A stretch of 64,000 nucleotides of DNA from Clavibacter californiensis (GTDB lineage: Bacteria > Actinomycetota > Actinomycetes > Actinomycetales > Microbacteriaceae). How positions within the stretch are numbered: position 1 is the stretch's first letter; every line of letters begins with the position of its first letter. The stretch spans positions 1,116,001 to 1,180,000 of the forward strand of contig NZ_CP040792.1 in NCBI RefSeq assembly GCF_021952865.1, read 5' to 3'. Made by a program: the position numbers and the translations under genes. The notes beneath the pieces were generated by a model. The model saw only the letters and a program-made list of their open reading frames with translations, made no database searches and was not told the DNA's origin. Of the stretch, positions 1 to 64,000 are shown one piece after another.

Positions 1-93
1 CGGGGCGGGCTGCGGGCCGCTGGTGCACCCGGCGAGCAGGAGGACGGCGGCGAGGGCGCCGAGAGCGCCCCGGGCCATGCGACGTGCGGGCAT
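1..93 (-). CDS. Lipoprotein, N-terminus only (cut by window start)
   Basis: Only the first 31 codons lie in the window. They read as a classic lipoprotein signal: basic start (MPARRMARG), hydrophobic stretch (ALGALAAVLLLAG) and a lipobox LLAGC followed by TSGPQPAP, so the mature protein should be lipidated on Cys23 and anchored outside the membrane. A second in-frame ATG at 78 is equally possible, because neither start has a strong ribosome binding site. The function cannot be told from this piece. The gene is divergent from nothing: about 200 bases without a gene separate it from the stop of the next gene on the same strand. Confidence 0.75.
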   Translation of the reverse strand, partial: MPARRMARGALGALAAVLLLAGCTSGPQPAP

Positions 94-255
94 AGGTGTT
101 CATCCGATCGTGGAGGGGTCCGCGGCAGCGGCGAGCCGGTGACCCCGTCAGCCGCTGCGATCACGGGGCCGCTCGGAAACCATTGTGACATGCGGTTTCC
201 ATCGTCCCGGTGGCGGCGTGGCGCGCCGCCGATCCCCGGAGGGCGTGATCGGCCC

Positions 256-276
256 CCCGGCCGGCAGGCGGCCGGG
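256..276 (-). terminator. Stem-loop after the EEP gene
   Basis: CCCGGCCG (256-263) pairs perfectly with CGGCCGGG (269-276) across a 5-base loop. It lies 18 bases after the stop of the minus-strand gene at 294-1346 and is a likely terminator, although no U-tract follows, as is common in high-GC actinobacteria. The rest of 94-293 holds nothing else I can recognise apart from the leader of the lipoprotein gene. Confidence 0.5.
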
Positions 277-293
277 CCTCGGATCGGCGCGGG

Positions 294-1346
294 TCAGGCG
301 GTGTGGGCGAGGCGCACGAGCGCCTGTACGGCGGCGTGATCCGAGGGAGAACGGCCCTCGAACGTGTACGGGTTGATGGCCGAGTCGACCACCTCGACGC
401 CGCGGCCCGCGAGGATCCAGTCGATGCGCTCGCCCTCGGGGACCGGGTCGCCGTACGCCGTGAACGTGCCGATCCCGGGGGTCGCGTGGTGCGCGGCCGT
501 GGTCCAGGTGTCGGCGAGGCCGGCGTCGCGCGTGAGGATGTCGTACGCCGCCGACTCCTCGGCCGGCGCGTTGAAGTCGCCCGTGACGACGACGGGCGCG
601 CCGGACGCGACCTCCTGCAGCCGCTCGGTGATGAGGTCGGCGCTCTTCACGCGCGCGAGCTCGGACTCGTGGTCGAGGTGGGTGTTGAGGTGCACGAACT
701 CCGCGCCGCTGCGGCGGTCGCGGAAGCGCGCCCACGTGGCGATGCGGGTGGTGCTGCAGCCCCAGGAGCGGGATCCGATGAGCTCGGGCAGGTCGGACAG
801 CCAGAACTGGTCCCACGCGACGACGTCGAGGCGCCGCTCGTCGTAGAAGATCGCGCTGTACTCGCCGCCGGATCCGCCGTCGCGGCCGTAGCCGAGCATG
901 CGGTGATGGGGGAGCGCCCGGGCGATGGCGGGCAGCTGGGCCGAGAGGGCCTCCTGCACGCCCAGGACGGTCGGCTGCTCGAGCTGGAGGAAGCGGGCGA
1001 GCACGGGCTCCCGGTCGGCCCAGTGGTCGGGATCGCCGGGCTCGGTGGAGGAGCGGGCCAGGCGGATGTTGCAGGTCATGACGTGCACGAGGTCGCCCTC
1101 GGCCGAGCCGATGGTCGCCTGCTGGGGCGGGGCGGTAGCGGTCTGCGCCGCTGCCGCCTGACGAGACGGAGGGGGGTCGGCCTCCGCGGTGCCGTCCGGG
1201 CCGTCCGTCGTGGTGGTCGTCTCGTCCGCACGCGGGCGCTCGAGGAGCGCCGTGCCGGAACCGCGGGTGGGCCGCCCGACGCCGGGATCGGAGGATCCGG
1301 CACCGTCGAACAGGTCGCGTCGGCTGAATCCGCCGCTGGCCATCAT
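294..1346 (-). CDS. Endonuclease/exonuclease/phosphatase (EEP) family protein
   Basis: 350 residues. The C-terminal part (from about residue 85) has the EEP fold signatures in order: TCNIRL, the metal-binding Glu in GVQEAL, STTRIATWARF, LNTHLDH, TGDFNAP and the closing PSDHAAV. Such enzymes cut phosphodiester or phosphomonoester bonds with a divalent metal; the substrate cannot be read from sequence. The first 80 or so residues are low-complexity (poly-Thr, Ala, Gln). SRRDLF looks like a twin-arginine motif, but no hydrophobic segment follows, so export is unproven. The start is ATG 1346, because GAGGAG lies 7 bases upstream of the paired ATGATG; a longer frame exists but lacks a site. It is a single-gene unit ending at a hairpin. 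Confidence 0.85.
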   Translation of the reverse strand: MMASGGFSRRDLFDGAGSSDPGVGRPTRGSGTALLERPRADETTTTTDGPDGTAEADPPPSRQAAAAQTATAPPQQATIGSAEGDLVHVMTCNIRLARSSTEPGDPDHWADREPVLARFLQLEQPTVLGVQEALSAQLPAIARALPHHRMLGYGRDGGSGGEYSAIFYDERRLDVVAWDQFWLSDLPELIGSRSWGCSTTRIATWARFRDRRSGAEFVHLNTHLDHESELARVKSADLITERLQEVASGAPVVVTGDFNAPAEESAAYDILTRDAGLADTWTTAAHHATPGIGTFTAYGDPVPEGERIDWILAGRGVEVVDSAINPYTFEGRSPSDHAAVQALVRLAHTA

Positions 1347-1544
1347 GGAGATCTCCTCGGGTCGCACGTGTCTCGCATGATCAGCCTGCGCGACGTGACC
1401 CCCGCGGGGACCAACGGCGCGTGGCGGATGCGTGAACTGCACGGACAGGTCTACGCGAGGGGTGCGGGGATGGCAACCCGAGGGCGGCGTGTCGGCCCTC
1501 CCCGGATGGATCCGCCAGCCGGCGCATGGCCCGCTGGCAGACGA

Positions 1545-1574
1545 GCGCCCCGACGGCGGATGCCGACGGGGCGC
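1545..1574 (-). terminator. Terminator of the purS-purQ-purL-dlh operon
   Basis: GCGCCCCG (1545-1552) pairs with CGGGGCGC (1567-1574). Inside it, after an A/A mismatch, CGGC pairs with GCCG around a GGAT loop. The hairpin sits 21 bases after the stop codon of the dienelactone hydrolase gene on the minus strand. Nothing else is recognisable in 1347-1595 except the leader of the EEP gene. Confidence 0.7.
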
Positions 1575-1595
1575 GGTGCGACGCAGGAGGGGCGG

Positions 1596-2399
1596 TCAGC
1601 CCAGGTGCTCCGCGAGGAAGTCCGTGAGCGCCCGCCACGAGCGGCGCTCGGCGCGGTCCTGGTACTGCGCGCCGTGATCCGGGGAGTCGACGCCCGGCAC
1701 GGAGAACGCGTGCATGGCGCCGCTGTAGGTGACGACCTGCCAGTCGATCGCGGGACGCGTGCGCATCTCGTCCTGGAACGCGGCGACCTTCTCATCGGGG
1801 ACCATCGGGTCGTCCGCGCCCGTGAGGACGAGGATCGCGGCCTTCACGTCCGCGACGTCGGCGGGCTCGTGCACCACCAGGGCACCGTGCAGCGAGATCG
1901 CGGCCTTGATGTCGGCGCCCGCGCGGGCGACCTCGAGTGATGCGCTGCCGCCGAAGCAGTAGCCCATGACGGCGATGCGCGACGGGTCGACGTCGGGCTC
2001 CCCCGCGAGGCGGTCGATGCCGGCCTGCACGCGGGCGCGCATGAGCGGGAGGTCGGCGTAGTAGGCGCCCGCCACCTCCGCGGCGTCCTCGGGGCCGGGG
2101 CGCACGTCGCGGCCGTAGACGTCGGCGGCGAACGCGACGTAGCCGAGGCGCGCGAGCATGTCGATCCGGGCGGCCACGTGCCCGCCGACGCCGAACCAGT
2201 CGTGGATGACGAGCACGGCCGGGCGGCGTCCGCTCTGCGCGGCGTCGCGGGCGAGCAGGCCCTCGAGCTCGGTGCCCTCGTGGTCGTACAGGACCGGGCC
2301 CATCCGGATGTCGGCGCCCGCGGGCAGCGGCACGCGCTCGGTGAGCTCCGCGAGGGACGGCGACCAGACGGGGGTCGAAGCGGGGTCGGTCATGCTCAT
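1596..2399 (-). CDS. Dienelactone hydrolase family protein
   Basis: 267 residues, alpha/beta hydrolase of the dienelactone hydrolase type. The triad is visible: nucleophile Cys in GYCFGG, Asp in [10 protein letters not shown] and His in SGAMHAF, with the oxyanion-side motif [11 protein letters not shown]. The family opens lactones and related esters; here the true substrate is unknown. The start ATG 2399 overlaps the purL stop in an ATGA, so the gene is translationally coupled to purL and is the last gene of the purine operon. That coupling is unusual, since no purine step needs this chemistry. The alternative start two codons later (2393) is less likely because the overlap geometry is so typical here. 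Confidence 0.9.
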
Positions 2400-4755
2400 G
2401 CCTCCAGGGCGGTGCCGAAGCGGGCGGGGAGCGTGGCGCGGTGGATCCCGCGCAGCTCGTCCACGGACAGGGTGAAGAGACCCTGCAGCTCGAGGCCGGG
2501 TGCCTGCGCGTCCGTGACGCCGATGCGGAGCACCGGGTAGCCGCGGCCCTCGCAGAGGCCCTGGAACTTGACGTCGTCCTCGCGGGGCACCGTGACGAGC
2601 ATGCGGCCGGTGGACTCCGAGAAGAGCGCGGTCGCCTGGTCGACGCCGTCGCGCTGGACGATGCCGTCGAGCCACACGCGGGCGCCGACGCCGAAGCGCA
2701 TCACGGCCTCCGCGAGCGCCTGGCCGAGGCCGCCGTCCGAGAGGTCGTGCGCACTCGCGATGAGCGACTGCGTGGCGCCGGCCGCGATGAGCGACGCGAG
2801 GTCCTTCTCGGCCGCGAGGTCGACCACGGGCGGGACGCCGCCGAGGTGGTCGTGCACGGTGCCGGCCCAGGCGGATCCGTCGAGCTCCTCGCGCGTGACG
2901 CCGAGCAGGTAGATGTTGTCGCCCTCGTCCTGCCAGCCGGAGGGGATGCGGCGCGCGACGTCGTCGATCACGCCGAGCACGCCGACGACGGGCGTCGGGT
3001 GGATGGCCTGCGTGCCGGTCTGGTTGTAGAGGGAGACGTTCCCGCCCGTGACCGGGATCTCGAGCTCGAGGCAGCCGTCCGCGAGGCCCTCGACCGTGCG
3101 GCTGAACTGCCACATGACCTCGGGGTCCTCGGGGCTGCCGAAGTTGAGGCAGTCGCTCACGGCGACGGGCGTGGCGCCGGACGCGGCGACGTTGCGGTAC
3201 GCCTCCGCGAGGGCGAGCTGCGCGCCCGCGTACGGGTCGAGCTGGCAGAAGCGGCCGTTCGCGTCGGTCGCGACCGAGAAGCCGAGGCCGCTCTCCTCGT
3301 CGACGCGGACCATGCCGGCGTCGTCGGGGAACGACAGGGCCGTGTTCCCCATCACGTAGCGGTCGTACTGGTCGGTGATCCACGAGGCGTCGGCGAGGTT
3401 CGGGCTGCCGAGCAGCTGCAGGAACTGGTCCTTGATCTCGTCGGGCGCGGTGGGCCGGGCGAGGCGCGACGCGGAGTCGGCCTGGAGGGCGTCGATCCAC
3501 GTGGGGTACGAGACGGGCCGGTCGTAGACGGGGCCGTCCACCGCGACCGTGCGCGGCTCGACGTCGACGATGCGCTCGCCGTGGTGGTCGATGACGAGGC
3601 GGCCGGTGTCGGTGACCTCGCCCAGCACGCTCGTCTCGACGTCCCACTTGCGGACGACCTCGAGGAAGCCCTCGAGCTTCTCCGGCTGCACGACCGCCAT
3701 CATGCGCTCCTGGCTCTCCGACATGAGGATCTCCTCGGCCGTGAGCGACGGGTCGCGCAGCAGCACCTCCTCGAGCCGGATGTGCATGCCGCCGTCGCCG
3801 TTCGAGGCGAGCTCGCTCGTGGCGCAGGAGATGCCGGCGGCGCCGAGGTCCTGGATCCCCTCGACGAGGTCCTTGGCGAACAGCTCGAGGCAGCACTCGA
3901 TGAGCACCTTCTCGGCGAACGGGTCGCCGACCTGCACCGCGGGGCGCTTCGTGGGGCCGCCGTCGGCGAACGTGTCGCTCGCGAGGATGGACGCGCCGCC
4001 TATGCCGTCGCCGCCCGTGCGGGCGCCGAAGAGCACGACCTTGTTGCCGACGCCGCGGGCGTTGGCGAGGTGGAGGTCCTCGTGGCGGAGGACGCCGACC
4101 GCGAGCGCGTTGACGAGCGGGTTGCCCTGGTACACGCGGTCGAAGTAGGTCTCGCCGCCGATGTTCGGCAGGCCGAGGCAGTTGCCGTAGAAGCTGATGC
4201 CCGCGACCACGCCGTGCACGACGCGCGCGGTGTCCGGGTCGTCGATGTCGCCGAAGCGCAGCGCGTCCATGACGGCGACGGGGCGGGCGCCCATCGAGAT
4301 GATGTCGCGGACGATGCCGCCGACGCCCGTGGCCGCGCCCTGGAACGGCTCGATGTAGGAGGGGTGGTTGTGGCTCTCGATCTTGAAGGTGACGGCCCAG
4401 CCCTCGCCCACGTCGACGACGCCCGCGTTCTCGCCCATGCCGACCATGAGGTCCTTCTTCATGGACTCGGAGACCTTCTGGCCGAACTGGCGCAGGTACT
4501 TCTTCGAGGACTTGTAGGAGCAGTGCTCGCTCCACATGACCGAGTACATGGCGAGCTCGCCGCTGGTGGGGCGGCGGCCGAGGATCTCGCGGATCTTGAG
4601 GTACTCGCCCTCGGTGAGCCCGAGCGCCGCGTAAGGCTGCTCCTTCTCGGGGGTGCGCTCGGCCATCTCGACGGTGTCGGCGACGTGGCGGCGGATGCTG
4701 CGTCCCTCTCCCGCGGGGGTCTCGGCGGGGACGGATGCGGGATCGGGGTGGACGC

Positions 4756-4759
<4 letters not shown>
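2396..4759 (-). CDS. purL: Phosphoribosylformylglycinamidine synthase subunit PurL
   Basis: 787 residues, the small (PurQ/PurS-dependent) type of FGAM synthase that turns FGAR, ATP and glutamine-derived ammonia into FGAM, step four of de novo purine synthesis. Family motifs are plain: [24 protein letters not shown] near residue 60, GVGGIVRDI, the [17 protein letters not shown] region, QDLGAAGI and a second AIRS-like half with [11 protein letters not shown]. The start is GTG 4759, overlapping the purQ stop as GTGA; this gives an N-terminal extension of about 30 residues before the conserved domain. It works with the PurQ and PurS products encoded immediately upstream. Confidence 0.97.
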
Positions 4760-5450
<691 letters not shown>

Positions 5451-5451
<1 letters not shown>

Positions 5452-5843
5452 CAGCGCTGCTCCGCCGCGGCGGAACCGTGGGGGAGCGGGTGCGCGGCGG
5501 CGTTCGTCTCCGCCGTGCCGCCCTCGGCGACCGTGTGGTCGTCGGTGACGTTGCCGGTGGCCATGTCGGCCTCGGCGCTGATGCCGAAGCCGTCGAGCCC
5601 GGCGACGTGGACGCTGATGACGTCCTCGATGACGGAGTTGGAGAGCATGTCCGCGGCGAGCGACTGGACGTCGGCGAGCAGCGCGTCGTCCACCTCGCCC
5701 TCGACGGTGAGCTCGAAGCGCTTCCCGATGCGGACGCCGGTGAAGCGGTCCTTGCCGAGGCGGGCCAGGGCGCCGGCCACGGCCTTCCCCTGGGGGTCGA
5801 GCAGCTCGGCCTTGGGCATCACTTCGACGACGATCGTGGGCAC
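5451..5843 (-). CDS. purS: Phosphoribosylformylglycinamidine synthase subunit PurS, with C-terminal extension
   Basis: 130 residues. The first 80 or so are a normal PurS domain ([20 protein letters not shown], then [13 protein letters not shown] and SNSVIEDV), the small subunit that bridges PurL and PurQ. PurS proteins usually stop there; this one carries about 45 further residues rich in Ala, Glu, Thr and His with no predicted fold. The start is GTG 5843 with GGAG about 9 bases upstream. On the minus strand TACGCT (5883-5888) is a possible -10 box about 40 bases before the start. First gene of the purSQL-dlh operon. Confidence 0.93.
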
Positions 5844-5963
5844 GATGGGACTCCGGATTCCTGGAGGCGGGTGGATGCGCTCAGCGTACCGGACGGCCGC
5901 GGCCCGCCGGGCGGGTCCGGCGGGCCGGGTGCGGGTCCGTCGCGGGATGGGCGTGGGAGGGGA

Positions 5964-6647
5964 TCAGCCGATCGCCTCGGGGAGCAGCTCCACGCGGTAG
6001 GCGGCGTCGATGGTCTCGCCCGTGGCGGGATCCTCGAGCTGGACGCGCCAGCGCGACGCGAACTGGTCGACGCCGGGCACCATCGCGACGGTGCCCGAGA
6101 TGAGCACCGTGCCGGGGACCCGGAGGCCGCGCCGCTCGAGCACCTCGAGCCAGTGGTCGGGCGTGAGGAGCGCGGCCAGCGTGGAGTCCTGGATGAGCTC
6201 CTCCGCGCCCTCCTCGCCGACCCAGCCGCGCAAGCGGATCGCGTCGAGGCGGCCGCGCACGTCGGCGAGGCGCCAGGCCTTGCGTCCCAGCACGTCGGGT
6301 CCGGCGTTCTTGCTCCACGCGACGCCGTGCACCTCGAGCGCGCGGTCGGTGTGGTCGCACGCGACCGTGAGGAGCACGTCGTCGTCCGTGATCACGAGGG
6401 CCCACTCGGCCTCGCCCGAGGTGCGGCCGTGCTGCGCGGGCACCGTGTCGGCCTGCGACGCGAGGTACGGCGCGACGGGGTAGAGCGCGGGCGTGGTCTC
6501 CGGCCCGGGCACGCCGAGCTCGGCCAGCTCGTCGATGTGCGCCTGGACCTCGGCCTGGTCGCGGCCCGCGTAGCCGGCGTTGAGGAGCGACACGACCTCG
6601 ACGCTCGGGGTGGATCCGTCGGGCAGCTGGAAGCGCAGGGTGGTCAT
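5964..6647 (-). CDS. DUF2848 family protein (predicted hydrolase)
   Basis: 227 residues over its whole length like the DUF2848 family, which is distantly related to fumarylacetoacetate-hydrolase-fold enzymes. Recognisable pieces are LLNAGYAGRDQAEVQAHIDELAELGVP, the block after PALYPVAPYL, and VISGTVAMVPGVDQFASRW near the end. No experimentally defined reaction is known to me. The start ATG 6647 has a clear GGAGG site. It faces a MHS-family permease gene across 163 bases that contain the palindrome TGTATACA, the same element found at the GntR/nitrilase promoter 2.6 kb away. The inferred role is one step in breakdown of a carboxylate or amide taken up by that permease. Confidence 0.8.
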   Translation of the reverse strand: MTTLRFQLPDGSTPSVEVVSLLNAGYAGRDQAEVQAHIDELAELGVPGPETTPALYPVAPYLASQADTVPAQHGRTSGEAEWALVITDDDVLLTVACDHTDRALEVHGVAWSKNAGPDVLGRKAWRLADVRGRLDAIRLRGWVGEEGAEELIQDSTLAALLTPDHWLEVLERRGLRVPGTVLISGTVAMVPGVDQFASRWRVQLEDPATGETIDAAYRVELLPEAIG

Positions 6648-6730
6648 CGATCCTCCGGTGGTGTTTCGAGCGTGTGAAGAGATGCGGATCCGGGTGCCCG
6701 ACCCTGGTGCCGGGGTTCCGGTATGCCTAC

Positions 6731-6738
6731 TGTATACA
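6731..6738. promoter_or_regulatory. Candidate GntR operator, copy 1 (TGTATACA)
   Basis: A perfect 8-base palindrome in the divergent region between the DUF2848 gene and the permease gene. It is followed by ACAC; the second copy at 9364-9371 is followed by TCAC, so 11 of 12 bases of TGTATACAnCAC agree. AT-rich TATA-centred palindromes are typical of FCD-type GntR operators, and the only such regulator nearby is encoded at 8683-9357. Binding itself is inference. Confidence 0.6.
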
Positions 6739-6810
6739 ACACACCGACCGGACGCCGGGCGGGATCCGATCGCCGGATCCGCCGCCCGGCTCCCTCACCC
6801 GAGGAGCCCC

Positions 6811-8208
6811 ATGGCCGACGACCCCACCGCCTCCCCGGCGACGACCGCGCCCGCATCCGGCGCGACCGCGGCGCCCGCCGCGACCGAGAAGCCGACCCGC
6901 CGCGAGCTCGTCAAGGCGTTCACCGCGAGCCTCACCGGCACCTCGCTCGAGTGGTACGACTTCGCCGTCTACTCGGCGGCCAGCGCCGTCGTGTTCCCCG
7001 TCGTCTTCTTCCCGACGTCGGATCCGTACACCGCGACGATCCTCGCGTTCTCCACCTACGCGGTCGGCTACGTCTCGCGTCCGGTCGGCGGGTTCGTCTT
7101 CGGGCGGCTGGGCGACAAGATCGGCCGCAAGCCCGTCCTCGTGCTCACGCTGCTGCTCATCGGCATCGCGACGTTCCTCATCGGCGTGCTGCCGGGCTAC
7201 GCGTCCATCGGGCTCGCGGCGCCGATCATCCTGGTGCTCCTCCGCTTCGCGCAGGGCGTGGGGGTCGGCGGCGAGTGGGGCGGCGCGGTGCTGCTCTCGA
7301 GCGAGTTCGGGGATCCACGGAGGCGCGGCTTCTGGTCGTCGGCCGCGCAGGTCGGGCCGCCCGCGGGCAACCTGCTCGCCAACGGCGCGCTCGCACTGCT
7401 CACGGTGCTGCTCACCGAGGAGGAATTCCTCGACTGGGGCTGGCGCGTCGCCTTCCTCCTCTCGGCGCTGCTCGTGGCGTTCGGCCTCTGGATCCGACTG
7501 AAGCTCGAGGACACCCCCGTGTTCAAGGCGCTGCAGGAGCGCGGCGACCGGCCGAGCGCGCCCGTGTCCGAGGTGTTCCGCACCCAGCTGCGGCCGCTCG
7601 TCGCCGCGATCCTCTCCCGCGTCGGACCCGACGTCCTCTACGCCCTCTTCACGGTCTTCACGCTCACCTACGGCGTGAACTCGCTCGGCTTCGAGCGCAG
7701 CCAGGTGCTCGTGGCGGTGCTCGTCGGATCCGCCGTGCAGCTGTTCACCATCCCGTTCGCGGGCGCCGTGAGCGACCGGATCAACCGGCGGGCGCTGTAC
7801 GCGGCCGCCGCGGTGGGCGCGGCCGTCTGGGCGTACGTGTTCTTCGCCATCACCGACGGCTCGTCGACCTTCGTGCTCGGCGTGGGCATCGTGCTGGGCC
7901 TGTTCTTCCACTCCTTCATGTACGGGCCGCAGGCGGCGTACATCATCGAGCAGTTCTCGCCCCGGCTCCGCTACACGGGCGCCTCGCTCGCGTACACGAT
8001 CGCCGGCGTGATCGGCGGGGCCATCGCGCCGCTGATGTTCACGATCATCTACGAGGAGACCGGCAGCTGGGTCGGCATCGCGCTGTACCTCACGGCTGCT
8101 GTCGTGCTCACGCTCGTGGGCCTCGCGATGGGCCGCGACTCGGACGTCTCCGAGGACGAGGAGTACGTGCGCACGGGCGCCGAGGGCGTGATGGCGGCGC
8201 GCGTCTGA
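6811..8208 (+). CDS. MHS-family MFS transporter (metabolite:H+ symporter)
   Basis: 465 residues, 12 predicted membrane segments, in the metabolite:proton symporter branch of the major facilitator superfamily, whose members import citrate, shikimate, alpha-ketoglutarate or proline/betaine-like compounds. Typical pieces are LTGTSLEWYDFAVYS after a charged N-terminus, the loop signature GRLGDKIGRKPVLVLTL, and GVGVGGEWGGAVLL. The start ATG 6811 has GAGGAG five bases upstream; the preceding 25 residues are Ala/Pro/Thr-rich and cytoplasmic. It is divergent from the DUF2848 gene, shares the TGTATACA operator and ends at a strong hairpin. The substrate is unknown; context favours an organic acid or small amide. 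Confidence 0.92.
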   Translation: MADDPTASPATTAPASGATAAPAATEKPTRRELVKAFTASLTGTSLEWYDFAVYSAASAVVFPVVFFPTSDPYTATILAFSTYAVGYVSRPVGGFVFGRLGDKIGRKPVLVLTLLLIGIATFLIGVLPGYASIGLAAPIILVLLRFAQGVGVGGEWGGAVLLSSEFGDPRRRGFWSSAAQVGPPAGNLLANGALALLTVLLTEEEFLDWGWRVAFLLSALLVAFGLWIRLKLEDTPVFKALQERGDRPSAPVSEVFRTQLRPLVAAILSRVGPDVLYALFTVFTLTYGVNSLGFERSQVLVAVLVGSAVQLFTIPFAGAVSDRINRRALYAAAAVGAAVWAYVFFAITDGSSTFVLGVGIVLGLFFHSFMYGPQAAYIIEQFSPRLRYTGASLAYTIAGVIGGAIAPLMFTIIYEETGSWVGIALYLTAAVVLTLVGLAMGRDSDVSEDEEYVRTGAEGVMAARV

Positions 8209-8222
8209 CGCCCTCCGCGACC

Positions 8223-8265
8223 CGCCGACGCCCGGATCCCCGCAGCGGGTGTCCGGGCGTCGGCG
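8223..8265 (+). terminator. Terminator after the MHS permease gene
   Basis: A perfect 14-base-pair stem (8223-8236 with 8252-8265), enclosing a second small stem CCCG/CGGG, 14 bases after the permease stop. It separates this gene from the convergent small gene at 8357. Confidence 0.85.
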
Positions 8266-8356
8266 CGTCCGAGGGGAGGGGCGGTCCGGGATCGCCGGCC
8301 CTCAGCCGGCGTCGCGGCGCCGCGCTGGCTCCGCGTGGCAGGATCGCGCGCCGGGA

Positions 8357-8566
8357 TCACTCGGCTCTGTGCTGGGCCTTCATGCGCTTCCGCGCAGCGC
8401 GCACGGTGAGCACGGAGAGGTAGTCCTGCACGGTCGCATCCCGGAGCGTCGCCAGCTCCTCCTCCACCACCGTGCGGAGCTCCTCCTCCGGGCGATCGGG
8501 GAACTTCGCCCGCAGCTGCTCGGTGGAGTCGCGGACGATCTGGTCGTAGTCGACGTCGGTTGTCAT
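8357..8566 (-). CDS. Three-helix bundle dimerization domain protein
   Basis: 69 residues. It resembles the small actinobacterial proteins made of one three-helix bundle dimerization domain: an N-terminal helix around QIVRDSTEQLRAKFPD, a second around PEEELRTVVEEELATL, and a third with the conserved DYLSVLTVRAARKRMK end. Charged, soluble and with no catalytic residues; role unknown. The start is ATG 8566. It lies between the permease and the GntR gene but is probably a separate unit, as about 115 bases lie between it and the GntR stop. Alternative calls such as a short regulator partner cannot be excluded. Confidence 0.75.
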   Translation of the reverse strand: MTTDVDYDQIVRDSTEQLRAKFPDRPEEELRTVVEEELATLRDATVQDYLSVLTVRAARKRMKAQHRAE

Positions 8567-8682
8567 GGTCGCATCATCCCCCACCGGGGTGGGCGCCCCG
8601 TGACCCGGGCCCCGAGAGCGGCGCGGGCGCGTACGGGACCGCGTCGACGAGCTGCTGCGGGCCCCGACCCGAGGGAACCGCG

Positions 8683-9357
8683 TCAGGTGCGCAGCAGCAC
8701 GTCGAGCGTGACGGCGAGGTGCCGGTCGATCGCGTCGCGTGCCGCCTCGGCGTCGCCTTCGGCCAGCGCGTCGACGATGCCGGCGTGCTCCTCGCACACG
8801 CGGTCCTGCCGATCCGTGGCGCGGTAGAGCGCCTCGACGCCGACGAGGATCTGCCGGGCGCGGAGCTTCGCGTACGTGCGGCTCATGAGCTCGCTGCCCG
8901 CGGCGTCGACGAGGAGCTGGTGGAAGCGGCGGTCGTGCTCGATGAACTGCCGCCCGCTCTCGCGCGGCGGCTTCGCGACCATGGCGCGCTGCTGCTCGAG
9001 CACCTCGCGCATCGCGTCGAGCGGGGTGCGGTCGTGCTCCACGGCGCTCGTGGCCGCGTGCCGCTCGAGCACCCCGCGCAGCTCCATCAGCTCGGCGATC
9101 TGGCGGCCGGTGATCACGGGGATCCGCGCGCCGCGCTTGGGGATCATCTCCACCAGGTCGTCGGCGGCGAGCAGCAGCAGGGCCTCGCGGACGGGCGTGC
9201 GGGAGACGCCGATCCGCTCCGCCAGCTCCTGCTCGTTGAGGAACGCGCCCTGCTGGTCCGGGTCGGTGAGGACGTGCGCGTGGAGGAACTCGTAGGCCCG
9301 CTCGCGGCCGGAGAGGGCGCTCGCCGAGGTGCCTGGATCGCCCGCCCGTTCTCGCAT
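8683..9357 (-). CDS. GntR family transcriptional regulator, FCD (FadR-like) type
   Basis: 224 residues. The winged-helix DNA-binding part comes first, with the helix-turn-helix NEQELAERIGVSRTPVREALLLL near residue 40, then the all-alpha FCD effector domain with its metal-site residues in HDRRFHQLLVDAAG, EEHAGIVDAL and the final DRHLAV helix. FCD regulators usually repress catabolic genes and let go on binding a carboxylate. The start ATG 9357 is only six bases from the palindrome ATGTATACAT, so autorepression and control of the divergent nitrilase gene are likely. A second TGTATACA at 6731 suggests the permease and DUF2848 genes belong to the same regulon. Confidence 0.93.
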   Translation of the reverse strand: MRERAGDPGTSASALSGRERAYEFLHAHVLTDPDQQGAFLNEQELAERIGVSRTPVREALLLLAADDLVEMIPKRGARIPVITGRQIAELMELRGVLERHAATSAVEHDRTPLDAMREVLEQQRAMVAKPPRESGRQFIEHDRRFHQLLVDAAGSELMSRTYAKLRARQILVGVEALYRATDRQDRVCEEHAGIVDALAEGDAEAARDAIDRHLAVTLDVLLRT

Positions 9358-9362
9358 ACGCT

Positions 9363-9372
9363 ATGTATACAT
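9363..9372. promoter_or_regulatory. Candidate GntR operator, copy 2 (ATGTATACAT)
   Basis: A perfect 10-base palindrome centred in the 28-base gap between the divergent GntR and nitrilase-fold genes. It directly follows TACGCT (9357-9362), a possible -10 box for the plus-strand gene, and precedes its ribosome site GAGGAGG, so a bound repressor would block both starts. Confidence 0.7.
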
Positions 9373-9385
9373 CACGAGGAGGACC

Positions 9386-10225
9386 ATGGAGATCGCGCTC
9401 GCACAGATCATCAGCTCGCCGGATCCCGCGGAGAACCTCGCACGCATCACCGCGTTCGCGGAGGACGCCGCGCGGCAGGGCGCTGAGCTCGTGGTGTTCC
9501 CGGAGGCGGCGCAGCGCGCGTTCGGCAACCCGCTGCCCGAGATCGCGGAGCCGCTCGACGGGCCGTGGGCCTCGGGCGTGCGCGCGGTCGCCGACCGGCT
9601 CGGCATCGTGATCGTCGTGGGCATGTTCACGCCCGGCGCCGACGGCCGCGTGCGCAACACGCTCCTGGTCGCGCGGCCCGCGGGCGCGGCCGACGCGGGC
9701 GCCGACTCCTACGACAAGATCCACCTCTTCGACGCGTTCGGCTTCCGTGAGTCCGACGCCGTCGACCCGGGCGAGAGCGTCGCCGTGATCGAGGTCGGCG
9801 GCACCCGTGCCTCGCTCGCGACCTGCTACGACGTGCGCTTCCCCGCCCTCTTCCTCGCGGGCGCCGACCGCGGCGCCGCCGTCAGCATCGTGTGCGCGAG
9901 CTGGGGTGCCGGACCCGGCAAGGCCGACCAGTGGGATCTGCTGCTCCGCGCCCGCGCGCTCGACTCCACGACCTTCGTGGTCGCGGTCGGCCAGGGCGAC
10001 CCGGCGACGCTGCCGGCCGGATCCCGCGGCCACGACCCCGCGAGCGGCGCGCCCACGGGCATCGGCCGCAGCGCCGTCGTCTCCCCGCTCGGCGAGGTGC
10101 TGCACCGCCTCGGCGGCGAGGAGGAGCTGCTCGTCGTGGACGTGGATCCGACGGCCGTCGAGGCCGCGCGCGGCACGCTGCCCGTGCTCGCGAACCGTCG
10201 CCGGGGGCTCGAGCAGGCGGTCTGA
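9386..10225 (+). CDS. Carbon-nitrogen hydrolase (nitrilase superfamily)
   Basis: 279 residues, nitrilase-superfamily amidase or nitrilase. The Glu-Lys-Cys triad is present: Glu40 in VVFPEAA, Lys111 in YDKIHLFDAFGFRESD and Cys147 in ATCYDVRFP. That arrangement fits omega-amidase-like or aliphatic amidase branches rather than true nitrilases, but this is a judgement from motifs only. The start ATG 9386 has GAGGAGG four to ten bases upstream; a longer frame would run through the operator and the divergent promoter and is rejected. Likely controlled by the adjacent GntR regulator, and inferred to release ammonia and a carboxylate from the compound brought in by the MHS permease. Confidence 0.92.
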   Translation: MEIALAQIISSPDPAENLARITAFAEDAARQGAELVVFPEAAQRAFGNPLPEIAEPLDGPWASGVRAVADRLGIVIVVGMFTPGADGRVRNTLLVARPAGAADAGADSYDKIHLFDAFGFRESDAVDPGESVAVIEVGGTRASLATCYDVRFPALFLAGADRGAAVSIVCASWGAGPGKADQWDLLLRARALDSTTFVVAVGQGDPATLPAGSRGHDPASGAPTGIGRSAVVSPLGEVLHRLGGEEELLVVDVDPTAVEAARGTLPVLANRRRGLEQAV

Positions 10226-10283
10226 CCCGCATCGACCGCGGACACGATGCGGGCCAGGCCGCCGAGGCGACCGGGCCCGCATC
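10226..10283. terminator. Bidirectional terminator with alternative stems
   Basis: CCCGCATCG (10226-10234) can pair with CGATGCGGG (10245-10253), or GATGCGGGCC (10246-10255) can pair with GGCCCGCATC (10274-10283). The two stems share an arm and exclude each other. The element lies between the convergent nitrilase-fold and aldo/keto reductase genes, so each stem may serve one direction. Confidence 0.7.
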
Positions 10284-10296
10284 CCATGCGACGGGA

Positions 10297-11286
<990 letters not shown>

Positions 11287-11374
11287 GCGGTGCTCCGTTC
11301 TCCTGCGGCCGGATGGGCCGCCCGTCGAGCCTAGGCACGTTCCCGGCCGCGGCGCGCCGCGTTCACGCGTTGTT

Positions 11375-11403
11375 TTGAATGGGTCAAGGGAACTGTGCTT
11401 GAC
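11375..11403. promoter_or_regulatory. Candidate FurA operator
   Basis: Two overlapping inverted repeats just before the furA start: TTGA-ATGGG-TCAA (11375-11387) and GTCAAG-nine bases-CTTGAC (11383-11403). Their centres are 12 bases apart. FurA-type peroxide sensors usually bind their own promoter, and the next gene is a catalase. Assignment rests on position and symmetry only. Confidence 0.45.
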
Positions 11404-11411
11404 TCGGGCGC

Positions 11412-11897
11412 ATGCCCACCGACCACGCGCACCACCACGTGCCGTCCCTCGACGCCGACGCCCTGCGCGTCGCGCTGCGGGAGGCCGGCCTGCGCGTGAC
11501 CCGGCCGCGCGTGGCCGTCCTCACGGCCGTCGACGCGGCACCGCACTCGGACGCCGACGAGGTGCTCCGCGCGGTGAAGGGCGAGCTGCCCGGCACGAGC
11601 ATCCAGGCGGTCTACGGCGTGCTCGGCGCGCTCGCGGCCGCGGGGCTCGTGCGCCGCATCGAGCCCGCGGGATCATCCGCGCGCTACGAGCGCCGGACGG
11701 GCGACAATCACCATCACCTCGTCTGCACAGGTTGCAGGACGATCGTCGACGTGGATTGCGCGGTGGGGGAGTCCCCCTGCCTCACGCCGTCCGACTCGGC
11801 GGGGTTCCTCGTGGCGAGCGCCGAGGTGACGTACTGGGGCCTGTGCCCCGCCTGCCGGACCGCATCCGCGGATCCCGGTTCCACCGTCGCGACCTGA
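11412..11897 (+). CDS. furA: Fur family transcriptional regulator, FurA-like
   Basis: 161 residues. A winged helix ([30 protein letters not shown], then [23 protein letters not shown]) is followed by the dimerization domain with the metal ligands [10 protein letters not shown] and the second zinc-site pair CPAC near the end. In actinobacteria such regulators next to a catalase gene sense peroxide through iron oxidation and repress the catalase. The gene is 77 bases upstream of katA on the same strand with no hairpin between them, so the two are probably cotranscribed. No clear ribosome site precedes ATG 11412. Confidence 0.9.
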
Positions 11898-11974
11898 CCG
11901 TCGCCACCGGCCCGCCCCTCGGCCGACCACCCGAGCCAGCACATCCCCGTTCCACCGCTGACAGGAGAAACACC

Positions 11975-13504
11975 ATGACCGACCAGAAGTTCACGACCAC
12001 CGACTCCGGCGCCCCGGTCGCCAGCGACGAGCACTCGCTCTCCGTCGGCCCCGACGGCGCCATCCCGCTGCACGACCACTACCTCGTCGAGAAGCTCGCG
12101 CAGTTCAACCGCGAGCGCATCCCGGAGCGCGTCGTCCACGCCAAGGGCGGCGGGGCGTTCGGCACCTTCCGCGTCACGGGCGACGTGAGCGCGTACACCC
12201 GCGCCTCCCTCTTCCAGCCCGGCGCCGAGGTCGAGATGCTCGCGCGCTTCTCCACCGTCGCCGGCGAGCAGGGCAGCCCCGACACGTGGCGCGACCCCCG
12301 CGGATTCGCGCTGAAGTTCTACACGGACGAGGGCAACTACGACCTCGTCGGCAACAACACCCCCGTCTTCTTCATCCGCGACGGGATCAAGTTCCCCGAC
12401 TTCATCCGCTCGCAGAAGCGCCTGCCGGGCTCGCACCTCCGCGACCACGACATGCAGTGGGACTTCTGGACGCTCTCGCCCGAGTCCGCCCACCAGGTCA
12501 CGTGGCTCATGGGCGACCGCGGCCTGCCGAGCTCGTGGCGCCACATGGACGGCTTCGGCTCGCACACCTACCAGTGGATCAACGCGGCCGGCGAGCGCTT
12601 CTGGGTGAAGTACCACTTCAAGACCCAGCAGGGCATCGAGATCCTGAAGCAGGAGCAGGCCGACCAGATCGCCGGCGAGGACGCCGACTTCCACATCCGC
12701 GACCTCACCGAGGCCATCGACCGCGGCGACTACCCGGAGTGGAAGCTCGAGGTGCAGATCATGCCCTACGAGGAGGCGAAGTCGTACCGGTTCAACCCGT
12801 TCGACCTCACCAAGGTCTGGTCGCAGAAGGACTACCCGCGCATCGAGGTCGGCACCATGACCCTGAACCGCAACCCGGAGAACTACTTCGCGCAGATCGA
12901 GCAGGCCGCGTTCGCGCCCTCGAACTTCGTCCCCGGGATCCAGACCAGCCCCGACAAGATGCTCCTCGCGCGCATCTTCAGCTACGCCGACGCGCACCGC
13001 TACCGCGTGGGCACGAACCACGCGCAGCTGCCGGTGAACGCGCCGAAGTCGCCCGTGCACAGCTACTCCAAGGACGGCCAGGGGCGCTACACGTTCCAGG
13101 ACGCCGGCACGCCCGTCTACGCGCCCAACTCGCACGGCGGCGCGCACGCCGACCCGGCTCGCGCCGCGGAGAGCGCCGGCTGGGAGCAGGACGGCGAGCT
13201 CGTCCGCGCGGCCGCCACGCTGCACGCGGAGGACGACGACTTCGTCCAGGCCCGGATGCTCGTCAACGAGTCGATGGACGACGCCCAGCGCGAGCGCCTC
13301 GTCGGCAACATCGTCGGCCACGTGAGCAAGGTCACCACGGCCGAGCTCCGCGCCCGCGTCATCCAGTACTGGACGAACGTGGACGGCTGGCTCGGCGCGG
13401 CCGTCGCCGCGGGCCTGCCGCCGCTCGCCGGCGACGCGCCCGTCGCCGAGGCCACCCCCGGCCCGACGCGCGACGCCGAGGAGGTCGGTGTCGGGGCTCG
13501 CTGA
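11975..13504 (+). CDS. katA: Catalase (monofunctional, heme)
   Basis: 509 residues, a small-subunit monofunctional catalase that splits hydrogen peroxide to water and oxygen. Essential parts are visible: distal His55 in [15 protein letters not shown], the distal-side Asn in [20 protein letters not shown] (residues 127-128), and the proximal heme-ligand Tyr337 in [15 protein letters not shown]. The start ATG 11975 has an AGGAGA site. It follows furA on the same strand and is probably induced when FurA releases the shared promoter. A 14-base-pair hairpin lies 29 bases after the stop. Confidence 0.97.
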
Positions 13505-13532
13505 GGCGCGGTGATCCGCTGATCGAACGACA

Positions 13533-13567
13533 CGACGCCCGTCCCCTGACGCAGGGGGCGGGCGTCG
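13533..13567. terminator. Terminator between katA and a convergent lipoprotein gene
   Basis: A 14-pair stem (13533-13546 with 13554-13567, one G-T pair) and a 7-base loop. It lies in the 68 bases between two convergent stops and can serve both strands. Confidence 0.85.
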
Positions 13568-13572
13568 TCGCG

Positions 13573-14334
13573 TCATCCGCGCGTAGGGACGGCGCGCGGT
13601 TCCGCGAAGCCCGCGTCGAGCAGGGGGCGCGAGCCGAGCGGCTCATCGAGCGCCAGAGTGAACGGCGTCGAGTCGTTGCCCTGGCAGTCCTGAGCGCCCG
13701 GGAACGGACGTACGCCCAGGGTGACCACCACCTGGTCCACGTCCTGCCGGAGATCGACGACCTCGATGCGGCCCTCCGCTGTCCGCCCGGAAGCGCATCC
13801 CCGTTCCGTCACGAGGAGCTCGATGTCCCGTGAGGCCGGATCCGGTGTCGACGCGAGCGCGACATCGGGGACCTCCAGGTCGCCGAGGTCCACCTGGAGG
13901 GCGCACGCGCTCCGCTGGGACACGAACCACTCCGGCCCGCCGCCCGCCATGGAGGCCGCCCGCATGACCACCGCCACCTCGCTGCCGGCCGCGGTCTCCG
14001 GGCTGCCGGGGTCCTCGAGGCCGGGCGCGTCGCGGAACAGGGCTATCAGCTCGGCGGACTCATGTGCGAGCGCCCACCCCTCGTCGGGCAGCAGCCCGAG
14101 ACCGCGGCCGTCGTCCCACGTGGCGACCTCGAAGGCGCGGCGCGTCTCCGCGCGCGTCTCCGCGAGGGGCACGCGCGCCGCAAGCGCCTCGGCCGGGATC
14201 GCGACCCCGCCGCAGAGGTATCCGGTCGGCGCTGCCGCGGACGATCGGTCCGAGGGCGTCGCGGCCGAGGAGCAGCCGGCGAGCAGGAGCACGACGACGG
14301 TCGCAGCGGCGATGGTAGTTCGTCGGGTCGACAT
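13573..14334 (-). CDS. Lipoprotein of unknown function
   Basis: 253 residues. It starts with a lipoprotein signal (MSTRRTTIAAATVVVLLLAGC, lipid on Cys21), followed by a short Ser/Ala linker and a globular region I do not recognise. Two or more cysteines follow (LCGGVAIP, QRSACALQVD, ERGCASGRT, GAQDCQGND), which could form disulfides outside the cell. The start ATG 14334 is preceded by GAGGAG. It stands alone between a terminator and a pair of acetyltransferase genes on the same strand. Confidence 0.8.
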   Translation of the reverse strand: MSTRRTTIAAATVVVLLLAGCSSAATPSDRSSAAAPTGYLCGGVAIPAEALAARVPLAETRAETRRAFEVATWDDGRGLGLLPDEGWALAHESAELIALFRDAPGLEDPGSPETAAGSEVAVVMRAASMAGGGPEWFVSQRSACALQVDLGDLEVPDVALASTPDPASRDIELLVTERGCASGRTAEGRIEVVDLRQDVDQVVVTLGVRPFPGAQDCQGNDSTPFTLALDEPLGSRPLLDAGFAEPRAVPTRG

Positions 14335-14401
14335 CCTGGCTCCTCGGCGCCGTCGGCGTCGGCGCCCGCAGCTCCTGGCCAGCTTGGCCTGCGCCGGCCC
14401 G

Positions 14402-14914
14402 TCACGCCAGCGGCAGCTCCATCTCCAGGTCCTTCTGCGTGCGGTCCAGCGCGTACGGCACGCTGCGACCCGTGAGGACGAAGCCGCGGCGCTCGTAGTA
14501 GGCGCGGGCGCGCGGGTTGTCCTCGTGGACCTCGAGGCGGACGGCCTGCGCGTTGGGGCGGTCGCGGGCCCAGGCGATGATGGCGTCGAGGAGCAGGTCG
14601 GTGACGCCCGCGGCGCGACCGCGGGCCGACGGCGTGATGTAGACGCTCACGAGCATCACGCGCGTGGGATCCGCGGCGACGAACGCGTTCATGGCGCCGA
14701 GCCAGCGGCCGGTCGCGCGTTCCACGGCGACGTACGCGGTGCTCCCGGGCTGGTTCGCGCGCCGCGTGCGCGCCTGCCAGTCGGAGTCGGGCCGGCCGAG
14801 CGCGCTCTCGAGCGTCTCGAGGTAGGCGAGCGGGGTGTCCTCGAGCATCTCGAGGCGGAGGGCCCGGTACTCGCGCCAGTCCTCGGCGCGGAGGCGGTGG
14901 ATCACGGCGTCCAT
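14402..14914 (-). CDS. GNAT family N-acetyltransferase
   Basis: 170 residues, a single GNAT domain that moves acetyl from acetyl-CoA to an amine. Motif A is read in VYITPSARGRAAGVTDLLLDAII (a Q/RxxGxG/A-like loop), and the C-terminal part has the typical HEDNPRARAYYERRGFVLTG. The acceptor is unknown. The start lies five bases after the stop of the second acetyltransferase gene, so the two form an operon. Confidence 0.88.
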   Translation of the reverse strand: MDAVIHRLRAEDWREYRALRLEMLEDTPLAYLETLESALGRPDSDWQARTRRANQPGSTAYVAVERATGRWLGAMNAFVAADPTRVMLVSVYITPSARGRAAGVTDLLLDAIIAWARDRPNAQAVRLEVHEDNPRARAYYERRGFVLTGRSVPYALDRTQKDLEMELPLA

Positions 14915-14919
14915 CGCGG

Positions 14920-15495
14920 TCAGACCAGCTGCCCGTTGACGTGGAGGTCGCCCGCGGGGAGGGCGTCGGCGGGCGCGGTGACCGGCAGCATCATCCAGCC
15001 GTGGTCCTGGTGCACGACGCCGGCGGCGCCGAGGAGGGTGAAGCCGTTGTAGTGGCCGGTGCGGTCGTCGAGCGGGAGCCAGCCGTGGCGCGCGTAGTAG
15101 CCGGACGTCGACTCGCCCGTCTCGAGGACGCCGAACGGGACGGCGAGACGAGCCAGCGCGTCGCGGATCCCGTCGGCGAGCAGCGTGCCGAGGCCCTGCC
15201 CCTGCCGGCCGGGGTGCACGGCGACCATGCCGGTGGATCCGACGAGCACATCGTCCGCCGGGTCGCCCTGGCCGTCGCCCACCTCCACGAACATGCGGCG
15301 GATCCCCGCGTGCGCCACGAGCTCGTCGCCGTCGTGCACGAGGATCCGCAGCTCGGGCTGCGCGCCGGCCCAGCTGCGTGCGCCCGTGTAGCCCGCGGCG
15401 AAGTCGGGGAAGGCCAGGGCCAGGAGCGCCGCGATGCGCTCGTGGTCGGCGACGTCGAGCGCGCCCTCGCGGACGACGGTGAGGCGGGGTCCCAT
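14920..15495 (-). CDS. GNAT family N-acetyltransferase, AAC(2')/NodA-like
   Basis: 191 residues, GNAT fold with motif A in MVAVHPGRQGQGLGTLLADGI and a C-terminal YYARHGWLPLDDRTG. The layout before motif A (ELRILVHDGDELVAHAGIRRMFVEVG) is like that of aminoglycoside 2'-N-acetyltransferase and NodA-type acyltransferases, so an antibiotic or sugar amine is possible, but this is weak evidence. The start ATG 15495 has no ribosome site; instead TACCCT sits six bases upstream on the minus strand, suggesting a leaderless transcript. It is divergent from the AI-2E-type permease gene. Confidence 0.85.
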   Translation of the reverse strand: MGPRLTVVREGALDVADHERIAALLALAFPDFAAGYTGARSWAGAQPELRILVHDGDELVAHAGIRRMFVEVGDGQGDPADDVLVGSTGMVAVHPGRQGQGLGTLLADGIRDALARLAVPFGVLETGESTSGYYARHGWLPLDDRTGHYNGFTLLGAAGVVHQDHGWMMLPVTAPADALPAGDLHVNGQLV

Positions 15496-15582
15496 GGGTC
15501 GAGGGTATCGGCCGGTCACGCGCGTGTCCGGGGCCGGACCGCGGCCCGGTCGCGCGGCCCGCCCGCCCGTAGGGTGGAGCGC

Positions 15583-16740
15583 ATGACCACCCCGCAGTCC
15601 GTCTGGCAGGACAAGCTCGGCCGCCTCTCCATCCGCTGCGTGCAGATCCTGGCGGTCCTCGTGGTCGCCACCGCGATCGTGTACGCCGCCATCTCGCTCA
15701 AGCTCGTCGTGATCCCGGTGATCATCGCGCTGATCCTCGCCTGCGCGGTGCGCCCGATGGTGCTCTGGATGGAGCGCCGCGGCATGCCCGACGCGCTCGC
15801 CGCGGTCATCGCGCTCCTCACCGGCCTCGTGCTCTTCGGCGGCGCCATCACGGCCGTCGTCTTCGGCGTGCAGAGCCAGTGGCCGACGCTCGTGAAGGCG
15901 ACGAGCGAGGGCGTCGACCAGCTGCAGTCCTTCATCGAGGAGGGCGGGCTGCCCATCGACACCGCGCAGATCGACTCGCTCCGGGGGCAGGCGGTCGACT
16001 TCCTCACCAGCAGCCAGTTCGGATCCGGCGCCATCGCGGGCGTCTCGGCCGCGGCCGAGGTCGTCACGGGCGCGGTGCTCGGGCTCGTCGTGTTCTTCTA
16101 CTTCGTCAAGGACGGGCCGCGCATCTGGGCCTTCCTCATCCGCCCGTTCCGCGGTCGCGGCCGGAAGCGCGCCGTGCGCGTCGGCCACGAGGGCGCCAAG
16201 GTGCTCGGCGGATACATCCGCGGCACGGCGACCGTCGCGCTCGTCGACACCGTGTTCATCGGGGCGGGCCTGCTCATCCTCGGCGTGCCGCTCGCGCTGC
16301 CGCTGTCGCTCGTGGTGTTCATCGGCGCGTTCGTGCCGATCGTCGGCGCGACGGTCGCGGGGATCCTCGCGGCGCTCGTCGCGCTCGTGACGAACGACCT
16401 GGGCACGGCCATCTGGGTCGTCGCCATCGTGATCCTCGTGAACCAGCTCGAGGGGAACCTGCTGCAGCCCGTCGTGCTCGGCAACGCGCTCAAGCTGCAC
16501 GGCCTGGTCGTGCTGCTTGCCCTGACCGCCGGCACGATCCTCGGCGGCATCATCGGCGCGATCCTCTCGGTGCCGCTCACGGCCGTCGCCTGGACCGCGT
16601 GGAAGATCATCATGGAGCCGGACGAGGAGGAGCCGGAGCCCCCGGCACCCGCGCCGCTCGAACCCGTGAAGAAGGCGGCGCGCGGCCTCACCGCGAGGCT
16701 CACGGGCCGCCCCGCCACCGCCACCCGCGCCGAGCGATGA
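15583..16740 (+). CDS. AI-2E family transporter (PerM/TqsA-like permease)
   Basis: 385 residues with about eight membrane segments, including the N-terminal pair around VLVVATAIVYAAISLKLVVIP, the central soluble segment (residues 100-160) and the C-terminal GAFVPIVGATVAGILAALVAL and LEGNLLQPVVLG motifs that define the AI-2E/PurR-like permease family. Members export small molecules or act as Na+/H+ antiporters; the substrate is unknown. The last 60 residues are a charged Pro/Glu-rich cytoplasmic tail. TAGGGT at 15570-15575 lies seven bases before the ATG with no ribosome site, so a leaderless message is likely. First of a three-gene coupled operon with the DUF1206 and phzF genes. Confidence 0.9.
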   Translation: MTTPQSVWQDKLGRLSIRCVQILAVLVVATAIVYAAISLKLVVIPVIIALILACAVRPMVLWMERRGMPDALAAVIALLTGLVLFGGAITAVVFGVQSQWPTLVKATSEGVDQLQSFIEEGGLPIDTAQIDSLRGQAVDFLTSSQFGSGAIAGVSAAAEVVTGAVLGLVVFFYFVKDGPRIWAFLIRPFRGRGRKRAVRVGHEGAKVLGGYIRGTATVALVDTVFIGAGLLILGVPLALPLSLVVFIGAFVPIVGATVAGILAALVALVTNDLGTAIWVVAIVILVNQLEGNLLQPVVLGNALKLHGLVVLLALTAGTILGGIIGAILSVPLTAVAWTAWKIIMEPDEEEPEPPAPAPLEPVKKAARGLTARLTGRPATATRAER

Positions 16741-17537
16741 GCGCGACCGGCGCCGCGGCGGGCCTCCAGCGCTCGCCGGGCTTCGCGGTCGCGGCGCGCC
16801 TCGGGCACGCGGTCAACGGCCTGCTGCACCTGCTGATCGGCGTGGTCGCGTTCCGCCTGGCGACCGGCGGCGGGGGCGGCGAGGCCGACCAGTCCGGCGC
16901 GCTCGGCTCCATCGCGGGATCGCCCGGCGGCCGCGTGCTGCTGTGGGTCGTCGTGGTCGGGCTCGTCGGGCTCGGCCTCTGGCAGCTCGTCGAGACCGTC
17001 CTCGCGCGCGGCGAGGACGCGAAGCGCACCTGGGCGGCGCGCGCCAAGGAGCTCGGCAAGGCCGTCGCCTACCTCGCGATCGCGGCCACGGCGCTGCGCT
17101 TCGCGACCGGTGGATCCAGCGACTCCTCCGAGCAGACCCAGTCGCTGAGCGCGCGGCTCCTCGCGGCGCCGGGCGGCGTCGTGCTGCTCGTGATCGTGGG
17201 CCTCGCCGTCGTGGCGGTCGGCGTCTACTTCGGGTTCAAGGGCGCGACGAAGCGCTTCCGCGACGACCTGGCCGTGCCGTCCGGGTCGCTGGGGCGCGGG
17301 ATCACCGCGCTCGGCGTCGCCGGGTACGTCGCCAAGGGCGTCGCGCTCGTCGCGGTCGGCGTGCTCTTCGTCGTCGGCGCGGTGACGGCCGATCCGAGCC
17401 GCGCGACGGGCCTCGACGGCGCGCTCCAGTCGCTCGCGGGGCTGCCCGCGGGCGTCGCCGTGCTCGCGATCACGGGGCTCGGCCTCATCGCCTACGGCCT
17501 GTACTGCGGCGCCCGCGCGCGCTACGCGAAGCTGTGA
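16737..17537 (+). CDS. DUF1206 family membrane protein
   Basis: 266 residues arranged as three repeats of a two-helix unit, as in the DUF1206 family: ARLGHAVNGLLHLLIGVVAFRLATG, AKELGKAVAYLAIAATALRFATG and ALGVAGYVAKGVALVAVGVLFVVGA each start a membrane pair. The repeat points to internal triplication. Function is unknown, but the family is widespread in actinobacteria. It overlaps the AI-2E-type gene by ATGA and the phzF gene by GTGA, so all three are made from one message. Confidence 0.9.
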   Translation: MSATGAAAGLQRSPGFAVAARLGHAVNGLLHLLIGVVAFRLATGGGGGEADQSGALGSIAGSPGGRVLLWVVVVGLVGLGLWQLVETVLARGEDAKRTWAARAKELGKAVAYLAIAATALRFATGGSSDSSEQTQSLSARLLAAPGGVVLLVIVGLAVVAVGVYFGFKGATKRFRDDLAVPSGSLGRGITALGVAGYVAKGVALVAVGVLFVVGAVTADPSRATGLDGALQSLAGLPAGVAVLAITGLGLIAYGLYCGARARYAKL

Positions 17538-18268
17538 CGGAGCGTCGGGTCGTCGCGCTCGACGGCGTGCGGCCCGACGAGGTGCACGTGGTGCGGGTGT
17601 TCGCCGACGCGGACGGCGCGCACGGCAACGAGCTCGGGATCGTGCTCGCGTCGGCGCGCACCGACGGCCGGGAGCCGGCGATCGCGCGGGCGCTCGGCTT
17701 CAGCGAGACGGTGTTCGTCGACGCGGTGGACGCGCCGGGCGCGGATCCGCGAGGGGCGTCGATCCGCATCCTCACCCCCGCGCGCGAGCTGCCCTTCGCC
17801 GGGCACCCGACCGTCGGCACCGCCTGGTGGCTGGCGTCGCGCGGCGTGCCGGTCGACCACCTGCGCGTGCCCGCCGGGATAGTGCGCGTCACCCGCGTCG
17901 GCGACGAGGTGCGCGTGACCGCCGATCCCGAATGGGGCCCGGAGTTCACGTGGCAGCAGCACCCGACGGCCGATGCGCTCCGCGGCCTCGACGCCGACGC
18001 CGTGGCCCCTGCGGTCGACCACCTCTACGCCTGGACCTGGACGGACGAGGCCGCGGGGGAGGTGCGGGCGCGCATGTTCGCGCCCGCGCTCGGCGTCGTC
18101 GAGGACGAGGCGACCGGATCCGCGGCCCTCCGGCTCACGGCGCGCCTCGGCCGCGACCTCCGCATCACGCAGGGCCGTGGCAGCGTGCTCGTGACGCGCC
18201 TCCGCGACGACGGCCGCGCCGAGGTCGGGGGCCGCACGGTGCCGGACCGCGTGATCCCGCTGCCCTGA
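17534..18268 (+). CDS. PhzF family isomerase/epimerase
   Basis: 244 residues, a little short for the family (commonly 260-300). The characteristic pieces are present: HVVRVFADADGAHGNELGIVL near the start, the catalytic Glu in GFSETVFVD, the signature ILTPARELPFAGHPTVGTAWWL, and DEATGSAALRLTARLG in the second half. The family includes PhzF of phenazine synthesis and many isomerases of unknown substrate; no phenazine genes are nearby, so a housekeeping role is more likely. It starts with GTG 17534 overlapping the DUF1206 stop. Confidence 0.88.
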   Translation: MTERRVVALDGVRPDEVHVVRVFADADGAHGNELGIVLASARTDGREPAIARALGFSETVFVDAVDAPGADPRGASIRILTPARELPFAGHPTVGTAWWLASRGVPVDHLRVPAGIVRVTRVGDEVRVTADPEWGPEFTWQQHPTADALRGLDADAVAPAVDHLYAWTWTDEAAGEVRARMFAPALGVVEDEATGSAALRLTARLGRDLRITQGRGSVLVTRLRDDGRAEVGGRTVPDRVIPLP

Positions 18269-18294
18269 CCCGCGCCGCCCGCCGCCCGCCTTCG

Positions 18295-19608
18295 CTACGC
18301 GGTCGCGGCGTCCGCGTCCTCCGTCGCCGGGTCCTCGCGCGGCACGACGAGGATCTCGGAGATCCGCCGCCGGTCGAGCGCCGTGACCTGGAGGGTCACG
18401 CCGTCGACCTCGACCGAGTCGCCGACCTGCGCGAGCCGGCCGAGGTTCTCGATGACGAAGCCCGCGACCGTGTCCGACGCGGAGTCGGGGAGCTTGACGC
18501 CCGTCGCCTCCTCGAAGTCCTGGAAGTTGAGGCGGCCGTCGATCGTGCCGCCGTCCTCCGCGAGGTCGCGCGCGGCGGAATCCGTGTCGTACTCGTCGAA
18601 GATCTCGCCGACGACCTCCTCCACGAGGTCCTCGAGCGTGACGATGCCGTCGGTGCCGCCGTACTCGTCCACGATCACGGCGATCTGGTGGCCCTCGGCG
18701 CGCATCATCGTGAGCGTCGGCAGCACGCGCGCGGTCGCCGGCAGGTAGGGGATCGGCCGCAGGATCTCGGAGACGGGCCGTTCGGGGTCCGCCGCGATCG
18801 CCTGGTACAGGTCGCGCACGTGCACGAAGCCGATGACGTCGTCGATGGTCTTGTCGACCACCGGGTAGCGCGAGTACGGCCGGTCCTGCACGTCGATCCC
18901 CGCCTCGCGGACCGTGCCGGTGCCGTCGAGCGCGGCGATCTCGGGCCGCGGCTTCATCACCTCGCTGAGCTGGCGGTGGCGGAGGGAGAGCACGTCGTCG
19001 AGGATCCGGCGCTCGTCGTCGGGGAGGCCCTCGTGGCTGGAGACGATGTCGCGGAGCTCCTCCTCGCTCATCTCCTCGCCGGTCTTGTGCGGGTCGCCGC
19101 CGAGGAGGCGCACGACCACGTTCGTCGAGACGGAGAGCAGCCAGATCACCGGGCGCATGAGGTTCGCGAAGCCGTTGAGCACGGGCGCGACGCCGTACGC
19201 GAAGCCCGCGTTGCGCTGGATCGCCAGGCGCTTGGGCGCGAGCTCGCCGAGCACGAGCGACAGGTAGGCGATCATCAGCGTGAGCAGGAGCGTCGCGATC
19301 GTGGACGCGAGGCCGGACTCCAGGCCCCACGACTCGAGCAGCGGGACGACCGACGGCGCGATCGACGAGGCGCCGTACGCGGCCGATGCGAAGCCGGCGA
19401 CGGTCACGCCGATCTGCACCGCGGCCAGGAAGGTGTTGGGGTTCCGGGCGAGCGCGGCGACCTTCTCGCCGCGGCGGCCGCGGGCGGCGAGGGCGTTGAG
19501 CTGGCCCTCGCGGAGGGTGACGAGCGCCATCTCGGTGGCGGCGAACACGCCGCCGACGAGGACGAACACCACGACCAGGACGATGTTGAGGACGAGGTCG
19601 CCGTTCAC
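18295..19608 (-). CDS. Hemolysin/CNNM-type transporter (DUF21, CBS pair, CorC/HlyC domain)
   Basis: 437 residues. A DUF21 membrane domain with three to four segments (start [29 protein letters not shown]) is followed by a CBS pair (around [11 protein letters not shown] and [26 protein letters not shown]) and a C-terminal CorC/HlyC domain. Relatives act in magnesium or cobalt efflux. The start is taken as GTG 19608, just before the first membrane segment; upstream the frame runs through a Pro/Arg-rich tandem repeat and has no ribosome site. It is convergent with phzF and divergent from a small membrane protein gene. Confidence 0.9.
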
Positions 19609-19619
19609 GAGCGGGGGCC

Positions 19620-19664
19620 GGTCGGGCGGGTGCCGGTCGAGCGGGCGCCGGTCGGGCGGGCGGC
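19620..19664. repeat. Three 15-base tandem repeats upstream of the CNNM gene
   Basis: Units GGTCGGGCGGGTGCC, GGTCGAGCGGGCGCC and GGTCGGGCGGGCGGC follow each other without gaps, 12 bases before the GTG start of the minus-strand gene. The frame of that gene stays open through them (RPPDRRPLDRHPPDRPP), so they could be leader or part of a longer protein. Confidence 0.6.
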
Positions 19665-19839
19665 CGTGAGGCGGGTGGCGCGGAGTGTGCGGAGCGTGCC
19701 CGGGGTCGTCCGGGCGCCGGGACTGTGGCTGTCGGGAGCGGGCTCCCGCGCGGTTCTGTGCATGGATCGAGGGTAGTGGAGCAGGTGGGGAAATAGCCCG
19801 GGCCGTCGTCCGGCGACAGCCGTGCCCTACGGTCGGGGC

Positions 19840-20262
19840 ATGGATCAGACAATGCTCGACGGGTCGTGGCTGGGCAGCTCCGGGTGGGTCACGCTCGCCC
19901 TCGTGAACGCCGGGCTCGCGGAGCAGAAGGGCCGCTCCCGGTGGAACTGGTTCCTCGTCTCGATCGTCCTCGGCCCGATCGCGACGTTCTTCATCGTGAC
20001 GTGGGAGCGGGTGCCCGCGCGGCCCGTCGCGACACCGGGAGAGGGCCCGACGAACGGACTCCTCGCCGTGGGGATCGGGCTGGCTGCGCTGGCTGTGGTC
20101 AGCGGCGTGGTCGCGACGATCGGCGGGGACACCGGGATGTGGATCCTCGCGGCCGCGCTCGCGGTCGTCGCAGCGGTCTCCCTGGTCCTGCACGTGCTCG
20201 CGCACCGGCGCTGGGCAGCGGCGCAGGCCGGGTCGCGGGCGGCGGCTGTCCCCGAGGACTGA
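19840..20262 (+). CDS. Small membrane protein of unknown function
   Basis: 140 residues with about three membrane segments: WLGSSGWVTLALVNAGLA is amphipathic, WNWFLVSIVLGPIATFFIV, LLAVGIGLAALAVVSGVVATI and MWILAAALAVVAAVSLVLHVL are clearly hydrophobic. The part AEQKGRSRWNWFLVSIVLGPIATFFIV resembles small phage-shock or DUF-type envelope proteins, but I cannot name a family. TACGGT (19828-19833) lies six bases before ATG 19840 and no ribosome site is seen, which suggests leaderless expression. Convergent with the DsbA-like gene. Confidence 0.65.
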   Translation: MDQTMLDGSWLGSSGWVTLALVNAGLAEQKGRSRWNWFLVSIVLGPIATFFIVTWERVPARPVATPGEGPTNGLLAVGIGLAALAVVSGVVATIGGDTGMWILAAALAVVAAVSLVLHVLAHRRWAAAQAGSRAAAVPED

Positions 20263-20287
20263 CCGCCGCCCGCGGTCCCGCGTCGGA

Positions 20288-21094
20288 TCAGCCGGCCGTG
20301 AAGCCGCTCGGCAGCTGCGCGCCTGCCTTCGTCACGGCGTCGACGAGGTCCTGGCCGCCGACCGTCGTGATCGTCTCCCCGCCGATGCGGAGGGTGGGCG
20401 TGCCGGTCACGCCCGACTGCTGCGCCGCGTCGGTGTTCGCCGTGATCCAGTCGACGTACGCCCCCTTCTGCGTGCAGGAGAGGGCATCCGGATCCGTGAC
20501 GCCCCGGCCCTGGAGCCACGTGGAGAAGTCCTTCCCCGTCCACGAGTCGGTCGCGGCGGAGTGGTTGGCGAAGAGCGCCGAGTGCACGCCGGGCCAGGCC
20601 GACGGATCGTGCGCGAGCACGCAGGCGGCCGCGCTGCCGGCGACGCGGCCGTAGTTCGTCACGATCTGGATGGGGTGGTACACCACGGCCACCTGCCCGC
20701 TGCCCGCGAGCCGGTCGAGCAGCGCGCCGTTCTCGGCCTCGTACTCCTGGCAGTGCGGGCACGAGTAGTCCTCGTAGACATCGAGGGTGACGGGAGCGTC
20801 CGCGGCGCCCACGCGCACGCTGTCGGGTCCCGTCGTCACCTGCGCCTGGTCGCCCGAGCCGAGGGCGACGGTCGCGTCGGCCGTGGGCGGCTGGGCTCCG
20901 GCGCTCGCCTGGTCGCGGAGAAGGATCGCGCCGCCGGCGATCGCCGCGATGAGGATCACGACGACCCCGGCGACGCCGAGCTGGGTCAGCAGGCGCCGGC
21001 GCTTCCGCTTCGCCTCCTCGATGCGCCTCTGCGCGTTGGCCTTCTCTCGGATCTCCCGGGTGCGGTCGCGGTCGGCTGCGGTCTTCTTGCTCAT
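20288..21094 (-). CDS. Membrane-anchored DsbA-like thioredoxin-fold protein
   Basis: 268 residues. A charged cytoplasmic N-terminus (about 35 residues) leads to one membrane segment (LGVAGVVVILIAAIAGGAILL), and the rest lies outside the membrane. The thioredoxin-fold domain has the active site CPHC in YEDYSCPHCQEYE and the cis-Pro in GVTGTPTLRIGG. Two further cysteines (AAACVLAHD and LSCTQKG) may form a structural disulfide. It probably makes or shuffles disulfides in exported proteins, possibly those of the copper/cytochrome oxidase genes that follow upstream. The start ATG 21094 has an AGAAGGA site. Confidence 0.92.
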   Translation of the reverse strand: MSKKTAADRDRTREIREKANAQRRIEEAKRKRRRLLTQLGVAGVVVILIAAIAGGAILLRDQASAGAQPPTADATVALGSGDQAQVTTGPDSVRVGAADAPVTLDVYEDYSCPHCQEYEAENGALLDRLAGSGQVAVVYHPIQIVTNYGRVAGSAAACVLAHDPSAWPGVHSALFANHSAATDSWTGKDFSTWLQGRGVTDPDALSCTQKGAYVDWITANTDAAQQSGVTGTPTLRIGGETITTVGGQDLVDAVTKAGAQLPSGFTAG

Positions 21095-21212
21095 CGGTCC
21101 TTCTCTCGTGTGCGGGGTGAGGCGGTGCGGGGTCCGGTCGTGCGGGGTCCGGCCGTGCGGTGCGGATGCGGGGGATGGTCGGCCGGGGAGGGCGCGGGAT
21201 GCGGGGCGCGCG

Positions 21213-23321
21213 TCATGCGGTCGGCTCCGCGCCGCGATCGTGCCGGTCGATGGCCTGCAGGTTCGCGTTGTAGGCGCGCAGCTCCGCGTCGTCGTCGCGG
21301 AGGGCGGCGCGGTCGTAGCGCCGGGCGGCGCGCGTCTCGGACGTCGACCACTGCCGCACCACCATGAGCGCCACGAGGACGACGGGTAGCTCGCCCGCGC
21401 CCCACGCGATCCCACCGCCCGCGGCCTGGTCCGCGAGCAGCTGCGCGTCCGTCTGTATGCCGAGCTGGTGCCAGAAGTCGATCGCGAGGATCGACGTGCC
21501 CGACATGATCGACAGCCCGAAGAACGCGTGGAACGCCATCGTCGCGAGCAGGATGATGAGGCGGATCGGGTACGGCGGACGGCGCGGCCCGGGATCCACC
21601 CCGATCAGCACGAAGAAGAACAGGTAGCCGCTGATGAGGAAGTGCACGCACATCAGCAGGTGCCCCTGGTGGGTCTGCAGCGACCACTCGAACCAGCCGG
21701 TCCAGTAGAACGCGACCAGGCTGCCGGCGAAGACGCCGGCGGCGACGACCGGGTGCGTCACGAGCGCCGAGTAGCGGGAGTGCGTGGCGGCGAGCACCCA
21801 CTCGCGGACGCCGCGGCTGCCGTCGCGCCGCGCCGGGACGGTGCGGAGCAGGAGCAGCACGGGGGCGCCGAGCACGAGCAGCGGCGGCACGTACATCATC
21901 AGCAGCATGTGCTGGATCATGTGCGTGCTGAAGTGCACGGCGCCGTAGACGCCGGGCCCGCCGCTGGTCGCGTACACGAGGAGGGCGCAGCCGGCGAGCC
22001 ACGGCACCGTGCGGGCGGGCGACCACGCGTCGCCGCGGACCCGCAGCCGACGCACGGCCACGAGGTACAGGCCGGCGAGCACGACGGCCCCGGCGAGGAA
22101 GAGGTGGTCGGGATGGAACGCGGTCAGCATCCGCCCGGTCGTCACCGGGTCGGGGAACGTGAACCCGATGAGCGAGGCGCGCGGATCCACGTCGGCGACG
22201 GAGGTCTGCGGGACCGGCGGCGCGCTCCGGCTGAGCGCCACGGACACGCCCATCGCGACGGACATGGCCACGACCTCGCCGACCGCGAGCCGGAGGAACG
22301 CGGTGCGGCGGGTCGCGTCGCGGACGAGGCCCGGGATCAGGATGCGGCGGTGGGCCCAGCCCGCGAGGCCGAGCCCCAGGAGCAGCGCCGTCTTGAGGAG
22401 CAGCAGCACGCCGTACGGGGTGGTCACCAGGTCGAGCGGCCCGCCCAGGCGGAGCGACGCGTTGATGATCCCGGAGAGCGCGACCGCGACGAACGCCCAC
22501 CCGGCGAGCGTCGAGTAGCGACGGACGACCGCGGGCAGCGCGCCGCGCACGTGCCGCTGGAGGAGGATCACGGCCACGAGCCCGCCGGCCCAGACCGTGA
22601 CGCCGATGAGGTGGATCCCGAGGCTGTTCACCGCGTTCGCATGCTCGTAGGTGCCCGCCGCGTGGCCGGAGAGCGAGAGCGGGAGGAGCGCCAGCAGGGC
22701 CGCTCCCGCGGCGATCCCGATCCCCGTGACGCGCTGGGTCCACATCGTGACGCCCAGCACCACGGCGATGCACGCCAGCGACGCGACGAGCGTCTGCCCG
22801 AGCTCCAGCCGGGTCGCGAAGTAGGCGAACTGACCGCGGAAGGTGGGCGACGTGAGGGGCACGCCGATCACGTTCGCGCCCGAGAGGGCGAGCACGGCGA
22901 TGCCGGCGGCCAGCCACACGGCGGCGGCGCGCGACGCCCAGCGCGTGGCCTTCCACTGCGCGAGGCTCGCCATGCCCGGCCGCTTCGCCTGCCCCGGGAG
23001 GGCGAAGGCCGCGACCACGAGCAGGCCGATGGTGATCGCGGCGGCGGCGTCGTGGATCACTCGCGCGATGGGCAGGCCGTACCGGACGACGTCGCCGGGG
23101 TCGACCAGCAGGGTCGTCGTGGTGGCACCCGTGAACAGGGCGCTGAGGAGCATCACCGCGACGGCGAGCGGCAGGCACAGCCAGAGGAGCGCCGATCGTC
23201 CCGAGACGCGCGGCAACCGCAGCTGGGCGGTGCGCGTCTCGAACGCGATGTCGTCGAGGCCGTCGGGCGCGGCGGCCCGCGGAGTGGCGGCGGCGGTGGG
23301 CAGGGGGGAGTTCGGGGGCAC
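21213..23321 (-). CDS. CopD-CtaG fusion: copper import/cytochrome c oxidase assembly membrane protein
   Basis: 702 residues and about 14-15 membrane segments. The first half is CopD-like (HAAGTYEHANAVNSLGIHLIGVTVWAGGLVAVILLQ), the second half a CtaG/caa3 assembly domain with the conserved His-rich stretch STHMIQHMLLMMYVPPLLVLGAP, THQGHLLMCVHFLISGYLFFFVL and AFHAFFGLSIM. CopD moves copper into the cell and CtaG helps load copper in cytochrome oxidase, so the fusion couples supply and use. The start is GTG 23321; the ribosome site is weak. Neighbours are a DsbA-like protein and a His/Met-rich membrane protein on the same strand. Confidence 0.9.
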   Translation of the reverse strand: MPPNSPLPTAAATPRAAAPDGLDDIAFETRTAQLRLPRVSGRSALLWLCLPLAVAVMLLSALFTGATTTTLLVDPGDVVRYGLPIARVIHDAAAAITIGLLVVAAFALPGQAKRPGMASLAQWKATRWASRAAAVWLAAGIAVLALSGANVIGVPLTSPTFRGQFAYFATRLELGQTLVASLACIAVVLGVTMWTQRVTGIGIAAGAALLALLPLSLSGHAAGTYEHANAVNSLGIHLIGVTVWAGGLVAVILLQRHVRGALPAVVRRYSTLAGWAFVAVALSGIINASLRLGGPLDLVTTPYGVLLLLKTALLLGLGLAGWAHRRILIPGLVRDATRRTAFLRLAVGEVVAMSVAMGVSVALSRSAPPVPQTSVADVDPRASLIGFTFPDPVTTGRMLTAFHPDHLFLAGAVVLAGLYLVAVRRLRVRGDAWSPARTVPWLAGCALLVYATSGGPGVYGAVHFSTHMIQHMLLMMYVPPLLVLGAPVLLLLRTVPARRDGSRGVREWVLAATHSRYSALVTHPVVAAGVFAGSLVAFYWTGWFEWSLQTHQGHLLMCVHFLISGYLFFFVLIGVDPGPRRPPYPIRLIILLATMAFHAFFGLSIMSGTSILAIDFWHQLGIQTDAQLLADQAAGGGIAWGAGELPVVLVALMVVRQWSTSETRAARRYDRAALRDDDAELRAYNANLQAIDRHDRGAEPTA

Positions 23322-23480
23322 GGGGATCCGTCCGTGAGGCGCGCCGGTGGGCGCGGGCGGGGCCGGTCGCGTGATCGCGGCACGGCGGAGGCGCGTCGGG
23401 CGACGCGGGAAGCCGCGCGACCGCCTCGGGCGGACGCGCGAGAGCCGGGCGCGAGGGGCTCGCGCCCGGACGGGCTCGGA

Positions 23481-24119
23481 TCAGGCGGAGGCGGGCGGAC
23501 CGCGGCGCGGCATCGACGACAGCGCGACGCCCGTGTCCGGCAGGCCCGGGTGCCAGGCCGCCGGCACCCGGTGGCGGAGCTCGACGGAGGGGGAGGCGAG
23601 GAGCGCCACCGCGTGCAGCACCACGACGAGGGCGGTGCGGGCGAGCGCGACGAGGTCCCAGAAGGCGCGCTCGCCGAAGCGGAGGGCGACGCAGGTGACG
23701 GCGGCGGCGAGGACGTGGGCCGCCCACATGCCGGGGCCGTGGTGCATCCCGCCCATCGCGGCGGTCTCGGTGCCGCCTCCCGCGACCGTCGTGACGACGT
23801 GGCCGCCCATGCCGTGGTGCCCGCCGATCATCCGGGTGCTCGCGCTCGTCGCGGCGCCGACGGAGAAGAGGAGGTGGAACGCCCCCTGGCTGAACGCGAC
23901 GGCGATCGCGAGCCGCAGGACGGAGATGGTGCGTCCGGCGAGGAACGTGCTGACCGGGAGGGCGAAGGCCGCGGCGACGACGACGCCGACGACGCCCGGA
24001 GCCTCGCCGCCACCGGCCATGTGGGAGACCGCGGCGACGAGGATCGCGACGCCGGACGTGACGACGCCCCGCGCGACGCGCACGCCGCGCGTGCCCATCA
24101 CCTCGGTCCCGCGCTCCAT
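23481..24119 (-). CDS. His/Met-rich membrane protein, probably copper-related
   Basis: 212 residues with five or six membrane segments. The loop GGHHGMGGHVV...GGMHHGPGMWAAHVL is unusually rich in His and Met, like copper-handling proteins. I cannot name a family. The start is put at ATG 24119: on the minus strand TAGGCT (24128-24133) lies eight bases upstream, fitting a leaderless message; ATG 24143 and ATG 24101 are alternatives. It precedes the CopD-CtaG gene on the same strand by 159 bases, so a joint role in copper or heme-copper oxidase assembly is inferred. Confidence 0.7.
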   Translation of the reverse strand: MERGTEVMGTRGVRVARGVVTSGVAILVAAVSHMAGGGEAPGVVGVVVAAAFALPVSTFLAGRTISVLRLAIAVAFSQGAFHLLFSVGAATSASTRMIGGHHGMGGHVVTTVAGGGTETAAMGGMHHGPGMWAAHVLAAAVTCVALRFGERAFWDLVALARTALVVVLHAVALLASPSVELRHRVPAAWHPGLPDTGVALSSMPRRGPPASA

Positions 24120-24279
24120 CGCCGTCGAGCCTACGCGGTGCATGCTGCGGGACCGCGGTCGAGTCGCATCGGGCCGGTGCCGGACAGCGACGTAGATCGC
24201 GGGCCGGGTGACGGGGCGGACGAAGCCGATTGGGTCGACGAGGAGCCTCTCGGCGCGGGGGCGCGATGCCGGCTCGCCG

Positions 24280-24474
24280 CTAGCGGTCGCCAACCGGCGG
24301 TGTGCCGCCGGGGCCGCCCGAGCCGGCGCCGGGCGCGGATCCCGCCGTCGGCGTCGTCGCGGTGTCGACGCGCGCCGTCAGCGCGACGCGGTAGCCGGAC
24401 GTCGCGTCGCCGGTCACCTGGCCGAGCTGCGCGGTCCCGGGGGACCGCTCCGACGTGCTCGAGCGGCTCCGGGA
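24280..24474 (-). pseudogene. C-terminal gene remnant (tail of an exported or Ala/Gly/Pro-rich protein)
   Basis: On the minus strand this 65-codon stretch reads like real protein: AQLGQVTGDATSGYRVALTARVDT, then a Thr/Ala/Gly/Pro-rich tail and a TAG at 24280-24282. Codon use has the usual high third-position GC. There is no start: the frame is closed by TAG at 24475-24477, and the protein-like part ends where the MarR gene begins on the other strand. The likeliest reading is the end of a deleted gene, cut at about 24450. It could instead be chance coding potential opposite a regulatory region. No family is recognised. Confidence 0.4.
24431..24448. promoter_or_regulatory. 18-base palindrome before the MarR gene
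   Basis: GCGGTCCC-GG-GGGACCGC is a perfect inverted repeat six bases before the GTG start of the MarR gene. It could be the regulator's own operator. It also sits at the edge of the gene remnant, so it may mark a recombination joint. Confidence 0.4.
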
Positions 24475-24910
24475 CTACACGACCGCGTTCTACGAGTCGG
24501 TGCGGCAGCTGGCCGCGGCGGTCGGGCTGCCGATGACGGACACGACGGCGCTCGCCGAGGTGATCTGGGCGGAGACCGCCGGTCGCGCGCTGTCCCCGGC
24601 CCGCCTGTCGGAGAAGCTCCACCTGACCTCGGGGGCGACGACCGCGCTCATCAACCGGCTCGAGGGCGGCGGCCACCTCGAGCGGAGCCGGGAGAGCGCC
24701 GACCGGCGGGTGGTCACGCTGCGGCCGACCGCCGCGTCCCGGGCGCGCGTGATGGACGTGCTGCAGGGCGCGCAGGCCGACGTCGACCGGGCCCTCGACG
24801 GGTTCACCGCCGAGCAGCTCCGCACGGCGGCCGCCGTCGTGCGGGCGGTCGCGGACGGGACCGCGGCGGGCACCCGCACCATGACGGGCGATGGCGCGAC
24901 GCGGAGCTGA
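24455..24910 (+). CDS. MarR family transcriptional regulator
   Basis: 151 residues. The winged helix-turn-helix is clear: ALAEVIWAE, ALSPARLSEKLHLTSGATTALINRLEGGGHLERSRESADRRVVTLRPTA, followed by a C-terminal dimer helix (VDRALDGFTAEQLRTAAAVVRAV). MarR proteins repress efflux or detoxification genes and respond to phenolic ligands or oxidants. The only start in the frame is GTG 24455; upstream the frame is closed at 24392. This gives an N-terminus about 10-20 residues shorter than many relatives, so the first codons may be lost. Convergent with the glycosyltransferase gene. Confidence 0.87.
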   Translation: MLERLRDYTTAFYESVRQLAAAVGLPMTDTTALAEVIWAETAGRALSPARLSEKLHLTSGATTALINRLEGGGHLERSRESADRRVVTLRPTAASRARVMDVLQGAQADVDRALDGFTAEQLRTAAAVVRAVADGTAAGTRTMTGDGATRS

Positions 24911-24928
24911 GCGGGGACGGTCGTCCGG

Positions 24929-25726
24929 TCAGCCCGCCGGCACGCAGGGGCTGTCGCAGCCCGCGGCACGCTGGCGCTCCATCTCCCGCTCGCGCGCCCG
25001 CTCCAGCAGCGATACGTGCAGGTAGCCCGCGTACCCGCCGGGGGTGCGCCCCTCGCGGCGGCTCGACGTGAGCACCTCACCGGCCGCCGACGCCGTGATC
25101 CGCGCGTCGAGCGCCCGGAGCCTGCCCACCAGGTCGACGTCCTCGTGCTCCGCGACGGCCGGGAAGCCGCCGGCCGCGGCGTAGGCGTCCGCGCGCACGC
25201 CGAGGTTCGCGCCGTGCACGTGCCCGTTGGCGTGGCCGGCGACTCGGGTCGCGCGCCAGGCGGCGACCTGATCCGGGCTGAGGTCCTCCAGCTCGGGGCG
25301 GACGGTGCCGACGACCACGTCGGCCCCCGCGTCCGCGAGCTCGAGCTGGCTCGTGATCCACGCGGGCGGCACCGCGGAGTCGGCGTCGGTGCACGCGATC
25401 CAGTGCTCGGCGTCGTCGCCGTCCCAGCCCGCGCGGGCCGCGTCGACGCCCTGGGCGCGCGCGGCGCCCACGCGCCCGGCGGCGCTCTCGATGACCTCGA
25501 CGCCCGCGGCGCGCGCCACCTCGGCGGTGCGGTCCCTGCAGTCGTCGGCCACGAGGATCACGCGCACTCGCACCCCGTCCGCCCGTGCGCGGGCCGCGGC
25601 GACCTCGACCGACGCGAGGCAGCGGCCGACCAGCGCCTCCTCGTCGCGCGCCGGGATGACGACCGTGACCGCGCGGATCCGCGGGGCCGGCTCGACCCCG
25701 GCCGCCGCGGCCGATCCGCTCGTCAC
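24929..25726 (-). CDS. Glycosyltransferase family 2
   Basis: 265 residues, GT-A fold. The nucleotide-sugar site starts with VTVVIPARDEEALVGRCLASV, the metal-binding DxD-like motif is in WIACTDADSAVPPAW, and GANLGVRADAYAAAGGFP with the downstream AEHEDVDLVGRLR (ED motif) completes the family-2 set. No membrane segments, so it acts in the cytosol. The start GTG 25726 overlaps the stop of the triple-domain gene upstream (GTGA), so sugar transfer is coupled to the deacetylase/methyltransferase steps. The sugar and acceptor are unknown. The last residues (GCDSPCVPAG) carry two cysteines of no known role. Confidence 0.9.
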   Translation of the reverse strand: MTSGSAAAAGVEPAPRIRAVTVVIPARDEEALVGRCLASVEVAAARARADGVRVRVILVADDCRDRTAEVARAAGVEVIESAAGRVGAARAQGVDAARAGWDGDDAEHWIACTDADSAVPPAWITSQLELADAGADVVVGTVRPELEDLSPDQVAAWRATRVAGHANGHVHGANLGVRADAYAAAGGFPAVAEHEDVDLVGRLRALDARITASAAGEVLTSSRREGRTPGGYAGYLHVSLLERAREREMERQRAAGCDSPCVPAG

Positions 25727-28353
25727 CGCAGCCCCGTGCGCACGGCGACCGAGCGCGGATCCGCCGACAGCACCTCGAGCAGGAAGTCGTCCTCCTCGTG
25801 CCGCGCCAGCACGTGCAGCCCGGGGACGGCGGCGAGCCGCGCGTGCACCTCGTCGCCCGTGCGCCGGAAGTCGCCCTCCGGGTGCCGCCAGTGGCAGGCG
25901 ACCAGCGTGCCGGTGGCGCCGAGGGCGCCGGGCAGGGCCGCGAGCACGCGGTCGAACGCGGCGTCGTCGAGGTAGTAGCCGACCTCGCTCATCACGACGA
26001 GGTCGAACTGGCCGGCCGGCCAGTCGGCGCCCATGTCGCGCACCTCGAGGCGCACGTGCGGGGCGTCGGCGAGGCGCACGCGCGCCCGCTCGACCGCGGT
26101 CGGCGCGACGTCCACGGCCAGCAGCTCGTCCACGCGCTCGGCGAGACCGGCCGTCGTCACGCCGATGGAGCAGCCGATCTCGAGCGCCCGGCGGTACCGC
26201 TCGTCGGGCAGCGCCGCCAGGGTGGCGAGGCGCTTGCGGCGCTCGTACCAGCGGGTCGTGACGCGCCACGGATCCTCGGCCCGGGCGTACGCGGCGTCGA
26301 AGCGCTCGGCGGCGGAGGGCGTCGCGGTCGCGTCGTCGGACACGATCAGCACCTCGCGGTCGCGGTCGGCGTGCCGGAGGAACCCGGGCTGCAGCACGGC
26401 CGCGTCCTCGGGGGCGTCGGACAGCGGATCCACCTGGCTGGCGTGCGCACGGATCGCGGCCCGCTTGGCCTCCCGCACGCGCGCGTCGAGCGGCAGCGCG
26501 CGCATCTGGGCCCACGGGACGCGCGGGTCGTCGGGCGTCGCCCAGTGCCACATCCACACCGGGTACTCCACGAGCCGGATCCCGCGCCCGGCGGGCAGCG
26601 CGCCCACCAGCTCGGCGACGACCTCGCCCGTGACGCGGTGGTCCCGGTGCCCGTCGCCGCGCCACGGTGCCGCGACCCAGGTGCCCGGCGCGGCGTCGGC
26701 GAGGAGCGCGGCGAGGTCGTCGCGCACGGCGTCGCGGCGCTCGCGGATCCCGCCGTCGGGGTGCCCGAGGAGCACGAGCCGGGCGGCGGGCGCGACCTCG
26801 TCGAGGGCGGCGCGGGCCTCGTCGCGGCGGAGGGCGACGAGCTCGTCGGGTGTGCGCGTGGGGGATCCGGGGTGCGAGGCGGCGCCGTCCGTCACGATCG
26901 CGAGGGTCACCGGCACGCCGCGCGCGGCCGCGGTCGCCATCAGCCCCGCGGCGCCGATCGACTCGTCGTCGGCGTGCGCGGAGACCACGAGAAGCCCGGC
27001 CATCCCCGTGAGGTCGGGCGCGTCGAGCGCGTCCCAGCGCGGATCCGCGTCCCAGGCGCCCGCGTCGGTGCCGGGCTCGCGCGCGTCGAACGCGACGCTC
27101 ATCGCGGGCGTCGCGTCGGTCCCGGTCGCCGGACCGGCTGCCGTGGCCGTGGCGGTGTCCGTCGTCGTCGCCGTCGTCGTCGCCTCCGCGTCCGCATCCG
27201 AGGCCCGCCGCCGCGCCACCTCCGCGAGCGCCCCGCCGAGGGACGCGTCGTCGCGCTCCGCGTGGTGCTGCCGCACGTACAGCCCGAGGTCGGCCACGCG
27301 CTTGGCGTGATCCGCGTCCTGCGCGAGCGGCGCCGGCCCGAGCGCGTGCGCCGCATGGGTCAGGGTCTCGTCCACCGCGCGGGCGACGACGGCGCGCACC
27401 CGCTTCGCGAGCAGCCGCCCCTCCTCGCCCGAAGCGAGCCCGCGGTCGACCAGCCCGGCGGCCTCGGCGAGGGACGCGCGCGCGCCGTCGAGCGCCGCGT
27501 CCACGGCCCCCAGGTGCATGAGCAGCAGTCGGTCGGCGCCCTCGCGGGACGCGGCCCGGAGCAGCGTGCGCGCCAGCCCGACCGCGCCGCCGTACCAGCA
27601 GGCCGCGACCTGGATCCCGCCCCAGTGGAACCCGGGCCGCTCGAGGTACCAGCCGGGCGCGCCCACGCGTCGCGCCGGCACGTCGCGCATGCGCAGCGGC
27701 CCGCTCGGCACCTCCACGAGCCCGCGGGCGACCCACGCGCCGGGCACGACCTCGACCCCGGGCTGTCGGAGGTCCACCGCGAAGAGGCCGCGCGAGCCGT
27801 CATCGTCCGCGGCGGTGATGAGGGCGTGCGTCAGCGAGCCGGCGAGCGAGCACCACGGCTTCGTGCCGGACAGGCGCACCGCGTCCGGCCCGTCGGCGTC
27901 CGCCACGGCCGTCAGCGGATCCCCGCCGCCCTCGGCCGCGAACACGCCCCAGGTGCGCGCCGCGGCGTCGCCCGCGTGCGTAGCGTCGCCCGTGGCGCCG
28001 TCCTCGCCCGCGGCGTCCCGCTCCTGATCGAGGATCGCGAGCGCGTCCAGGTGCGGCTCGACCGTCCGCGCGATGCCGAGGTCGGCCGCGGCGAGCGTCG
28101 CGAGCGCCTCCCAGAGATCCGCCGTGCGGCCCGCACCCGGCCGCGCGCCGGCGTCGCCGAGCGCGACCGCGAGCGCCAGAGCCCGCTCAGTCGTCCACGC
28201 CGGCCCCGGGGGCGTCTCCGCGAGCGCCGCGCGCACGAGCGCGACGGCGGGTCCCGGCCGGTCATCGCCCGGCGGCACCGCGCCGGATGCGAGGCGGACG
28301 CGCGCGGGGACCTCCGCGTCGAGGGGGTGGGCGGGCTGGGGGCCGGATGTCAC
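25723..28353 (-). CDS. Triple-domain protein: acyl-CoA dehydrogenase-like, PIG-L deacetylase, SAM methyltransferase
   Basis: 876 residues in one open frame. Residues about 1-380 are acyl-CoA-dehydrogenase-like (ADLGIARTVEPHLDALAIL, GTKPWCSLAG, LYVRQHHAERD). Residues about 384-417 are a low-complexity Thr/Ala linker coded by near-perfect trinucleotide repeats. Residues about 450-650 are a PIG-L/LmbE zinc deacetylase (SAHADDES and GDGHRDHRV). Residues about 670-876 are a NodS-like class I methyltransferase (RRALEIGCSIGVTTAGL). In many actinobacteria the last two domains form one gene and the dehydrogenase a separate one; fusion of all three is odd. The internal ATG 27102 has no ribosome site. 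GTG 28353 is the best start; ATG 28470 is an alternative. Coupled to a glycosyltransferase gene. Confidence 0.85.
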   Translation of the reverse strand: MTSGPQPAHPLDAEVPARVRLASGAVPPGDDRPGPAVALVRAALAETPPGPAWTTERALALAVALGDAGARPGAGRTADLWEALATLAAADLGIARTVEPHLDALAILDQERDAAGEDGATGDATHAGDAAARTWGVFAAEGGGDPLTAVADADGPDAVRLSGTKPWCSLAGSLTHALITAADDDGSRGLFAVDLRQPGVEVVPGAWVARGLVEVPSGPLRMRDVPARRVGAPGWYLERPGFHWGGIQVAACWYGGAVGLARTLLRAASREGADRLLLMHLGAVDAALDGARASLAEAAGLVDRGLASGEEGRLLAKRVRAVVARAVDETLTHAAHALGPAPLAQDADHAKRVADLGLYVRQHHAERDDASLGGALAEVARRRASDADAEATTTATTTDTATATAAGPATGTDATPAMSVAFDAREPGTDAGAWDADPRWDALDAPDLTGMAGLLVVSAHADDESIGAAGLMATAAARGVPVTLAIVTDGAASHPGSPTRTPDELVALRRDEARAALDEVAPAARLVLLGHPDGGIRERRDAVRDDLAALLADAAPGTWVAAPWRGDGHRDHRVTGEVVAELVGALPAGRGIRLVEYPVWMWHWATPDDPRVPWAQMRALPLDARVREAKRAAIRAHASQVDPLSDAPEDAAVLQPGFLRHADRDREVLIVSDDATATPSAAERFDAAYARAEDPWRVTTRWYERRKRLATLAALPDERYRRALEIGCSIGVTTAGLAERVDELLAVDVAPTAVERARVRLADAPHVRLEVRDMGADWPAGQFDLVVMSEVGYYLDDAAFDRVLAALPGALGATGTLVACHWRHPEGDFRRTGDEVHARLAAVPGLHVLARHEEDDFLLEVLSADPRSVAVRTGLR
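27159..27186. repeat. Trinucleotide repeat in the domain linker
   Basis: On the plus strand GTC/GCC triplets (GTCGTCGTCGCC twice) run through this stretch, coding for Thr/Ala on the minus strand. It joins the dehydrogenase-like and PIG-L domains. Slippage here could have fused or could re-split the gene. Confidence 0.7.
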
Positions 28354-28569
28354 GGGGTGGGGCGCCGAATCGTCGAGGGATGAGCCGGGCGGGGCCCGGT
28401 CGTCCTTCGAACCTACAAGCGTCCGAGTCCGGCTGCCGGCGGGCGGCGCGACACCGCGATCGTGTGGCATCCTGGCCGCCTCGGATCCCCCGGCCACGTG
28501 GGTGTGGGACCCTGACGGCAGGGCCGGGGCGCGATCCGCACCGCCCACGCACGACAGAGGGGATCCACC

Positions 28570-28788
28570 ATGGACCAGCACACCGACCCGCGCGCCGACG
28601 AGACCTCGAGCGCGGGGCAGGCCGACCAGCCCACGCCCGAGGCGGTCGAGGAGTTCGAGCGCCTCGCCGTCCTGAGGATGGGCGGCCAGGACATCGAGGG
28701 GGCCATCGACGAGCTGCCCGACGAGGACGCCCGCGAGGTGGCGGAGGTCGCCATCGATCGCGTCGTCCGCGGATACGAGCACCTGTAG
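28570..28788 (+). CDS. Small acidic protein of unknown function
   Basis: 72 residues, strongly acidic. A flexible N-terminus (MDQHTDPRADETSSAGQADQ) is followed by a likely helical pair (AVEEFERLAVLRMGGQDIEGAIDELPDEDAREVAEVAIDRVVRGYEHL). ATG 28570 has an AGAGGGG site eight bases upstream, which is stronger than most in this window and supports a real gene. It lies divergent from the triple-domain gene and ends 95 bases before the purC stop. No family is recognised. Confidence 0.7.
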   Translation: MDQHTDPRADETSSAGQADQPTPEAVEEFERLAVLRMGGQDIEGAIDELPDEDAREVAEVAIDRVVRGYEHL

Positions 28789-28883
28789 CCGGATCCGCTG
28801 TGGTCCTGGCACCGCTGACGCAGCGCGCCGGGACACGGCACGGCCCGCCCCGGGAGCAGGCGGAGCCGGTGGAGCGGGCGCCC

Positions 28884-29804
28884 CTAGCGCCCGGTCAGCC
28901 GCGCGATGAGCTCCCGGTACCGCTCCGCCGTCCGCTCCACGATCTCCTGCGGCAGCACGGGCGGCGTCCCGGTGCGATCCCAGTTCGCCGCCAGCCAGTC
29001 GCGCACGATCTGCTTGTCGAAGCTGTCCGTGCGGTTGCCCGTCGCGTACGCCTCCGCGTCCCAGTACCTCGACGAGTCGCTCGTGAGCACCTCGTCCGCG
29101 AGCGTGGTGACGCCCGTGCGCGGGTCGATGCCGAACTCGAACTTGGTGTCCGCGAGGATCACGCCGCGCTCCTCCGCGATGGCCGACGCGCGGCGGTACA
29201 CGTCGAGCGACAGGTCGCGGAGACGCGCCGCCTCCTCGTGCCCCACGAGCTCCTCGGTGCGCGCGAACGTGATGTTCTCGTCGTGCTCGCCCTGCGGCGC
29301 CTTCCACGCGGGCGTGTAGATCGGTTCGGGGAGGCGATCGCCCTGCGCGAGGCCGGCCGGCAGCGGGATCCCGCACACCGTGCCGTGCTGCCGGTACTCC
29401 TCCCAGCCGGATCCCGCGAGGTAGCCGCGCACGACGCACTCGATGGGCAGCATCTCGAGCACGCGGCAGAGCATGGCGCGCCCGTGCACCTGCTCCGGGA
29501 TGCCGATGCGGTCGAGGGTGGCGCCATCGACGAGGTGGTTCGGGACGTCGAGCCGGTCGAACCACCACAGGCTGAGCTGGGTGAGCAGCTCGCCCTTGCC
29601 GGGGATCCCGGGCTCGAGAGCGAAGTCGTAGGCGCTCACGCGGTCGGTCGCGACGACCAGCACGTGGGGCTCGCCTTCGAGCGAGCGGTCCTCCGTGTCG
29701 TCGATCGCGGGGCTGAACAGCTCGCGGACCTTGCCCGAGTACGCGTGCTCCCAGCCCGGGAGGTCCCAGTCGGCGGCGTGGCCGGCGGGCGTCCCGGCGC
29801 TCAT
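28884..29804 (-). CDS. purC: Phosphoribosylaminoimidazole-succinocarboxamide synthase (SAICAR synthetase)
   Basis: 306 residues. PurC joins CAIR and aspartate with ATP to give SAICAR in purine synthesis. Clear motifs: YSGKVRELF (ATP-binding loop), ATDRVSAYDFALEPGIPGKGELLTQLSLWWFD, CVVRGYLAGSGWEEY, GVILADTKFEFG and the end DKQIVRDWLAANWD. The length fits the bacterial long type. The start ATG 29804 overlaps the purD stop as ATGA, so purD and purC are one operon. Confidence 0.97.
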   Translation of the reverse strand: MSAGTPAGHAADWDLPGWEHAYSGKVRELFSPAIDDTEDRSLEGEPHVLVVATDRVSAYDFALEPGIPGKGELLTQLSLWWFDRLDVPNHLVDGATLDRIGIPEQVHGRAMLCRVLEMLPIECVVRGYLAGSGWEEYRQHGTVCGIPLPAGLAQGDRLPEPIYTPAWKAPQGEHDENITFARTEELVGHEEAARLRDLSLDVYRRASAIAEERGVILADTKFEFGIDPRTGVTTLADEVLTSDSSRYWDAEAYATGNRTDSFDKQIVRDWLAANWDRTGTPPVLPQEIVERTAERYRELIARLTGR

Positions 29805-31051
29805 CGGATGACCTGCGCGGCGATGTCCGTGCGGTGCTGCGACCCGTCGAGCGACAACCTGCCGACGGCCTCGTAGACGCGCGATCGCGCCTCCACGAAC
29901 GACGCGCCGGTCGCGACCACGCTGAGCACGCGCCCGCCCGTGGCGACGAGCCCCGCCTCCGACTCCGCGGTGGCGGCGTGCGCGATGCTCACGCCCTCGA
30001 CGCGCTCCGCCTCCTCCACGCCCTCGATGACGCGCCCCGTCCGGGGCGCCTCCGGGTAGCCCTCGCTCGCGATCACCACGGTGACCGCGACGTCGTCGGA
30101 GAACTCCGGCCGCGCGACCCCGCCGAGCTCGCCCGACGCGGCCGCGAGCAGCAGCTGCGAGAGCGGCGTGACGAGGCGGGGCAGCACGACCTGCGTCTCC
30201 GGGTCCCCGAAGCGCGCGTTGAACTCGATGACCCGGATCCCGTCCGCGGTGAGGATGAGCCCGCAGTAGAGCAGCCCGATGAACGGCGTCTGCTCCTCCG
30301 CGAGCTTCCGCACGGTGGGCAGCGCGATGGTGTCGATGACCTCGTCGACGAAGCCCGCAGGCAGCCACGGCAGCGGCGAGTACGCGCCCATGCCGCCCGT
30401 GTTCGGTCCGGCGTCGCCGTCGCCCAGGCGCTTGTAGTCCTGCGCGGGGGAGAGGGGGACCACGTCGTGCCCGTCGGAGAGGAGGAAGAGCGACACCTCC
30501 TGCCCGGCGAGGAACTCCTCCACGAGCACCGTGCCCTGGCCGAGGTAGTGGCGGGCGTGCTCGAGGGCGAGCGTGCGGTCGGCGGTGACCAGCACGCCCT
30601 TGCCGGCGGCGAGGCCGTCGGCCTTGATGACGTAGGGGGCGCCGTACTCGTCGAGCGCGGCCTCGACCTCGTCGACGGTGCCGGCCTGGGCGGCGCGGCC
30701 CGTGGGCACGCCCGCCTCCTCCATGATGCGCTTGGCGAAGGTCTTCGAGCCCTCGAGCGCGGCGGCGGCGCGGCCCGGCCCGAAGACCGGGATGCCTCGC
30801 GTGCGGAGCGCGTCCGCGACCCCGGCGACGAGAGGCGCCTCCGGCCCCACGACGACCAGCTCGAAGCCCTCCGCGAGCGCGTGCTCGGCCACGACGACCG
30901 GGTCGTCGATGTCCATCTTCACCACGGGCACGGCGCGCGCTATCCCCGCGTTGCCGGGCGCCGCGACGATCTCGTGGCCCGCATCCTCCCGGAGCAGGGC
31001 CGTGACGATGGCGTGCTCGCGCGCACCGGAACCGAGTACCAGGATCTTCAC
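29801..31051 (-). CDS. purD: Phosphoribosylamine-glycine ligase (GAR synthetase)
   Basis: 416 residues, ATP-grasp enzyme that joins phosphoribosylamine and glycine, step two of purine synthesis. Signature pieces are MKILVLGSGAREHAI, GPEAPLVAGVAD, YVIKADGLAAGKGV and FNARFGDPETQVVLPRL. The start is GTG 31051 without a ribosome site; on the minus strand TAGGGT (31058-31063) lies six bases upstream, so the message is probably leaderless. It leads a two-gene operon with purC; purF and purM lie 1-3 kb away, so the purine genes are close but not one operon. Confidence 0.97.
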   Translation of the reverse strand: MKILVLGSGAREHAIVTALLREDAGHEIVAAPGNAGIARAVPVVKMDIDDPVVVAEHALAEGFELVVVGPEAPLVAGVADALRTRGIPVFGPGRAAAALEGSKTFAKRIMEEAGVPTGRAAQAGTVDEVEAALDEYGAPYVIKADGLAAGKGVLVTADRTLALEHARHYLGQGTVLVEEFLAGQEVSLFLLSDGHDVVPLSPAQDYKRLGDGDAGPNTGGMGAYSPLPWLPAGFVDEVIDTIALPTVRKLAEEQTPFIGLLYCGLILTADGIRVIEFNARFGDPETQVVLPRLVTPLSQLLLAAASGELGGVARPEFSDDVAVTVVIASEGYPEAPRTGRVIEGVEEAERVEGVSIAHAATAESEAGLVATGGRVLSVVATGASFVEARSRVYEAVGRLSLDGSQHRTDIAAQVIR

Positions 31052-31063
31052 GCCCCCACCCTA

Positions 31064-31414
31064 TCGACGCCGACCCCGCCGCCCCGGGCCCCTGGGGGCG
31101 CCGGCGGGCGCGCCGCAGCCGCGCGACGGGAGAGGGGCGGAGGGCGGGAGGCCGACCCGCCGCGGGTACGGCACGGGTCGGCTCCCTGCCCTCTCCGGCG
31201 TTCTTCGGGTCCGCCGGCGGGCGCATCGTCCCTGTCCTCCCGTGGCCGGGGAGGCCAGGGGAGGGAGGACGTCCTGCCGTGCCGAGCGGGTCGTGTCACC
31301 GCCGGGCACTTCCATACACGGTAATGGATGTCCCCCAAAGTGCGGACACGCGGCGACGCCCCATTACGAGGGGCACGGCGATGCCGGCCGGGCTGCCCGA
31401 CCTCACCGCTCTGG
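31064..31414. other. About 350 bases without a gene
   Basis: This divergent region between purD and the sterol-carrier-type gene contains several GC-rich imperfect inverted repeats and the short symmetrical element TCCAT-ACACGGTA-ATGGA (31312-31329). The -10-like boxes of both flanking genes are right at their starts, so the region is larger than two promoters need. I see no protein or known RNA in it. Confidence 0.5.
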
Positions 31415-31426
31415 CATCCTGGGAAG

Positions 31427-31807
31427 ATGGCCAAGGCGCGCATCCATCCCACCGTCGGACAGCCCGCCGTGCGGGCCGCGCTCGCCCAGGGCGCCGACGC
31501 CGATCGGGAGACGCGGGCCACCGCGGTCCGCTTCCTGCTGCAGTCGCTTGCGGATCTCGCACCCGGCGGCACCGTCGAGGTGCGCGTCCCGCCGTTCGGC
31601 GCCGTCCAGTGCATCGAGGGCCCGGGCCACACGCGCGGCACGCCCCCGAACGTCATCGAGACCGATCCCGCCACGTGGATCGCGCTCGCCACGGGCGGCT
31701 CGACCTGGGACGCGGGCGTCGAGGCGGGCGCCGTGCGCGCGTCCGGGCTCCGCGCCGACCTCCGGGGCCTCCTCCCCGTGCCGTGGGAGCTCCCGGCCGA
31801 TCGCTGA
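31427..31807 (+). CDS. Sterol carrier family protein (SCP-2-like)
   Basis: 126 residues. It matches the small actinobacterial proteins named sterol carrier family protein: MAKARIHPTVGQPAVRAAL, ATAVRFLLQSLADLAPGGTVEVRVPPFGAVQCIEGPGHTRGTPPN, DPATWIALATG and SGLRADLRGLLPV are the conserved run. The fold should form a hydrophobic pocket for a lipid; the real ligand in bacteria is unknown. ATG 31427 has CATCCT six bases upstream and no ribosome site (leaderless type). It follows purD divergently, an arrangement seen near purine genes in related bacteria. Confidence 0.88.
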   Translation: MAKARIHPTVGQPAVRAALAQGADADRETRATAVRFLLQSLADLAPGGTVEVRVPPFGAVQCIEGPGHTRGTPPNVIETDPATWIALATGGSTWDAGVEAGAVRASGLRADLRGLLPVPWELPADR

Positions 31808-31866
31808 GCGCCCGCCGGCGCGTCCGCGGTTCGTCGGGCGTCGGCGGCGCGGGGGATGATGGACGC

Positions 31867-32175
31867 ATGACCGACGCCCGACCCCAGCCCGACGACGAGC
31901 GCCGCACCGAGGTCCTCGTGCGGCGGTCCCCCCGCTACTTCCGCTTCATGGGCGTCGGCGCGGTGCTCGGGATCATCGTGGCGATGGTCCTCACGCTCAC
32001 GTTCCCGCCGAACCCGGAGTTCTCCGAGGCCCAGGTGCTCGCGTTCCTGGCGCTGTTCGCGGTCGTCCTCTTCGGCGGGTTGGCCGCGCTCCTCGCGCTG
32101 GCGCTCGACCGCGCGGCCTCGCGCCGATCCCACGTCCTCACGGCCGAGCGCGAGCGGGGCGAGCCGGGCGCCTGA
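31867..32175 (+). CDS. Small two-segment membrane protein
   Basis: 102 residues. A charged N-terminus is followed by two membrane segments (FMGVGAVLGIIVAMVLTLTF and VLAFLALFAVVLFGGLAALLALAL) separated by a short loop PPNPEFSEAQ, and a basic tail that should stay in the cytosol. It lies 59 bases downstream of the sterol-carrier-type gene on the same strand and is convergent with purF. Function unknown; the setting next to purF and purM is common in Microbacteriaceae as far as I recall. Confidence 0.75.
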   Translation: MTDARPQPDDERRTEVLVRRSPRYFRFMGVGAVLGIIVAMVLTLTFPPNPEFSEAQVLAFLALFAVVLFGGLAALLALALDRAASRRSHVLTAERERGEPGA

Positions 32176-32199
32176 TCCGGCACCCGGCGATCGCGCGGA

Positions 32200-33660
32200 T
32201 CAGCTGAGCTGCGTGCGCTCCAGCCAGGACAGGTACTCCGGCGTCACGTTGCCGGTGATGTACTCGCCCGTGAAGCAGCTCATCTCGAGGTCCTCCACGC
32301 CGGTGGATCCCTCGAGGATCGCGTCGCGCATGTCCGCGACCTCCTGGTAGATGAGGTGGTCGGCGCCGAGTTCCTGCGCGATCTCCGGGATCTTCCGCCC
32401 GTGGGCGATGAGCTCCTGCCGCGACGGCATGTTGATCCCGTACACGTGCGGGTAGCGCACCGGCGGCGCGGCCGACGTGAACGTCACCTTGTTGGCGCCG
32501 GCCTGGCGCGCCATGGTCACGATCTCGCGGCTCGTCGTGCCGCGGACGATGGAGTCGTCGACGATGAGGATGTTCTTGCCCTTGAACTCCGAGCTCATCG
32601 CGTTGAGCTTCTGCCGCACCGACTTCTTGCGCTGCGCCTGCCCCGGCATGATGAAGGTCCGGCCGACGTAGCGGTTCTTGTAGAAGCCCTCGCGGTACTC
32701 GATGCCGAGCGTCTGCGCGACCTGCATGGCCGACGGCCGGGCCGAGTCGGGGATGGGCATGACCACGTCGATGTCGCCCGCCGGGCTGTGCTCCGCGATG
32801 GTCGCCGCCAGCCGGTTGCCCATGCGCAGGCGCGAGTCGTAGACGCCGATGCCGGACATGACCGAGTCGGGCCGCGCGAGGTACACGAACTCGAAGGCGC
32901 AAGGGATGAGGCGCGGCGCCGGGTGGCACTGGCGCGCGTGCATCTCGCCGTCCATGGTGATGAACACGGCCTCGCCGGGCCGGACGTCGCGCACGATCTC
33001 GTAGCCGAGCGACTCCATCACGAGCGACTCGCTCGCCACGACCCACTCCATGCGGCCGCCCTCGAGCTCGCGGCGGCCGAGCGTGAGCGGGCGGATCCCG
33101 AACGGGTCGCGGAACGCGAGCATGCCGTGCCCGGCGATCATCGCGATGGACGCGTACGAGCCCTGGACGCGCTCGTGCACGCGCTCGACGGCCGTGAAGA
33201 CCTGGTCGGGATCCAGCGCCAGGCCGGACACCTGCGACTGCAGCTCGTGCGCGAGGACGTTGACGAGCAGCTCGGTGTCGGAGCTCGTGTTGGTGTGGCG
33301 GCGATCCACGTGGAAGAGCTCCTGCGCCAGCTCCCGCGTGTTGGTGAGGTTGCCGTTGTGCACCAGCACGATGCCGTAGGGCGCGTTCACGTAGAACGGC
33401 TGCGCCTCGTCCTCGTCGGCTGCGCTGCCGCGGGTCGCGTAGCGCACGTGGCCGAGGCCCATCGTGCCGAGGAGCGACCGCATGTCGCGCGTGCGGAAGG
33501 CCTCGCGGACCTGTCCGCTGAGCTTCTTCACGTGGAAGGTGTTGCCCTCCGCCGTGGCGATGCCGGTGGAGTCCTGACCGCGGTGCTGCAGGAGCAGGAG
33601 GCTGTCGTAGACGAGTTGGTTGACGGGTTCGGACGATACGACGCCGACGATGCCGCACAT
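32200..33660 (-). CDS. purF: Amidophosphoribosyltransferase
   Basis: 486 residues, first committed enzyme of purine synthesis: PRPP and glutamine give phosphoribosylamine. The N-terminal nucleophile is Cys2 in MCGIVGVV, followed by LLLLQHRGQDSTGIAT, and the PRPP-binding loop is IVDDSIVRGTTSREIV. There is no sign of a long propeptide with the start at ATG 33660; a frame extended upstream by 18 codons exists, but AGGAG is placed 12 bases before 33660 and the Cys must follow the Met. It is divergent from purM with 89 bases between the starts, room for two promoters and a possible shared control site. Confidence 0.97.
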   Translation of the reverse strand: MCGIVGVVSSEPVNQLVYDSLLLLQHRGQDSTGIATAEGNTFHVKKLSGQVREAFRTRDMRSLLGTMGLGHVRYATRGSAADEDEAQPFYVNAPYGIVLVHNGNLTNTRELAQELFHVDRRHTNTSSDTELLVNVLAHELQSQVSGLALDPDQVFTAVERVHERVQGSYASIAMIAGHGMLAFRDPFGIRPLTLGRRELEGGRMEWVVASESLVMESLGYEIVRDVRPGEAVFITMDGEMHARQCHPAPRLIPCAFEFVYLARPDSVMSGIGVYDSRLRMGNRLAATIAEHSPAGDIDVVMPIPDSARPSAMQVAQTLGIEYREGFYKNRYVGRTFIMPGQAQRKKSVRQKLNAMSSEFKGKNILIVDDSIVRGTTSREIVTMARQAGANKVTFTSAAPPVRYPHVYGINMPSRQELIAHGRKIPEIAQELGADHLIYQEVADMRDAILEGSTGVEDLEMSCFTGEYITGNVTPEYLSWLERTQLS

Positions 33661-33749
33661 GCTTCGGCTGACTCCTGAAGAGTAGAAGAGGTGGGGGAGC
33701 GGCCAGTCTCCCACACGGGAGCGACGCGCCCGGCCGCTACCCTGTACGC

Positions 33750-34859
33750 GTGACCACCAAGAGCTCGTATGCAGAGGCCGGCGTCGACACGGAGGCCGGC
33801 GATCTCGCGGTCCAGCTGATGAAGGAGGCCGTGTCCCGCACGCACGGCCCCGAGGTCATCGGCGGGTTCGGCGGATTCGCGGGGCTGTTCGACGTGAGCG
33901 CCCTCACCCGCTTCCGCCACCCGCTCCTCGCGACCTCCACGGACGGCGTCGGCACCAAGGTCGCCATCGCGCAGGCCATCGACAAGCACGACACCATCGG
34001 CCAGGACCTCGTGGGCATGGTCGTCGACGACATCGTCGTGGTCGGCGCGCGCCCCCTCTTCATGACCGACTACATCGCGTGCGGCAAGGTCGTGCCCGCG
34101 CGCATCGCCGACATCGTCGCTGGCATCGCCCGCGCCTGCTCCGACACCGGCACCGCCCTCGTCGGCGGCGAGACGGCCGAGCACCCGGGGCTCCTCGGGC
34201 CGGACGACTACGACGTCGCGGGCGCCGCGGTCGGCGCGGTCGAGGCCGACTCCGTGCTCGGATCCGAGCGGGTGCGCGACGGCGACGTGGTGCTGGCGCT
34301 CGCGTCCAGCGGCCTGCACAGCAACGGCTTCTCGCTCGTCCGCCACATCCTCAGCGTCGCAGGCATCGGGTTCGGCGACACGTCGGCCGAGCTCGGCGGC
34401 CTGGTCGGCGAGGTCCTCCTCGAGCCGACGCGCCTCTACACGACGCCGCTGCTCGACGTCCTCGCGCAGCCGGAGCTCGGCCCTGCCGTGCACTCCATCA
34501 GCCACGTCACCGGCGGCGGCATCGCGGCGAACCTCGCGCGCGTCCTGCCCCGAGGGTCCTTCAGCGAGCTCGAGCGCTCCACCTGGTCGCCGCCCGCGGT
34601 CTTCCGTGCGCTCGCCGGCATCGCGGGCTCGACGCTCGAGAGCGCGGAGGGCACCTGGAACCTCGGCATCGGGATGATCGCGGTGGTCGACGCCGCGGCT
34701 GCGGACGGCATCGCGCGCGCGCTCACCGCCGCGGGCATCCCGACGTGGGAGGCCGGCCGCGTGACGATCGGCGACGCCCCCGCGGGCGCCGGATTCGAGC
34801 AGGGCGCCAAGGGCGTCGACGGCGGGGCCGTGCGCCTCACCGGCCGCTACCGCGACTGA
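33750..34859 (+). CDS. purM: Phosphoribosylformylglycinamidine cyclo-ligase (AIR synthetase)
   Basis: 369 residues. PurM closes the imidazole ring of FGAM to AIR with ATP. Motifs: SYAEAGVDTEAGD, HPLLATSTDGVGTKVAIA, LVGMVVDDIVVVGARPLFMTDYIA, LVGGETAEHPG and SGLHSNGFSLVR. The start is GTG 33750; TACCCT (33738-33743) lies six bases before it and there is no ribosome site, so leaderless translation is likely. It ends before a strong hairpin that separates it from the convergent DUF3073 gene. Confidence 0.97.
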   Translation: MTTKSSYAEAGVDTEAGDLAVQLMKEAVSRTHGPEVIGGFGGFAGLFDVSALTRFRHPLLATSTDGVGTKVAIAQAIDKHDTIGQDLVGMVVDDIVVVGARPLFMTDYIACGKVVPARIADIVAGIARACSDTGTALVGGETAEHPGLLGPDDYDVAGAAVGAVEADSVLGSERVRDGDVVLALASSGLHSNGFSLVRHILSVAGIGFGDTSAELGGLVGEVLLEPTRLYTTPLLDVLAQPELGPAVHSISHVTGGGIAANLARVLPRGSFSELERSTWSPPAVFRALAGIAGSTLESAEGTWNLGIGMIAVVDAAAADGIARALTAAGIPTWEAGRVTIGDAPAGAGFEQGAKGVDGGAVRLTGRYRD

Positions 34860-34946
34860 TCCGCGTCACGTCCGGCGCATCAGCCCGCGACCCGGCGCTC
34901 GGCGCCGGGCGCCGGTGCGCGCATGACACGCGGGCGCACATGAGGA

Positions 34947-34971
34947 GACCCGCCTCACGAGGAGGCGGGTC
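34947..34971. terminator. Bidirectional terminator between purM and the DUF3073 gene
   Basis: GACCCGCCTC (34947-34956) pairs perfectly with GAGGCGGGTC (34962-34971) around a 5-base loop. It is located between two convergent genes, with flanking ATGAG/CTCAT that can lengthen the stem. Confidence 0.8.
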
Positions 34972-35001
34972 CATGCTCATCCGACCGGGGCCGGCGACGG
35001 A

Positions 35002-35211
35002 TCAGGCGCGCTTCTGCTCGTCGCCCGGGACGTAGGCGTCCGGCTCGTCCGCGTACTCGTCCCACTTGGCGGCCTCGGCCGCGTACTGCTCGTCGACCGC
35101 CCCGTGGGTGGTCAGCTCGCGCTCCAGCTGCGTGTAGTCCACATTGGGACTGAACGACTTCAGCTCTCGCGCGATCTTGGTGTGCTTAGCTTTTTGACGG
35201 CCGCGCCCCAT
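35002..35211 (-). CDS. DUF3073 family protein
   Basis: 69 residues. MGRGRQKAKHTKIARELKSFSP at the start and the acidic end are the DUF3073 hallmark, a small protein found almost only in actinobacteria and of unknown function; the basic N-terminus could touch nucleic acid. The start ATG 35211 is chosen over one five codons upstream because GAGGGGG lies seven bases before it and all conserved residues follow it. It is divergent from the monooxygenase gene; GTTAGGGTAG at about 35293-35302 on the minus strand could be its -10 region, giving a leader of about 75 bases. Confidence 0.93.
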   Translation of the reverse strand: MGRGRQKAKHTKIARELKSFSPNVDYTQLERELTTHGAVDEQYAAEAAKWDEYADEPDAYVPGDEQKRA

Positions 35212-35420
35212 GCGAGACCCCCTCACGACTCAGGCCCCGACGGGCGGTGACAACGCTGGAATCAGCGGACAGGGATTGGAGAAAACCTAGGGGCTACCCT
35301 AACATGTGGCCCTTGTCGTCCCGGGCGTGTCCTCCCCGTCCGAGGAGCGTGCACGGGCATCGTACGACCTCGATCCGTGCTGGCCATGCGCCGGGGAGCG
35401 GCCGCTAGCCTGGTCGTCCC

Positions 35421-36551
35421 ATGACCTCCCAGCCGGCAGAGACCCAGGTCGTGGTCATCGGTGCCGGACAGGCCGGACTCTCCGTCGCGTACCACCTGCA
35501 GCGGCTCGGCCTCCGCATGGGCGAGGACGCCGTCGTGCTCGACCGCGGGCCCACGACCGGCGGCGCCTGGCAGCACCGGTGGGCGGCCCTCCGCCTGGGA
35601 TCCGCGCACCGCGTGGCCGACCTCCCCGGCATGTCCGAGCTCGGCATCTCGTTCGCGACGGCCGATCGGCGCCTGCCCGCGCGCGACGTCGTGCGCGACC
35701 ACTACGCACGCTACGAGCGGCACTTCGACCTTCGGGTCGAACGCCCGGTGGAGGTGCGGGCTGTGCTCGACGCGGACGTGCCGCCTCCCGTCGCGTCGCG
35801 CCGCCGCGCCGCCCACCCCTCCGACTCCGCCCGCCCGCTCCTCGTGCGCGCCACGGACGGCGACCGAGTCGCGCGGTTCGTCGTCAACGCCACGGGCACG
35901 TGGGGCGCGCCGTTCATCCCCTCGTATCCGGGGCTCGCGACGTTCCGCGGGCGGCAGCTGCACACGTCCGGCTACCGGGCGGCCGCCGACCTGCGGGGGC
36001 TCCGCGTGCTCGTCGTGGGCGGCGGCACGTCCGCCATCGGCTTCCTCCTCGAGCTGGAGGGGGTGGCCGCGCGCACCATGTGGTCGACCCGGCGTCCCGT
36101 CGACTTCCTCGAGGCGGGCGAGCTCGACGTCGAGGCCGCGGTGCGCGCGGTGGACCTCCAGGACCGGGCCGCGCGCGCCGGGGAGGCCCTGCCGAGCATC
36201 GTCAGCGGCACGGGGGTGCCGCGCACGCGGCGCATCGCCGCGGGGATCCGTCGCGGGCTGCTCGACAGCCGTGGGCCCATCGCGCGCTTCGAGGAGTACG
36301 CCGTCGTCTGGGCGGACGGCGAGCGGGACCAGGTCGACGCCGTGATCTGGGCGACCGGCTTCCGGCCCGAGATCCGGCACCTGGCGCCGCTCGGCCTCCG
36401 GGAGAAGGAGGGCGGCGTGCGCGTCGAGTCCGGGGTGTCCGCACGGGATCCGCGGGTGTTCCTCGTCGGCTACGGACCGCAGGCGTCCACCATCGGCGCG
36501 AACCGCGCGGGTCGTCGCGTGGCCAGGCAGGTCCTCGCGGCCCTCGGCTGA
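35421..36551 (+). CDS. Flavin-containing monooxygenase-like oxidoreductase
   Basis: 376 residues with two dinucleotide sites: FAD in VVVIGAGQAGLSVAYHL near residue 10 and NADPH in VLVVGGGTSAIGFLLEL near residue 200. Between them is FRGRQLHTSGY, which matches the flavin monooxygenase fingerprint FxGxxxHxxxY, and ATGFRP marks the C-terminal part. The family oxygenates soft nucleophiles or ketones; the substrate is unknown. TAGCCT (35406-35411) lies nine bases before ATG 35421 and no ribosome site is seen, suggesting a leaderless transcript. It stands alone between a divergent DUF3073 gene and a strong hairpin. Confidence 0.88.
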   Translation: MTSQPAETQVVVIGAGQAGLSVAYHLQRLGLRMGEDAVVLDRGPTTGGAWQHRWAALRLGSAHRVADLPGMSELGISFATADRRLPARDVVRDHYARYERHFDLRVERPVEVRAVLDADVPPPVASRRRAAHPSDSARPLLVRATDGDRVARFVVNATGTWGAPFIPSYPGLATFRGRQLHTSGYRAAADLRGLRVLVVGGGTSAIGFLLELEGVAARTMWSTRRPVDFLEAGELDVEAAVRAVDLQDRAARAGEALPSIVSGTGVPRTRRIAAGIRRGLLDSRGPIARFEEYAVVWADGERDQVDAVIWATGFRPEIRHLAPLGLREKEGGVRVESGVSARDPRVFLVGYGPQASTIGANRAGRRVARQVLAALG

Positions 36552-36594
36552 GCCGCGGCGTCGCCGCGCGGAGGGCATCCGCCGAGGAGGGGTC

Positions 36595-36639
36595 GTGGGG
36601 GCCGGCGCCGTCCGCGGGAACTCGCGGCGGGGCCCCCAC
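36595..36639. terminator. Large hairpin after the monooxygenase gene
   Basis: GTGGGGGCC (36595-36603) pairs with GGCCCCCAC (36631-36639), and the inside (CCGTCCGCG with CGCGGCGGG) adds a second, imperfect stem. It lies 43 bases after the monooxygenase stop. Confidence 0.7.
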
Positions 36640-36872
36640 GTCGGTCCGGATCTCACGGGTCGGTCCGGACGTGTTCCGACCGGCACCGGGTGCGCCGACG
36701 CTGGGGCACCCCGCCATCCGGTCGACCTGCACGAGCTCTCGGGGGAAGACCTCGTGCATCGACGAGCCTACAGTCGTGTCCTCCTTTTCGAGGACACGGG
36801 ACGCGGGACGAGGCCGCGCGCATCGGACGTCGCGTGGCGCGGGTCCGGGGTCACGCGGACGTGCGGCCGGAC
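36640..36872. other. Intergenic region with a second hairpin
   Basis: No gene is seen here. GTGTCCTC (36776-36783) pairs with GAGGACAC (36790-36797) around CTTTTC; it lies 76 bases beyond the KimA-like gene's stop and may end that transcript. TCGGTCCGGA occurs twice as a direct repeat around 36641-36669. Confidence 0.5.
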
Positions 36873-38933
36873 CTACGGCGTCCGGCGTCCGCTGGTGTGC
36901 TTGACGGGCGTGGTCGGCGGCGGGCCGGACCGGCGGACGGCGGGGCGCACGGGCTCGCCGCGGCGATCCTGCCCGGGCACCGGCCGGGACCGACGGCCGT
37001 AGATGAGCTCCGACGAGTCGAGCAGCCACGGCACGAGCGCCAGCGTGACGCCGTGCACGAGGAGCAGCTTCTGGCGGATCCGCCTGGCCTTGTGGTTGTG
37101 CAGCAGCGTCTCCCACCAGTGGCCGACGATGTAGACGGGCGTGTAGACCGTGATGATCTCGCTGCCGTGCTCCGCGCGACGGGACTTCAGGTACTTGATG
37201 AGCGGGAAGCTGATGTCGCGGTAGGGCGAGGCGACGATGCGCAGCGGCATCTCGATCTCCATCTCGACCCACTGCCGCTCGAGGAGCTTGGTCGCCTCGT
37301 CGTCGACGGAGACGTGCACGGCCTCGATGCTGTCGTGGTTCGCGGCGATGGCGTAGTCGAGGGCCTTGAGGACCGGCTTCTGCATCCGGCCGACGAGCAC
37401 GACGGCGTGGTCGCCCGTGGAGCCGAAGACGGTGACGGGGTCGACCTCGATCTCCCTCTCGACGTCGCGGTAGTAGCGGTTGACGCCGAGCATGAGGAGG
37501 AACAGCACCGGCATGATCGCGAAGACGAGCCAGGCGCCGTGCGTGAACTTGGTGATGGTGACGACGATGAGGACGAGCGCGGTGAGCAGCGCGCCGAACG
37601 CGTTGATGGCGAGCCCGCGGATCACCTCGCCGCGGTTCGCGCAGCCCTCGCGGAGCATGCGGGTCCAGTGCACGACCATGCCCGTCTGCCCGAGCGTGAA
37701 CGAGACGAAGACGCCGATGATGTAGAGCTGGATGAGCTGCGTGAGGTTGGCCTGGTACACGACGAGGATGAGCGTCGCGCCGAGCGCCAGGAGCAGCATG
37801 CCGTTGCTGTAGACGAGGCGGTCGCCGCGCGTCAGCAGCGACTTGGGCGCGTACGCGTCCTTCGCGAGCACGGAGCCGAGGAGCGGGAAGCCGTTGAACG
37901 CGGTGTTGGCCGCGAGGAGGAGCACAGCCGCGGTGGTCGCCTGCAGCAGGTAGAACATCACGCTGCCGTTGCCGAAGGTGGCGCCCGCGACCTGGGCCAT
38001 GAGGCTCTTCTGCGGCTCCGTGGCGCAGCCGGCCCAGCCGATGAGGTCGCACGGCTTCTCGCCGTAGTGGACCTGGGCGATGAGGGCGAGGGTCGTGAGG
38101 CCCACGAACAGCACGATGGCGGTGCCGCCCATGATCACCAGGGTGGCCTGCGCGTTCTTGACCTTGGGCGTGCGGAACGCCGGCACGCCGTTCGAGATGG
38201 CCTCGACGCCGGTGAGCGCGGAGCAGCCGCTCGAGAACGCGCGCAGCAGCAGGAGGATGAAGGCGACCTGCGACAGGCTCGGCGTCTCGACCGTGTAGGC
38301 GGCGGACTCGGCGACGGGCGGGTCGCCGAGGGCCGTGCGGACGAGGCCGACGACGATCATGAGGCCGACGCTCGCGATGAAGAGGTACGTGGGCACCGCG
38401 AAGGCCTTGCTCGACTCGCGCACGCCGCGGAGGTTCACGGCCGCGAGGAGCGCCACGAAGAAGACCGCGATCTCGACGCGGAACGGGGCGATCTCCGGGA
38501 TCGCGCTGATGATGTTGTCGACGCCCGAGGCCACCGACACCGCCACCGTGAGGATGTAGTCGACGAGGAGCGCGGACGCGACGACGAGGCCGGCCTTCTC
38601 GCCGAGGTTCTTGTGCGCCACCTCGTAGTCGCCGCCGCCCGACGGGTACGCCTTGATGAGCTGGCGGTAGCTGAGCACCACGACGACCAGGAGGATCACG
38701 ACGCAGGCCGCGACCCAGGGCGCGAAGCTCAGGAACGCGAGGCCACCGAGGGTGAGGATGAGCAGCAGCTCCTGCGGCGCGTAGGCGACCGAGCTGAGCG
38801 GGTCGCTCGCGAAGATGGGGAGCGCGAGGTGCTTGGGGAGCAGCTGGCCCTCGAGCTTGTCGCTGGCGAGCTTCTCGCCGATGAGCAGCCGTTTGGCGGG
38901 ACTGCTCTCGGGAGCCTGGGGGTCCGGTGTCAC
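36873..38933 (-). CDS. APC-superfamily potassium transporter, KimA/YdaO-like
   Basis: 686 residues. About 12 membrane segments fill residues 40-480, then comes a 150-residue cytoplasmic domain (GDHAVVLVGRMQKPVLKALDYAIAANHDSIEAVHVSVDDE). The segment LPIFASDPLSSVAYAPQELLLIL is the KimA-type signature, and YPSGGGDYEVAHKNLGEKAG, AFSSGCSALTGVEAISNGVPAFR and ANTAFNGFPLL agree. KimA imports K+ with protons and is often shut off by cyclic di-AMP. The last 40 residues are a basic Pro/Arg-rich tail. It lies 88 bases downstream of the yczE-like gene; no riboswitch fits that gap. Alternative call: another APC amino acid permease, less likely. Confidence 0.88.
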   Translation of the reverse strand: MTPDPQAPESSPAKRLLIGEKLASDKLEGQLLPKHLALPIFASDPLSSVAYAPQELLLILTLGGLAFLSFAPWVAACVVILLVVVVLSYRQLIKAYPSGGGDYEVAHKNLGEKAGLVVASALLVDYILTVAVSVASGVDNIISAIPEIAPFRVEIAVFFVALLAAVNLRGVRESSKAFAVPTYLFIASVGLMIVVGLVRTALGDPPVAESAAYTVETPSLSQVAFILLLLRAFSSGCSALTGVEAISNGVPAFRTPKVKNAQATLVIMGGTAIVLFVGLTTLALIAQVHYGEKPCDLIGWAGCATEPQKSLMAQVAGATFGNGSVMFYLLQATTAAVLLLAANTAFNGFPLLGSVLAKDAYAPKSLLTRGDRLVYSNGMLLLALGATLILVVYQANLTQLIQLYIIGVFVSFTLGQTGMVVHWTRMLREGCANRGEVIRGLAINAFGALLTALVLIVVTITKFTHGAWLVFAIMPVLFLLMLGVNRYYRDVEREIEVDPVTVFGSTGDHAVVLVGRMQKPVLKALDYAIAANHDSIEAVHVSVDDEATKLLERQWVEMEIEMPLRIVASPYRDISFPLIKYLKSRRAEHGSEIITVYTPVYIVGHWWETLLHNHKARRIRQKLLLVHGVTLALVPWLLDSSELIYGRRSRPVPGQDRRGEPVRPAVRRSGPPPTTPVKHTSGRRTP

Positions 38934-39021
38934 GAGCGGCCACGATACATGGCGACGCGCCCGGGACGCGACGGCGCTGGGTGTGGCCCGTGACCCCGCT
39001 GGATCCCCGTCGCCCCGCGGA

Positions 39022-39687
39022 CTACCCGACCGTCGCGACCGGGCCGGTGGGGACGGCGCCGGCGGGGTCGTCCGGGGTGGCGCCGCGCGCGCGGCGGCGG
39101 GGTGCGCGGGCGGGCACGGGGAGGTCGAAGAGGGGAAGGGTGCGCTGGACGACGGGGCCGATCAGCAGCGCGAACGCGAGCGTCCCGACCCCCACGTTCC
39201 CGCCGAGCGCCCAGCCGATCGCGAGCACGACCAGCTCGATGCCGACGCGCACGCGCCACACCGGCCAGCCCGTGCGGCGGTGGATCCCGGTCATGAGGCC
39301 GTCGCGCGGGCCGGGGCCGAAGTGCGCGCCGATGTAGAGGCCCGTCGCGACGCCGAGGAGCACCAGGCCGGTGGCGAAGAGCGGGATGCGGATCCAGAGG
39401 CTGTCGACGGCCGGCACCACGGCGAGCGCGACCTGCGCGCTGTAGCCGACGAAGACGACGTTGAGGACGGTGCCCCAGCCGGGACGCTGGCGGATGGGGA
39501 TCCAGAGCAGCAGCACGAGCGCGCCGATGATGTTGGTGGCGACGCCGAACGGGATGCCGGTCCTCAGCCCGAGGCCCTGGCTGAGCACGTCCCAGGGGGA
39601 GACGCCGATGGTGGCCTGGAGCATCATGCCGATGGCGAAGCCGTAGAGGAAGATGCCGATGGCGAACTGGACTGAGCGACGGAGCAT
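39022..39687 (-). CDS. yczE: YczE/YyaS/YitT-type membrane protein
   Basis: 221 residues and five or six membrane segments (SVQFAIGIFLYGFAIGMMLQA, FGVATNIIGALVLLLWIPI, VLNVVFVGYSAQVALAVVP, IPLFATGLVLLGVATGLYIGAHFGPGPRDGLMTG and VGIELVVLAIGWALGG). The GLxxGTG/PRDGLM pattern is that of YczE. The substrate is unknown. In other bacteria yczE lies next to a MocR-type regulator (YczR) that activates it; the same divergent pair is present here. The start ATG 39687 has only a weak site (GGAT, with the promoter direct repeat overlapping). The C-terminus is Arg/Pro-rich. Confidence 0.85.
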   Translation of the reverse strand: MLRRSVQFAIGIFLYGFAIGMMLQATIGVSPWDVLSQGLGLRTGIPFGVATNIIGALVLLLWIPIRQRPGWGTVLNVVFVGYSAQVALAVVPAVDSLWIRIPLFATGLVLLGVATGLYIGAHFGPGPRDGLMTGIHRRTGWPVWRVRVGIELVVLAIGWALGGNVGVGTLAFALLIGPVVQRTLPLFDLPVPARAPRRRARGATPDDPAGAVPTGPVATVG

Positions 39688-39696
39688 GGGGGAGAT

Positions 39697-39735
39697 CCAA
39701 TCGCGCCCGGGGGTTGCGGGACAAGATGCCAATCG
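39697..39735. promoter_or_regulatory. Candidate MocR operator: direct repeat CCAATCG
   Basis: CCAATCG at 39697-39703 and again at 39729-39735, 32 bases (three helix turns) apart, in the 63-base gap between the divergent yczE-like and MocR genes. MocR/PdxR-type regulators bind direct repeats on one face of the helix, so spacing and position fit; the sites are inferred. Confidence 0.5.
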
Positions 39736-39750
39736 ACAGGCTGTGGCCTC

Positions 39751-41214
39751 ATGACCCTCGCTGCATCCGCTCCCTCCGCCGTGCTCGGCCCGACCGCCCT
39801 CACGGCGCTGCTGGGGGAGTGGGCGCGACCCGGGAGCCCGGCGTACCAGGCGCTCGCGGACGGGATCCGGCACCTCGTGCTCGATGGGCGCGTGCCCGTG
39901 GGGGCCCGGCTGCCGGCGGAACGCGAGCTCGCCGCCGCTCTCGGGCTCAGCCGCACCACCGTCGCGGCGGCGTACGCGGCGCTGCGCGGGACCGGCCACC
40001 TGGCGAGCCGCCGCGGCTCGGGCAGCGTGACGCGGATCCCCAGGAGCCCCCTCCGCGCGGAGGGCGGCGGCCGCGAGGTCGCGGACATGAGCCGCGCGGC
40101 GGTCCCCGCGGCGCCCGCGCTCTCCGACGCCGCGATGCGCGCCGCCGCCCGGCTGCCCGCGCACCTCGAGGGGCACGGCTACGACGTCGACGGGCTGCCG
40201 GAGCTCCGCGAGGCCATCGCCGCCCGCTACCGCGCGCGCGGCCTCCCGACCGAGGCCGACGACGTCATGGTGACCGTCGGCGCGCAGCACGCGATCGGCC
40301 TCCTCGCCGCCGTGCTCGTGCACCGCGGCGACCGCGCGCTCGTCGAGCAGCCGAGCTACCCCCACGCGATCCAGGCGCTGCGCGACTCCGGCGCGCGGCT
40401 CGTCGGGGCGGGCGTCGGCGCCGACGGCTGGGACGAGGACGTGCTCGAGCAGACGATCCGCCGCACCCGGCCCGCGCTGGCCTACCTCATGCCCGACTTC
40501 CACAACCCGACGGGACGCACGATGCCCGAGGACCAGCGCGCGCGGATCGTGGCGCTCGCCGAGGCGCACGGAGTCACCGTGATCGCCGACGAGACCACGG
40601 CCGAGCTCGACATCGACCGGGCGACCGTGCATCCGCCGCTCGCCGTGCACGGGTCGCCGGGCGCGGTCGTGCTCGTCGGGTCGGTGGGCAAGACGGTGTG
40701 GGGTGGGCTGCGGGTCGGGTGGATCCGCGCCGGCCGGCCGCTCCTGCGCGACCTCGCCCGGGCGCGCTCGGCTCGCGACCTCGGCACGCCCGTTCTCGAG
40801 CAGCTGGTGGTGGCCGAGGTGCTGGGCGGCATGGACGGGATCCTCGCCGAGCGCGGCGCGCGCCTGCGCGAGACGCGCGACCACGTCGAGGCCGAGCTCG
40901 CGCGGCGCTTCCCCGGCTGGGAGGTCCCGCACGTCGACGGCGGGCTCGCGGTGTGGGTCGGGATCGGCGCTCCCGTGAGCACGGAGCTCGCGCTGGCCGC
41001 CCGGTCGCGGGGGCTCGCGATCACGGGCGGGAGCCGGTTCGGGCACGACGGCGCGTTCGAGCGGTTCCTGCGGATCCCCATCACGGCGACGCCGGCCGCC
41101 ACCGACCGGGCGCTCGACATCCTCGAGGACGCCTGGCGCGGCATCGCGCCCGACGCCGGCCGGATCGACGCCGGCCGGGAGCACGACGTCGTGGACCGGT
41201 CGGTCCTGGTCTAG
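39751..41214 (+). CDS. MocR family regulator (GntR helix-turn-helix plus aminotransferase domain)
   Basis: 487 residues. An N-terminal GntR winged helix (ALADGIRHLVLDGRVPVGARLPAERELAAALGLSRTTVAAAYAAL) is joined by a linker to a class I aminotransferase-like domain with PLP-lysine Lys314 in VGSVGKTVWGGLRVGW and DFHNPTGRTMP. MocR proteins bind PLP and either activate vitamin B6 synthesis (PdxR) or a membrane protein gene (YczR). With a yczE-like gene directly divergent and no pdxST in the window, YczR is the better match. ATG 39751 is the start; the ribosome site is not obvious. Confidence 0.92.
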   Translation: MTLAASAPSAVLGPTALTALLGEWARPGSPAYQALADGIRHLVLDGRVPVGARLPAERELAAALGLSRTTVAAAYAALRGTGHLASRRGSGSVTRIPRSPLRAEGGGREVADMSRAAVPAAPALSDAAMRAAARLPAHLEGHGYDVDGLPELREAIAARYRARGLPTEADDVMVTVGAQHAIGLLAAVLVHRGDRALVEQPSYPHAIQALRDSGARLVGAGVGADGWDEDVLEQTIRRTRPALAYLMPDFHNPTGRTMPEDQRARIVALAEAHGVTVIADETTAELDIDRATVHPPLAVHGSPGAVVLVGSVGKTVWGGLRVGWIRAGRPLLRDLARARSARDLGTPVLEQLVVAEVLGGMDGILAERGARLRETRDHVEAELARRFPGWEVPHVDGGLAVWVGIGAPVSTELALAARSRGLAITGGSRFGHDGAFERFLRIPITATPAATDRALDILEDAWRGIAPDAGRIDAGREHDVVDRSVLV

Positions 41215-41328
41215 GGCGGGCGCGCGCTGGGGGCGCCCGGTGTCCGCGGGGCGCCGGACACCGGACGGCCGCCTGGGGATTGCCCTTAGTGCACGAAGGA
41301 GTTGGGCGGGCGCGAGCATACTGAACCG

Positions 41329-43410
41329 GTGACCATCGACCTGCCTCCCGTCAGCCGTTCCTACATCAGCCGCCCCTACCCGCTCGGCGCGACCGTCGTC
41401 GCCCGCGATGGAGGGCTGCCCAGCGGCCTCAACGTCGCCGTGTACTCCGAGACCGCCGAGGCGGTGGAGGTGTGCGTCTTCGACCATGACGGCACCGAGT
41501 CCCGCACCCGCCTCTCCGAGCGCACCGGCCACGTGTTCCACGGCCTCGTCGAGGGCGCGGGCATCGGCACCCGCTACGGCCTCCGCGTCCACGGCGAGTG
41601 GGACCCCGCCCGCGGCCTCCGCCACAACCCCGCCAAGCTCCTGCTCGACCCCTACGCCATCGCGATCGAGGGCCACCCCACCTGGGGCGAGGAGGTCTTC
41701 GCGCACACCTTCGCGGATCCCTCCGCCATCAACGACATCGACTCCGCCGCCTCGATGCCCCGCTCCGTCGTGGCCGACCGCCGCTTCGACTGGGAGGACG
41801 ACGAGGCCCCGCGCACCCCGCTCGACGAGACTGTCGTCTACGAGGTCCACGTGAAGGGCTTCACGCAGCAGCTCGAGTCGGTGCCCGAGGAGATCCGCGG
41901 CACCTACGCCGGCCTCGCGCACCCCAGCGCCATCGAGTACCTCACCGACCTCGGCGTCACGAGCGTCGAGCTGCTGCCCGTGCACCACTTCATGCAGGAC
42001 TCGCACCTCGAGGAGAAGGGCCTCCGCAACTACTGGGGCTACAACTCCATCGGCTTCCTCGCGCCGAACTCCGACTACAGCTCCGCGGGCGACGGCGGCC
42101 AGCAGGTCGCCGAGTTCAAGGAGATGGTGAAGGCGCTGCACGCCGCCGGCCTCGAGGTCATCCTCGACGTGGTCTACAACCACACGGCCGAGGGCAACCA
42201 CATGGGTCCGTCGCTGTCGCTCAAGGGCATCGACAACGCGTCCTACTACCGGCTCGTGGAGGGCGACGAGGCGTCGTACTTCGACACCACCGGCACCGGC
42301 AACAGCCTCAACGTCGGCCACCCGGCCGCGCTCGCGCTGATCATGGACTCGCTCCGCTACTGGGTCGAGGAGATGCACGTCGACGGCTTCCGCTTCGACC
42401 TCGCCACGACGCTCACGCGCCAGGACGGCGACGCGGAGCTGCACAGCGCGTTCCTCACCCTCGTCCACCAGGACCCGGTGCTCGCGCCCGTGAAGATGAT
42501 CGCCGAGCCGTGGGACACCGCCGGCTACCAGGTCGGCGGCTTCCCCGCCGACTGGTCCGAGTGGAACGGCAAGTTCCGCGACGACGTGCGCGACTTCTGG
42601 CACAGCGGGCAGAACGTGCTCGGCGCGCTGGCCCAGCGGATCACCGGCAGCCCGGACGTGTACGAGTCCGGCCGCCGCTCCCCGCTGTGCAGCGTGAACT
42701 TCATCACGGCGCACGACGGCTTCACGCTCGCGGACCTCACCTCGTACGACGAGAAGCACAACGAGGCCAACGGCGAGGACAACAACGACGGCGAGAGCGA
42801 CAACCGCTCCTCGAACGCCGGCGTCGAGGGGCCGACGGACGACCCCGAGATCAACGCGATCCGCGACCGCCAGCGCCGCAACATGCTCGGCACGCTGCTG
42901 CTGTCGTCGGGCGTCCCCATGGTGCTCGGCGGCGACGAGATCGCGCGCACGCAGGGCGGCAACAACAACGCGTACTGCCAGGACGACGAGATCTCGTGGT
43001 TCGACTGGGCGAACGCGGACCGCGAGCTGCAGGAGTTCACGCGCAAGCTGATCCGCCTGCGCCGCGGCAACCGGGCGCTGCGTCCCATCTGGTTCCGCGG
43101 CGACGACGTCGAGGGCCAGGAGGAGGCCGTGCGCTTCATCCGGGCCGACGGCGCCACGCTGAACCCGGAGGACTGGACGGACCCGAACGCCTTCAGCATC
43201 GGCGTCATCATGAAGGGAAAGGACAGCGACGCGTTCTTCGTCGCGTTCAACGCGGCCGAGGGTCCGGTCGAGTTCCAGCTGCCCGAGGGTCTCGGCGTCT
43301 CATGGCACCTGGCGATCTCGTCGGACTCCGAGCAGAACGTGACGGAGGACGCGACGAGCATCCTCACGCGCGATCGCTCCTTCACGGTGCTGCGGGCCGC
43401 GCGCTCCTAG
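41329..43410 (+). CDS. glgX: Glycogen debranching enzyme (isoamylase type)
   Basis: 693 residues. An N-terminal beta-sandwich (CBM48) is followed by a GH13 barrel with the catalytic Asp357 in GFRFDLA, Glu393 in MIAEPWDTAGY, and the His462-Asp463 pair in TAHDGFTLADL. The sequence DNRSSNAGVEGPTDDPEI and the NNAYCQDDEISWFDW motif are typical of GlgX/TreX, which cut alpha-1,6 branches of glycogen. The start is GTG 41329; CATACT (41317-41322) lies six bases before it with no ribosome site, suggesting a leaderless transcript. No glgA/glgC or treYZ lie nearby. The gene ends at a 13-base-pair hairpin. Confidence 0.95.
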   Translation: MTIDLPPVSRSYISRPYPLGATVVARDGGLPSGLNVAVYSETAEAVEVCVFDHDGTESRTRLSERTGHVFHGLVEGAGIGTRYGLRVHGEWDPARGLRHNPAKLLLDPYAIAIEGHPTWGEEVFAHTFADPSAINDIDSAASMPRSVVADRRFDWEDDEAPRTPLDETVVYEVHVKGFTQQLESVPEEIRGTYAGLAHPSAIEYLTDLGVTSVELLPVHHFMQDSHLEEKGLRNYWGYNSIGFLAPNSDYSSAGDGGQQVAEFKEMVKALHAAGLEVILDVVYNHTAEGNHMGPSLSLKGIDNASYYRLVEGDEASYFDTTGTGNSLNVGHPAALALIMDSLRYWVEEMHVDGFRFDLATTLTRQDGDAELHSAFLTLVHQDPVLAPVKMIAEPWDTAGYQVGGFPADWSEWNGKFRDDVRDFWHSGQNVLGALAQRITGSPDVYESGRRSPLCSVNFITAHDGFTLADLTSYDEKHNEANGEDNNDGESDNRSSNAGVEGPTDDPEINAIRDRQRRNMLGTLLLSSGVPMVLGGDEIARTQGGNNNAYCQDDEISWFDWANADRELQEFTRKLIRLRRGNRALRPIWFRGDDVEGQEEAVRFIRADGATLNPEDWTDPNAFSIGVIMKGKDSDAFFVAFNAAEGPVEFQLPEGLGVSWHLAISSDSEQNVTEDATSILTRDRSFTVLRAARS

Positions 43411-43430
43411 CCGCACCCGCACGACCGGCC

Positions 43431-43460
43431 GACGCGCCCCCGGGAGACCGGGGGCGCGTC
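43431..43460 (+). terminator. Terminator after glgX
   Basis: A perfect 13-pair stem (43431-43443 with 43448-43460) capped by a GAGA tetraloop, 20 bases after the glgX stop. Confidence 0.88.
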
Positions 43461-43537
43461 GCCGCGTCCGGGGTCGGCGCCGGGCGGGCGTACCGTGGGG
43501 ACGCCCCGTCTCCGCACCCGGGGAGATCGGACCCCGT

Positions 43538-44605
43538 GTGACCTCATCGCCCGCCCCGCGGCCGCCGTCGACCCGGACGCTCGACCTCGAGGCCGCGATG
43601 CGGGCGAGCGTCGGCCTCCTCGTGCCGCTGGTGGTGCTGCTCGCGATCGACCGCCTCGACCTCGCGCTCTACGCGTCGTTCGGCGCCTTCACCGGGCTCT
43701 ACGGGCGGAACGAGCGGTACCGGCTGCGACTCGCGAGCGTCGGCGCCGGGGCCGCCATGATGCTCGTCGCGATCTCGACGGGCGTGCTGCTCTCGCTCGA
43801 CGACGCGCCGCTCGGGCTCGAGGCGGTGGGGCTCGCGATCGTGCTGGGCGGGGCGTCGCTCGTGTCGACGGCGATGAGCCTGGTGCCGCCGCATCCGCTG
43901 TTCCCGGTGTTCGGGCTCGTGGTGTGCGCGGCCGTGCCGGTCGATGCCGCGCAGGCGCGCGACGCGCTCGTGACGGCGGTCGCGGCGATCCTCTTCTCCG
44001 CCGGCGTCTGCATGTCCGGGTGGCTGCTCCGACGCTGGACGCCCGACGCGCACGCGCACCGGTTCCGCGCGCTGCCGCGGATCCCCGTGCGCGACGCCGC
44101 CGTGCACCGCGACCCCGCCGCGTGGACCGCCGTGGTCGCGAACGTCGTCGGCGCGCTCGTGGCGGGCGCGATCGCCGTGGCGCTCGGGCTCGGGCACCAC
44201 TACTGGGCGGTCGTGACGCTCGTCGCGGTGCTGCCCGTGGTGCGCGGCCCGCTGTCGTTCACGCGCGTGGCGCACCGGGTGCTCGGGACGCTGGCCGGGT
44301 CGGCGGTGGCCGCGGGGATCCTCGCGCTGCACCTGCCGGCGCCGGCTGTGATCGCCGTCGCCGTCGCGTGCCAGTTCGCGGCCGAGCTCGCGGTCGGGAA
44401 GCACTACGGAGTGGCGCTCGTCTTCATCACGCCGCTCGCGCTCGTGATGGGCGGCCTCGGTCGCACGCTGCCCGTGCTGCCGCTCGTGGCGGACCGGGTG
44501 GTCGACACGGTCGTCGGCGCCGCGGTGGGCGTGGTCGTGATCCTCGTGCTGCGCGCTCTGGCGGCGCGGCGTCAGCGGCCGGCGGCAGCGGCCGGACGGG
44601 CCTAG
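43538..44605 (+). CDS. FUSC family membrane protein (aromatic-acid exporter-like)
   Basis: 355 residues, about 10 membrane segments in two groups of five split by a cytoplasmic stretch (WTPDAHAHRFRALPRIPVRDAAVHRDP). The second group has HHYWAVVTLVAVLPVVRGPLSFTRVAHRVLGTLAGSAVAAGIL, the fusaric-acid-resistance/aromatic exporter core. The substrate is unknown. The GTG start at 43538 has GGGGAG 12 bases upstream; TACCGT at 43490-43495 is a possible -10 box. Its TAG stop shares the palindromic CTAG with the stop of the convergent lipoprotein gene. Confidence 0.85.
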   Translation: MTSSPAPRPPSTRTLDLEAAMRASVGLLVPLVVLLAIDRLDLALYASFGAFTGLYGRNERYRLRLASVGAGAAMMLVAISTGVLLSLDDAPLGLEAVGLAIVLGGASLVSTAMSLVPPHPLFPVFGLVVCAAVPVDAAQARDALVTAVAAILFSAGVCMSGWLLRRWTPDAHAHRFRALPRIPVRDAAVHRDPAAWTAVVANVVGALVAGAIAVALGLGHHYWAVVTLVAVLPVVRGPLSFTRVAHRVLGTLAGSAVAAGILALHLPAPAVIAVAVACQFAAELAVGKHYGVALVFITPLALVMGGLGRTLPVLPLVADRVVDTVVGAAVGVVVILVLRALAARRQRPAAAAGRA

Positions 44606-45000
44606 GGCAGGACCGTGGTGCTCCAGCCGTAGATGCGGCCGTTCGCGCCGAAGACGTTCCAGCCGTCGGCGCAGGTGACCGTCGCGGGGTCGATCTCCGG
44701 CGGCCACCAGGTGTCCTGGATGGTGGTCATCTGCAGGTCGGTGCAGCCGCCGGGCGCGGGCGCGGGCGTCGCGGTCTGGACGGCGACGATGCTGCCGGCC
44801 TTCGCCTCGGACTTGGTGCGGATGAGCGTGCCGTCCGCCGGGATCCACGTCGGCATCGCCGTGCCGAGGGCGGTCTGGGCGTCCGCCGTGGTCGCGTAGA
44901 TCTCCGTGGTGGGCGACGTGAACTGCGCGCTGGCCCCGCATCCGGACAGGAGCGCCGCGCTCGCGACGGCGGCCAGGACGGTGAGGGTCGGTCGATGCAT
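44602..45000 (-). CDS. Small lipoprotein of unknown function
   Basis: 132 residues. MHRPTLTVLAAVASAALLSGC is a lipoprotein signal with the lipid cysteine at 21. The mature part has two cysteines (GGCTDLQ and VTCADGW) in positions that could pair, and Trp-rich segments (MPTWIPADGT, DTWWPPEIDP, NVFGANGRIYGWSTTVLP). I do not recognise the family. The start is ATG 45000; AGGGGG abuts it. Tail-to-tail with the FUSC gene, overlapping it by four bases. Confidence 0.78.
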   Translation of the reverse strand: MHRPTLTVLAAVASAALLSGCGASAQFTSPTTEIYATTADAQTALGTAMPTWIPADGTLIRTKSEAKAGSIVAVQTATPAPAPGGCTDLQMTTIQDTWWPPEIDPATVTCADGWNVFGANGRIYGWSTTVLP

Positions 45001-45017
45001 CCCCCTAGTGTGCCTCG

Positions 45018-45416
45018 TCAGCGGCGGCGGCGGATCCGGATGGGCCCCTTGGCCGTGGAGGGGTCGACGACCGAGCCCTTCTGGGTGATCTCCACCTCGC
45101 CCGCATCGACGAGCCTCCGGGCCGCGCGGCGGGCGGGCTCCATGAGCTCGCGCCAGTCGTCGGGCGACTCCGCGCGCGCGGCCTCCGACGGGCAGATGGT
45201 GGCGCCGCCGGCGCGGTGCGCGAGGAGGTCGAGGATCCGCCGCTCGAGCCGCTCGTCGACGTCGCTGACGCCGCGCCGCCGGCACGCGTCGCTGCAGTAG
45301 CGCACCTCGTACCAGTCGCGCTCCCACTTCCTCCGCCACTCGATGGTGCGGCCGCACGAGGCGCAGGTCTTGGGCTCGGGGACGCGCTCCTTCGTGCTCG
45401 ATGCCCGGTGCGCCAT
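45018..45416 (-). CDS. DUF2256/DUF3253 domain protein
   Basis: 132 residues in two parts. Residues 10-50 are a DUF2256 zinc ribbon (PKTCASCGRTIEWRRKWERDWYEVRYCSDACRRRG, four Cys ligands). Residues 55-132 are a DUF3253 winged-helix-like domain (LERRILDLLAHRAGGATICPSEAAR, WRELMEPARRAARRLVDAGEVEITQKG). This combination is found next to photolyase/cryptochrome or stress genes in other bacteria, but its job is unknown; nucleic-acid contact is plausible. CATGCT lies six bases before ATG 45416 with GGAGGG directly abutting it, so leaderless expression is possible. 17 bases upstream of the lipoprotein gene on the same strand. Confidence 0.9.
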   Translation of the reverse strand: MAHRASSTKERVPEPKTCASCGRTIEWRRKWERDWYEVRYCSDACRRRGVSDVDERLERRILDLLAHRAGGATICPSEAARAESPDDWRELMEPARRAARRLVDAGEVEITQKGSVVDPSTAKGPIRIRRRR

Positions 45417-45475
45417 CCCTCCAGCATGCTCCGCGGAGAGGGGCGTCGGCTGGATGCGGTGATCCGGTGCTGAAA

Positions 45476-45509
45476 ACCCGGCGCGAGCGGGGATTTCCCG
45501 ACGCCGGGT
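45476..45509. other. Hairpin upstream of the RND gene
   Basis: ACCCGGCG (45476-45483) pairs with CGCCGGGT (45502-45509), and GGG/CCC inside around ATTT. It lies directly before GATACT (45512-45517), a possible -10 box, so it may be an operator of the exporter gene or the end of an upstream transcript. Confidence 0.45.
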
Positions 45510-45604
45510 GCGATACTTCCCCCACGGGGCGGGTTCCCGGTGCGGGCGATCAGCGGTCCGAGCGACCGCCGCACCCGCGGCCCGCGTCCCACAAGGAGCA
45601 CCCC

Positions 45605-48600
45605 CTGCATCTCCTCTCCGTCTTCAGCCTCCGCAACCGGGCACTGATCGCGCTCATCACGATCGTCATCGGGGTGTTCGGCGGCATCGCGCTCACGACG
45701 CTCAAGCAGGAGCTCATCCCCTCGGTGTCGTTCCCGCAGCTCGCGGTCGTCACGGCCTACCCGGGCGCGTCGCCCGCGGTCGTGGACACGGACGTGTCGA
45801 CGCCCATCGAGCGCGCGATCCAGGCGGTCCCTGGCCTGGAGTCCTCCACCGCGACCTCGCGCACCGACTCCTCCGTCATCTCCGCATCGTTCACCTACGG
45901 CACCGACCTCGCGACGGCCGAGCAGAAGATCGACCAGGCCATCAACCGGATCCGCACCACGTTGCCCGACGGGATCGACCCCGTCGTGATCGCGGGCAGC
46001 ATCGACGACCTGCCGGTGATCCAGATCGCGGTCACGAGCGACCTCAGCCCGCAGGACCTCACGGCCGCGCTCGAGCGCTCGACCCTGGGCGACATCCGCA
46101 AGCTCGCGGGCGTGCGCGACGCGAGCCTCCTGGGGACGGTCGGGCAGCGCGTGGTCATCACGCCGGATCCCGCCGAGGTGCAGGCCGCCGGCCTCACGAA
46201 CCAGGCGATCCGCGACGCGCTCGACGCGAACGGCTCGCTCCTGCCCGCGGGATCCGTGACGGAGGACGGCACCACGCTGTCGGTGCAGTCGGGGACGCGC
46301 CTCGGATCCACCCAGGATCTCGCCTCGCTGCCGCTGCTGGGTGCGGCGGGCGGTCGCGCGCTCACGATCGGCGACGTCGCCACCGTGGAGCTCGGCCAGG
46401 ATCCGACCACCGGCATCTCGCGCGTCGACGGACAGCCGTCCCTCACCATCGCGGTGACGAAGACGCCCGCGGGCAACACCGTCGACGTCTCGCACCTCGT
46501 CACCCAGCTCCTGCCGCAGCTGTCGGAGGATCTGGGCAGCAACACGAAGTTCACGGTCGTGTTCGACCAGGCGCCGTTCATCGAGCAGTCGATCTCGAGC
46601 CTCACCACCGAGGGCCTGCTCGGCCTCGTGTTCGCCGTGCTCGTGATCCTCGTGTTCCTGATGTCGATCCGGTCGACCATCGTGACCGCGATCTCCATCC
46701 CCGCATCGGTGCTCATCACCTTCATCGGGATGCTCGCCTCGGGCTACACGCTCAACATCATCACGCTCGGCGCGCTGACGATCGCGGTCGGGCGCGTGGT
46801 GGACGACTCGATCGTGGTGATCGAGAACATCAAGCGGCACCTCTCCTTCACGCCCGACCGGCTCGACGCGATCCGCGCGGCCGTGCGCGAGGTCGCGGGC
46901 GCGGTCACGGCGTCGACCGCCACGACCGTCGCGGTGTTCCTGCCGATCGCGCTCGTGGGCGACATCACGGGCGAGCTGTTCCGGCCGTTCGCGCTGACCG
47001 TGACCATCGCGCTCGCCGCGTCGCTGTTCGTCGCGCTGACGATCGTGCCGGTGCTCGCGTACTGGTTCCTGCGGCCCGAGTGCGAGTCACGTCGGGCGCG
47101 GAGGAAGGCGGCCGCCGCGGAGGCCGCGGCGACCACGCGCACGGGAGCGCATGCCGCCGTCCGTGGATCCGTCGACGACCGCGGGCGATCGGGCCGGCGG
47201 GCCCGCGGATCGCACGCCGCCGACGGCCAGAGCGAGGTCCAGAGCGGCGGCGAGGGCATCGGCGCGCCCACGCGCCTCCAGCGCGGCTACCGGCCGATCC
47301 TCGCGTGGACGCTGAAGCACTCGGCCGTCACGCTGATCCTCGCGATCCTCGTGCTCGGCGGCACGGTCGCGCTCATCCCGAGCATGAAGACCAACTTCCT
47401 CGGCGACAGCGGCCAGAACACGCTGACCGTGTCGCAGGAGCTGCCGAGCGACACCAGCCTCGAGGCGCAGGACACCGCGGCCACGAAGGTGGAGCAGGCG
47501 CTCATCGGCGTGCAGGGCGTCGACACCGTGCAGACCTCGATCGGCTCGGACAGCACCTCGCTCACCTCGGCCTTCGGGGGCGGAGGCGGGATCACGTTCG
47601 CGCTCACCACCGACGCGGACGCCGACCAGGACGCCATCCGGGAGCGCGTGCGCACCGCGGTCGACGGCCTCACCGACGTGGGCGACGTGTCGCTCGCGGC
47701 GGCGTCGGGCGGCTTCTCCTCGAGCGACATCACCGTGGAGATCACCGCCAACGACTCCGACGACCTCAAGACCTCGGCGGACGCTGTCCTCGCGGCCGTC
47801 AAGGACATCCCGTCCATCGAGCAGGCCACGAGCAACCTCTCCGAGACGCAGCCGTACATCGCCGTGACCGTGGACCGGGCCAAGGCCGCCGCGGCCGGGC
47901 TCAGCGAGCAGGCCGTGGGCGGCATCGTCACGGCGAGCCGACTGCCTGCCGCGGTCGGGCAGGTCGTGATCGACGAGAAGACGCTGTCCATCTACATCCA
48001 GGACCCGGACGCCGCGCAGAGCCTGCAGGCGCTGCGCGACTTCCGGATCCCCACCGCGCGCGGGTTCGTGCCGCTCAGCGACCTCGCGACCGTCGAGATC
48101 GCGGACGGACCCGCGACCGTCACGACCACGGGCGGCTTCCGCAGCGCGACCGTGAGCGCGACGCCCGGCAGCGACGACGTGGGCTTCGCCTCGTCGGAGG
48201 TGTCGCAGGCCGTCGCGGGCGTGCAGCTGCCGGCCGGCGCGCAGGCGTCGCTCGGCGGCGTCGCGTCGCAGCAGTCCGACGCGTTCGGGCAGCTCGGGCT
48301 CGCGGTGCTCGCGGCGATCCTGATCGTCTACATCATCATGGTGGCGACGTTCCGCAGCCTCATCCAGCCGCTCGTGCTCCTCGTCTCGGTGCCGTTCGCG
48401 GCGACCGGCGCGGTGCTGCTGCAGGTGGTCACGGGGATCCCGCTGGGCGTCGCGTCGATCATCGGCCTGCTGATGCTCGTGGGCATCGTCGTGACCAACG
48501 CGATCGTGCTCATCGACCTCGTGAACCAGTACCGGACGCGCGGCATGGCGCTCCGGGAGGCGATCCTGCAGGGTGCAGGGCGACGGCTCCGCCCCATCCT

Positions 48601-48871
48601 CATGACGGCGCTCGCGACGATCTTCGCGCTGCTGCCGCTCGCGATCGGGCTCACCGGGCACGGCGGGTTCATCTCGCAGCCGCTCGCGATCGTGGTGATC
48701 GGCGGCCTGCTCTCGTCGACCGTGTTGACCCTGCTGGTGCTGCCGTCGCTGTACTCGCTCGTCGAGCGGGCGGGTCTCCGGATCCGGGCGCGGGGAGACC
48801 GGAAGCGGGCCGAGCGCGGGCTGCCGGCCGGCGGATCCGCGGCCACGACCGAGTCCGGAACCGCGAGCTGA
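45605..48871 (+). CDS. Efflux RND transporter permease (AcrB-like)
   Basis: 1088 residues. RND architecture: membrane segment 1 (FSLRNRALIALITIVIGVFGGIAL), a large outside domain, segments 2-6 with GRVVDDSIVVIENI (proton-relay Asp pair), a second outside domain and segments 8-12 with GIVVTNAIVLIDLVNQ. Such pumps use the proton gradient to export drugs or lipids. No membrane-fusion or outer-channel partner lies nearby, as expected for a gram-positive. The start is unusual: AAGGAG (45593-45598) is followed six bases later by CTG, so initiation at CTG is proposed; no ATG or GTG fits. A 70-residue basic, Ala-rich loop (about residues 495-560) is inserted between the two halves. Confidence 0.9.
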   Translation: MHLLSVFSLRNRALIALITIVIGVFGGIALTTLKQELIPSVSFPQLAVVTAYPGASPAVVDTDVSTPIERAIQAVPGLESSTATSRTDSSVISASFTYGTDLATAEQKIDQAINRIRTTLPDGIDPVVIAGSIDDLPVIQIAVTSDLSPQDLTAALERSTLGDIRKLAGVRDASLLGTVGQRVVITPDPAEVQAAGLTNQAIRDALDANGSLLPAGSVTEDGTTLSVQSGTRLGSTQDLASLPLLGAAGGRALTIGDVATVELGQDPTTGISRVDGQPSLTIAVTKTPAGNTVDVSHLVTQLLPQLSEDLGSNTKFTVVFDQAPFIEQSISSLTTEGLLGLVFAVLVILVFLMSIRSTIVTAISIPASVLITFIGMLASGYTLNIITLGALTIAVGRVVDDSIVVIENIKRHLSFTPDRLDAIRAAVREVAGAVTASTATTVAVFLPIALVGDITGELFRPFALTVTIALAASLFVALTIVPVLAYWFLRPECESRRARRKAAAAEAAATTRTGAHAAVRGSVDDRGRSGRRARGSHAADGQSEVQSGGEGIGAPTRLQRGYRPILAWTLKHSAVTLILAILVLGGTVALIPSMKTNFLGDSGQNTLTVSQELPSDTSLEAQDTAATKVEQALIGVQGVDTVQTSIGSDSTSLTSAFGGGGGITFALTTDADADQDAIRERVRTAVDGLTDVGDVSLAAASGGFSSSDITVEITANDSDDLKTSADAVLAAVKDIPSIEQATSNLSETQPYIAVTVDRAKAAAAGLSEQAVGGIVTASRLPAAVGQVVIDEKTLSIYIQDPDAAQSLQALRDFRIPTARGFVPLSDLATVEIADGPATVTTTGGFRSATVSATPGSDDVGFASSEVSQAVAGVQLPAGAQASLGGVASQQSDAFGQLGLAVLAAILIVYIIMVATFRSLIQPLVLLVSVPFAATGAVLLQVVTGIPLGVASIIGLLMLVGIVVTNAIVLIDLVNQYRTRGMALREAILQGAGRRLRPILMTALATIFALLPLAIGLTGHGGFISQPLAIVVIGGLLSSTVLTLLVLPSLYSLVERAGLRIRARGDRKRAERGLPAGGSAATTESGTAS

Positions 48872-48887
48872 TCCTCCCCTCACGACC

Positions 48888-48921
48888 CCGCCCGGGGGCG
48901 CCACGCGGCGCGCCCGGGCGG
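48888..48921 (+). terminator. Terminator after the RND gene
   Basis: Arms 48888-48902 and 48907-48921 pair over about 14 of 15 positions (one G/G mismatch), loop ACGC, starting 17 bases after the stop. Confidence 0.75.
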
Positions 48922-48954
48922 AGCGCTGCCCTGGTGCCCGGGGCGTGCGTCCGG

Positions 48955-49191
48955 TAGTGTTCTCCAGTCGGCTCTTGACACCGCTACCGGACCATCCATC
49001 CGGGCGGATGGATTTGTCAGTCAGGTGGGCCGGTTTCCCCCTCTCGTTCCGCAGAGGGGTACGTCACGCGATGACACGGCCCCCGGTCGACGACTGCCCG
49101 GGTTGAGAGCAGCTCTGCGCACCCTGATCCTGTAGCGCGCTGCTTCGCACATGCGCATTGTCATGCATCCGAGCAGAACGAGGACTCCCTC
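48955..49191 (+). promoter_or_regulatory. Promoter and long structured leader of the DEAD-box helicase gene
   Basis: TAGTGT (48955-48960) is a possible -10 box, which would give a leader of about 225 bases. Two hairpins are plain: ATCCATCC/GGATGGAT (48994-49001 with 49006-49013, loop GGGC) and CCCCTCT/AGAGGGG (49038-49044 with 49053-49059). TTGACA at 48976-48981 could belong to a second promoter. No coding frame fits the leader. Long leaders are common on cold-inducible helicase messages. Confidence 0.5.
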
Positions 49192-51420
49192 ATGCCCTAC
49201 AACAACGACTCCCCGCGCGGCGCCAAGCGCGCCCCCGCGGGATCCCGCAGCCCGAACCACCGCGGCTACAACTCCGATCCGGCGCCCAAGAAGCAGCGCT
49301 GGAACGCCGACGAGCGTGCCCAGCGCTCCGGCCAGGACGACCGCCCCCAGCGCGGCGGCGCAGCCCGTCCCGCGCGCGGCGGCGACCGCCCCAACTGGGA
49401 GCCCCGCGCCGAGCGCCCCGCCGGCCGCGGCGAGCGTCCCGCGTACGGCGACCGCCCCAACCGCGCCAACGCGCGCCCCGAGCGCGGCGGCGACGCCCGT
49501 CCGCAGCGCGGCGAGCGCCCCTCCTACGGCGCCGGCAATGACCGCGGCCAGCGCAGCGAGCGCCCCTCGTACGGTGCCGAGCGCGGCCAGCGCTCCGAGC
49601 GTCCGTCCTACGGCAACTCGCGTCCCGACCGCGGCGGCGAGCGCTCCGAGCGTCCGTCCTACAACGATCGCGCGCCGCGCAACGACCGTCCGTCCTACGG
49701 GAACGACCGGCCGCAGCGGTCGGAGCGTCCGGCCTACAACGACCGGAACGAGCGCCCCTCGTACGGCGATCGTGCCCAGCGTTCCGAGCGCCCGTCCTAC
49801 GGTGACCGCGCGCAGCGTTCCGAGCGTCCCGCGTACAACGACCGCCCGGCTCGCACCGAGCGTCCGTCGTACAGCGACTCCCGCCCGGCGCGCACCGAGC
49901 GCCCCTCCTACGGCGACCGCGCCGAGCGCTCTGAGCGTCCCGCGTACAACGACCGCCCGGCCCGTACCGAGCGTCCCTCGTACAACGACCGTCCGGCCCG
50001 TACCGAGCGTCCCTCGTACAACGACCGTCCGGCCCGTACCGAGCGTCCCTCGTACAACGATCGTCCGGCCCGCAGCGAGCGTCCCTCCTACGGCGACCGC
50101 CCCCAGCGGAGCGAGCGCCCGTCCTACGACGACGCCCGTCCCAAGCGCGACAGCGACTTCTACCCGAGCAAGGAGGGCGCCCCGCGCCACGCGCCGTCCG
50201 AGGACGTCGTGCTCGAGCGCCTCGAGGCCCAGGCCACCACGGCCAAGGACGTCGACGGCGTGACCTTCGCGGCCCTCGGCCTCGGCCAGAACATCGTCCG
50301 CGTGCTCGAGGAGCTGGGCGCGGCGAGCCCGTTCCCGATCCAGGCCGCCACGATCCCGGACGTGCTCGCGGGTCGCGACGTGCTCGGCCGCGGCCGCACC
50401 GGATCCGGCAAGACCATCGCGTTCGGCGCGCCCCTCGTGGAGCGCCTGCTGGAGAACGACGGCGCGAAGAACCGCAAGATGGGCCGCAAGCCCCGCGCGC
50501 TGATCCTCGCCCCGACGCGCGAGCTCGCCATGCAGATCGACCGCACGGTGCAGCCCATCGCCCGCTCGGTGGGCCTGTTCACCACCACGATCTTCGGCGG
50601 CGTGCCGCAGTTCAAGCAGGTGGGTGCGCTGCAGCGCGGCGTCGACATCCTCATCGCGACCCCCGGCCGCCTCGAGGACCTCATCGACCAGGGCCGCCTC
50701 GACCTGTCGGAGATCGTCGTCACCGTCCTCGACGAGGCCGACCACATGTGCGACCTGGGCTTCCTCGAGCCCGTGCAGCGGATCCTCCGCCAGGTGAAGA
50801 AGGACGGCCAGCGCCTGCTCTTCTCCGCCACGCTCGACAAGGGCGTCGCGACGCTCGTCAACGAGTTCCTGCCGTCGCCCAGCGTCCACGAGGTCGCGGG
50901 CGAGGACCAGGCGTCGTCGACCATCGACCACCGCGTGCTCCTCATCGAGCAGCGCGACAAGGCCGCGATCATCGAGCAGCTCAGCTCGGGCGAGGGCAAG
51001 ACGCTGATCTTCGCCCGCACCCGCGCGTTCGCCGAGCAGCTCGCCGACCAGCTCGAGGACGCCGGCATCCCGGCCACGTCGCTGCACGGCGACCTCAACC
51101 AGGCGCGCCGCACGCGCAACCTGCAGCTCCTCACGAGCGGCAAGGTCCGCGTGCTCGTGGCGACCGACGTGGCCGCCCGCGGCATCCACGTGGACGACAT
51201 CGGGCTGGTCATCCAGGCCGACGCGCCCGACGAGTACAAGAGCTACCTCCACCGCGCCGGCCGCACGGGCCGCGCGGGCAAGCAGGGCACCGTCGTGACG
51301 CTGATCACGAAGGCCCGCCGCCGTCGCATGGACGACCTCCTGGGTCGCGCCGAGATCAAGGCGACTACGGTCATGGCCGCCGCAGGGGACCGCGTCATCG
51401 CGGACCTCGCGCGCGTCTAG
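49192..51420 (+). CDS. DEAD/DEAH box RNA helicase with repetitive disordered N-terminus
   Basis: 742 residues. Residues about 1-325 are a disordered Arg/Pro/Ser/Tyr/Asp-rich tail with tandem units such as RPARTERPSYND. The helicase core follows: Q-motif FPIQAATIPDVLAGRDVL, Walker A GRGRTGSGKT (Lys407), PTRELAMQI, DEAD at 514-517, SAT in FSATLDK, then motifs IV-VI with ATDVAARGIHVDDIGLVI and HRAGRTGRAG. It unwinds RNA with ATP; usual roles are ribosome assembly and RNA decay in the cold. Tails like this drive RNA condensation in related proteins. The start ATG 49192 has GAGGA. Bacterial relatives carry RG-rich tails at the C-terminus; here the tail leads. Confidence 0.95.
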   Translation: MPYNNDSPRGAKRAPAGSRSPNHRGYNSDPAPKKQRWNADERAQRSGQDDRPQRGGAARPARGGDRPNWEPRAERPAGRGERPAYGDRPNRANARPERGGDARPQRGERPSYGAGNDRGQRSERPSYGAERGQRSERPSYGNSRPDRGGERSERPSYNDRAPRNDRPSYGNDRPQRSERPAYNDRNERPSYGDRAQRSERPSYGDRAQRSERPAYNDRPARTERPSYSDSRPARTERPSYGDRAERSERPAYNDRPARTERPSYNDRPARTERPSYNDRPARTERPSYNDRPARSERPSYGDRPQRSERPSYDDARPKRDSDFYPSKEGAPRHAPSEDVVLERLEAQATTAKDVDGVTFAALGLGQNIVRVLEELGAASPFPIQAATIPDVLAGRDVLGRGRTGSGKTIAFGAPLVERLLENDGAKNRKMGRKPRALILAPTRELAMQIDRTVQPIARSVGLFTTTIFGGVPQFKQVGALQRGVDILIATPGRLEDLIDQGRLDLSEIVVTVLDEADHMCDLGFLEPVQRILRQVKKDGQRLLFSATLDKGVATLVNEFLPSPSVHEVAGEDQASSTIDHRVLLIEQRDKAAIIEQLSSGEGKTLIFARTRAFAEQLADQLEDAGIPATSLHGDLNQARRTRNLQLLTSGKVRVLVATDVAARGIHVDDIGLVIQADAPDEYKSYLHRAGRTGRAGKQGTVVTLITKARRRRMDDLLGRAEIKATTVMAAAGDRVIADLARV
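49959..50066 (+). repeat. Three 36-base tandem repeats in the helicase tail
   Basis: Units starting at 49959, 49995 and 50031 are nearly identical at the base level (one change in the third), coding three copies of a 12-residue unit (ARTERPSYNDRP). Degenerate copies extend over about 49550-50150. Near-identity of the central three implies recent duplication. Confidence 0.9.
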
Positions 51421-51435
51421 CTCTCACGCACGACC

Positions 51436-51478
51436 ACGACGGCCGTCCCATCCCCCAGCGGGGTGGGGCGGCCGTCGT
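51436..51478 (+). terminator. Terminator after the helicase gene
   Basis: ACGACGGCCG (51436-51445) pairs with CGGCCGTCGT (51469-51478); the inner TCCCATCCCC and GGGGTGGGG extend the stem with G-T pairs. It starts 16 bases after the stop. Confidence 0.88.
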
Positions 51479-51517
51479 CGTGCATGGGTGCTCCCGCGGT
51501 CTGGCATCCTCGATGCC

Positions 51518-52048
51518 GTGCCCGACCGGATCCGCCTGCTGACGCCCGACGACGCCCCCGCGCTGTCCGGGCTGCGCCTGCGCAGCCGCGCGTTCCTCGC
51601 GCCGTGGGAGCCGATCCGGCAGCCCGACCACGACACCCCCGCGGGTCAGCGCGCCGACGTCGAGGCGGCGCTCGCGCAGCACGCGCGCGGGCAGGGCGTG
51701 CCGCTCGCGATCCTCGACGACGACGGATCCGTGGCCGGGCGGATCAACCTGAACGGCATCGTCCGCGGCGCGTTCGAGTCGTGCGCGATGGGGTACTGGC
51801 TCGCGGCGGATCGCACCGGCCGTGGGCTCGCGACCTCCGCAGTTGAGGCCGCGGTCACCCTCGCGTTCGGCGAGCTGGGGCTGCACCGGGTGGAGGCCGG
51901 CACGCTCCTGCACAACGCCGCATCGCAGGCCGTGCTCGCGCGCTGCGGGTTCACGCGCTACGGGCTCGCCCCGCGCTACCTCCGCATCGCGGGGGAGTGG
52001 CAGGACCACGTGCTCTTCCAGCGGCTGGCGGACGACGCGCCCGTCTGA
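51518..52048 (+). CDS. GNAT family acetyltransferase (RimJ/RimL-like)
   Basis: 176 residues. The layout is that of RimJ/RimL-type N-acetyltransferases: RIRLLTPDDAPAL at the start, AGRINLNGIVRGAFESCAMGYWLAADRTGRGLATSAVEAAVTLAFGELGLHRVEAGTLLHNAASQAVLARCGF is the motif A/B run, and the HNAASQAVLARCGF end is typical. The target could be a protein N-terminus or a small amine. GTG 51518 has CATCCT seven bases upstream and no ribosome site (leaderless type). Confidence 0.9.
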   Translation: MPDRIRLLTPDDAPALSGLRLRSRAFLAPWEPIRQPDHDTPAGQRADVEAALAQHARGQGVPLAILDDDGSVAGRINLNGIVRGAFESCAMGYWLAADRTGRGLATSAVEAAVTLAFGELGLHRVEAGTLLHNAASQAVLARCGFTRYGLAPRYLRIAGEWQDHVLFQRLADDAPV

Positions 52049-52085
52049 CCGCGCCTCGGCAGAGCCGCCGGATAGCCTCGACCGC

Positions 52086-52577
52086 ATGCAGATCCGCCCC
52101 GCCACGGACGCCGACTGGCCCCTGATCCACCCCTTCTACCGGGCGATCGTCGACGCCGGCCGCGCCTACGCGCTCCCGGCCGGGCAGTCGCTCGAGGAGG
52201 CGCGGCCGTACTGGATGGCCCAGGCGCCGGCCCGCACCTTCGTGGCGGTGGACGAGGACGGCACCGTGCTCGGATCCGCCAAGGCCGGACCCAACCGCCC
52301 GGGGCGCGGCGCGCACGTCGCCACCGGGTCGTTCCTCGTGGATCCGGCGCACGGCGGCCGCGGCGTGGGTCGCGCGCTCGGCGAGCACGTGATCGCGTGG
52401 GCGCGCGCGGAGGGCTACCGGGCGATCCAGTTCAACGCCGTCGTGGAGACGAACCACGCGGCCGTGCACCTGTGGCGGTCGCTCGGCTTCCGGATCATCG
52501 GCACCGTCCCCGCTGCCTTCGACCACGCGGACCACGGGCTCGTCGGCCTGCACGTGATGCACCTGCCGCTCGACTGA
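52086..52577 (+). CDS. GNAT family N-acetyltransferase
   Basis: 163 residues, phosphinothricin acetyltransferase-like GNAT. MQIRPATDADWPLIHPFYRAIVDAG opens the domain, motif A is GSFLVDPAHGGRGVGRALGEHVIAWA, and QFNAVVETNHAAVHLWRSLGFRIIG completes it. The substrate is unknown. TAGCCT (52073-52078) lies seven bases before ATG 52086 and no ribosome site is seen. It stands 101 bases before the iolC start; the iol promoter lies in between. Confidence 0.9.
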   Translation: MQIRPATDADWPLIHPFYRAIVDAGRAYALPAGQSLEEARPYWMAQAPARTFVAVDEDGTVLGSAKAGPNRPGRGAHVATGSFLVDPAHGGRGVGRALGEHVIAWARAEGYRAIQFNAVVETNHAAVHLWRSLGFRIIGTVPAAFDHADHGLVGLHVMHLPLD

Positions 52578-52601
52578 GCGGACCGGATCCGGCGTGCGGA
52601 C

Positions 52602-52627
52602 CATGTGCACATGTCAGAACATAGGCT
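52602..52627 (+). promoter_or_regulatory. iol promoter with overlapping operators
   Basis: CATGTGCACATG (52602-52613) is a perfect 12-base palindrome. ATGT-CAGA-ACAT (52611-52622) overlaps it, and the -10-like TAGGCT (52622-52627) follows at once. From memory, the Corynebacterium glutamicum IolR motif is KGWCHTRACA; TGTCAGAACA here agrees at nine of ten places. A GntR- or LacI-type repressor of inositol use is therefore likely to bind here, though none is encoded in the window next to it. Confidence 0.6.
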
Positions 52628-52678
52628 ACGTTGGAGGGGCACCAGAACCGCCCCCGCCGAAGAGAAAGCAGCGCCGAC

Positions 52679-53656
52679 ATGAGCTCTGCCGAGAACGCAG
52701 CCCCTGCCCCGACGCCGATCCACGATGTGATCACGATCGGCCGCGTCGGCGTCGACCTCTACCCGCTCCAGGACGGCGTGGGCCTCGAGGACGTCGAGAC
52801 CTTCGGCAAGTACCTCGGCGGGAGCGCGGCGAACGTCGCCGTCGCGGCGGCCCGGCACGGCAGATCCGCCGCCCTGATCTCGCGCACGGGCGACGACCCG
52901 TTCGGCCGCTACGTCACGCGCGAGCTCGAGCGCCTCGGCGTCTCCGCGGAGTTCGTGACGCCCGTCGACGACCTGCCCACGCCCGTCACCTTCTGCGAGA
53001 TCTTCCCGCCCGACGACTTCCCGCTCTACTTCTACCGCCGGCCGAAGGCGCCCGACCTCTGCATCGAGGCCGACGCGCTCGACCGGGCGGCGATCCAGGG
53101 CGCGCGCGTCTACTGGTCCACCGTCACGGGCCTCAGCGAGGAGCCGAGCCGATCCGCGCATCACGCCGCGTGGGCCGCCCGCGCGCGCCGGCCGCTCACG
53201 GTGCTCGACCTCGACTACCGGCCGATGTTCTGGTCGTCCCCCGCGGACGCGACCCGTGAGGTCGGCCGCGCGCTGGAGCACGTGACCGTCGCCGTCGGCA
53301 ACCGCGAGGAGTGCGAGATCGCGGTGGGGGAGACGGATCCGCTCCGGGCCGCCGACGCTCTGCTCGACCGCGGCGTCGAGCTCACGATCGTCAAGCAGGG
53401 CCCGAAGGGCGTGCTCGCCAAGACGCGCGACGAGACCGTGGAGGTGCCGCCGTACGCGGTCGAGGTCGTCAACGGGCTCGGCGCGGGCGACGGCTTCGGC
53501 GGCGCGCTCGTGCACGGGCTGCTCGCCGGGTGGGACCTCGAGCGGATCCTGCGCTTCGCCAACGTCGCGGGCGCCATCGTCGCCTCCCGCCGCGAGTGCT
53601 CCACCGCCATGCCCACCACGGCGGAGGTCGACGCCGTGCTGGAGGGGAACCGGTGA
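52679..53656 (+). CDS. iolC: 5-dehydro-2-deoxygluconokinase (PfkB family)
   Basis: 325 residues, PfkB-type kinase that phosphorylates 5-dehydro-2-deoxygluconate in myo-inositol breakdown. The fold signatures are GRVGVDLYPLQDGVGLEDVETFGKYLGGSAANVAVAAARHG, TVLDLDYRPMFW, GNREECEIAVGE and the catalytic base Asp271 in NGLGAGDGFGGALVHGLL. The context (aldolase, iolA, iolB, iolD) fixes the substrate better than sequence alone. ATG 52679 is preceded by AGAGAAAG. Its stop overlaps the next start as GTGA. Confidence 0.93.
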   Translation: MSSAENAAPAPTPIHDVITIGRVGVDLYPLQDGVGLEDVETFGKYLGGSAANVAVAAARHGRSAALISRTGDDPFGRYVTRELERLGVSAEFVTPVDDLPTPVTFCEIFPPDDFPLYFYRRPKAPDLCIEADALDRAAIQGARVYWSTVTGLSEEPSRSAHHAAWAARARRPLTVLDLDYRPMFWSSPADATREVGRALEHVTVAVGNREECEIAVGETDPLRAADALLDRGVELTIVKQGPKGVLAKTRDETVEVPPYAVEVVNGLGAGDGFGGALVHGLLAGWDLERILRFANVAGAIVASRRECSTAMPTTAEVDAVLEGNR

Positions 53657-54594
53657 CCGCGGTCGACGCGACCCGGGCGCCCGCCGAGGCGCTGCGTGCG
53701 GGCGATCTGCCGGGTGCGCTCCAGGCCCTCCGCGACCTGCGCGCCATGGATCCCGACGCCGTCGCCCGCGCGCTCGCCGGCCGCGTCCGCCGCCCGCTCA
53801 TCCGCGACGACGGCCGCCTGCTCATCGTCGCCGCCGACCACCCCGCCCGCGGCGCGCTCGGCGTCGGCGACGACCCCATGGCGCTCGCCGACCGGGACGA
53901 GCTGCTCGCCGGCCTCGCCACCGCCCTCACGCGCGACGGCGTCGACGGCGTGCTCGGCACCCCGGACATCGTCGACGACCTCGCGCTCCTCGGCCTCCTC
54001 GACGACAAGGTGGTCGTCGGATCCATGAACCGCGGCGGCCTGCGCGGCGCCGTCTTCGAGATGGACGACCGCTTCACGGCCTACGACGTCGCGGGCATCG
54101 TGCGCGACGGCCTCGACTTCGCGAAGACACTCGTGCGCGTGAACCTCGGCGACGCCGGCACGGCCGCGACGCTCGAGGCGAACGCGCGCGCGGTCGACGC
54201 CGCCGTGCGCGCCGGCCTGCCGATCATGCTCGAGCCGTTCATGAGCGCGTGGCAGGAGGGCCGGATCGTCAACGACCTCACGCCCGACGCCGTCATCACC
54301 TCCATCGCCGTCGCGTCGGGCCTCGGCTCGTCGTCCGCGCGCACCTGGATGAAGCTGCCCGTCGTCGACGACATGGCCCGCGTCATGGCCGCGACCACGC
54401 TGCCCACGCTGCTGCTCGGCGGGGACCCGCAGGGCGCGAGCGAGGACACCTGGGCCGGCTGGGAGCACGCGCTCGACCTCCCCGGCGTCCGCGGCCTGGT
54501 CGTCGGCCGCACGCTGATCCACCCGGCCGACGGCGACGTCGCGCGCGCGGTCGACCAGGCCGTCGGCCTCGTCCACGGCCGCGCCCGCCCCTGA
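53653..54594 (+). CDS. Cgl0159-type (beta/alpha)8 aldolase, probable DKGP aldolase
   Basis: 313 residues, a class I aldolase-like barrel of the Cgl0159 type that sits in actinobacterial inositol clusters in place of IolJ. Pieces seen: LLIVAADHPARGALGVGDDPMALADRDELLAGLATALTRDGVDGVLGTPDIVDDLALLGLLDDKVVVGSMNRGGLRGAVFEMDDRFTAYDVAGI, then KTLVRVNLGD and MKLPVVDDMARVMAATTLPTLLLGGD, where the Lys of MKLP is a likely Schiff-base residue. The inferred reaction splits DKG-6-phosphate to dihydroxyacetone phosphate and malonate semialdehyde. GTG 53653 overlaps the iolC stop. Confidence 0.82.
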   Translation: MTAVDATRAPAEALRAGDLPGALQALRDLRAMDPDAVARALAGRVRRPLIRDDGRLLIVAADHPARGALGVGDDPMALADRDELLAGLATALTRDGVDGVLGTPDIVDDLALLGLLDDKVVVGSMNRGGLRGAVFEMDDRFTAYDVAGIVRDGLDFAKTLVRVNLGDAGTAATLEANARAVDAAVRAGLPIMLEPFMSAWQEGRIVNDLTPDAVITSIAVASGLGSSSARTWMKLPVVDDMARVMAATTLPTLLLGGDPQGASEDTWAGWEHALDLPGVRGLVVGRTLIHPADGDVARAVDQAVGLVHGRARP

Positions 54595-54658
54595 CCCCCG
54601 AAGACCGACCAGACCCGACCCAGATCCGACCCGCCACCCGCCACCGCCTGAGGACACC

Positions 54659-56164
54659 ATGACCGACACCGCCCCGCTCCCCGTCGTCCCGCACTGGATC
54701 GACGGCGCCCGCTCGCCCTCGACCTCCGGCCGCACCGCCCCCGTCTACGACCCGGCCCGCGGCGTCGTCACGAAGGAGGTCGCCCTGGCGGACGCCACGG
54801 AGATCGAGCGCGCGATCGCCTCGGCCCACGCCGCGTTCCCGGCGTGGCGCGACCTCTCGCTCGCCAAGCGGCAGGCGATCCTGTTCCGCTTCCGCGAGCT
54901 GCTCGAGGCCGAGAAGGGCGAGCTCGCGGAGATCATCACGTCGGAGCACGGCAAGGTCGTGAGCGACGCGCTCGGCGAGATCACCCGCGGGCAGGAGGTC
55001 GTGGAGTTCGCGACCGGCCTCGCGCACCACCTCAAGGGCGAGTACTCGGAGCAGGTGTCCACGGGCGTCGACGTGTACTCGACGAAGCAGCCGCTCGGCG
55101 TCGTCGGGATCATCTCGCCGTTCAACTTCCCGGCGATGGTGCCGATGTGGTTCTTCCCGATCGCGATCGCGGCCGGCAACACGGTGATCCTGAAGCCGAG
55201 CGAGAAGGACCCGAGCGCCGCCATCTGGATCGCCGCGCTGTGGAAGCGCGCGGGCCTGCCCGACGGTGTCTTCACCGTGCTGAACGGCGACAAGGAGGCG
55301 GTGGACGGGCTGCTCACGCACCCGGACGTGCGCGCGATCTCGTTCGTCGGATCGACGCCCATCGCGCGGTACGTCTACGAGACGGGCACGAAGCACGGCA
55401 AGCGCGTGCAGGCCCTCGGCGGGGCCAAGAACCACATGCTCGTGCTGCCGGACGCCGACCTCGACCTCGTCGCCGACTCGGCCGTCAACGCGGGCTTCGG
55501 CTCGGCGGGCGAGCGCTGCATGGCGATCTCCGTCGTCGTCGCGGTCGAGCCCGTCGCGGACGCGCTCATCGAGCGGATCACGTCGCGCATGTCGTCCCTC
55601 CGGGTCGGCGACGGCCGCCGCGGCTGCGACATGGGGCCGCTCGTGACCGAGGCGCACCGCGACAAGGTGGCCTCCTACATCGCCATCGCCGAGGAGGACG
55701 GCGCGCGCGTCGTCGTCGACGGCCGCGGCATCGAGGTCGACGGCGAGCGGGACGGCTTCTGGCTCGGCCCGACCCTCATCGACGAGCTGCCCACCAGCTC
55801 GCGCGCCTACACGGAGGAGATCTTCGGACCCGTGCTCGGCGTCGTCCGCGTCCGCTCGTACGAGGAGGGTGTCGCGCTCATCAACCAGGGCGCGTTCGGC
55901 AACGGCACCGCGATCTTCACGAACGACGGCGGGGCCGCGCGCCGCTTCCAGAACGAGGTGCAGGTCGGCATGATCGGGATCAACGTCCCCATCCCCGTGC
56001 CCGTCGCCACGTTCTCGTTCGGCGGCTGGCGCTCCAGCCTGTTCGGCGACACCAAGGCCCACGGCGCGGAGGGCGTGCGGTTCTTCACCCAGCAGAAGGC
56101 GATCACCAGCCGCTGGCTCGACCCGTCGCACGGTGGCGTCGACCTGGGCTTCCCGCAGAACTGA
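54659..56164 (+). CDS. iolA: CoA-acylating methylmalonate-semialdehyde dehydrogenase
   Basis: 501 residues, aldehyde dehydrogenase that turns malonate or methylmalonate semialdehyde into acetyl- or propionyl-CoA with NAD and CoA. NAD site PFNFPAMVPMWFFPIAIAAGNTVILKPSEKDP, the FVGSTPIARYVYETG region, and the nucleophile Cys287 in GFGSAGERCMAIS are clear, and KNHMLVLPDAD is the family-specific block. ATG 54659 has GAGGA. It sits in the inositol operon, where it ends the pathway. Also called mmsA in valine breakdown. Confidence 0.95.
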   Translation: MTDTAPLPVVPHWIDGARSPSTSGRTAPVYDPARGVVTKEVALADATEIERAIASAHAAFPAWRDLSLAKRQAILFRFRELLEAEKGELAEIITSEHGKVVSDALGEITRGQEVVEFATGLAHHLKGEYSEQVSTGVDVYSTKQPLGVVGIISPFNFPAMVPMWFFPIAIAAGNTVILKPSEKDPSAAIWIAALWKRAGLPDGVFTVLNGDKEAVDGLLTHPDVRAISFVGSTPIARYVYETGTKHGKRVQALGGAKNHMLVLPDADLDLVADSAVNAGFGSAGERCMAISVVVAVEPVADALIERITSRMSSLRVGDGRRGCDMGPLVTEAHRDKVASYIAIAEEDGARVVVDGRGIEVDGERDGFWLGPTLIDELPTSSRAYTEEIFGPVLGVVRVRSYEEGVALINQGAFGNGTAIFTNDGGAARRFQNEVQVGMIGINVPIPVPVATFSFGGWRSSLFGDTKAHGAEGVRFFTQQKAITSRWLDPSHGGVDLGFPQN

Positions 56165-56224
56165 TCCGCACCCACCCACCCCGCCCGGCCGACCGGGCAC
56201 CCGACGACGACGACGGAGACGCGC

Positions 56225-57181
56225 ATGACGACGAACGAGTGGCTGCACCCCCGCGGGAGCCTCGGGCGGGACGGCTGGGAGACCGTGGTCGACGGATCCA
56301 TCCCCGGCTGGCAGCACACGGGCCTCCGCGTCGCCGTGCTCGCCGACGGCGAGGAGCTCGCGCTGCCCGCCTCGGGCGTCGAGCGCATGGTGGTGCCGCT
56401 CGCGGGATCCTTCGCCGTGCGGCACCGGGAGGCCGACGGCGAGGAGCGCGTGACCGACCTCGCGGGCCGCGCGTCGGTCTTCGCGGGACCCACGGACGTG
56501 CTCTACCTGTCGTGCGATGCGAGCGCGGTGCTCACCGGATCCGGCCGCGTGGCCGTCGCCGAGTCGCCCGCGACCCGGCCCGTGCCGAGCCGCCGGATCG
56601 CCCGCGACGACGTGCCCGTCGAGCTGCGCGGCGCCGGCCGGTCGAGCCGCCAGGTGCACAACTTCGGCACGCCAGGCACCCCCGGATCCCTCGACGCGGA
56701 GCGCCTCATCGTCTGCGAGGTGCTGACGCCGGCCGAGAACTGGTCGAGCTACCCGGCGCACAAGCACGACGAGGAGAAGCCGGGGGAGGAGTCGGAGCTG
56801 GAGGAGATCTACTACTTCGAGACCGCCGTCGGTCGCGGGCTGGACGCGCCCGCCGACGCGGATCCGTTCGGCCTCTTCCACACGTCGTCGTCGCCCGCGG
56901 GCGAGATCGCCATCGACGCCGTGGTGCGCACGGGCGACGTCGCGCTCGTGCCGTTCGGCTACCACGGGCCCGCGGTCGCGGCGCCCGGCTACGACCTCTA
57001 CTACCTCAACGTCATGGCGGGCCCGGGCGCCGACCGCGCCTGGCTCATCAGCGACCACCCCGCGCACGGCTGGATCCGCGGCACGTGGGCCGGGCAGGAG
57101 ATCGACCCGCGCCTGCCGTTCGCCCCCGACGCCGCCGCGGCGCACGTCCCCGACCCCGACCAGGAAGCCGCGTCCCGATGA
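56225..57181 (+). CDS. iolB: 5-deoxy-glucuronate isomerase
   Basis: 318 residues, bicupin IolB that isomerises 5-deoxyglucuronate to 5-dehydro-2-deoxygluconate. Metal-site motif WSSYPAHKHDEEKPGEESELEEIYYFE and the second cupin part (VALVPFGYHGPAVAAPGYDLYYLNVMAGPG) are as in the family. The length is a little over the usual 270-300 because of the C-terminal tail rich in Asp/Pro/Ala. ATG 56225 has a GGAG site. Its stop overlaps iolD as ATGA. Confidence 0.93.
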   Translation: MTTNEWLHPRGSLGRDGWETVVDGSIPGWQHTGLRVAVLADGEELALPASGVERMVVPLAGSFAVRHREADGEERVTDLAGRASVFAGPTDVLYLSCDASAVLTGSGRVAVAESPATRPVPSRRIARDDVPVELRGAGRSSRQVHNFGTPGTPGSLDAERLIVCEVLTPAENWSSYPAHKHDEEKPGEESELEEIYYFETAVGRGLDAPADADPFGLFHTSSSPAGEIAIDAVVRTGDVALVPFGYHGPAVAAPGYDLYYLNVMAGPGADRAWLISDHPAHGWIRGTWAGQEIDPRLPFAPDAAAAHVPDPDQEAASR

Positions 57182-59094
57182 CCGAGCCCACCACCCGCAT
57201 GACCGTCAGCCAGGCGCTCGTCGCGTTCCTCGCGAACCAGTGGACGGTCGACGGCGACCACCGCGAGCGCACCATCCCGGGCGTCTTCGGGATCTTCGGC
57301 CACGGCAACGTCGCCGGGATCGGCCAGGCGCTCATGCAGGCCAACGCGCAGGATCCGGACCTCATGCCGTACCACCAGGCCCGCAACGAGCAGGCGATGG
57401 TGCACCAGTCCGTCGGCTTCGCCCGCATGCACCGCCGCCTCGCCACCTACGCGAGCGCCGCCTCGGTCGGGCCGGGTGCCGCGAACATGCTCACGGGCGC
57501 GGCCCTCGCGACGGCCAACCGGCTGCCGGCGCTGCTCCTGCCGAGCGACACCTTCGCGACGCGGGTGTCGGATCCGGTGCTGCAGCAGCTCGAGCACCCG
57601 CACGACTCAGGGATCAGCGTCAACGACGCGTTCCGCCCGCTCTCGCGCTTCTTCGACCGCGTGCAGCGGCCGGAGCAGCTGTACTCGATCGCGCTCGCGG
57701 CCATGCGCGTGCTCACCGACCCGGCCGAGACGGGTGCCGTGACCATCGCGCTGCCCGAGGACGTGCAGGCGGAGGCGCTCGACGTGCCGCTCGCGTTCCT
57801 CGCGCCGCGCGAGTGGCATCTGCGCCGGCCGCTGCCGGAGCGCGGGCCGCTGGCGCGCGCCGTCCAAGCGATCCGCGACGCCCGCACGCCGTTCATCATC
57901 GCGGGCGGCGGCGTCATCTACTCCGCGGCCGAGCTGGCGCTGCTGCGCTTCGCCGAGGCCACGGGCATCCCGGTCGGCACCACGCAGGCCGGCGGCGGAT
58001 CCCTCGCCTGGGACCACCCCCAGTACGTCGGCGGCATCGGCGCCACCGGATCCACCGCCGCGAACCGCCTCGCCGCCGAGGCCGACGTGGTGATCGGCAT
58101 CGGCACGCGCTACTCCGACTTCACCACCGCGAGCCGCACGGCGTTCCAGCGCCCCGACGTGACCTTCGTCAACGTCAACGTCGCCGCCTTCGACGCGTAC
58201 AAGCACGGCACGCAGCTGCCCGTGGTCGCCGACGCGCGCGAGACCCTCGAGGCGCTGATCGAGGCGCTCGCCGGCACGCGCGTCGACGCCGCGTACGCCG
58301 ACCGCATCGCCCGCGAGAAGCGCGAGTGGGACGCCGCCGTCGACCGCGCGCTCGCCCCCACGGGCGGCGCGCTGCCCGGCCAGCCCGAGATCATCGGCGC
58401 GGTCCAGGCCGCGAGCGACCCGCGCGACGTCGTCGTGCAGGCGGCCGGATCTCTGCCCGGCGACCTCCACAAGCTGTGGCGCGTCCGCGACGCGCTCGGG
58501 TACCACGTGGAGTACGCGTTCTCGTGCATGGGCTACGAGATCCCCGGCGGCCTCGGCGTCAAGCGCGGCGCGGAAGCGCTCGGCGACGACCGCGACGTGA
58601 TCGTCATGGTCGGCGACGGCTCGTACCTCATGCTGCACACGGAGCTCGTGACCGCCGTGGCCGAGGGGATCAAGATCATCGTCGTCGTGATCCAGAACCA
58701 CGGCTACGCCTCGATCGGCCACCTCTCCGAGACGGTCGGCACCGAGCGCTTCGGCACGCGCTACCAGGCGCTGGATGCGGTGACCCGCAACTTCGAGGGC
58801 CGGGAGCCGCTGCCCGTCGACCTCGCGGCGAATGCCCGCAGCTACGGTGTCGACGTGATCGAGATCGCGCCCGGCCCCGACGCGACGACGGCGCTCGGCG
58901 ACGCCGTGCGGCGTGCGAAGGCGTCCGACCGCACCACGGTGATCCACGTCGAGAGCGACCCGCTCGTCTACGGTCCCGACGGCGAGGGCTGGTGGGACGT
59001 GCCGGTCCCCGGCGTCTCCGAGATGCCGTCCACGCAGGCCGCGCACGCCGAGTACGTGGAGCGGAAGAGGGCGCAGCGGCCGCTGCTCGGCTGA
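57178..59094 (+). CDS. iolD: 3D-(3,5/4)-trihydroxycyclohexane-1,2-dione hydrolase
   Basis: 638 residues, thiamine-diphosphate enzyme that opens the inositol ring. The N-terminal PYR domain has GVFGIFGHGNVAGIGQAL and NEQAMVHQSVGFARMHRRLATYASAASVGPGAANMLTGAALATANRLPALLLPSDTF; the C-terminal PP domain has the ThDP/Mg motif VMVGDGSYLMLHTELVTAVAEGIKIIVVVIQNHGYASI. ATG 57178 overlaps the iolB stop. Last gene of the iolC-aldolase-iolA-iolB-iolD set; iolG and iolE are not in the window. Confidence 0.95.
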   Translation: MTEPTTRMTVSQALVAFLANQWTVDGDHRERTIPGVFGIFGHGNVAGIGQALMQANAQDPDLMPYHQARNEQAMVHQSVGFARMHRRLATYASAASVGPGAANMLTGAALATANRLPALLLPSDTFATRVSDPVLQQLEHPHDSGISVNDAFRPLSRFFDRVQRPEQLYSIALAAMRVLTDPAETGAVTIALPEDVQAEALDVPLAFLAPREWHLRRPLPERGPLARAVQAIRDARTPFIIAGGGVIYSAAELALLRFAEATGIPVGTTQAGGGSLAWDHPQYVGGIGATGSTAANRLAAEADVVIGIGTRYSDFTTASRTAFQRPDVTFVNVNVAAFDAYKHGTQLPVVADARETLEALIEALAGTRVDAAYADRIAREKREWDAAVDRALAPTGGALPGQPEIIGAVQAASDPRDVVVQAAGSLPGDLHKLWRVRDALGYHVEYAFSCMGYEIPGGLGVKRGAEALGDDRDVIVMVGDGSYLMLHTELVTAVAEGIKIIVVVIQNHGYASIGHLSETVGTERFGTRYQALDAVTRNFEGREPLPVDLAANARSYGVDVIEIAPGPDATTALGDAVRRAKASDRTTVIHVESDPLVYGPDGEGWWDVPVPGVSEMPSTQAAHAEYVERKRAQRPLLG

Positions 59095-59137
59095 CGAGGG
59101 ACGGGTGCCGGATCGACCCGGGCGTCCAGATGCTATT

Positions 59138-59148
59138 TCCTATAGGAT
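59138..59148 (+). promoter_or_regulatory. Palindrome TCCTATAGGA over a -10-like box
   Basis: TCCTATAGGA (59138-59147) is a perfect palindrome and overlaps TAGGAT (59143-59148), a -10-like hexamer, in the first AT-rich patch after iolD. It suggests that the following isomerase and dehydrogenase genes have their own repressed promoter; the FCD-type GntR regulator at the window end is a candidate. Confidence 0.55.
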
Positions 59149-59192
59149 CTGGATCCCGGGCATCCGGGACCCGACGACCGCGATGGAGCAGC

Positions 59193-60155
59193 ATGCCGGA
59201 GAACCCCGCGACCCACCCCGCCCCCGCGTTCACCGCCGCGGACTGGCCCATCGCCACCTGCCTCCACTCGTTCGCGACGGTCGGCCGCGACGGCACCGCC
59301 CTCCACGACGCGGACGCCGCCGTCTGGGATCGCATGTTCGCCGACATCGCCCGCGAGGGCTTCAGCCTCGCCGAGCTCGCCGACAGCCATGTCCGCCCCG
59401 CCGACCTCGAGCCTTCCCGCCGCGACGAGCTCGTCTCCATCGCGCGGGACCACGGCGTCGGCATCCCCTCGGTGCACCTGCAGCGGCAGAGCGTGATCAT
59501 GCCCGGGCACGAGGAGCGCAACCTCGCCTACGCGCACCGCACCATCGACGCGATCGCCGAGATGGGCATGGAGGTCTTCTCGACCGGCCTGCACCAGCCG
59601 TTCAGCGAGGCGCAGCGGAAGGCGCTGTGGTTCTGGACCGCCGAGGGCCCGAAGGACCCCGACGATCCCGAGGTGTGGGACGCCGCCGTCACGCGCCTCC
59701 GCGAGCTCGGCCGGCACGCCGCCCAGCTCGGCCTGCGCATGGCGCTCGAGATGTACGAGGACACCTACCTCGGCACGGCCGACAGCGCCGTGCGGCTCGT
59801 GGAGGAGATCGGCCTCGACAACGTGGGCCTCAACCCCGACGTCGCGAACCTCATCCGCCTGCACCGCCCGGTCGAGAGCTGGCGCGAGCTGTACGCGAAG
59901 ACGCTGCCGTACGCCAACTACTGGCACGTGAAGAACTACATGCGCGACGAGGCGGCCGACGGCAGCTGGGCGTCCAGCGTGCCCACGACCATGAAGGCCG
60001 GCCTCATCGACTACCGGCAGGTGATCCGCGACGCGGTCGAGCTCGGCTTCGACGGGATCATCCTCACCGAGCAGTACGGCGGCGACAGCCTCGGCGTCTG
60101 CGCGGAGAACCGCGACTACATCCGCACGCTGCTGCCGCAGACGCGCGACGAATAG
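59193..60155 (+). CDS. Sugar phosphate isomerase/epimerase family protein (AP2EC barrel)
   Basis: 320 residues, TIM barrel of the xylose-isomerase-like group (IolE/IolI/TagK relatives). Metal ligands are likely in LEMYEDTYLGTADSAVRLVEEIG (Glu), LNPDVANLI (Asp), YWHVKNYMRDE (His) and IILTEQYGGDS (Glu). It could be an epimerase or dehydratase acting on keto sugars. ATG 59193 has GGAG five bases upstream. It follows iolD by 98 bases that hold a palindromic promoter, so it may be a separate unit with the next gene. IolE is an alternative call but the fit is not convincing to me. Confidence 0.82.
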   Translation: MPENPATHPAPAFTAADWPIATCLHSFATVGRDGTALHDADAAVWDRMFADIAREGFSLAELADSHVRPADLEPSRRDELVSIARDHGVGIPSVHLQRQSVIMPGHEERNLAYAHRTIDAIAEMGMEVFSTGLHQPFSEAQRKALWFWTAEGPKDPDDPEVWDAAVTRLRELGRHAAQLGLRMALEMYEDTYLGTADSAVRLVEEIGLDNVGLNPDVANLIRLHRPVESWRELYAKTLPYANYWHVKNYMRDEAADGSWASSVPTTMKAGLIDYRQVIRDAVELGFDGIILTEQYGGDSLGVCAENRDYIRTLLPQTRDE

Positions 60156-60167
60156 GAAGAGGGCACC

Positions 60168-61133
60168 ATGACCGACCAGAACAGCACCGCACGCAGCATC
60201 GCCATCGTCGGATCCGGGTACATGGGCGGCGGCATCGCGCAGGTGCTCGCGCTCGCGGGCGCGACGGTGCGCATCGCCGACATCTCGGAGGAGATCGCCG
60301 TCGCGAACCACGCGCGCCTGCTGGAGGAGGCGGCGAGGTTCGTCGCCGACGGGCTGTTCCCTTCAGACGCCGTGGAGCGGATCCACGCGGCCGTGACCCC
60401 CGCCGCGTCCATCGAGGAGGCCGTCGCCGACGCCGACTTCATCGAGGAGGCCGTGCCCGAGAAGCTCGAGATCAAGCACGCGACGCTGCGGCGGATCTCG
60501 GCGGCGGCCCGTCCCGATGCGGTCATCGGATCCAACACCTCCACCATCCTCATCGGCTCGCTCGCCGAGGCCGTCACGAATCCCGAGCGGTTCCTCGGCG
60601 TGCACTTCTCGAACCCGGCGCCGTTCATCCCGGGCGTCGAGCTGATCCCGCACTCGGGCACCGACGAGCGGGCGGTCGCCATGGCCGAGGAGATCGTTGC
60701 GGCCACGGGCAAGGAGACCGCGCGCGTCACGGACTCCACGGGCTTCGTGCTCAACCGCCTGCAGTACGCGCTCTTCCACGAGGCGACGCAGATCGTGGAG
60801 GAGGGCATCGCGACCCCCGAGGACATCGACACGATCGTCCGCACGACCTTCGGCTTCCGCCTGCCGGTCTTCGGCCCGTTCGCGATCGCCGACATGGCCG
60901 GCCTCGACGTCTACGCCTTCTGCTACGCGTCGCTGCAGACCCGCTGGCCCGAGCGCTTCGCGACCCCGGCGTCGCTCCAGGCGCACGTCGACGCGGGCGA
61001 GTACGGCACCAAGACCGGATCCGGCTACCTCGACGTGCCCGCCGAGCGCACCGCGGCGCTCGTCGCATACCGCAACAAGGCGTACGTGGCGATCAAGGAG
61101 CTGATGGACGAGCTGGGGCCGGCGCCCATCTAG
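60168..61133 (+). CDS. 3-hydroxyacyl-CoA dehydrogenase family NAD-binding protein
   Basis: 321 residues. The Rossmann site is VGSGYMGGGIAQVLALAGATVRIAD, followed by the family blocks FIEEAVPEKLEIKHATL, SNTSTILIGSL and FLGVHFSNPAPFIPGVELI, and the C-terminal helical domain with DSTGFVLNRLQYALFHEATQIVEEGIATPEDID. The same fold serves L-gulonate 3-dehydrogenase (lambda-crystallin) and carnitine dehydrogenase. Beside a sugar isomerase rather than beta-oxidation genes, oxidation of a sugar acid at C3 is the better guess. ATG 60168 has a GGAAGAGGG site; 12 bases from the isomerase stop, so one operon. Confidence 0.87.
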   Translation: MTDQNSTARSIAIVGSGYMGGGIAQVLALAGATVRIADISEEIAVANHARLLEEAARFVADGLFPSDAVERIHAAVTPAASIEEAVADADFIEEAVPEKLEIKHATLRRISAAARPDAVIGSNTSTILIGSLAEAVTNPERFLGVHFSNPAPFIPGVELIPHSGTDERAVAMAEEIVAATGKETARVTDSTGFVLNRLQYALFHEATQIVEEGIATPEDIDTIVRTTFGFRLPVFGPFAIADMAGLDVYAFCYASLQTRWPERFATPASLQAHVDAGEYGTKTGSGYLDVPAERTAALVAYRNKAYVAIKELMDELGPAPI

Positions 61134-61167
61134 GCCCGGCCAGGCGGCGCGCCCGCGGTCCCCGGCG

Positions 61168-61851
61168 TCAGATGCGGCGCTCGGTGCGGACGGGCTTGAG
61201 CCGCGCGGGGGCGTCGGCCGCCGGGATCCAGGTGCAGGTGAACGTGCCGGAGTAGCCGAACAGGAAGCCGAAGCGGTCGTTGCGCACCTCGAGGTCGACC
61301 CGGAACGCCTGGTCCTCCTCGGACCAGCGCTCGTGCAGCTCGGCCCGGCCGCTGAGGAGCATCGGGAAGCGGAACGAGACGGGTCCCTCGTGGAAGCGCT
61401 GCGCGTCGGAGCGGAGCACGAGGCCGCCTCGGTCGTCCACCTCCAGGTCGAGGTCCACCGCCAGGTGCTGGTGCGTGCCGAGGTAGTCGAGCACGCGTCC
61501 CTGGTCGAGCACCATGGTCGCGTCGAAGCGCACCGGGCGCCCGCCGGCCCGACGCCGGGGGACCTCATAGGACCGGACGAAGGTCACGGTCTCGCGGCCG
61601 AGGGCGTCCCGGTAGGGGTAGTTCTCGATCACGAAGGGCACGTCGCGGCCGACGTCGGGCACGAGGATGTTGCGCAGCCGGCCGAACTGCAGGAACGGGA
61701 CCGTCCACCAGGGCCCGCGGCGGATCTCCGACATGACGCCCGTGCCGATGCAGGCCTCGCCCGCGTCGAGGCCCACGCCGAAGCGGCGCTGCATCATCGG
61801 GTGCAGGCGCGCGAAGTCGGCGCCGAGGGCCTCCTCGAAGATCGACGTCAT
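61168..61851 (-). CDS. DUF4166 domain protein
   Basis: 227 residues, DUF4166 over the whole length: FEEALGADFARLHPMMQRRFGV, CIGTGVMSEIRRGPWWTVPFLQFGRLRNILVPDVGRDVPFVIENYPYRDALGRETVTFVR, and the C-terminal beta-rich part. The family has no known activity; it occurs with SRPBCC-type proteins, as here. ATG 61851 overlaps the SRPBCC stop as ATGA, so both are translated together. Convergent with the dehydrogenase gene. Confidence 0.85.
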   Translation of the reverse strand: MTSIFEEALGADFARLHPMMQRRFGVGLDAGEACIGTGVMSEIRRGPWWTVPFLQFGRLRNILVPDVGRDVPFVIENYPYRDALGRETVTFVRSYEVPRRRAGGRPVRFDATMVLDQGRVLDYLGTHQHLAVDLDLEVDDRGGLVLRSDAQRFHEGPVSFRFPMLLSGRAELHERWSEEDQAFRVDLEVRNDRFGFLFGYSGTFTCTWIPAADAPARLKPVRTERRI

Positions 61852-62480
61852 CGGATCCGCGCCTCCGGCTCGGGCAGGTCGGCCAGCGTGTGCGGGGCGG
61901 CGCGCAGGTGGTCGGCGTCGCGGCGACCGCCTGCCGGCGCGCGTCGGCACCGGCCCGCGCGCGGGCGGTGGACGTGCCAGAGGGCGACCACGTGGAGGAG
62001 CGTCCAGCGCTCCGGGGCCACGCCCGTCTCGAGCCAGATGCGGAGCCGGTCGAAGCTCCACGCGGTCGCCCAGCCGAGCATCGGCCGGACGACGAGGTCG
62101 AGCGGTCCCCAGCCGGGGTCGTAGTCGTAGCCGGTGATGAAGCGCGTGCGCCCGTCCGGCAGCGGCACGTAGCGCCAGTAGCCGCGGCCGGCCCGGATGG
62201 GGGAGAGGCGGTCGTCGGTCGCGAAGCGCAGGGCGGACGTGCGGGTGCCGTCGCGTCCCCGGCGGTCGCCGATGCTGATCCCCGTGCCGTGGACGTCGTG
62301 CACGGGCGTCCGACGCACGTAGGCGAAGCGCACCGCGCCGGTCGCGTCGGGGGCGGCGGGGGTGATGGAGGAGAAGCGCACGTCCCAGCGCACGTGCTCG
62401 GCCGGATCCTGCGTGGCCGCCCAGACGCGCTCGACGTCGGCGGCGATGGTGGTCTCGACGAAGATCTGCCGGCGCGTCAC
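61848..62480 (-). CDS. SRPBCC (START-like) family protein
   Basis: 210 residues. The opening RRQIFVETTIAADVERVWAATQDPAEHVRWDVRFSSITP is the typical polyketide-cyclase/START start, and the helix near the end (WSFDRLRIWLETGVAP) would close the ligand pocket. The last 45 residues are basic and low in structure. The fold binds hydrophobic ligands; function unknown. The GTG start at 62480 has no clear ribosome site. Coupled to the DUF4166 gene downstream. Confidence 0.82.
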   Translation of the reverse strand: MTRRQIFVETTIAADVERVWAATQDPAEHVRWDVRFSSITPAAPDATGAVRFAYVRRTPVHDVHGTGISIGDRRGRDGTRTSALRFATDDRLSPIRAGRGYWRYVPLPDGRTRFITGYDYDPGWGPLDLVVRPMLGWATAWSFDRLRIWLETGVAPERWTLLHVVALWHVHRPRAGRCRRAPAGGRRDADHLRAAPHTLADLPEPEARIR

Positions 62481-62554
62481 CGCGGGTGCCGATGGGCGGG
62501 GGCGGCGGATGCGGGTGCAGGTGCGATGTGGTGCGGGTGGGTCACGATCGCAGG

Positions 62555-62914
62555 CTACGGCAGGCCGCGCGGCCGGCGCGCCCCTCGTGCGGGCGCCACG
62601 CGGATCCGGTTTCGGGGGATGTACGGGCGCGCGTCCGGCAGGAAGAGGTGGCCGCCCGTCAGCACCAAGGCGACGACGAGTCCGACTGCCGAGGCGAGCG
62701 CCACGATCCCCAGGGCCAGCGTCCCGCGACGCCGTGAGCTGCCCGGGGCGGCGTGCGCGATGCCCCGGAGCAGCGCCCAGCCCACCAGGTGCGCGAAGCC
62801 GATCACGACGTGAGCGACGACGAGGAACGTGGGGCCGCCCGAGACGCCCGCGTAGGCGTCGTCATCCTTGCGCGCGAACTCGATGGAGCCCCACGCGACC
62901 GTCAGGGCCGGCAC
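62555..62914 (-). CDS. Small membrane protein, possibly the 3' half of a split gene
   Basis: 119 residues from GTG 62914. Three membrane segments are seen (an N-terminal one around VPALTVAWGS, then PTFLVVAHVVIGFAHLVGWALLRG and TLALGIVALASAVGLVVALVLTGG) with a basic tail. The start is poor: no ribosome site and no -10-like box. The same frame is protein-like further upstream (WHAVHWLAAALG), up to a TAG at 62960-62962 that is also the stop of the next upstream gene. So either the true N-terminus is lost or a single TAG broke one longer gene. No family is recognised. Confidence 0.5.
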   Translation of the reverse strand: MPALTVAWGSIEFARKDDDAYAGVSGGPTFLVVAHVVIGFAHLVGWALLRGIAHAAPGSSRRRGTLALGIVALASAVGLVVALVLTGGHLFLPDARPYIPRNRIRVAPARGARRPRGLP

Positions 62915-62959
62915 GCCGAGCGCGGCCGCCAGCCAGTGGACGGCGTGCCACCCGGGGGA

Positions 62960-63352
62960 CTACCAGCCGCGGGTCTCCTCCTCGGCCGGCGCGCGCGGAT
63001 CCGCCGCGCTCGACGGCAGCACGAGCAGCGCGGATGCGGCGGCGAGCGCGCCGAAGCCGGCGATCGCGGGCAGGATCCGCCAGCCGACCACCTGCAGCGC
63101 GGTCCCGAGGACGGCGGCGACGCCCGCGGCACCGGCGGCTGCCATCGCGCCGCGCCGACGCGGACGGGGCGAGCCGCGGCGCACCGCCTGCCCGGGGACG
63201 CCGAACGCGATCGCCGCGACCGCGCTCGAGGCGATGACGCCCACGGGGGCCGCGAGGGCGGAGACGGACGACGTGGTCGCCCCGCTGATGCCCGCCACGT
63301 CGAGCGCCGCGAGGTGGACCAAGACCACGGCGCAGGCGGATCCGCCGACCAC
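62960..63352 (-). CDS. Small membrane protein, possibly the 5' half of a split gene
   Basis: 130 residues from GTG 63352, with four hydrophobic segments (SACAVVLVHLAALDVAGIS, VSALAAPVGVIASSAVAAIAFGV, AMAAAGAAGVAAVLGTALQVVGW, ILPAIAGFGALAAASALLVLP) and a charged end (AADPRAPAEEETRGW). The start is uncertain: the frame is open further up, into the end of the GntR gene, without an ATG, GTG or ribosome site. It lies 62 bases downstream of the GntR gene on the same strand. Function unknown. Confidence 0.5.
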   Translation of the reverse strand: MVGGSACAVVLVHLAALDVAGISGATTSSVSALAAPVGVIASSAVAAIAFGVPGQAVRRGSPRPRRRGAMAAAGAAGVAAVLGTALQVVGWRILPAIAGFGALAAASALLVLPSSAADPRAPAEEETRGW

Positions 63353-63414
63353 GACGAGCGCGACGGTGGTGAGGACGCTACCCCCGCGTCGAGCGGTCGT
63401 CGGAGGCGCGCCGC

Positions 63415-64000
63415 CTATCCTTCCGTCGCGTCCGGGTCCGCGTCGCGCCGGGACCGCTCGCGCACGCGCTCGATGTGCGCGCGCATCGCGGCAGCCGCGG
63501 CCTCCGGACCCTCGGCGACCGCGTCGATGATCGCGCGGTGCTCGTGCACGGCGTCGTCCGCGTCGTGCACGCCCGTGCGGAGGTTCTGCCGCATGCGGTG
63601 GACGCGCGTGGAGATCGCCTCGGACATGTCGAGGAGGAACGCGTTGCCCGTCGCCTCGAAGATGCGGTGGTGGAAGTCCCAGTCCACGACGAAGTACTCG
63701 CGGATGAGACCGACCGGCATCTCGGCGCCGTGCGCCGCCGCGCGGATCCGCCGGGTCGTCTCCTCGTGCGCGGCGAGGGCCTCCTCGAGCGCGGGCACGA
63801 GGCGCGCCGGATCCGCGGCCGCGAGAGCCGTCGCCCCGCCCTCGAGCACGAGGCGCGCGTCGAACAGCGCCTCCAGCTGCTCGCCGGCGATGGGCGGCGC
63901 GACCCGGTAGCCCTTGTGCGCCTCGCGCGCGACGAGCCCGGTGCGCTCCAGCTGCACGAGCGCCTCGCGCACGGGCGTGGGGGAGACGTGGAGGTCGCGG
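63415..64000 (-). CDS. GntR family regulator, FCD type (5' end beyond the window)
   Basis: The last 194 residues are present. They begin inside the helix-turn-helix (VSPTPVREALVQLERTGLVAREAHKGYRV), followed by a wing and the FCD effector domain with metal-site residues in VDWDFHHRIFEATGN, VHEHRAIIDAV and AMRAHIERV. It is a carboxylate- or sugar-acid-sensing repressor by family. The start codon lies beyond base 64000. Candidate targets are the isomerase/dehydrogenase pair 2-4 kb away with the TCCTATAGGA palindrome. Confidence 0.9.
   Translation of the reverse strand, partial: RDLHVSPTPVREALVQLERTGLVAREAHKGYRVAPPIAGEQLEALFDARLVLEGGATALAAADPARLVPALEEALAAHEETTRRIRAAAHGAEMPVGLIREYFVVDWDFHHRIFEATGNAFLLDMSEAISTRVHRMRQNLRTGVHDADDAVHEHRAIIDAVAEGPEAAAAAMRAHIERVRERSRRDADPDATEG

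What the first reader, a model, noticed from the sequence alone, without database searches (positions are those of the whole stretch)
25723..28353. Three enzymes fused: acyl-CoA dehydrogenase-like, PIG-L deacetylase and SAM methyltransferase in one 876-residue protein
Seen: one open frame carries all three domains with intact motifs (LYVRQHHAERD; SAHADDE and GHRDH; EIGCSIG). Known: the PIG-L/methyltransferase pair is often one gene in actinobacteria and the dehydrogenase-like gene is its neighbour. Inferred: here they are one polypeptide, which would hold three steps on one intermediate. The internal ATG 27102 lacks a ribosome site, so separate translation is unlikely.
Basis: partly seen in the sequence, partly recalled or inferred. 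Interest (0 to 1): 0.72.

Follow-up and report, generated by a model that had tools for sequence, protein, structure and literature searches.

The report
Three-enzyme fusion unique to Clavibacter
In Clavibacter, neighbouring enzyme genes that related bacteria keep apart have merged into one gene for one 876-residue protein, a neat recent evolutionary step in a widespread, uncharacterised and probably sugar-modifying pathway.

Summary
On the minus strand, 28353 to 25723, one frame encodes 876 residues: an acyl-CoA-dehydrogenase-fold flavin domain, a PIG-L deacetylase and a NodS-like methyltransferase; a GT2 glycosyltransferase gene overlaps the stop. All 17 informative genomes of the genus (Clavibacter) carry the fused frame; the eighteenth has an assembly gap there. 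Outside the genus no fused copy was found: 0 of 26, 0 of 74 and 0 of 20 loci read directly (partly the same genomes). In relatives the dehydrogenase-like gene ends in a stop that overlaps the PIG-L start (RTGGTGA in 72 of 74). In Clavibacter that codon is GTC in 15 of 17, a variable Ala/Thr/Pro linker precedes it, and 8 of 17 genes have no start codon in the linker, so separate translation there is very unlikely. The first domain keeps conserved flavin-fold motifs, but an invariant Gln seems to lie where classical acyl-CoA dehydrogenases have their catalytic Glu, so its reaction should not be assumed. My best chemistry, inferred only: tailoring of an amino sugar made with the GT2 enzyme. New variant of a known kind: a stepwise operon-to-gene fusion.

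The parts
25723..28353 (-). fused gene, 876 aa: GTG start 28353-28351, TGA stop 25725-25723
   Evidence: 17 of 17 informative genus genomes fused
27208..28296 (-). residues 20-382: acyl-CoA-dehydrogenase-fold domain (KPWCS 165-169; Gln362 at the likely catalytic Glu position)
27097..27207 (-). residues 383-419: Ala/Thr/Pro-rich variable linker, partly predicted disordered (pLDDT under 50 at 398-418)
27100..27102 (-).
27094..27096 (-). residue 420, GTC: matches the Val of the PIG-L start region of relatives (RTG-GTG); GTC in 15 and GTG in 2 of 17 genus genomes
26341..27096 (-). residues 420-671: conserved N-terminal arm and PIG-L deacetylase (His460, Asp462, Asp463, His569, Asp571, His572)
25726..26313 (-). 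residues 681-876: NodS-like class I SAM methyltransferase (Glu725, Gly727, Gly731)
24929..25726 (-). GT2 glycosyltransferase, 265 aa; its GTG overlaps the stop of the fused gene (GTGA)
   Evidence: RTGA at the stop in 17 of 17 genus genomes; GT2 homologue within 1.5 kb downstream in 76 of 79 named loci

Best explanation
A real, fixed gene fusion of the genus Clavibacter. Shown by sequence: a conserved gene set, flavin-fold enzyme | PIG-L | methyltransferase | GT2, has its enzymes in separate genes in the annotated plasmids of Proteobacteria, Kitasatospora and Deinococcus that I read, mostly has PIG-L and methyltransferase joined in Micrococcales, and in Clavibacter also has the flavin-fold enzyme joined, the overlapping stop/start having been replaced by a flexible linker. 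Inferred, high confidence (about 0.95): one roughly 90 kDa polypeptide is made, with little or no separate PIG-L/methyltransferase. Inferred, moderate (about 0.4): with the GT2 enzyme the protein tailors an amino sugar of a glycoconjugate. GT2 transfers a sugar, the PIG-L zinc site removes an N-acetyl (or other acyl) group, the NodS-like domain N-methylates the freed amine, and the flavin domain oxidises or N-oxygenates the product. The fusion would fix a 1:1:1 ratio and keep the sites close. Channelling is not shown.
Against: The chemistry rests on families only; no substrate is known. KijD3 and DnmZ do not stand out: TdsC/DszC and acyl-CoA dehydrogenases score as high or slightly higher, DnmZ is not among the 50 rows, and in the profile search at E up to 0.1 neither is among the 20 hits. 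The Gln362 equivalence comes from one profile alignment of 50.6% probability, with its place just after, or at the end of, helix 347-361/362 in agreement. The linker itself shows no purifying selection (differences at codon positions 1/2/3: 0.447, 0.314, 0.421), and short repeats of period 3, 6 and 12 could keep frame by slippage. Long tails on the separate enzyme are not confined to Frigoribacterium (L108, Sanguibacter). pTM of the full model is 0.52, so no domain arrangement is predicted.
Confidence: 0.6

Rival explanations
1. Same fusion, but the first domain is a true dehydrogenase acting on an acyl chain (for example of a glycolipid) with another residue as base.
For: Acyl-CoA dehydrogenases are among the top fold matches (short-chain 31.1, isovaleryl 30.9-31.3, butyryl 30.4); best sequence-profile hit is 7xp7, named cyclohexanecarboxyl-CoA dehydrogenase and ColB1, a flavoprotein for tethered cysteine dehydrogenation; the Pfam middle domain matches in 51 of 52 members at E up to 0.01; separate relatives are annotated as acyl-CoA dehydrogenase.
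Against: Gln362 is invariant in 52 of 52 at the aligned Glu position, and Gly245 is invariant near where isovaleryl-CoA dehydrogenase carries its Glu (that placement is recalled and aligned by eye).
Confidence: 0.25
2. Fused frame, but a second, shorter PIG-L/methyltransferase is also made by internal initiation or proteolysis of the linker.
For: The window species has an ATG at residue 418, and 9 of 17 genus genomes have some ATG/GTG/TTG between residues 377 and 420; a Met or GTG near residue 451-456 is common; an unstructured linker can be cut.
Against: No start in the linker is conserved; 8 of 17 have none before the conserved arm; an SD-like stretch precedes only 2 of the candidate starts (L013, L017); initiating at 451 would drop an arm that relatives keep.
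Confidence: 0.15
3. The open frame is an artefact of 79% GC or of a sequencing error, and two proteins are made as in relatives.
For: Reverse frames over the gene are also open; in other genomes frames run through by chance (G678, G080 and G721 rows; the last two resolved); in L126 the two genes even share a frame, with stops between.
Against: 17 genomes agree; the coding parts share one open frame in all 17, whereas they are in different frames in 26 of 26 relatives.
Confidence: 0.02
4. The flavin-fold domain is no longer catalytic and serves as an oligomerisation scaffold.
For: Acyl-CoA dehydrogenases are often tetramers (recalled); the canonical base seems to be missing.
Against: Lys165, Trp167, Cys168 and Ser169 in 33 of 33 rows of A2 that cover them, and Gln362, His364, Asp368 in 52 of 52 rows of A1, more than a dead scaffold needs.
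Confidence: 0.1

Closest known systems
Separate dehydrogenase-like gene, PIG-L-methyltransferase gene and GT2 gene of Microbacteriaceae and other Micrococcales (e.g. Frigoribacterium, Cellulomonas)
   Same: Same domains in the same order in most loci, GT2 next; about 35-63% identity
   Different: The first gene ends in its own stop, usually ...W-stop with RTGGTGA overlap (72 of 74), mostly in another frame (26 of 26; L126 is an exception)
Separate enzyme genes on plasmids of Pandoraea, Acinetobacter, Comamonas, Kitasatospora, Deinococcus
   Same: Acyl-CoA dehydrogenase, PIG-L, methyltransferase in the same order; a glycosyltransferase follows in Pandoraea, Acinetobacter and Comamonas
   Different: All enzymes separate; in Deinococcus the glycosyltransferase is on the other strand, in Kitasatospora none is annotated next; the three proteobacterial regions lie near stress genes
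Group D flavin monooxygenases: TdsC/DszC, KijD3, DnmZ
   Different: 17-21% identity; activity untested; no flavin reductase domain in the Pfam scan
Nod-factor enzymes NodC/NodB/NodS (roles recalled)
   Same: GT2, an N-deacetylase and a NodS-family methyltransferase together
   Different: PIG-L is not the NodB fold (recalled); NodS equivalog score 72.4 against a cut-off of 300

Membership tests
Acyl-CoA dehydrogenase (classical) | three-part fold (helical, beta, helical) | tested here: met
Acyl-CoA dehydrogenase (classical) | Pfam domains over curated cut-off in the window protein | tested here: not met
   Acyl-CoA_dh_M 25.6 bits against 33.3; PF00441 not found at this gene in the own-genome search. 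Relatives score better: PF02770 in 51 of 52, best E 6.9e-11, and PF00441 in 19 of 52 at E up to 0.01
Acyl-CoA dehydrogenase (classical) | catalytic Glu (EGT motif; recalled) | tested here: inconclusive
   aligned with Gln362, Gln in 52 of 52, so apparently absent; but alignment probability is only 50.6% and a Glu elsewhere is not excluded
Group D flavin monooxygenase | acyl-CoA-dehydrogenase fold | tested here: met
Group D flavin monooxygenase | sequence or fold closer to monooxygenases than to dehydrogenases | tested here: inconclusive
   profile hits and fold matches mix both
Group D flavin monooxygenase | uses reduced flavin and O2 | not testable with these tools
   needs enzyme assay
PIG-L deacetylase | Pfam PF02585 over cut-off and zinc-site residues | tested here: met
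   88.3 bits against 28.2; His460, Asp463, His572 in 42 of 42 rows that cover them; which residues bind zinc is recalled
NodS N-methyltransferase | Pfam NodS over cut-off | tested here: met
   57 bits against 24
NodS N-methyltransferase | NCBIfam NodS equivalog over cut-off | tested here: not met
   72.4 bits against 300
Three-domain fusion as one gene | one open frame, kept across the genus | tested here: met
   17 of 18, the other an assembly gap
Three-domain fusion as one gene | one polypeptide found in cells | not testable with these tools
   needs proteome data

The most novel reading that the evidence does not exclude
The fused protein is a three-site amino-sugar tailoring enzyme (de-N-acylation, N-methylation, flavin N-oxygenation) of an undescribed glycoconjugate pathway, in several lineages placed among stress genes, that is spread over Proteobacteria, Deinococcota and Actinomycetota and has been collapsed stepwise into one polypeptide in Clavibacter.
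Probability: 0.25. Interest if true: 0.65.

Novelty: new variant of a known kind. Interest (0 to 1): 0.4.

Why it matters
It is a clear snapshot of stepwise gene fusion with the intermediate states in living genera, and the fusion argues that the enzymes of a widespread set, for which my searches found no functional study, work together. That gives a concrete lead on the function: a search for an N-methylated, possibly N-oxidised amino sugar.

Tried and rejected
Sequencing error or chance frame: rejected by 17 genomes. Internal start at ATG 27102: rejected as a general mechanism (1 of 17). Independent fusions elsewhere: the family (199 genomes searched, 72 with matches at E up to 1e-10, 4 of them of the genus; list of matches cut by the tool), order (198, 55), class (197, 39; both at E up to 1e-40) and phylum (198, 17; E up to 1e-30) searches each include the window's own genome and list no other match, outside the genus, that proved to be one gene. 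Matches that reach far into the first domain without a stop, or look like one piece (G134, G188, G089, G042, G118, G125; G129, G078; G337; G721), were read and are separate genes. The samples overlap and are a small part of the 97,973 genomes held. Codon-position bias as proof that the linker is coding does not help: the linker evolves without visible constraint, and its GC periodicity is weak (position 3 highest in 12 of 17). Foldseek 'pdb' search never ran, the machine stayed busy; pdb_via was used instead and gives no residue-level superposition, so Gln362 rests on hhalign plus helix position. A second own-genome dehydrogenase (L142) aligned only over the middle domain and says nothing about Gln362. 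Literature: nine searches, of which I saw listings; 'Clavibacter' with 'PIG-L' found 0 papers, 'bifunctional PIG-L family deacetylase' 0, and no listed title or abstract start named this gene set (one search listed 20 of 50). Most subscription papers are not in that library, so it may be in print elsewhere. Neighbourhood in Micrococcales: from heuristic ORFs, of which I looked at a few families by eye, a Dps/ferritin gene recurs: by tblastn in 17 of 74 non-Clavibacter loci (one of them, L120, a weak 30% match), directly upstream in 10, of which 9 are Cryobacterium; not in the window.
Full report
What is there. The finding's coordinates hold a minus-strand gene: GTG at 28353, TGA at 25725-25723, 876 residues. 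The next gene, a 265-residue GT2 glycosyltransferase at 25726-24929, starts inside the stop (GTGA). Pfam gives PIG-L and NodS over their cut-offs and the acyl-CoA dehydrogenase middle domain below its cut-off. NCBIfam gives only matches far below their cut-offs, best NodS and the bacillithiol deacetylases BshB2 and BshB1. PDB sequence search: methyltransferase 4isc (E 2.2e-42), NodS 3ofj, and several PIG-L proteins. The full AlphaFold model has pLDDT 87.1 and pTM 0.52, with pLDDT under 50 at 1-11, 366-375 and 398-418: well-folded domains joined by a partly disordered linker, with no predicted arrangement. Modelled alone, the first domain has pLDDT 89.6 and pTM 0.89.

Is the fusion real? In the genus 17 of 18 genomes match end to end without a stop. 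G003 (620 contigs) has no match; the gene-side ends of its flanking matches lie 68 bases from the edge of contig C254 and at the edge of contig C3, so this looks like an assembly gap. Outside the genus, direct reading of the junction found separate genes in 26 of 26 loci, 74 of 74 and 20 of 20, and in L126-L129, L152 and L154; some genomes are in more than one of these sets.

How it arose. In 72 of 74 named relatives the junction reads RTGGTGA (55 GTGGTGA, 17 ATGGTGA; the other two are GACATGA and GCGGTGA): the flavin-fold enzyme ends Trp-stop and the PIG-L gene starts at the overlapping RTG or GTG. In Clavibacter the homologous 'V-A-F-D-A-R' is kept, but Val420 is GTC in 15 of 17 and GTG in 2. 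Before it lies an Ala (38%), Thr (13%), Pro (10%) rich linker with 12 lengths among 17 genomes, always in frame. If indels were free of frame, 11 changes would all be multiples of three with probability about (1/3)^11 (my arithmetic); short repeats of period 3, 6 and 12 make that an overstatement. In 8 of 17 there is no ATG, GTG or TTG in frame between residues 377 and 420, though the arm 420-452 shows coding periodicity in 17 of 17. A tree of 17 fused and 45 separate pairs (45 chosen of 74 loci) puts the fused ones in one clade (support 100) beside eight Frigoribacterium rows (support 85). Three of those (L058, L063, L071) have flavin-fold enzymes with long Ala-containing tails that still end in Trp-stop, as expected of a pre-fusion state; the others have shorter tails, and one Sanguibacter (L108) has a long tail too. 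Further out, annotated plasmids of Pandoraea, Kitasatospora, Acinetobacter, Deinococcus and Comamonas have the three enzymes as separate genes in the same order; the glycosyltransferase follows on the same strand in Pandoraea, Acinetobacter and Comamonas, is on the other strand in Deinococcus and is not annotated next in Kitasatospora. Of the 40 rows listed (152 records matched), 20 name three separate products under the match and none names a fused one; others lack annotation or cover only part. Within the family the arrangement also varies: PIG-L and methyltransferase are in separate ORFs in 5 of 20 loci.

What it may do. PIG-L His460, Asp462, Asp463, His569, Asp571, His572 and SAM-motif Glu725, Gly727, Gly731 are the same in 42 of 42 rows that cover them. 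The first domain keeps Lys165, Trp167, Cys168, Ser169 (33 of 33), and Gln362, His364, Asp368 (52 of 52). That Trp and Ser of such a motif lie at the flavin in acyl-CoA dehydrogenases is recalled. Profile alignment with a canonical acyl-CoA dehydrogenase of the same genome (L141...IYSYEGTREMN...) sets Gln362 on the Glu of EGT (probability 50.6%). The models agree, with helix 347-361 or 347-362 ending there. That this Glu is the usual base is recalled. Fold matches tie between monooxygenases (TdsC 31.9, DszC 31.1, KijD3 30.1) and dehydrogenases (isovaleryl 31.3, short-chain 31.1), so the fold does not choose. PMC6165268 (passages only) states that group D monooxygenases have the domain found in acyl-CoA dehydrogenases and that N-hydroxylations are described. 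PMC10696468 (passages only) names the acyl-CoA dehydrogenase fold as one of three folds of flavin monooxygenases. With a deacetylase, a NodS-family methyltransferase and a GT2 next door (76 of 79 named loci; of the other three L055 is at a contig end, L083 and L091 are unexplained), amino-sugar tailoring is the reading I prefer. The order of steps, the substrate and channelling are not shown.

Context. Three of the proteobacterial plasmid regions that I read lie among stress genes: between trehalose-6-phosphate synthase and otsB in Comamonas antarctica, near catalase and trehalose genes in Acinetobacter ursingii, near catalase and a PA2169-family protein in Cupriavidus, where PIG-L is not between the other two genes. 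In nine Cryobacterium loci and one other a Dps gene lies 144-273 bases before the matched start of the flavin-fold enzyme. In the Clavibacter window the gene sits beside ORFs that look like purine-synthesis genes (named by eye), so no stress link is seen here.

Verdict. The fusion is real, genus-wide and, among what was searched, found only in Clavibacter. It is a new variant of a known kind, of moderate interest mainly for what it says about an uncharacterised gene set.

Noticed in passing
L160 and L167 (unnamed Microbacteriaceae): The methyltransferase gene lies before the dehydrogenase-like gene, so the order is changed; in L161, L162 and L165 PIG-L and methyltransferase follow in the usual order but not in the same ORF.
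   Followed up: partly
L152 (G721:C5:15500-19500): PIG-L of this gene set is split over two frames, either a broken gene or an assembly error.
   Followed up: no
L153 (G735:C94:29000-32000): Dehydrogenase-like gene directly followed by the methyltransferase, with no PIG-L match between; a PIG-L match lies on another contig. Cupriavidus (L138) also has no PIG-L between them.
   Followed up: no
L140 4523-9519: The four genes lie between trehalose-6-phosphate synthase and otsB in Comamonas antarctica.
   Followed up: no
L089, L090, L095, L096, L097, L101, L106, L114, L119, L124: Dps (ferritin-like) gene 144-273 bases before the matched start of the dehydrogenase-like gene; nine of the ten are Cryobacterium.
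   Followed up: partly
window 24929-28353, + strand: At 79% GC the opposite strand is open for hundreds of codons over these genes, so ORF length alone means little here.
   Followed up: yes
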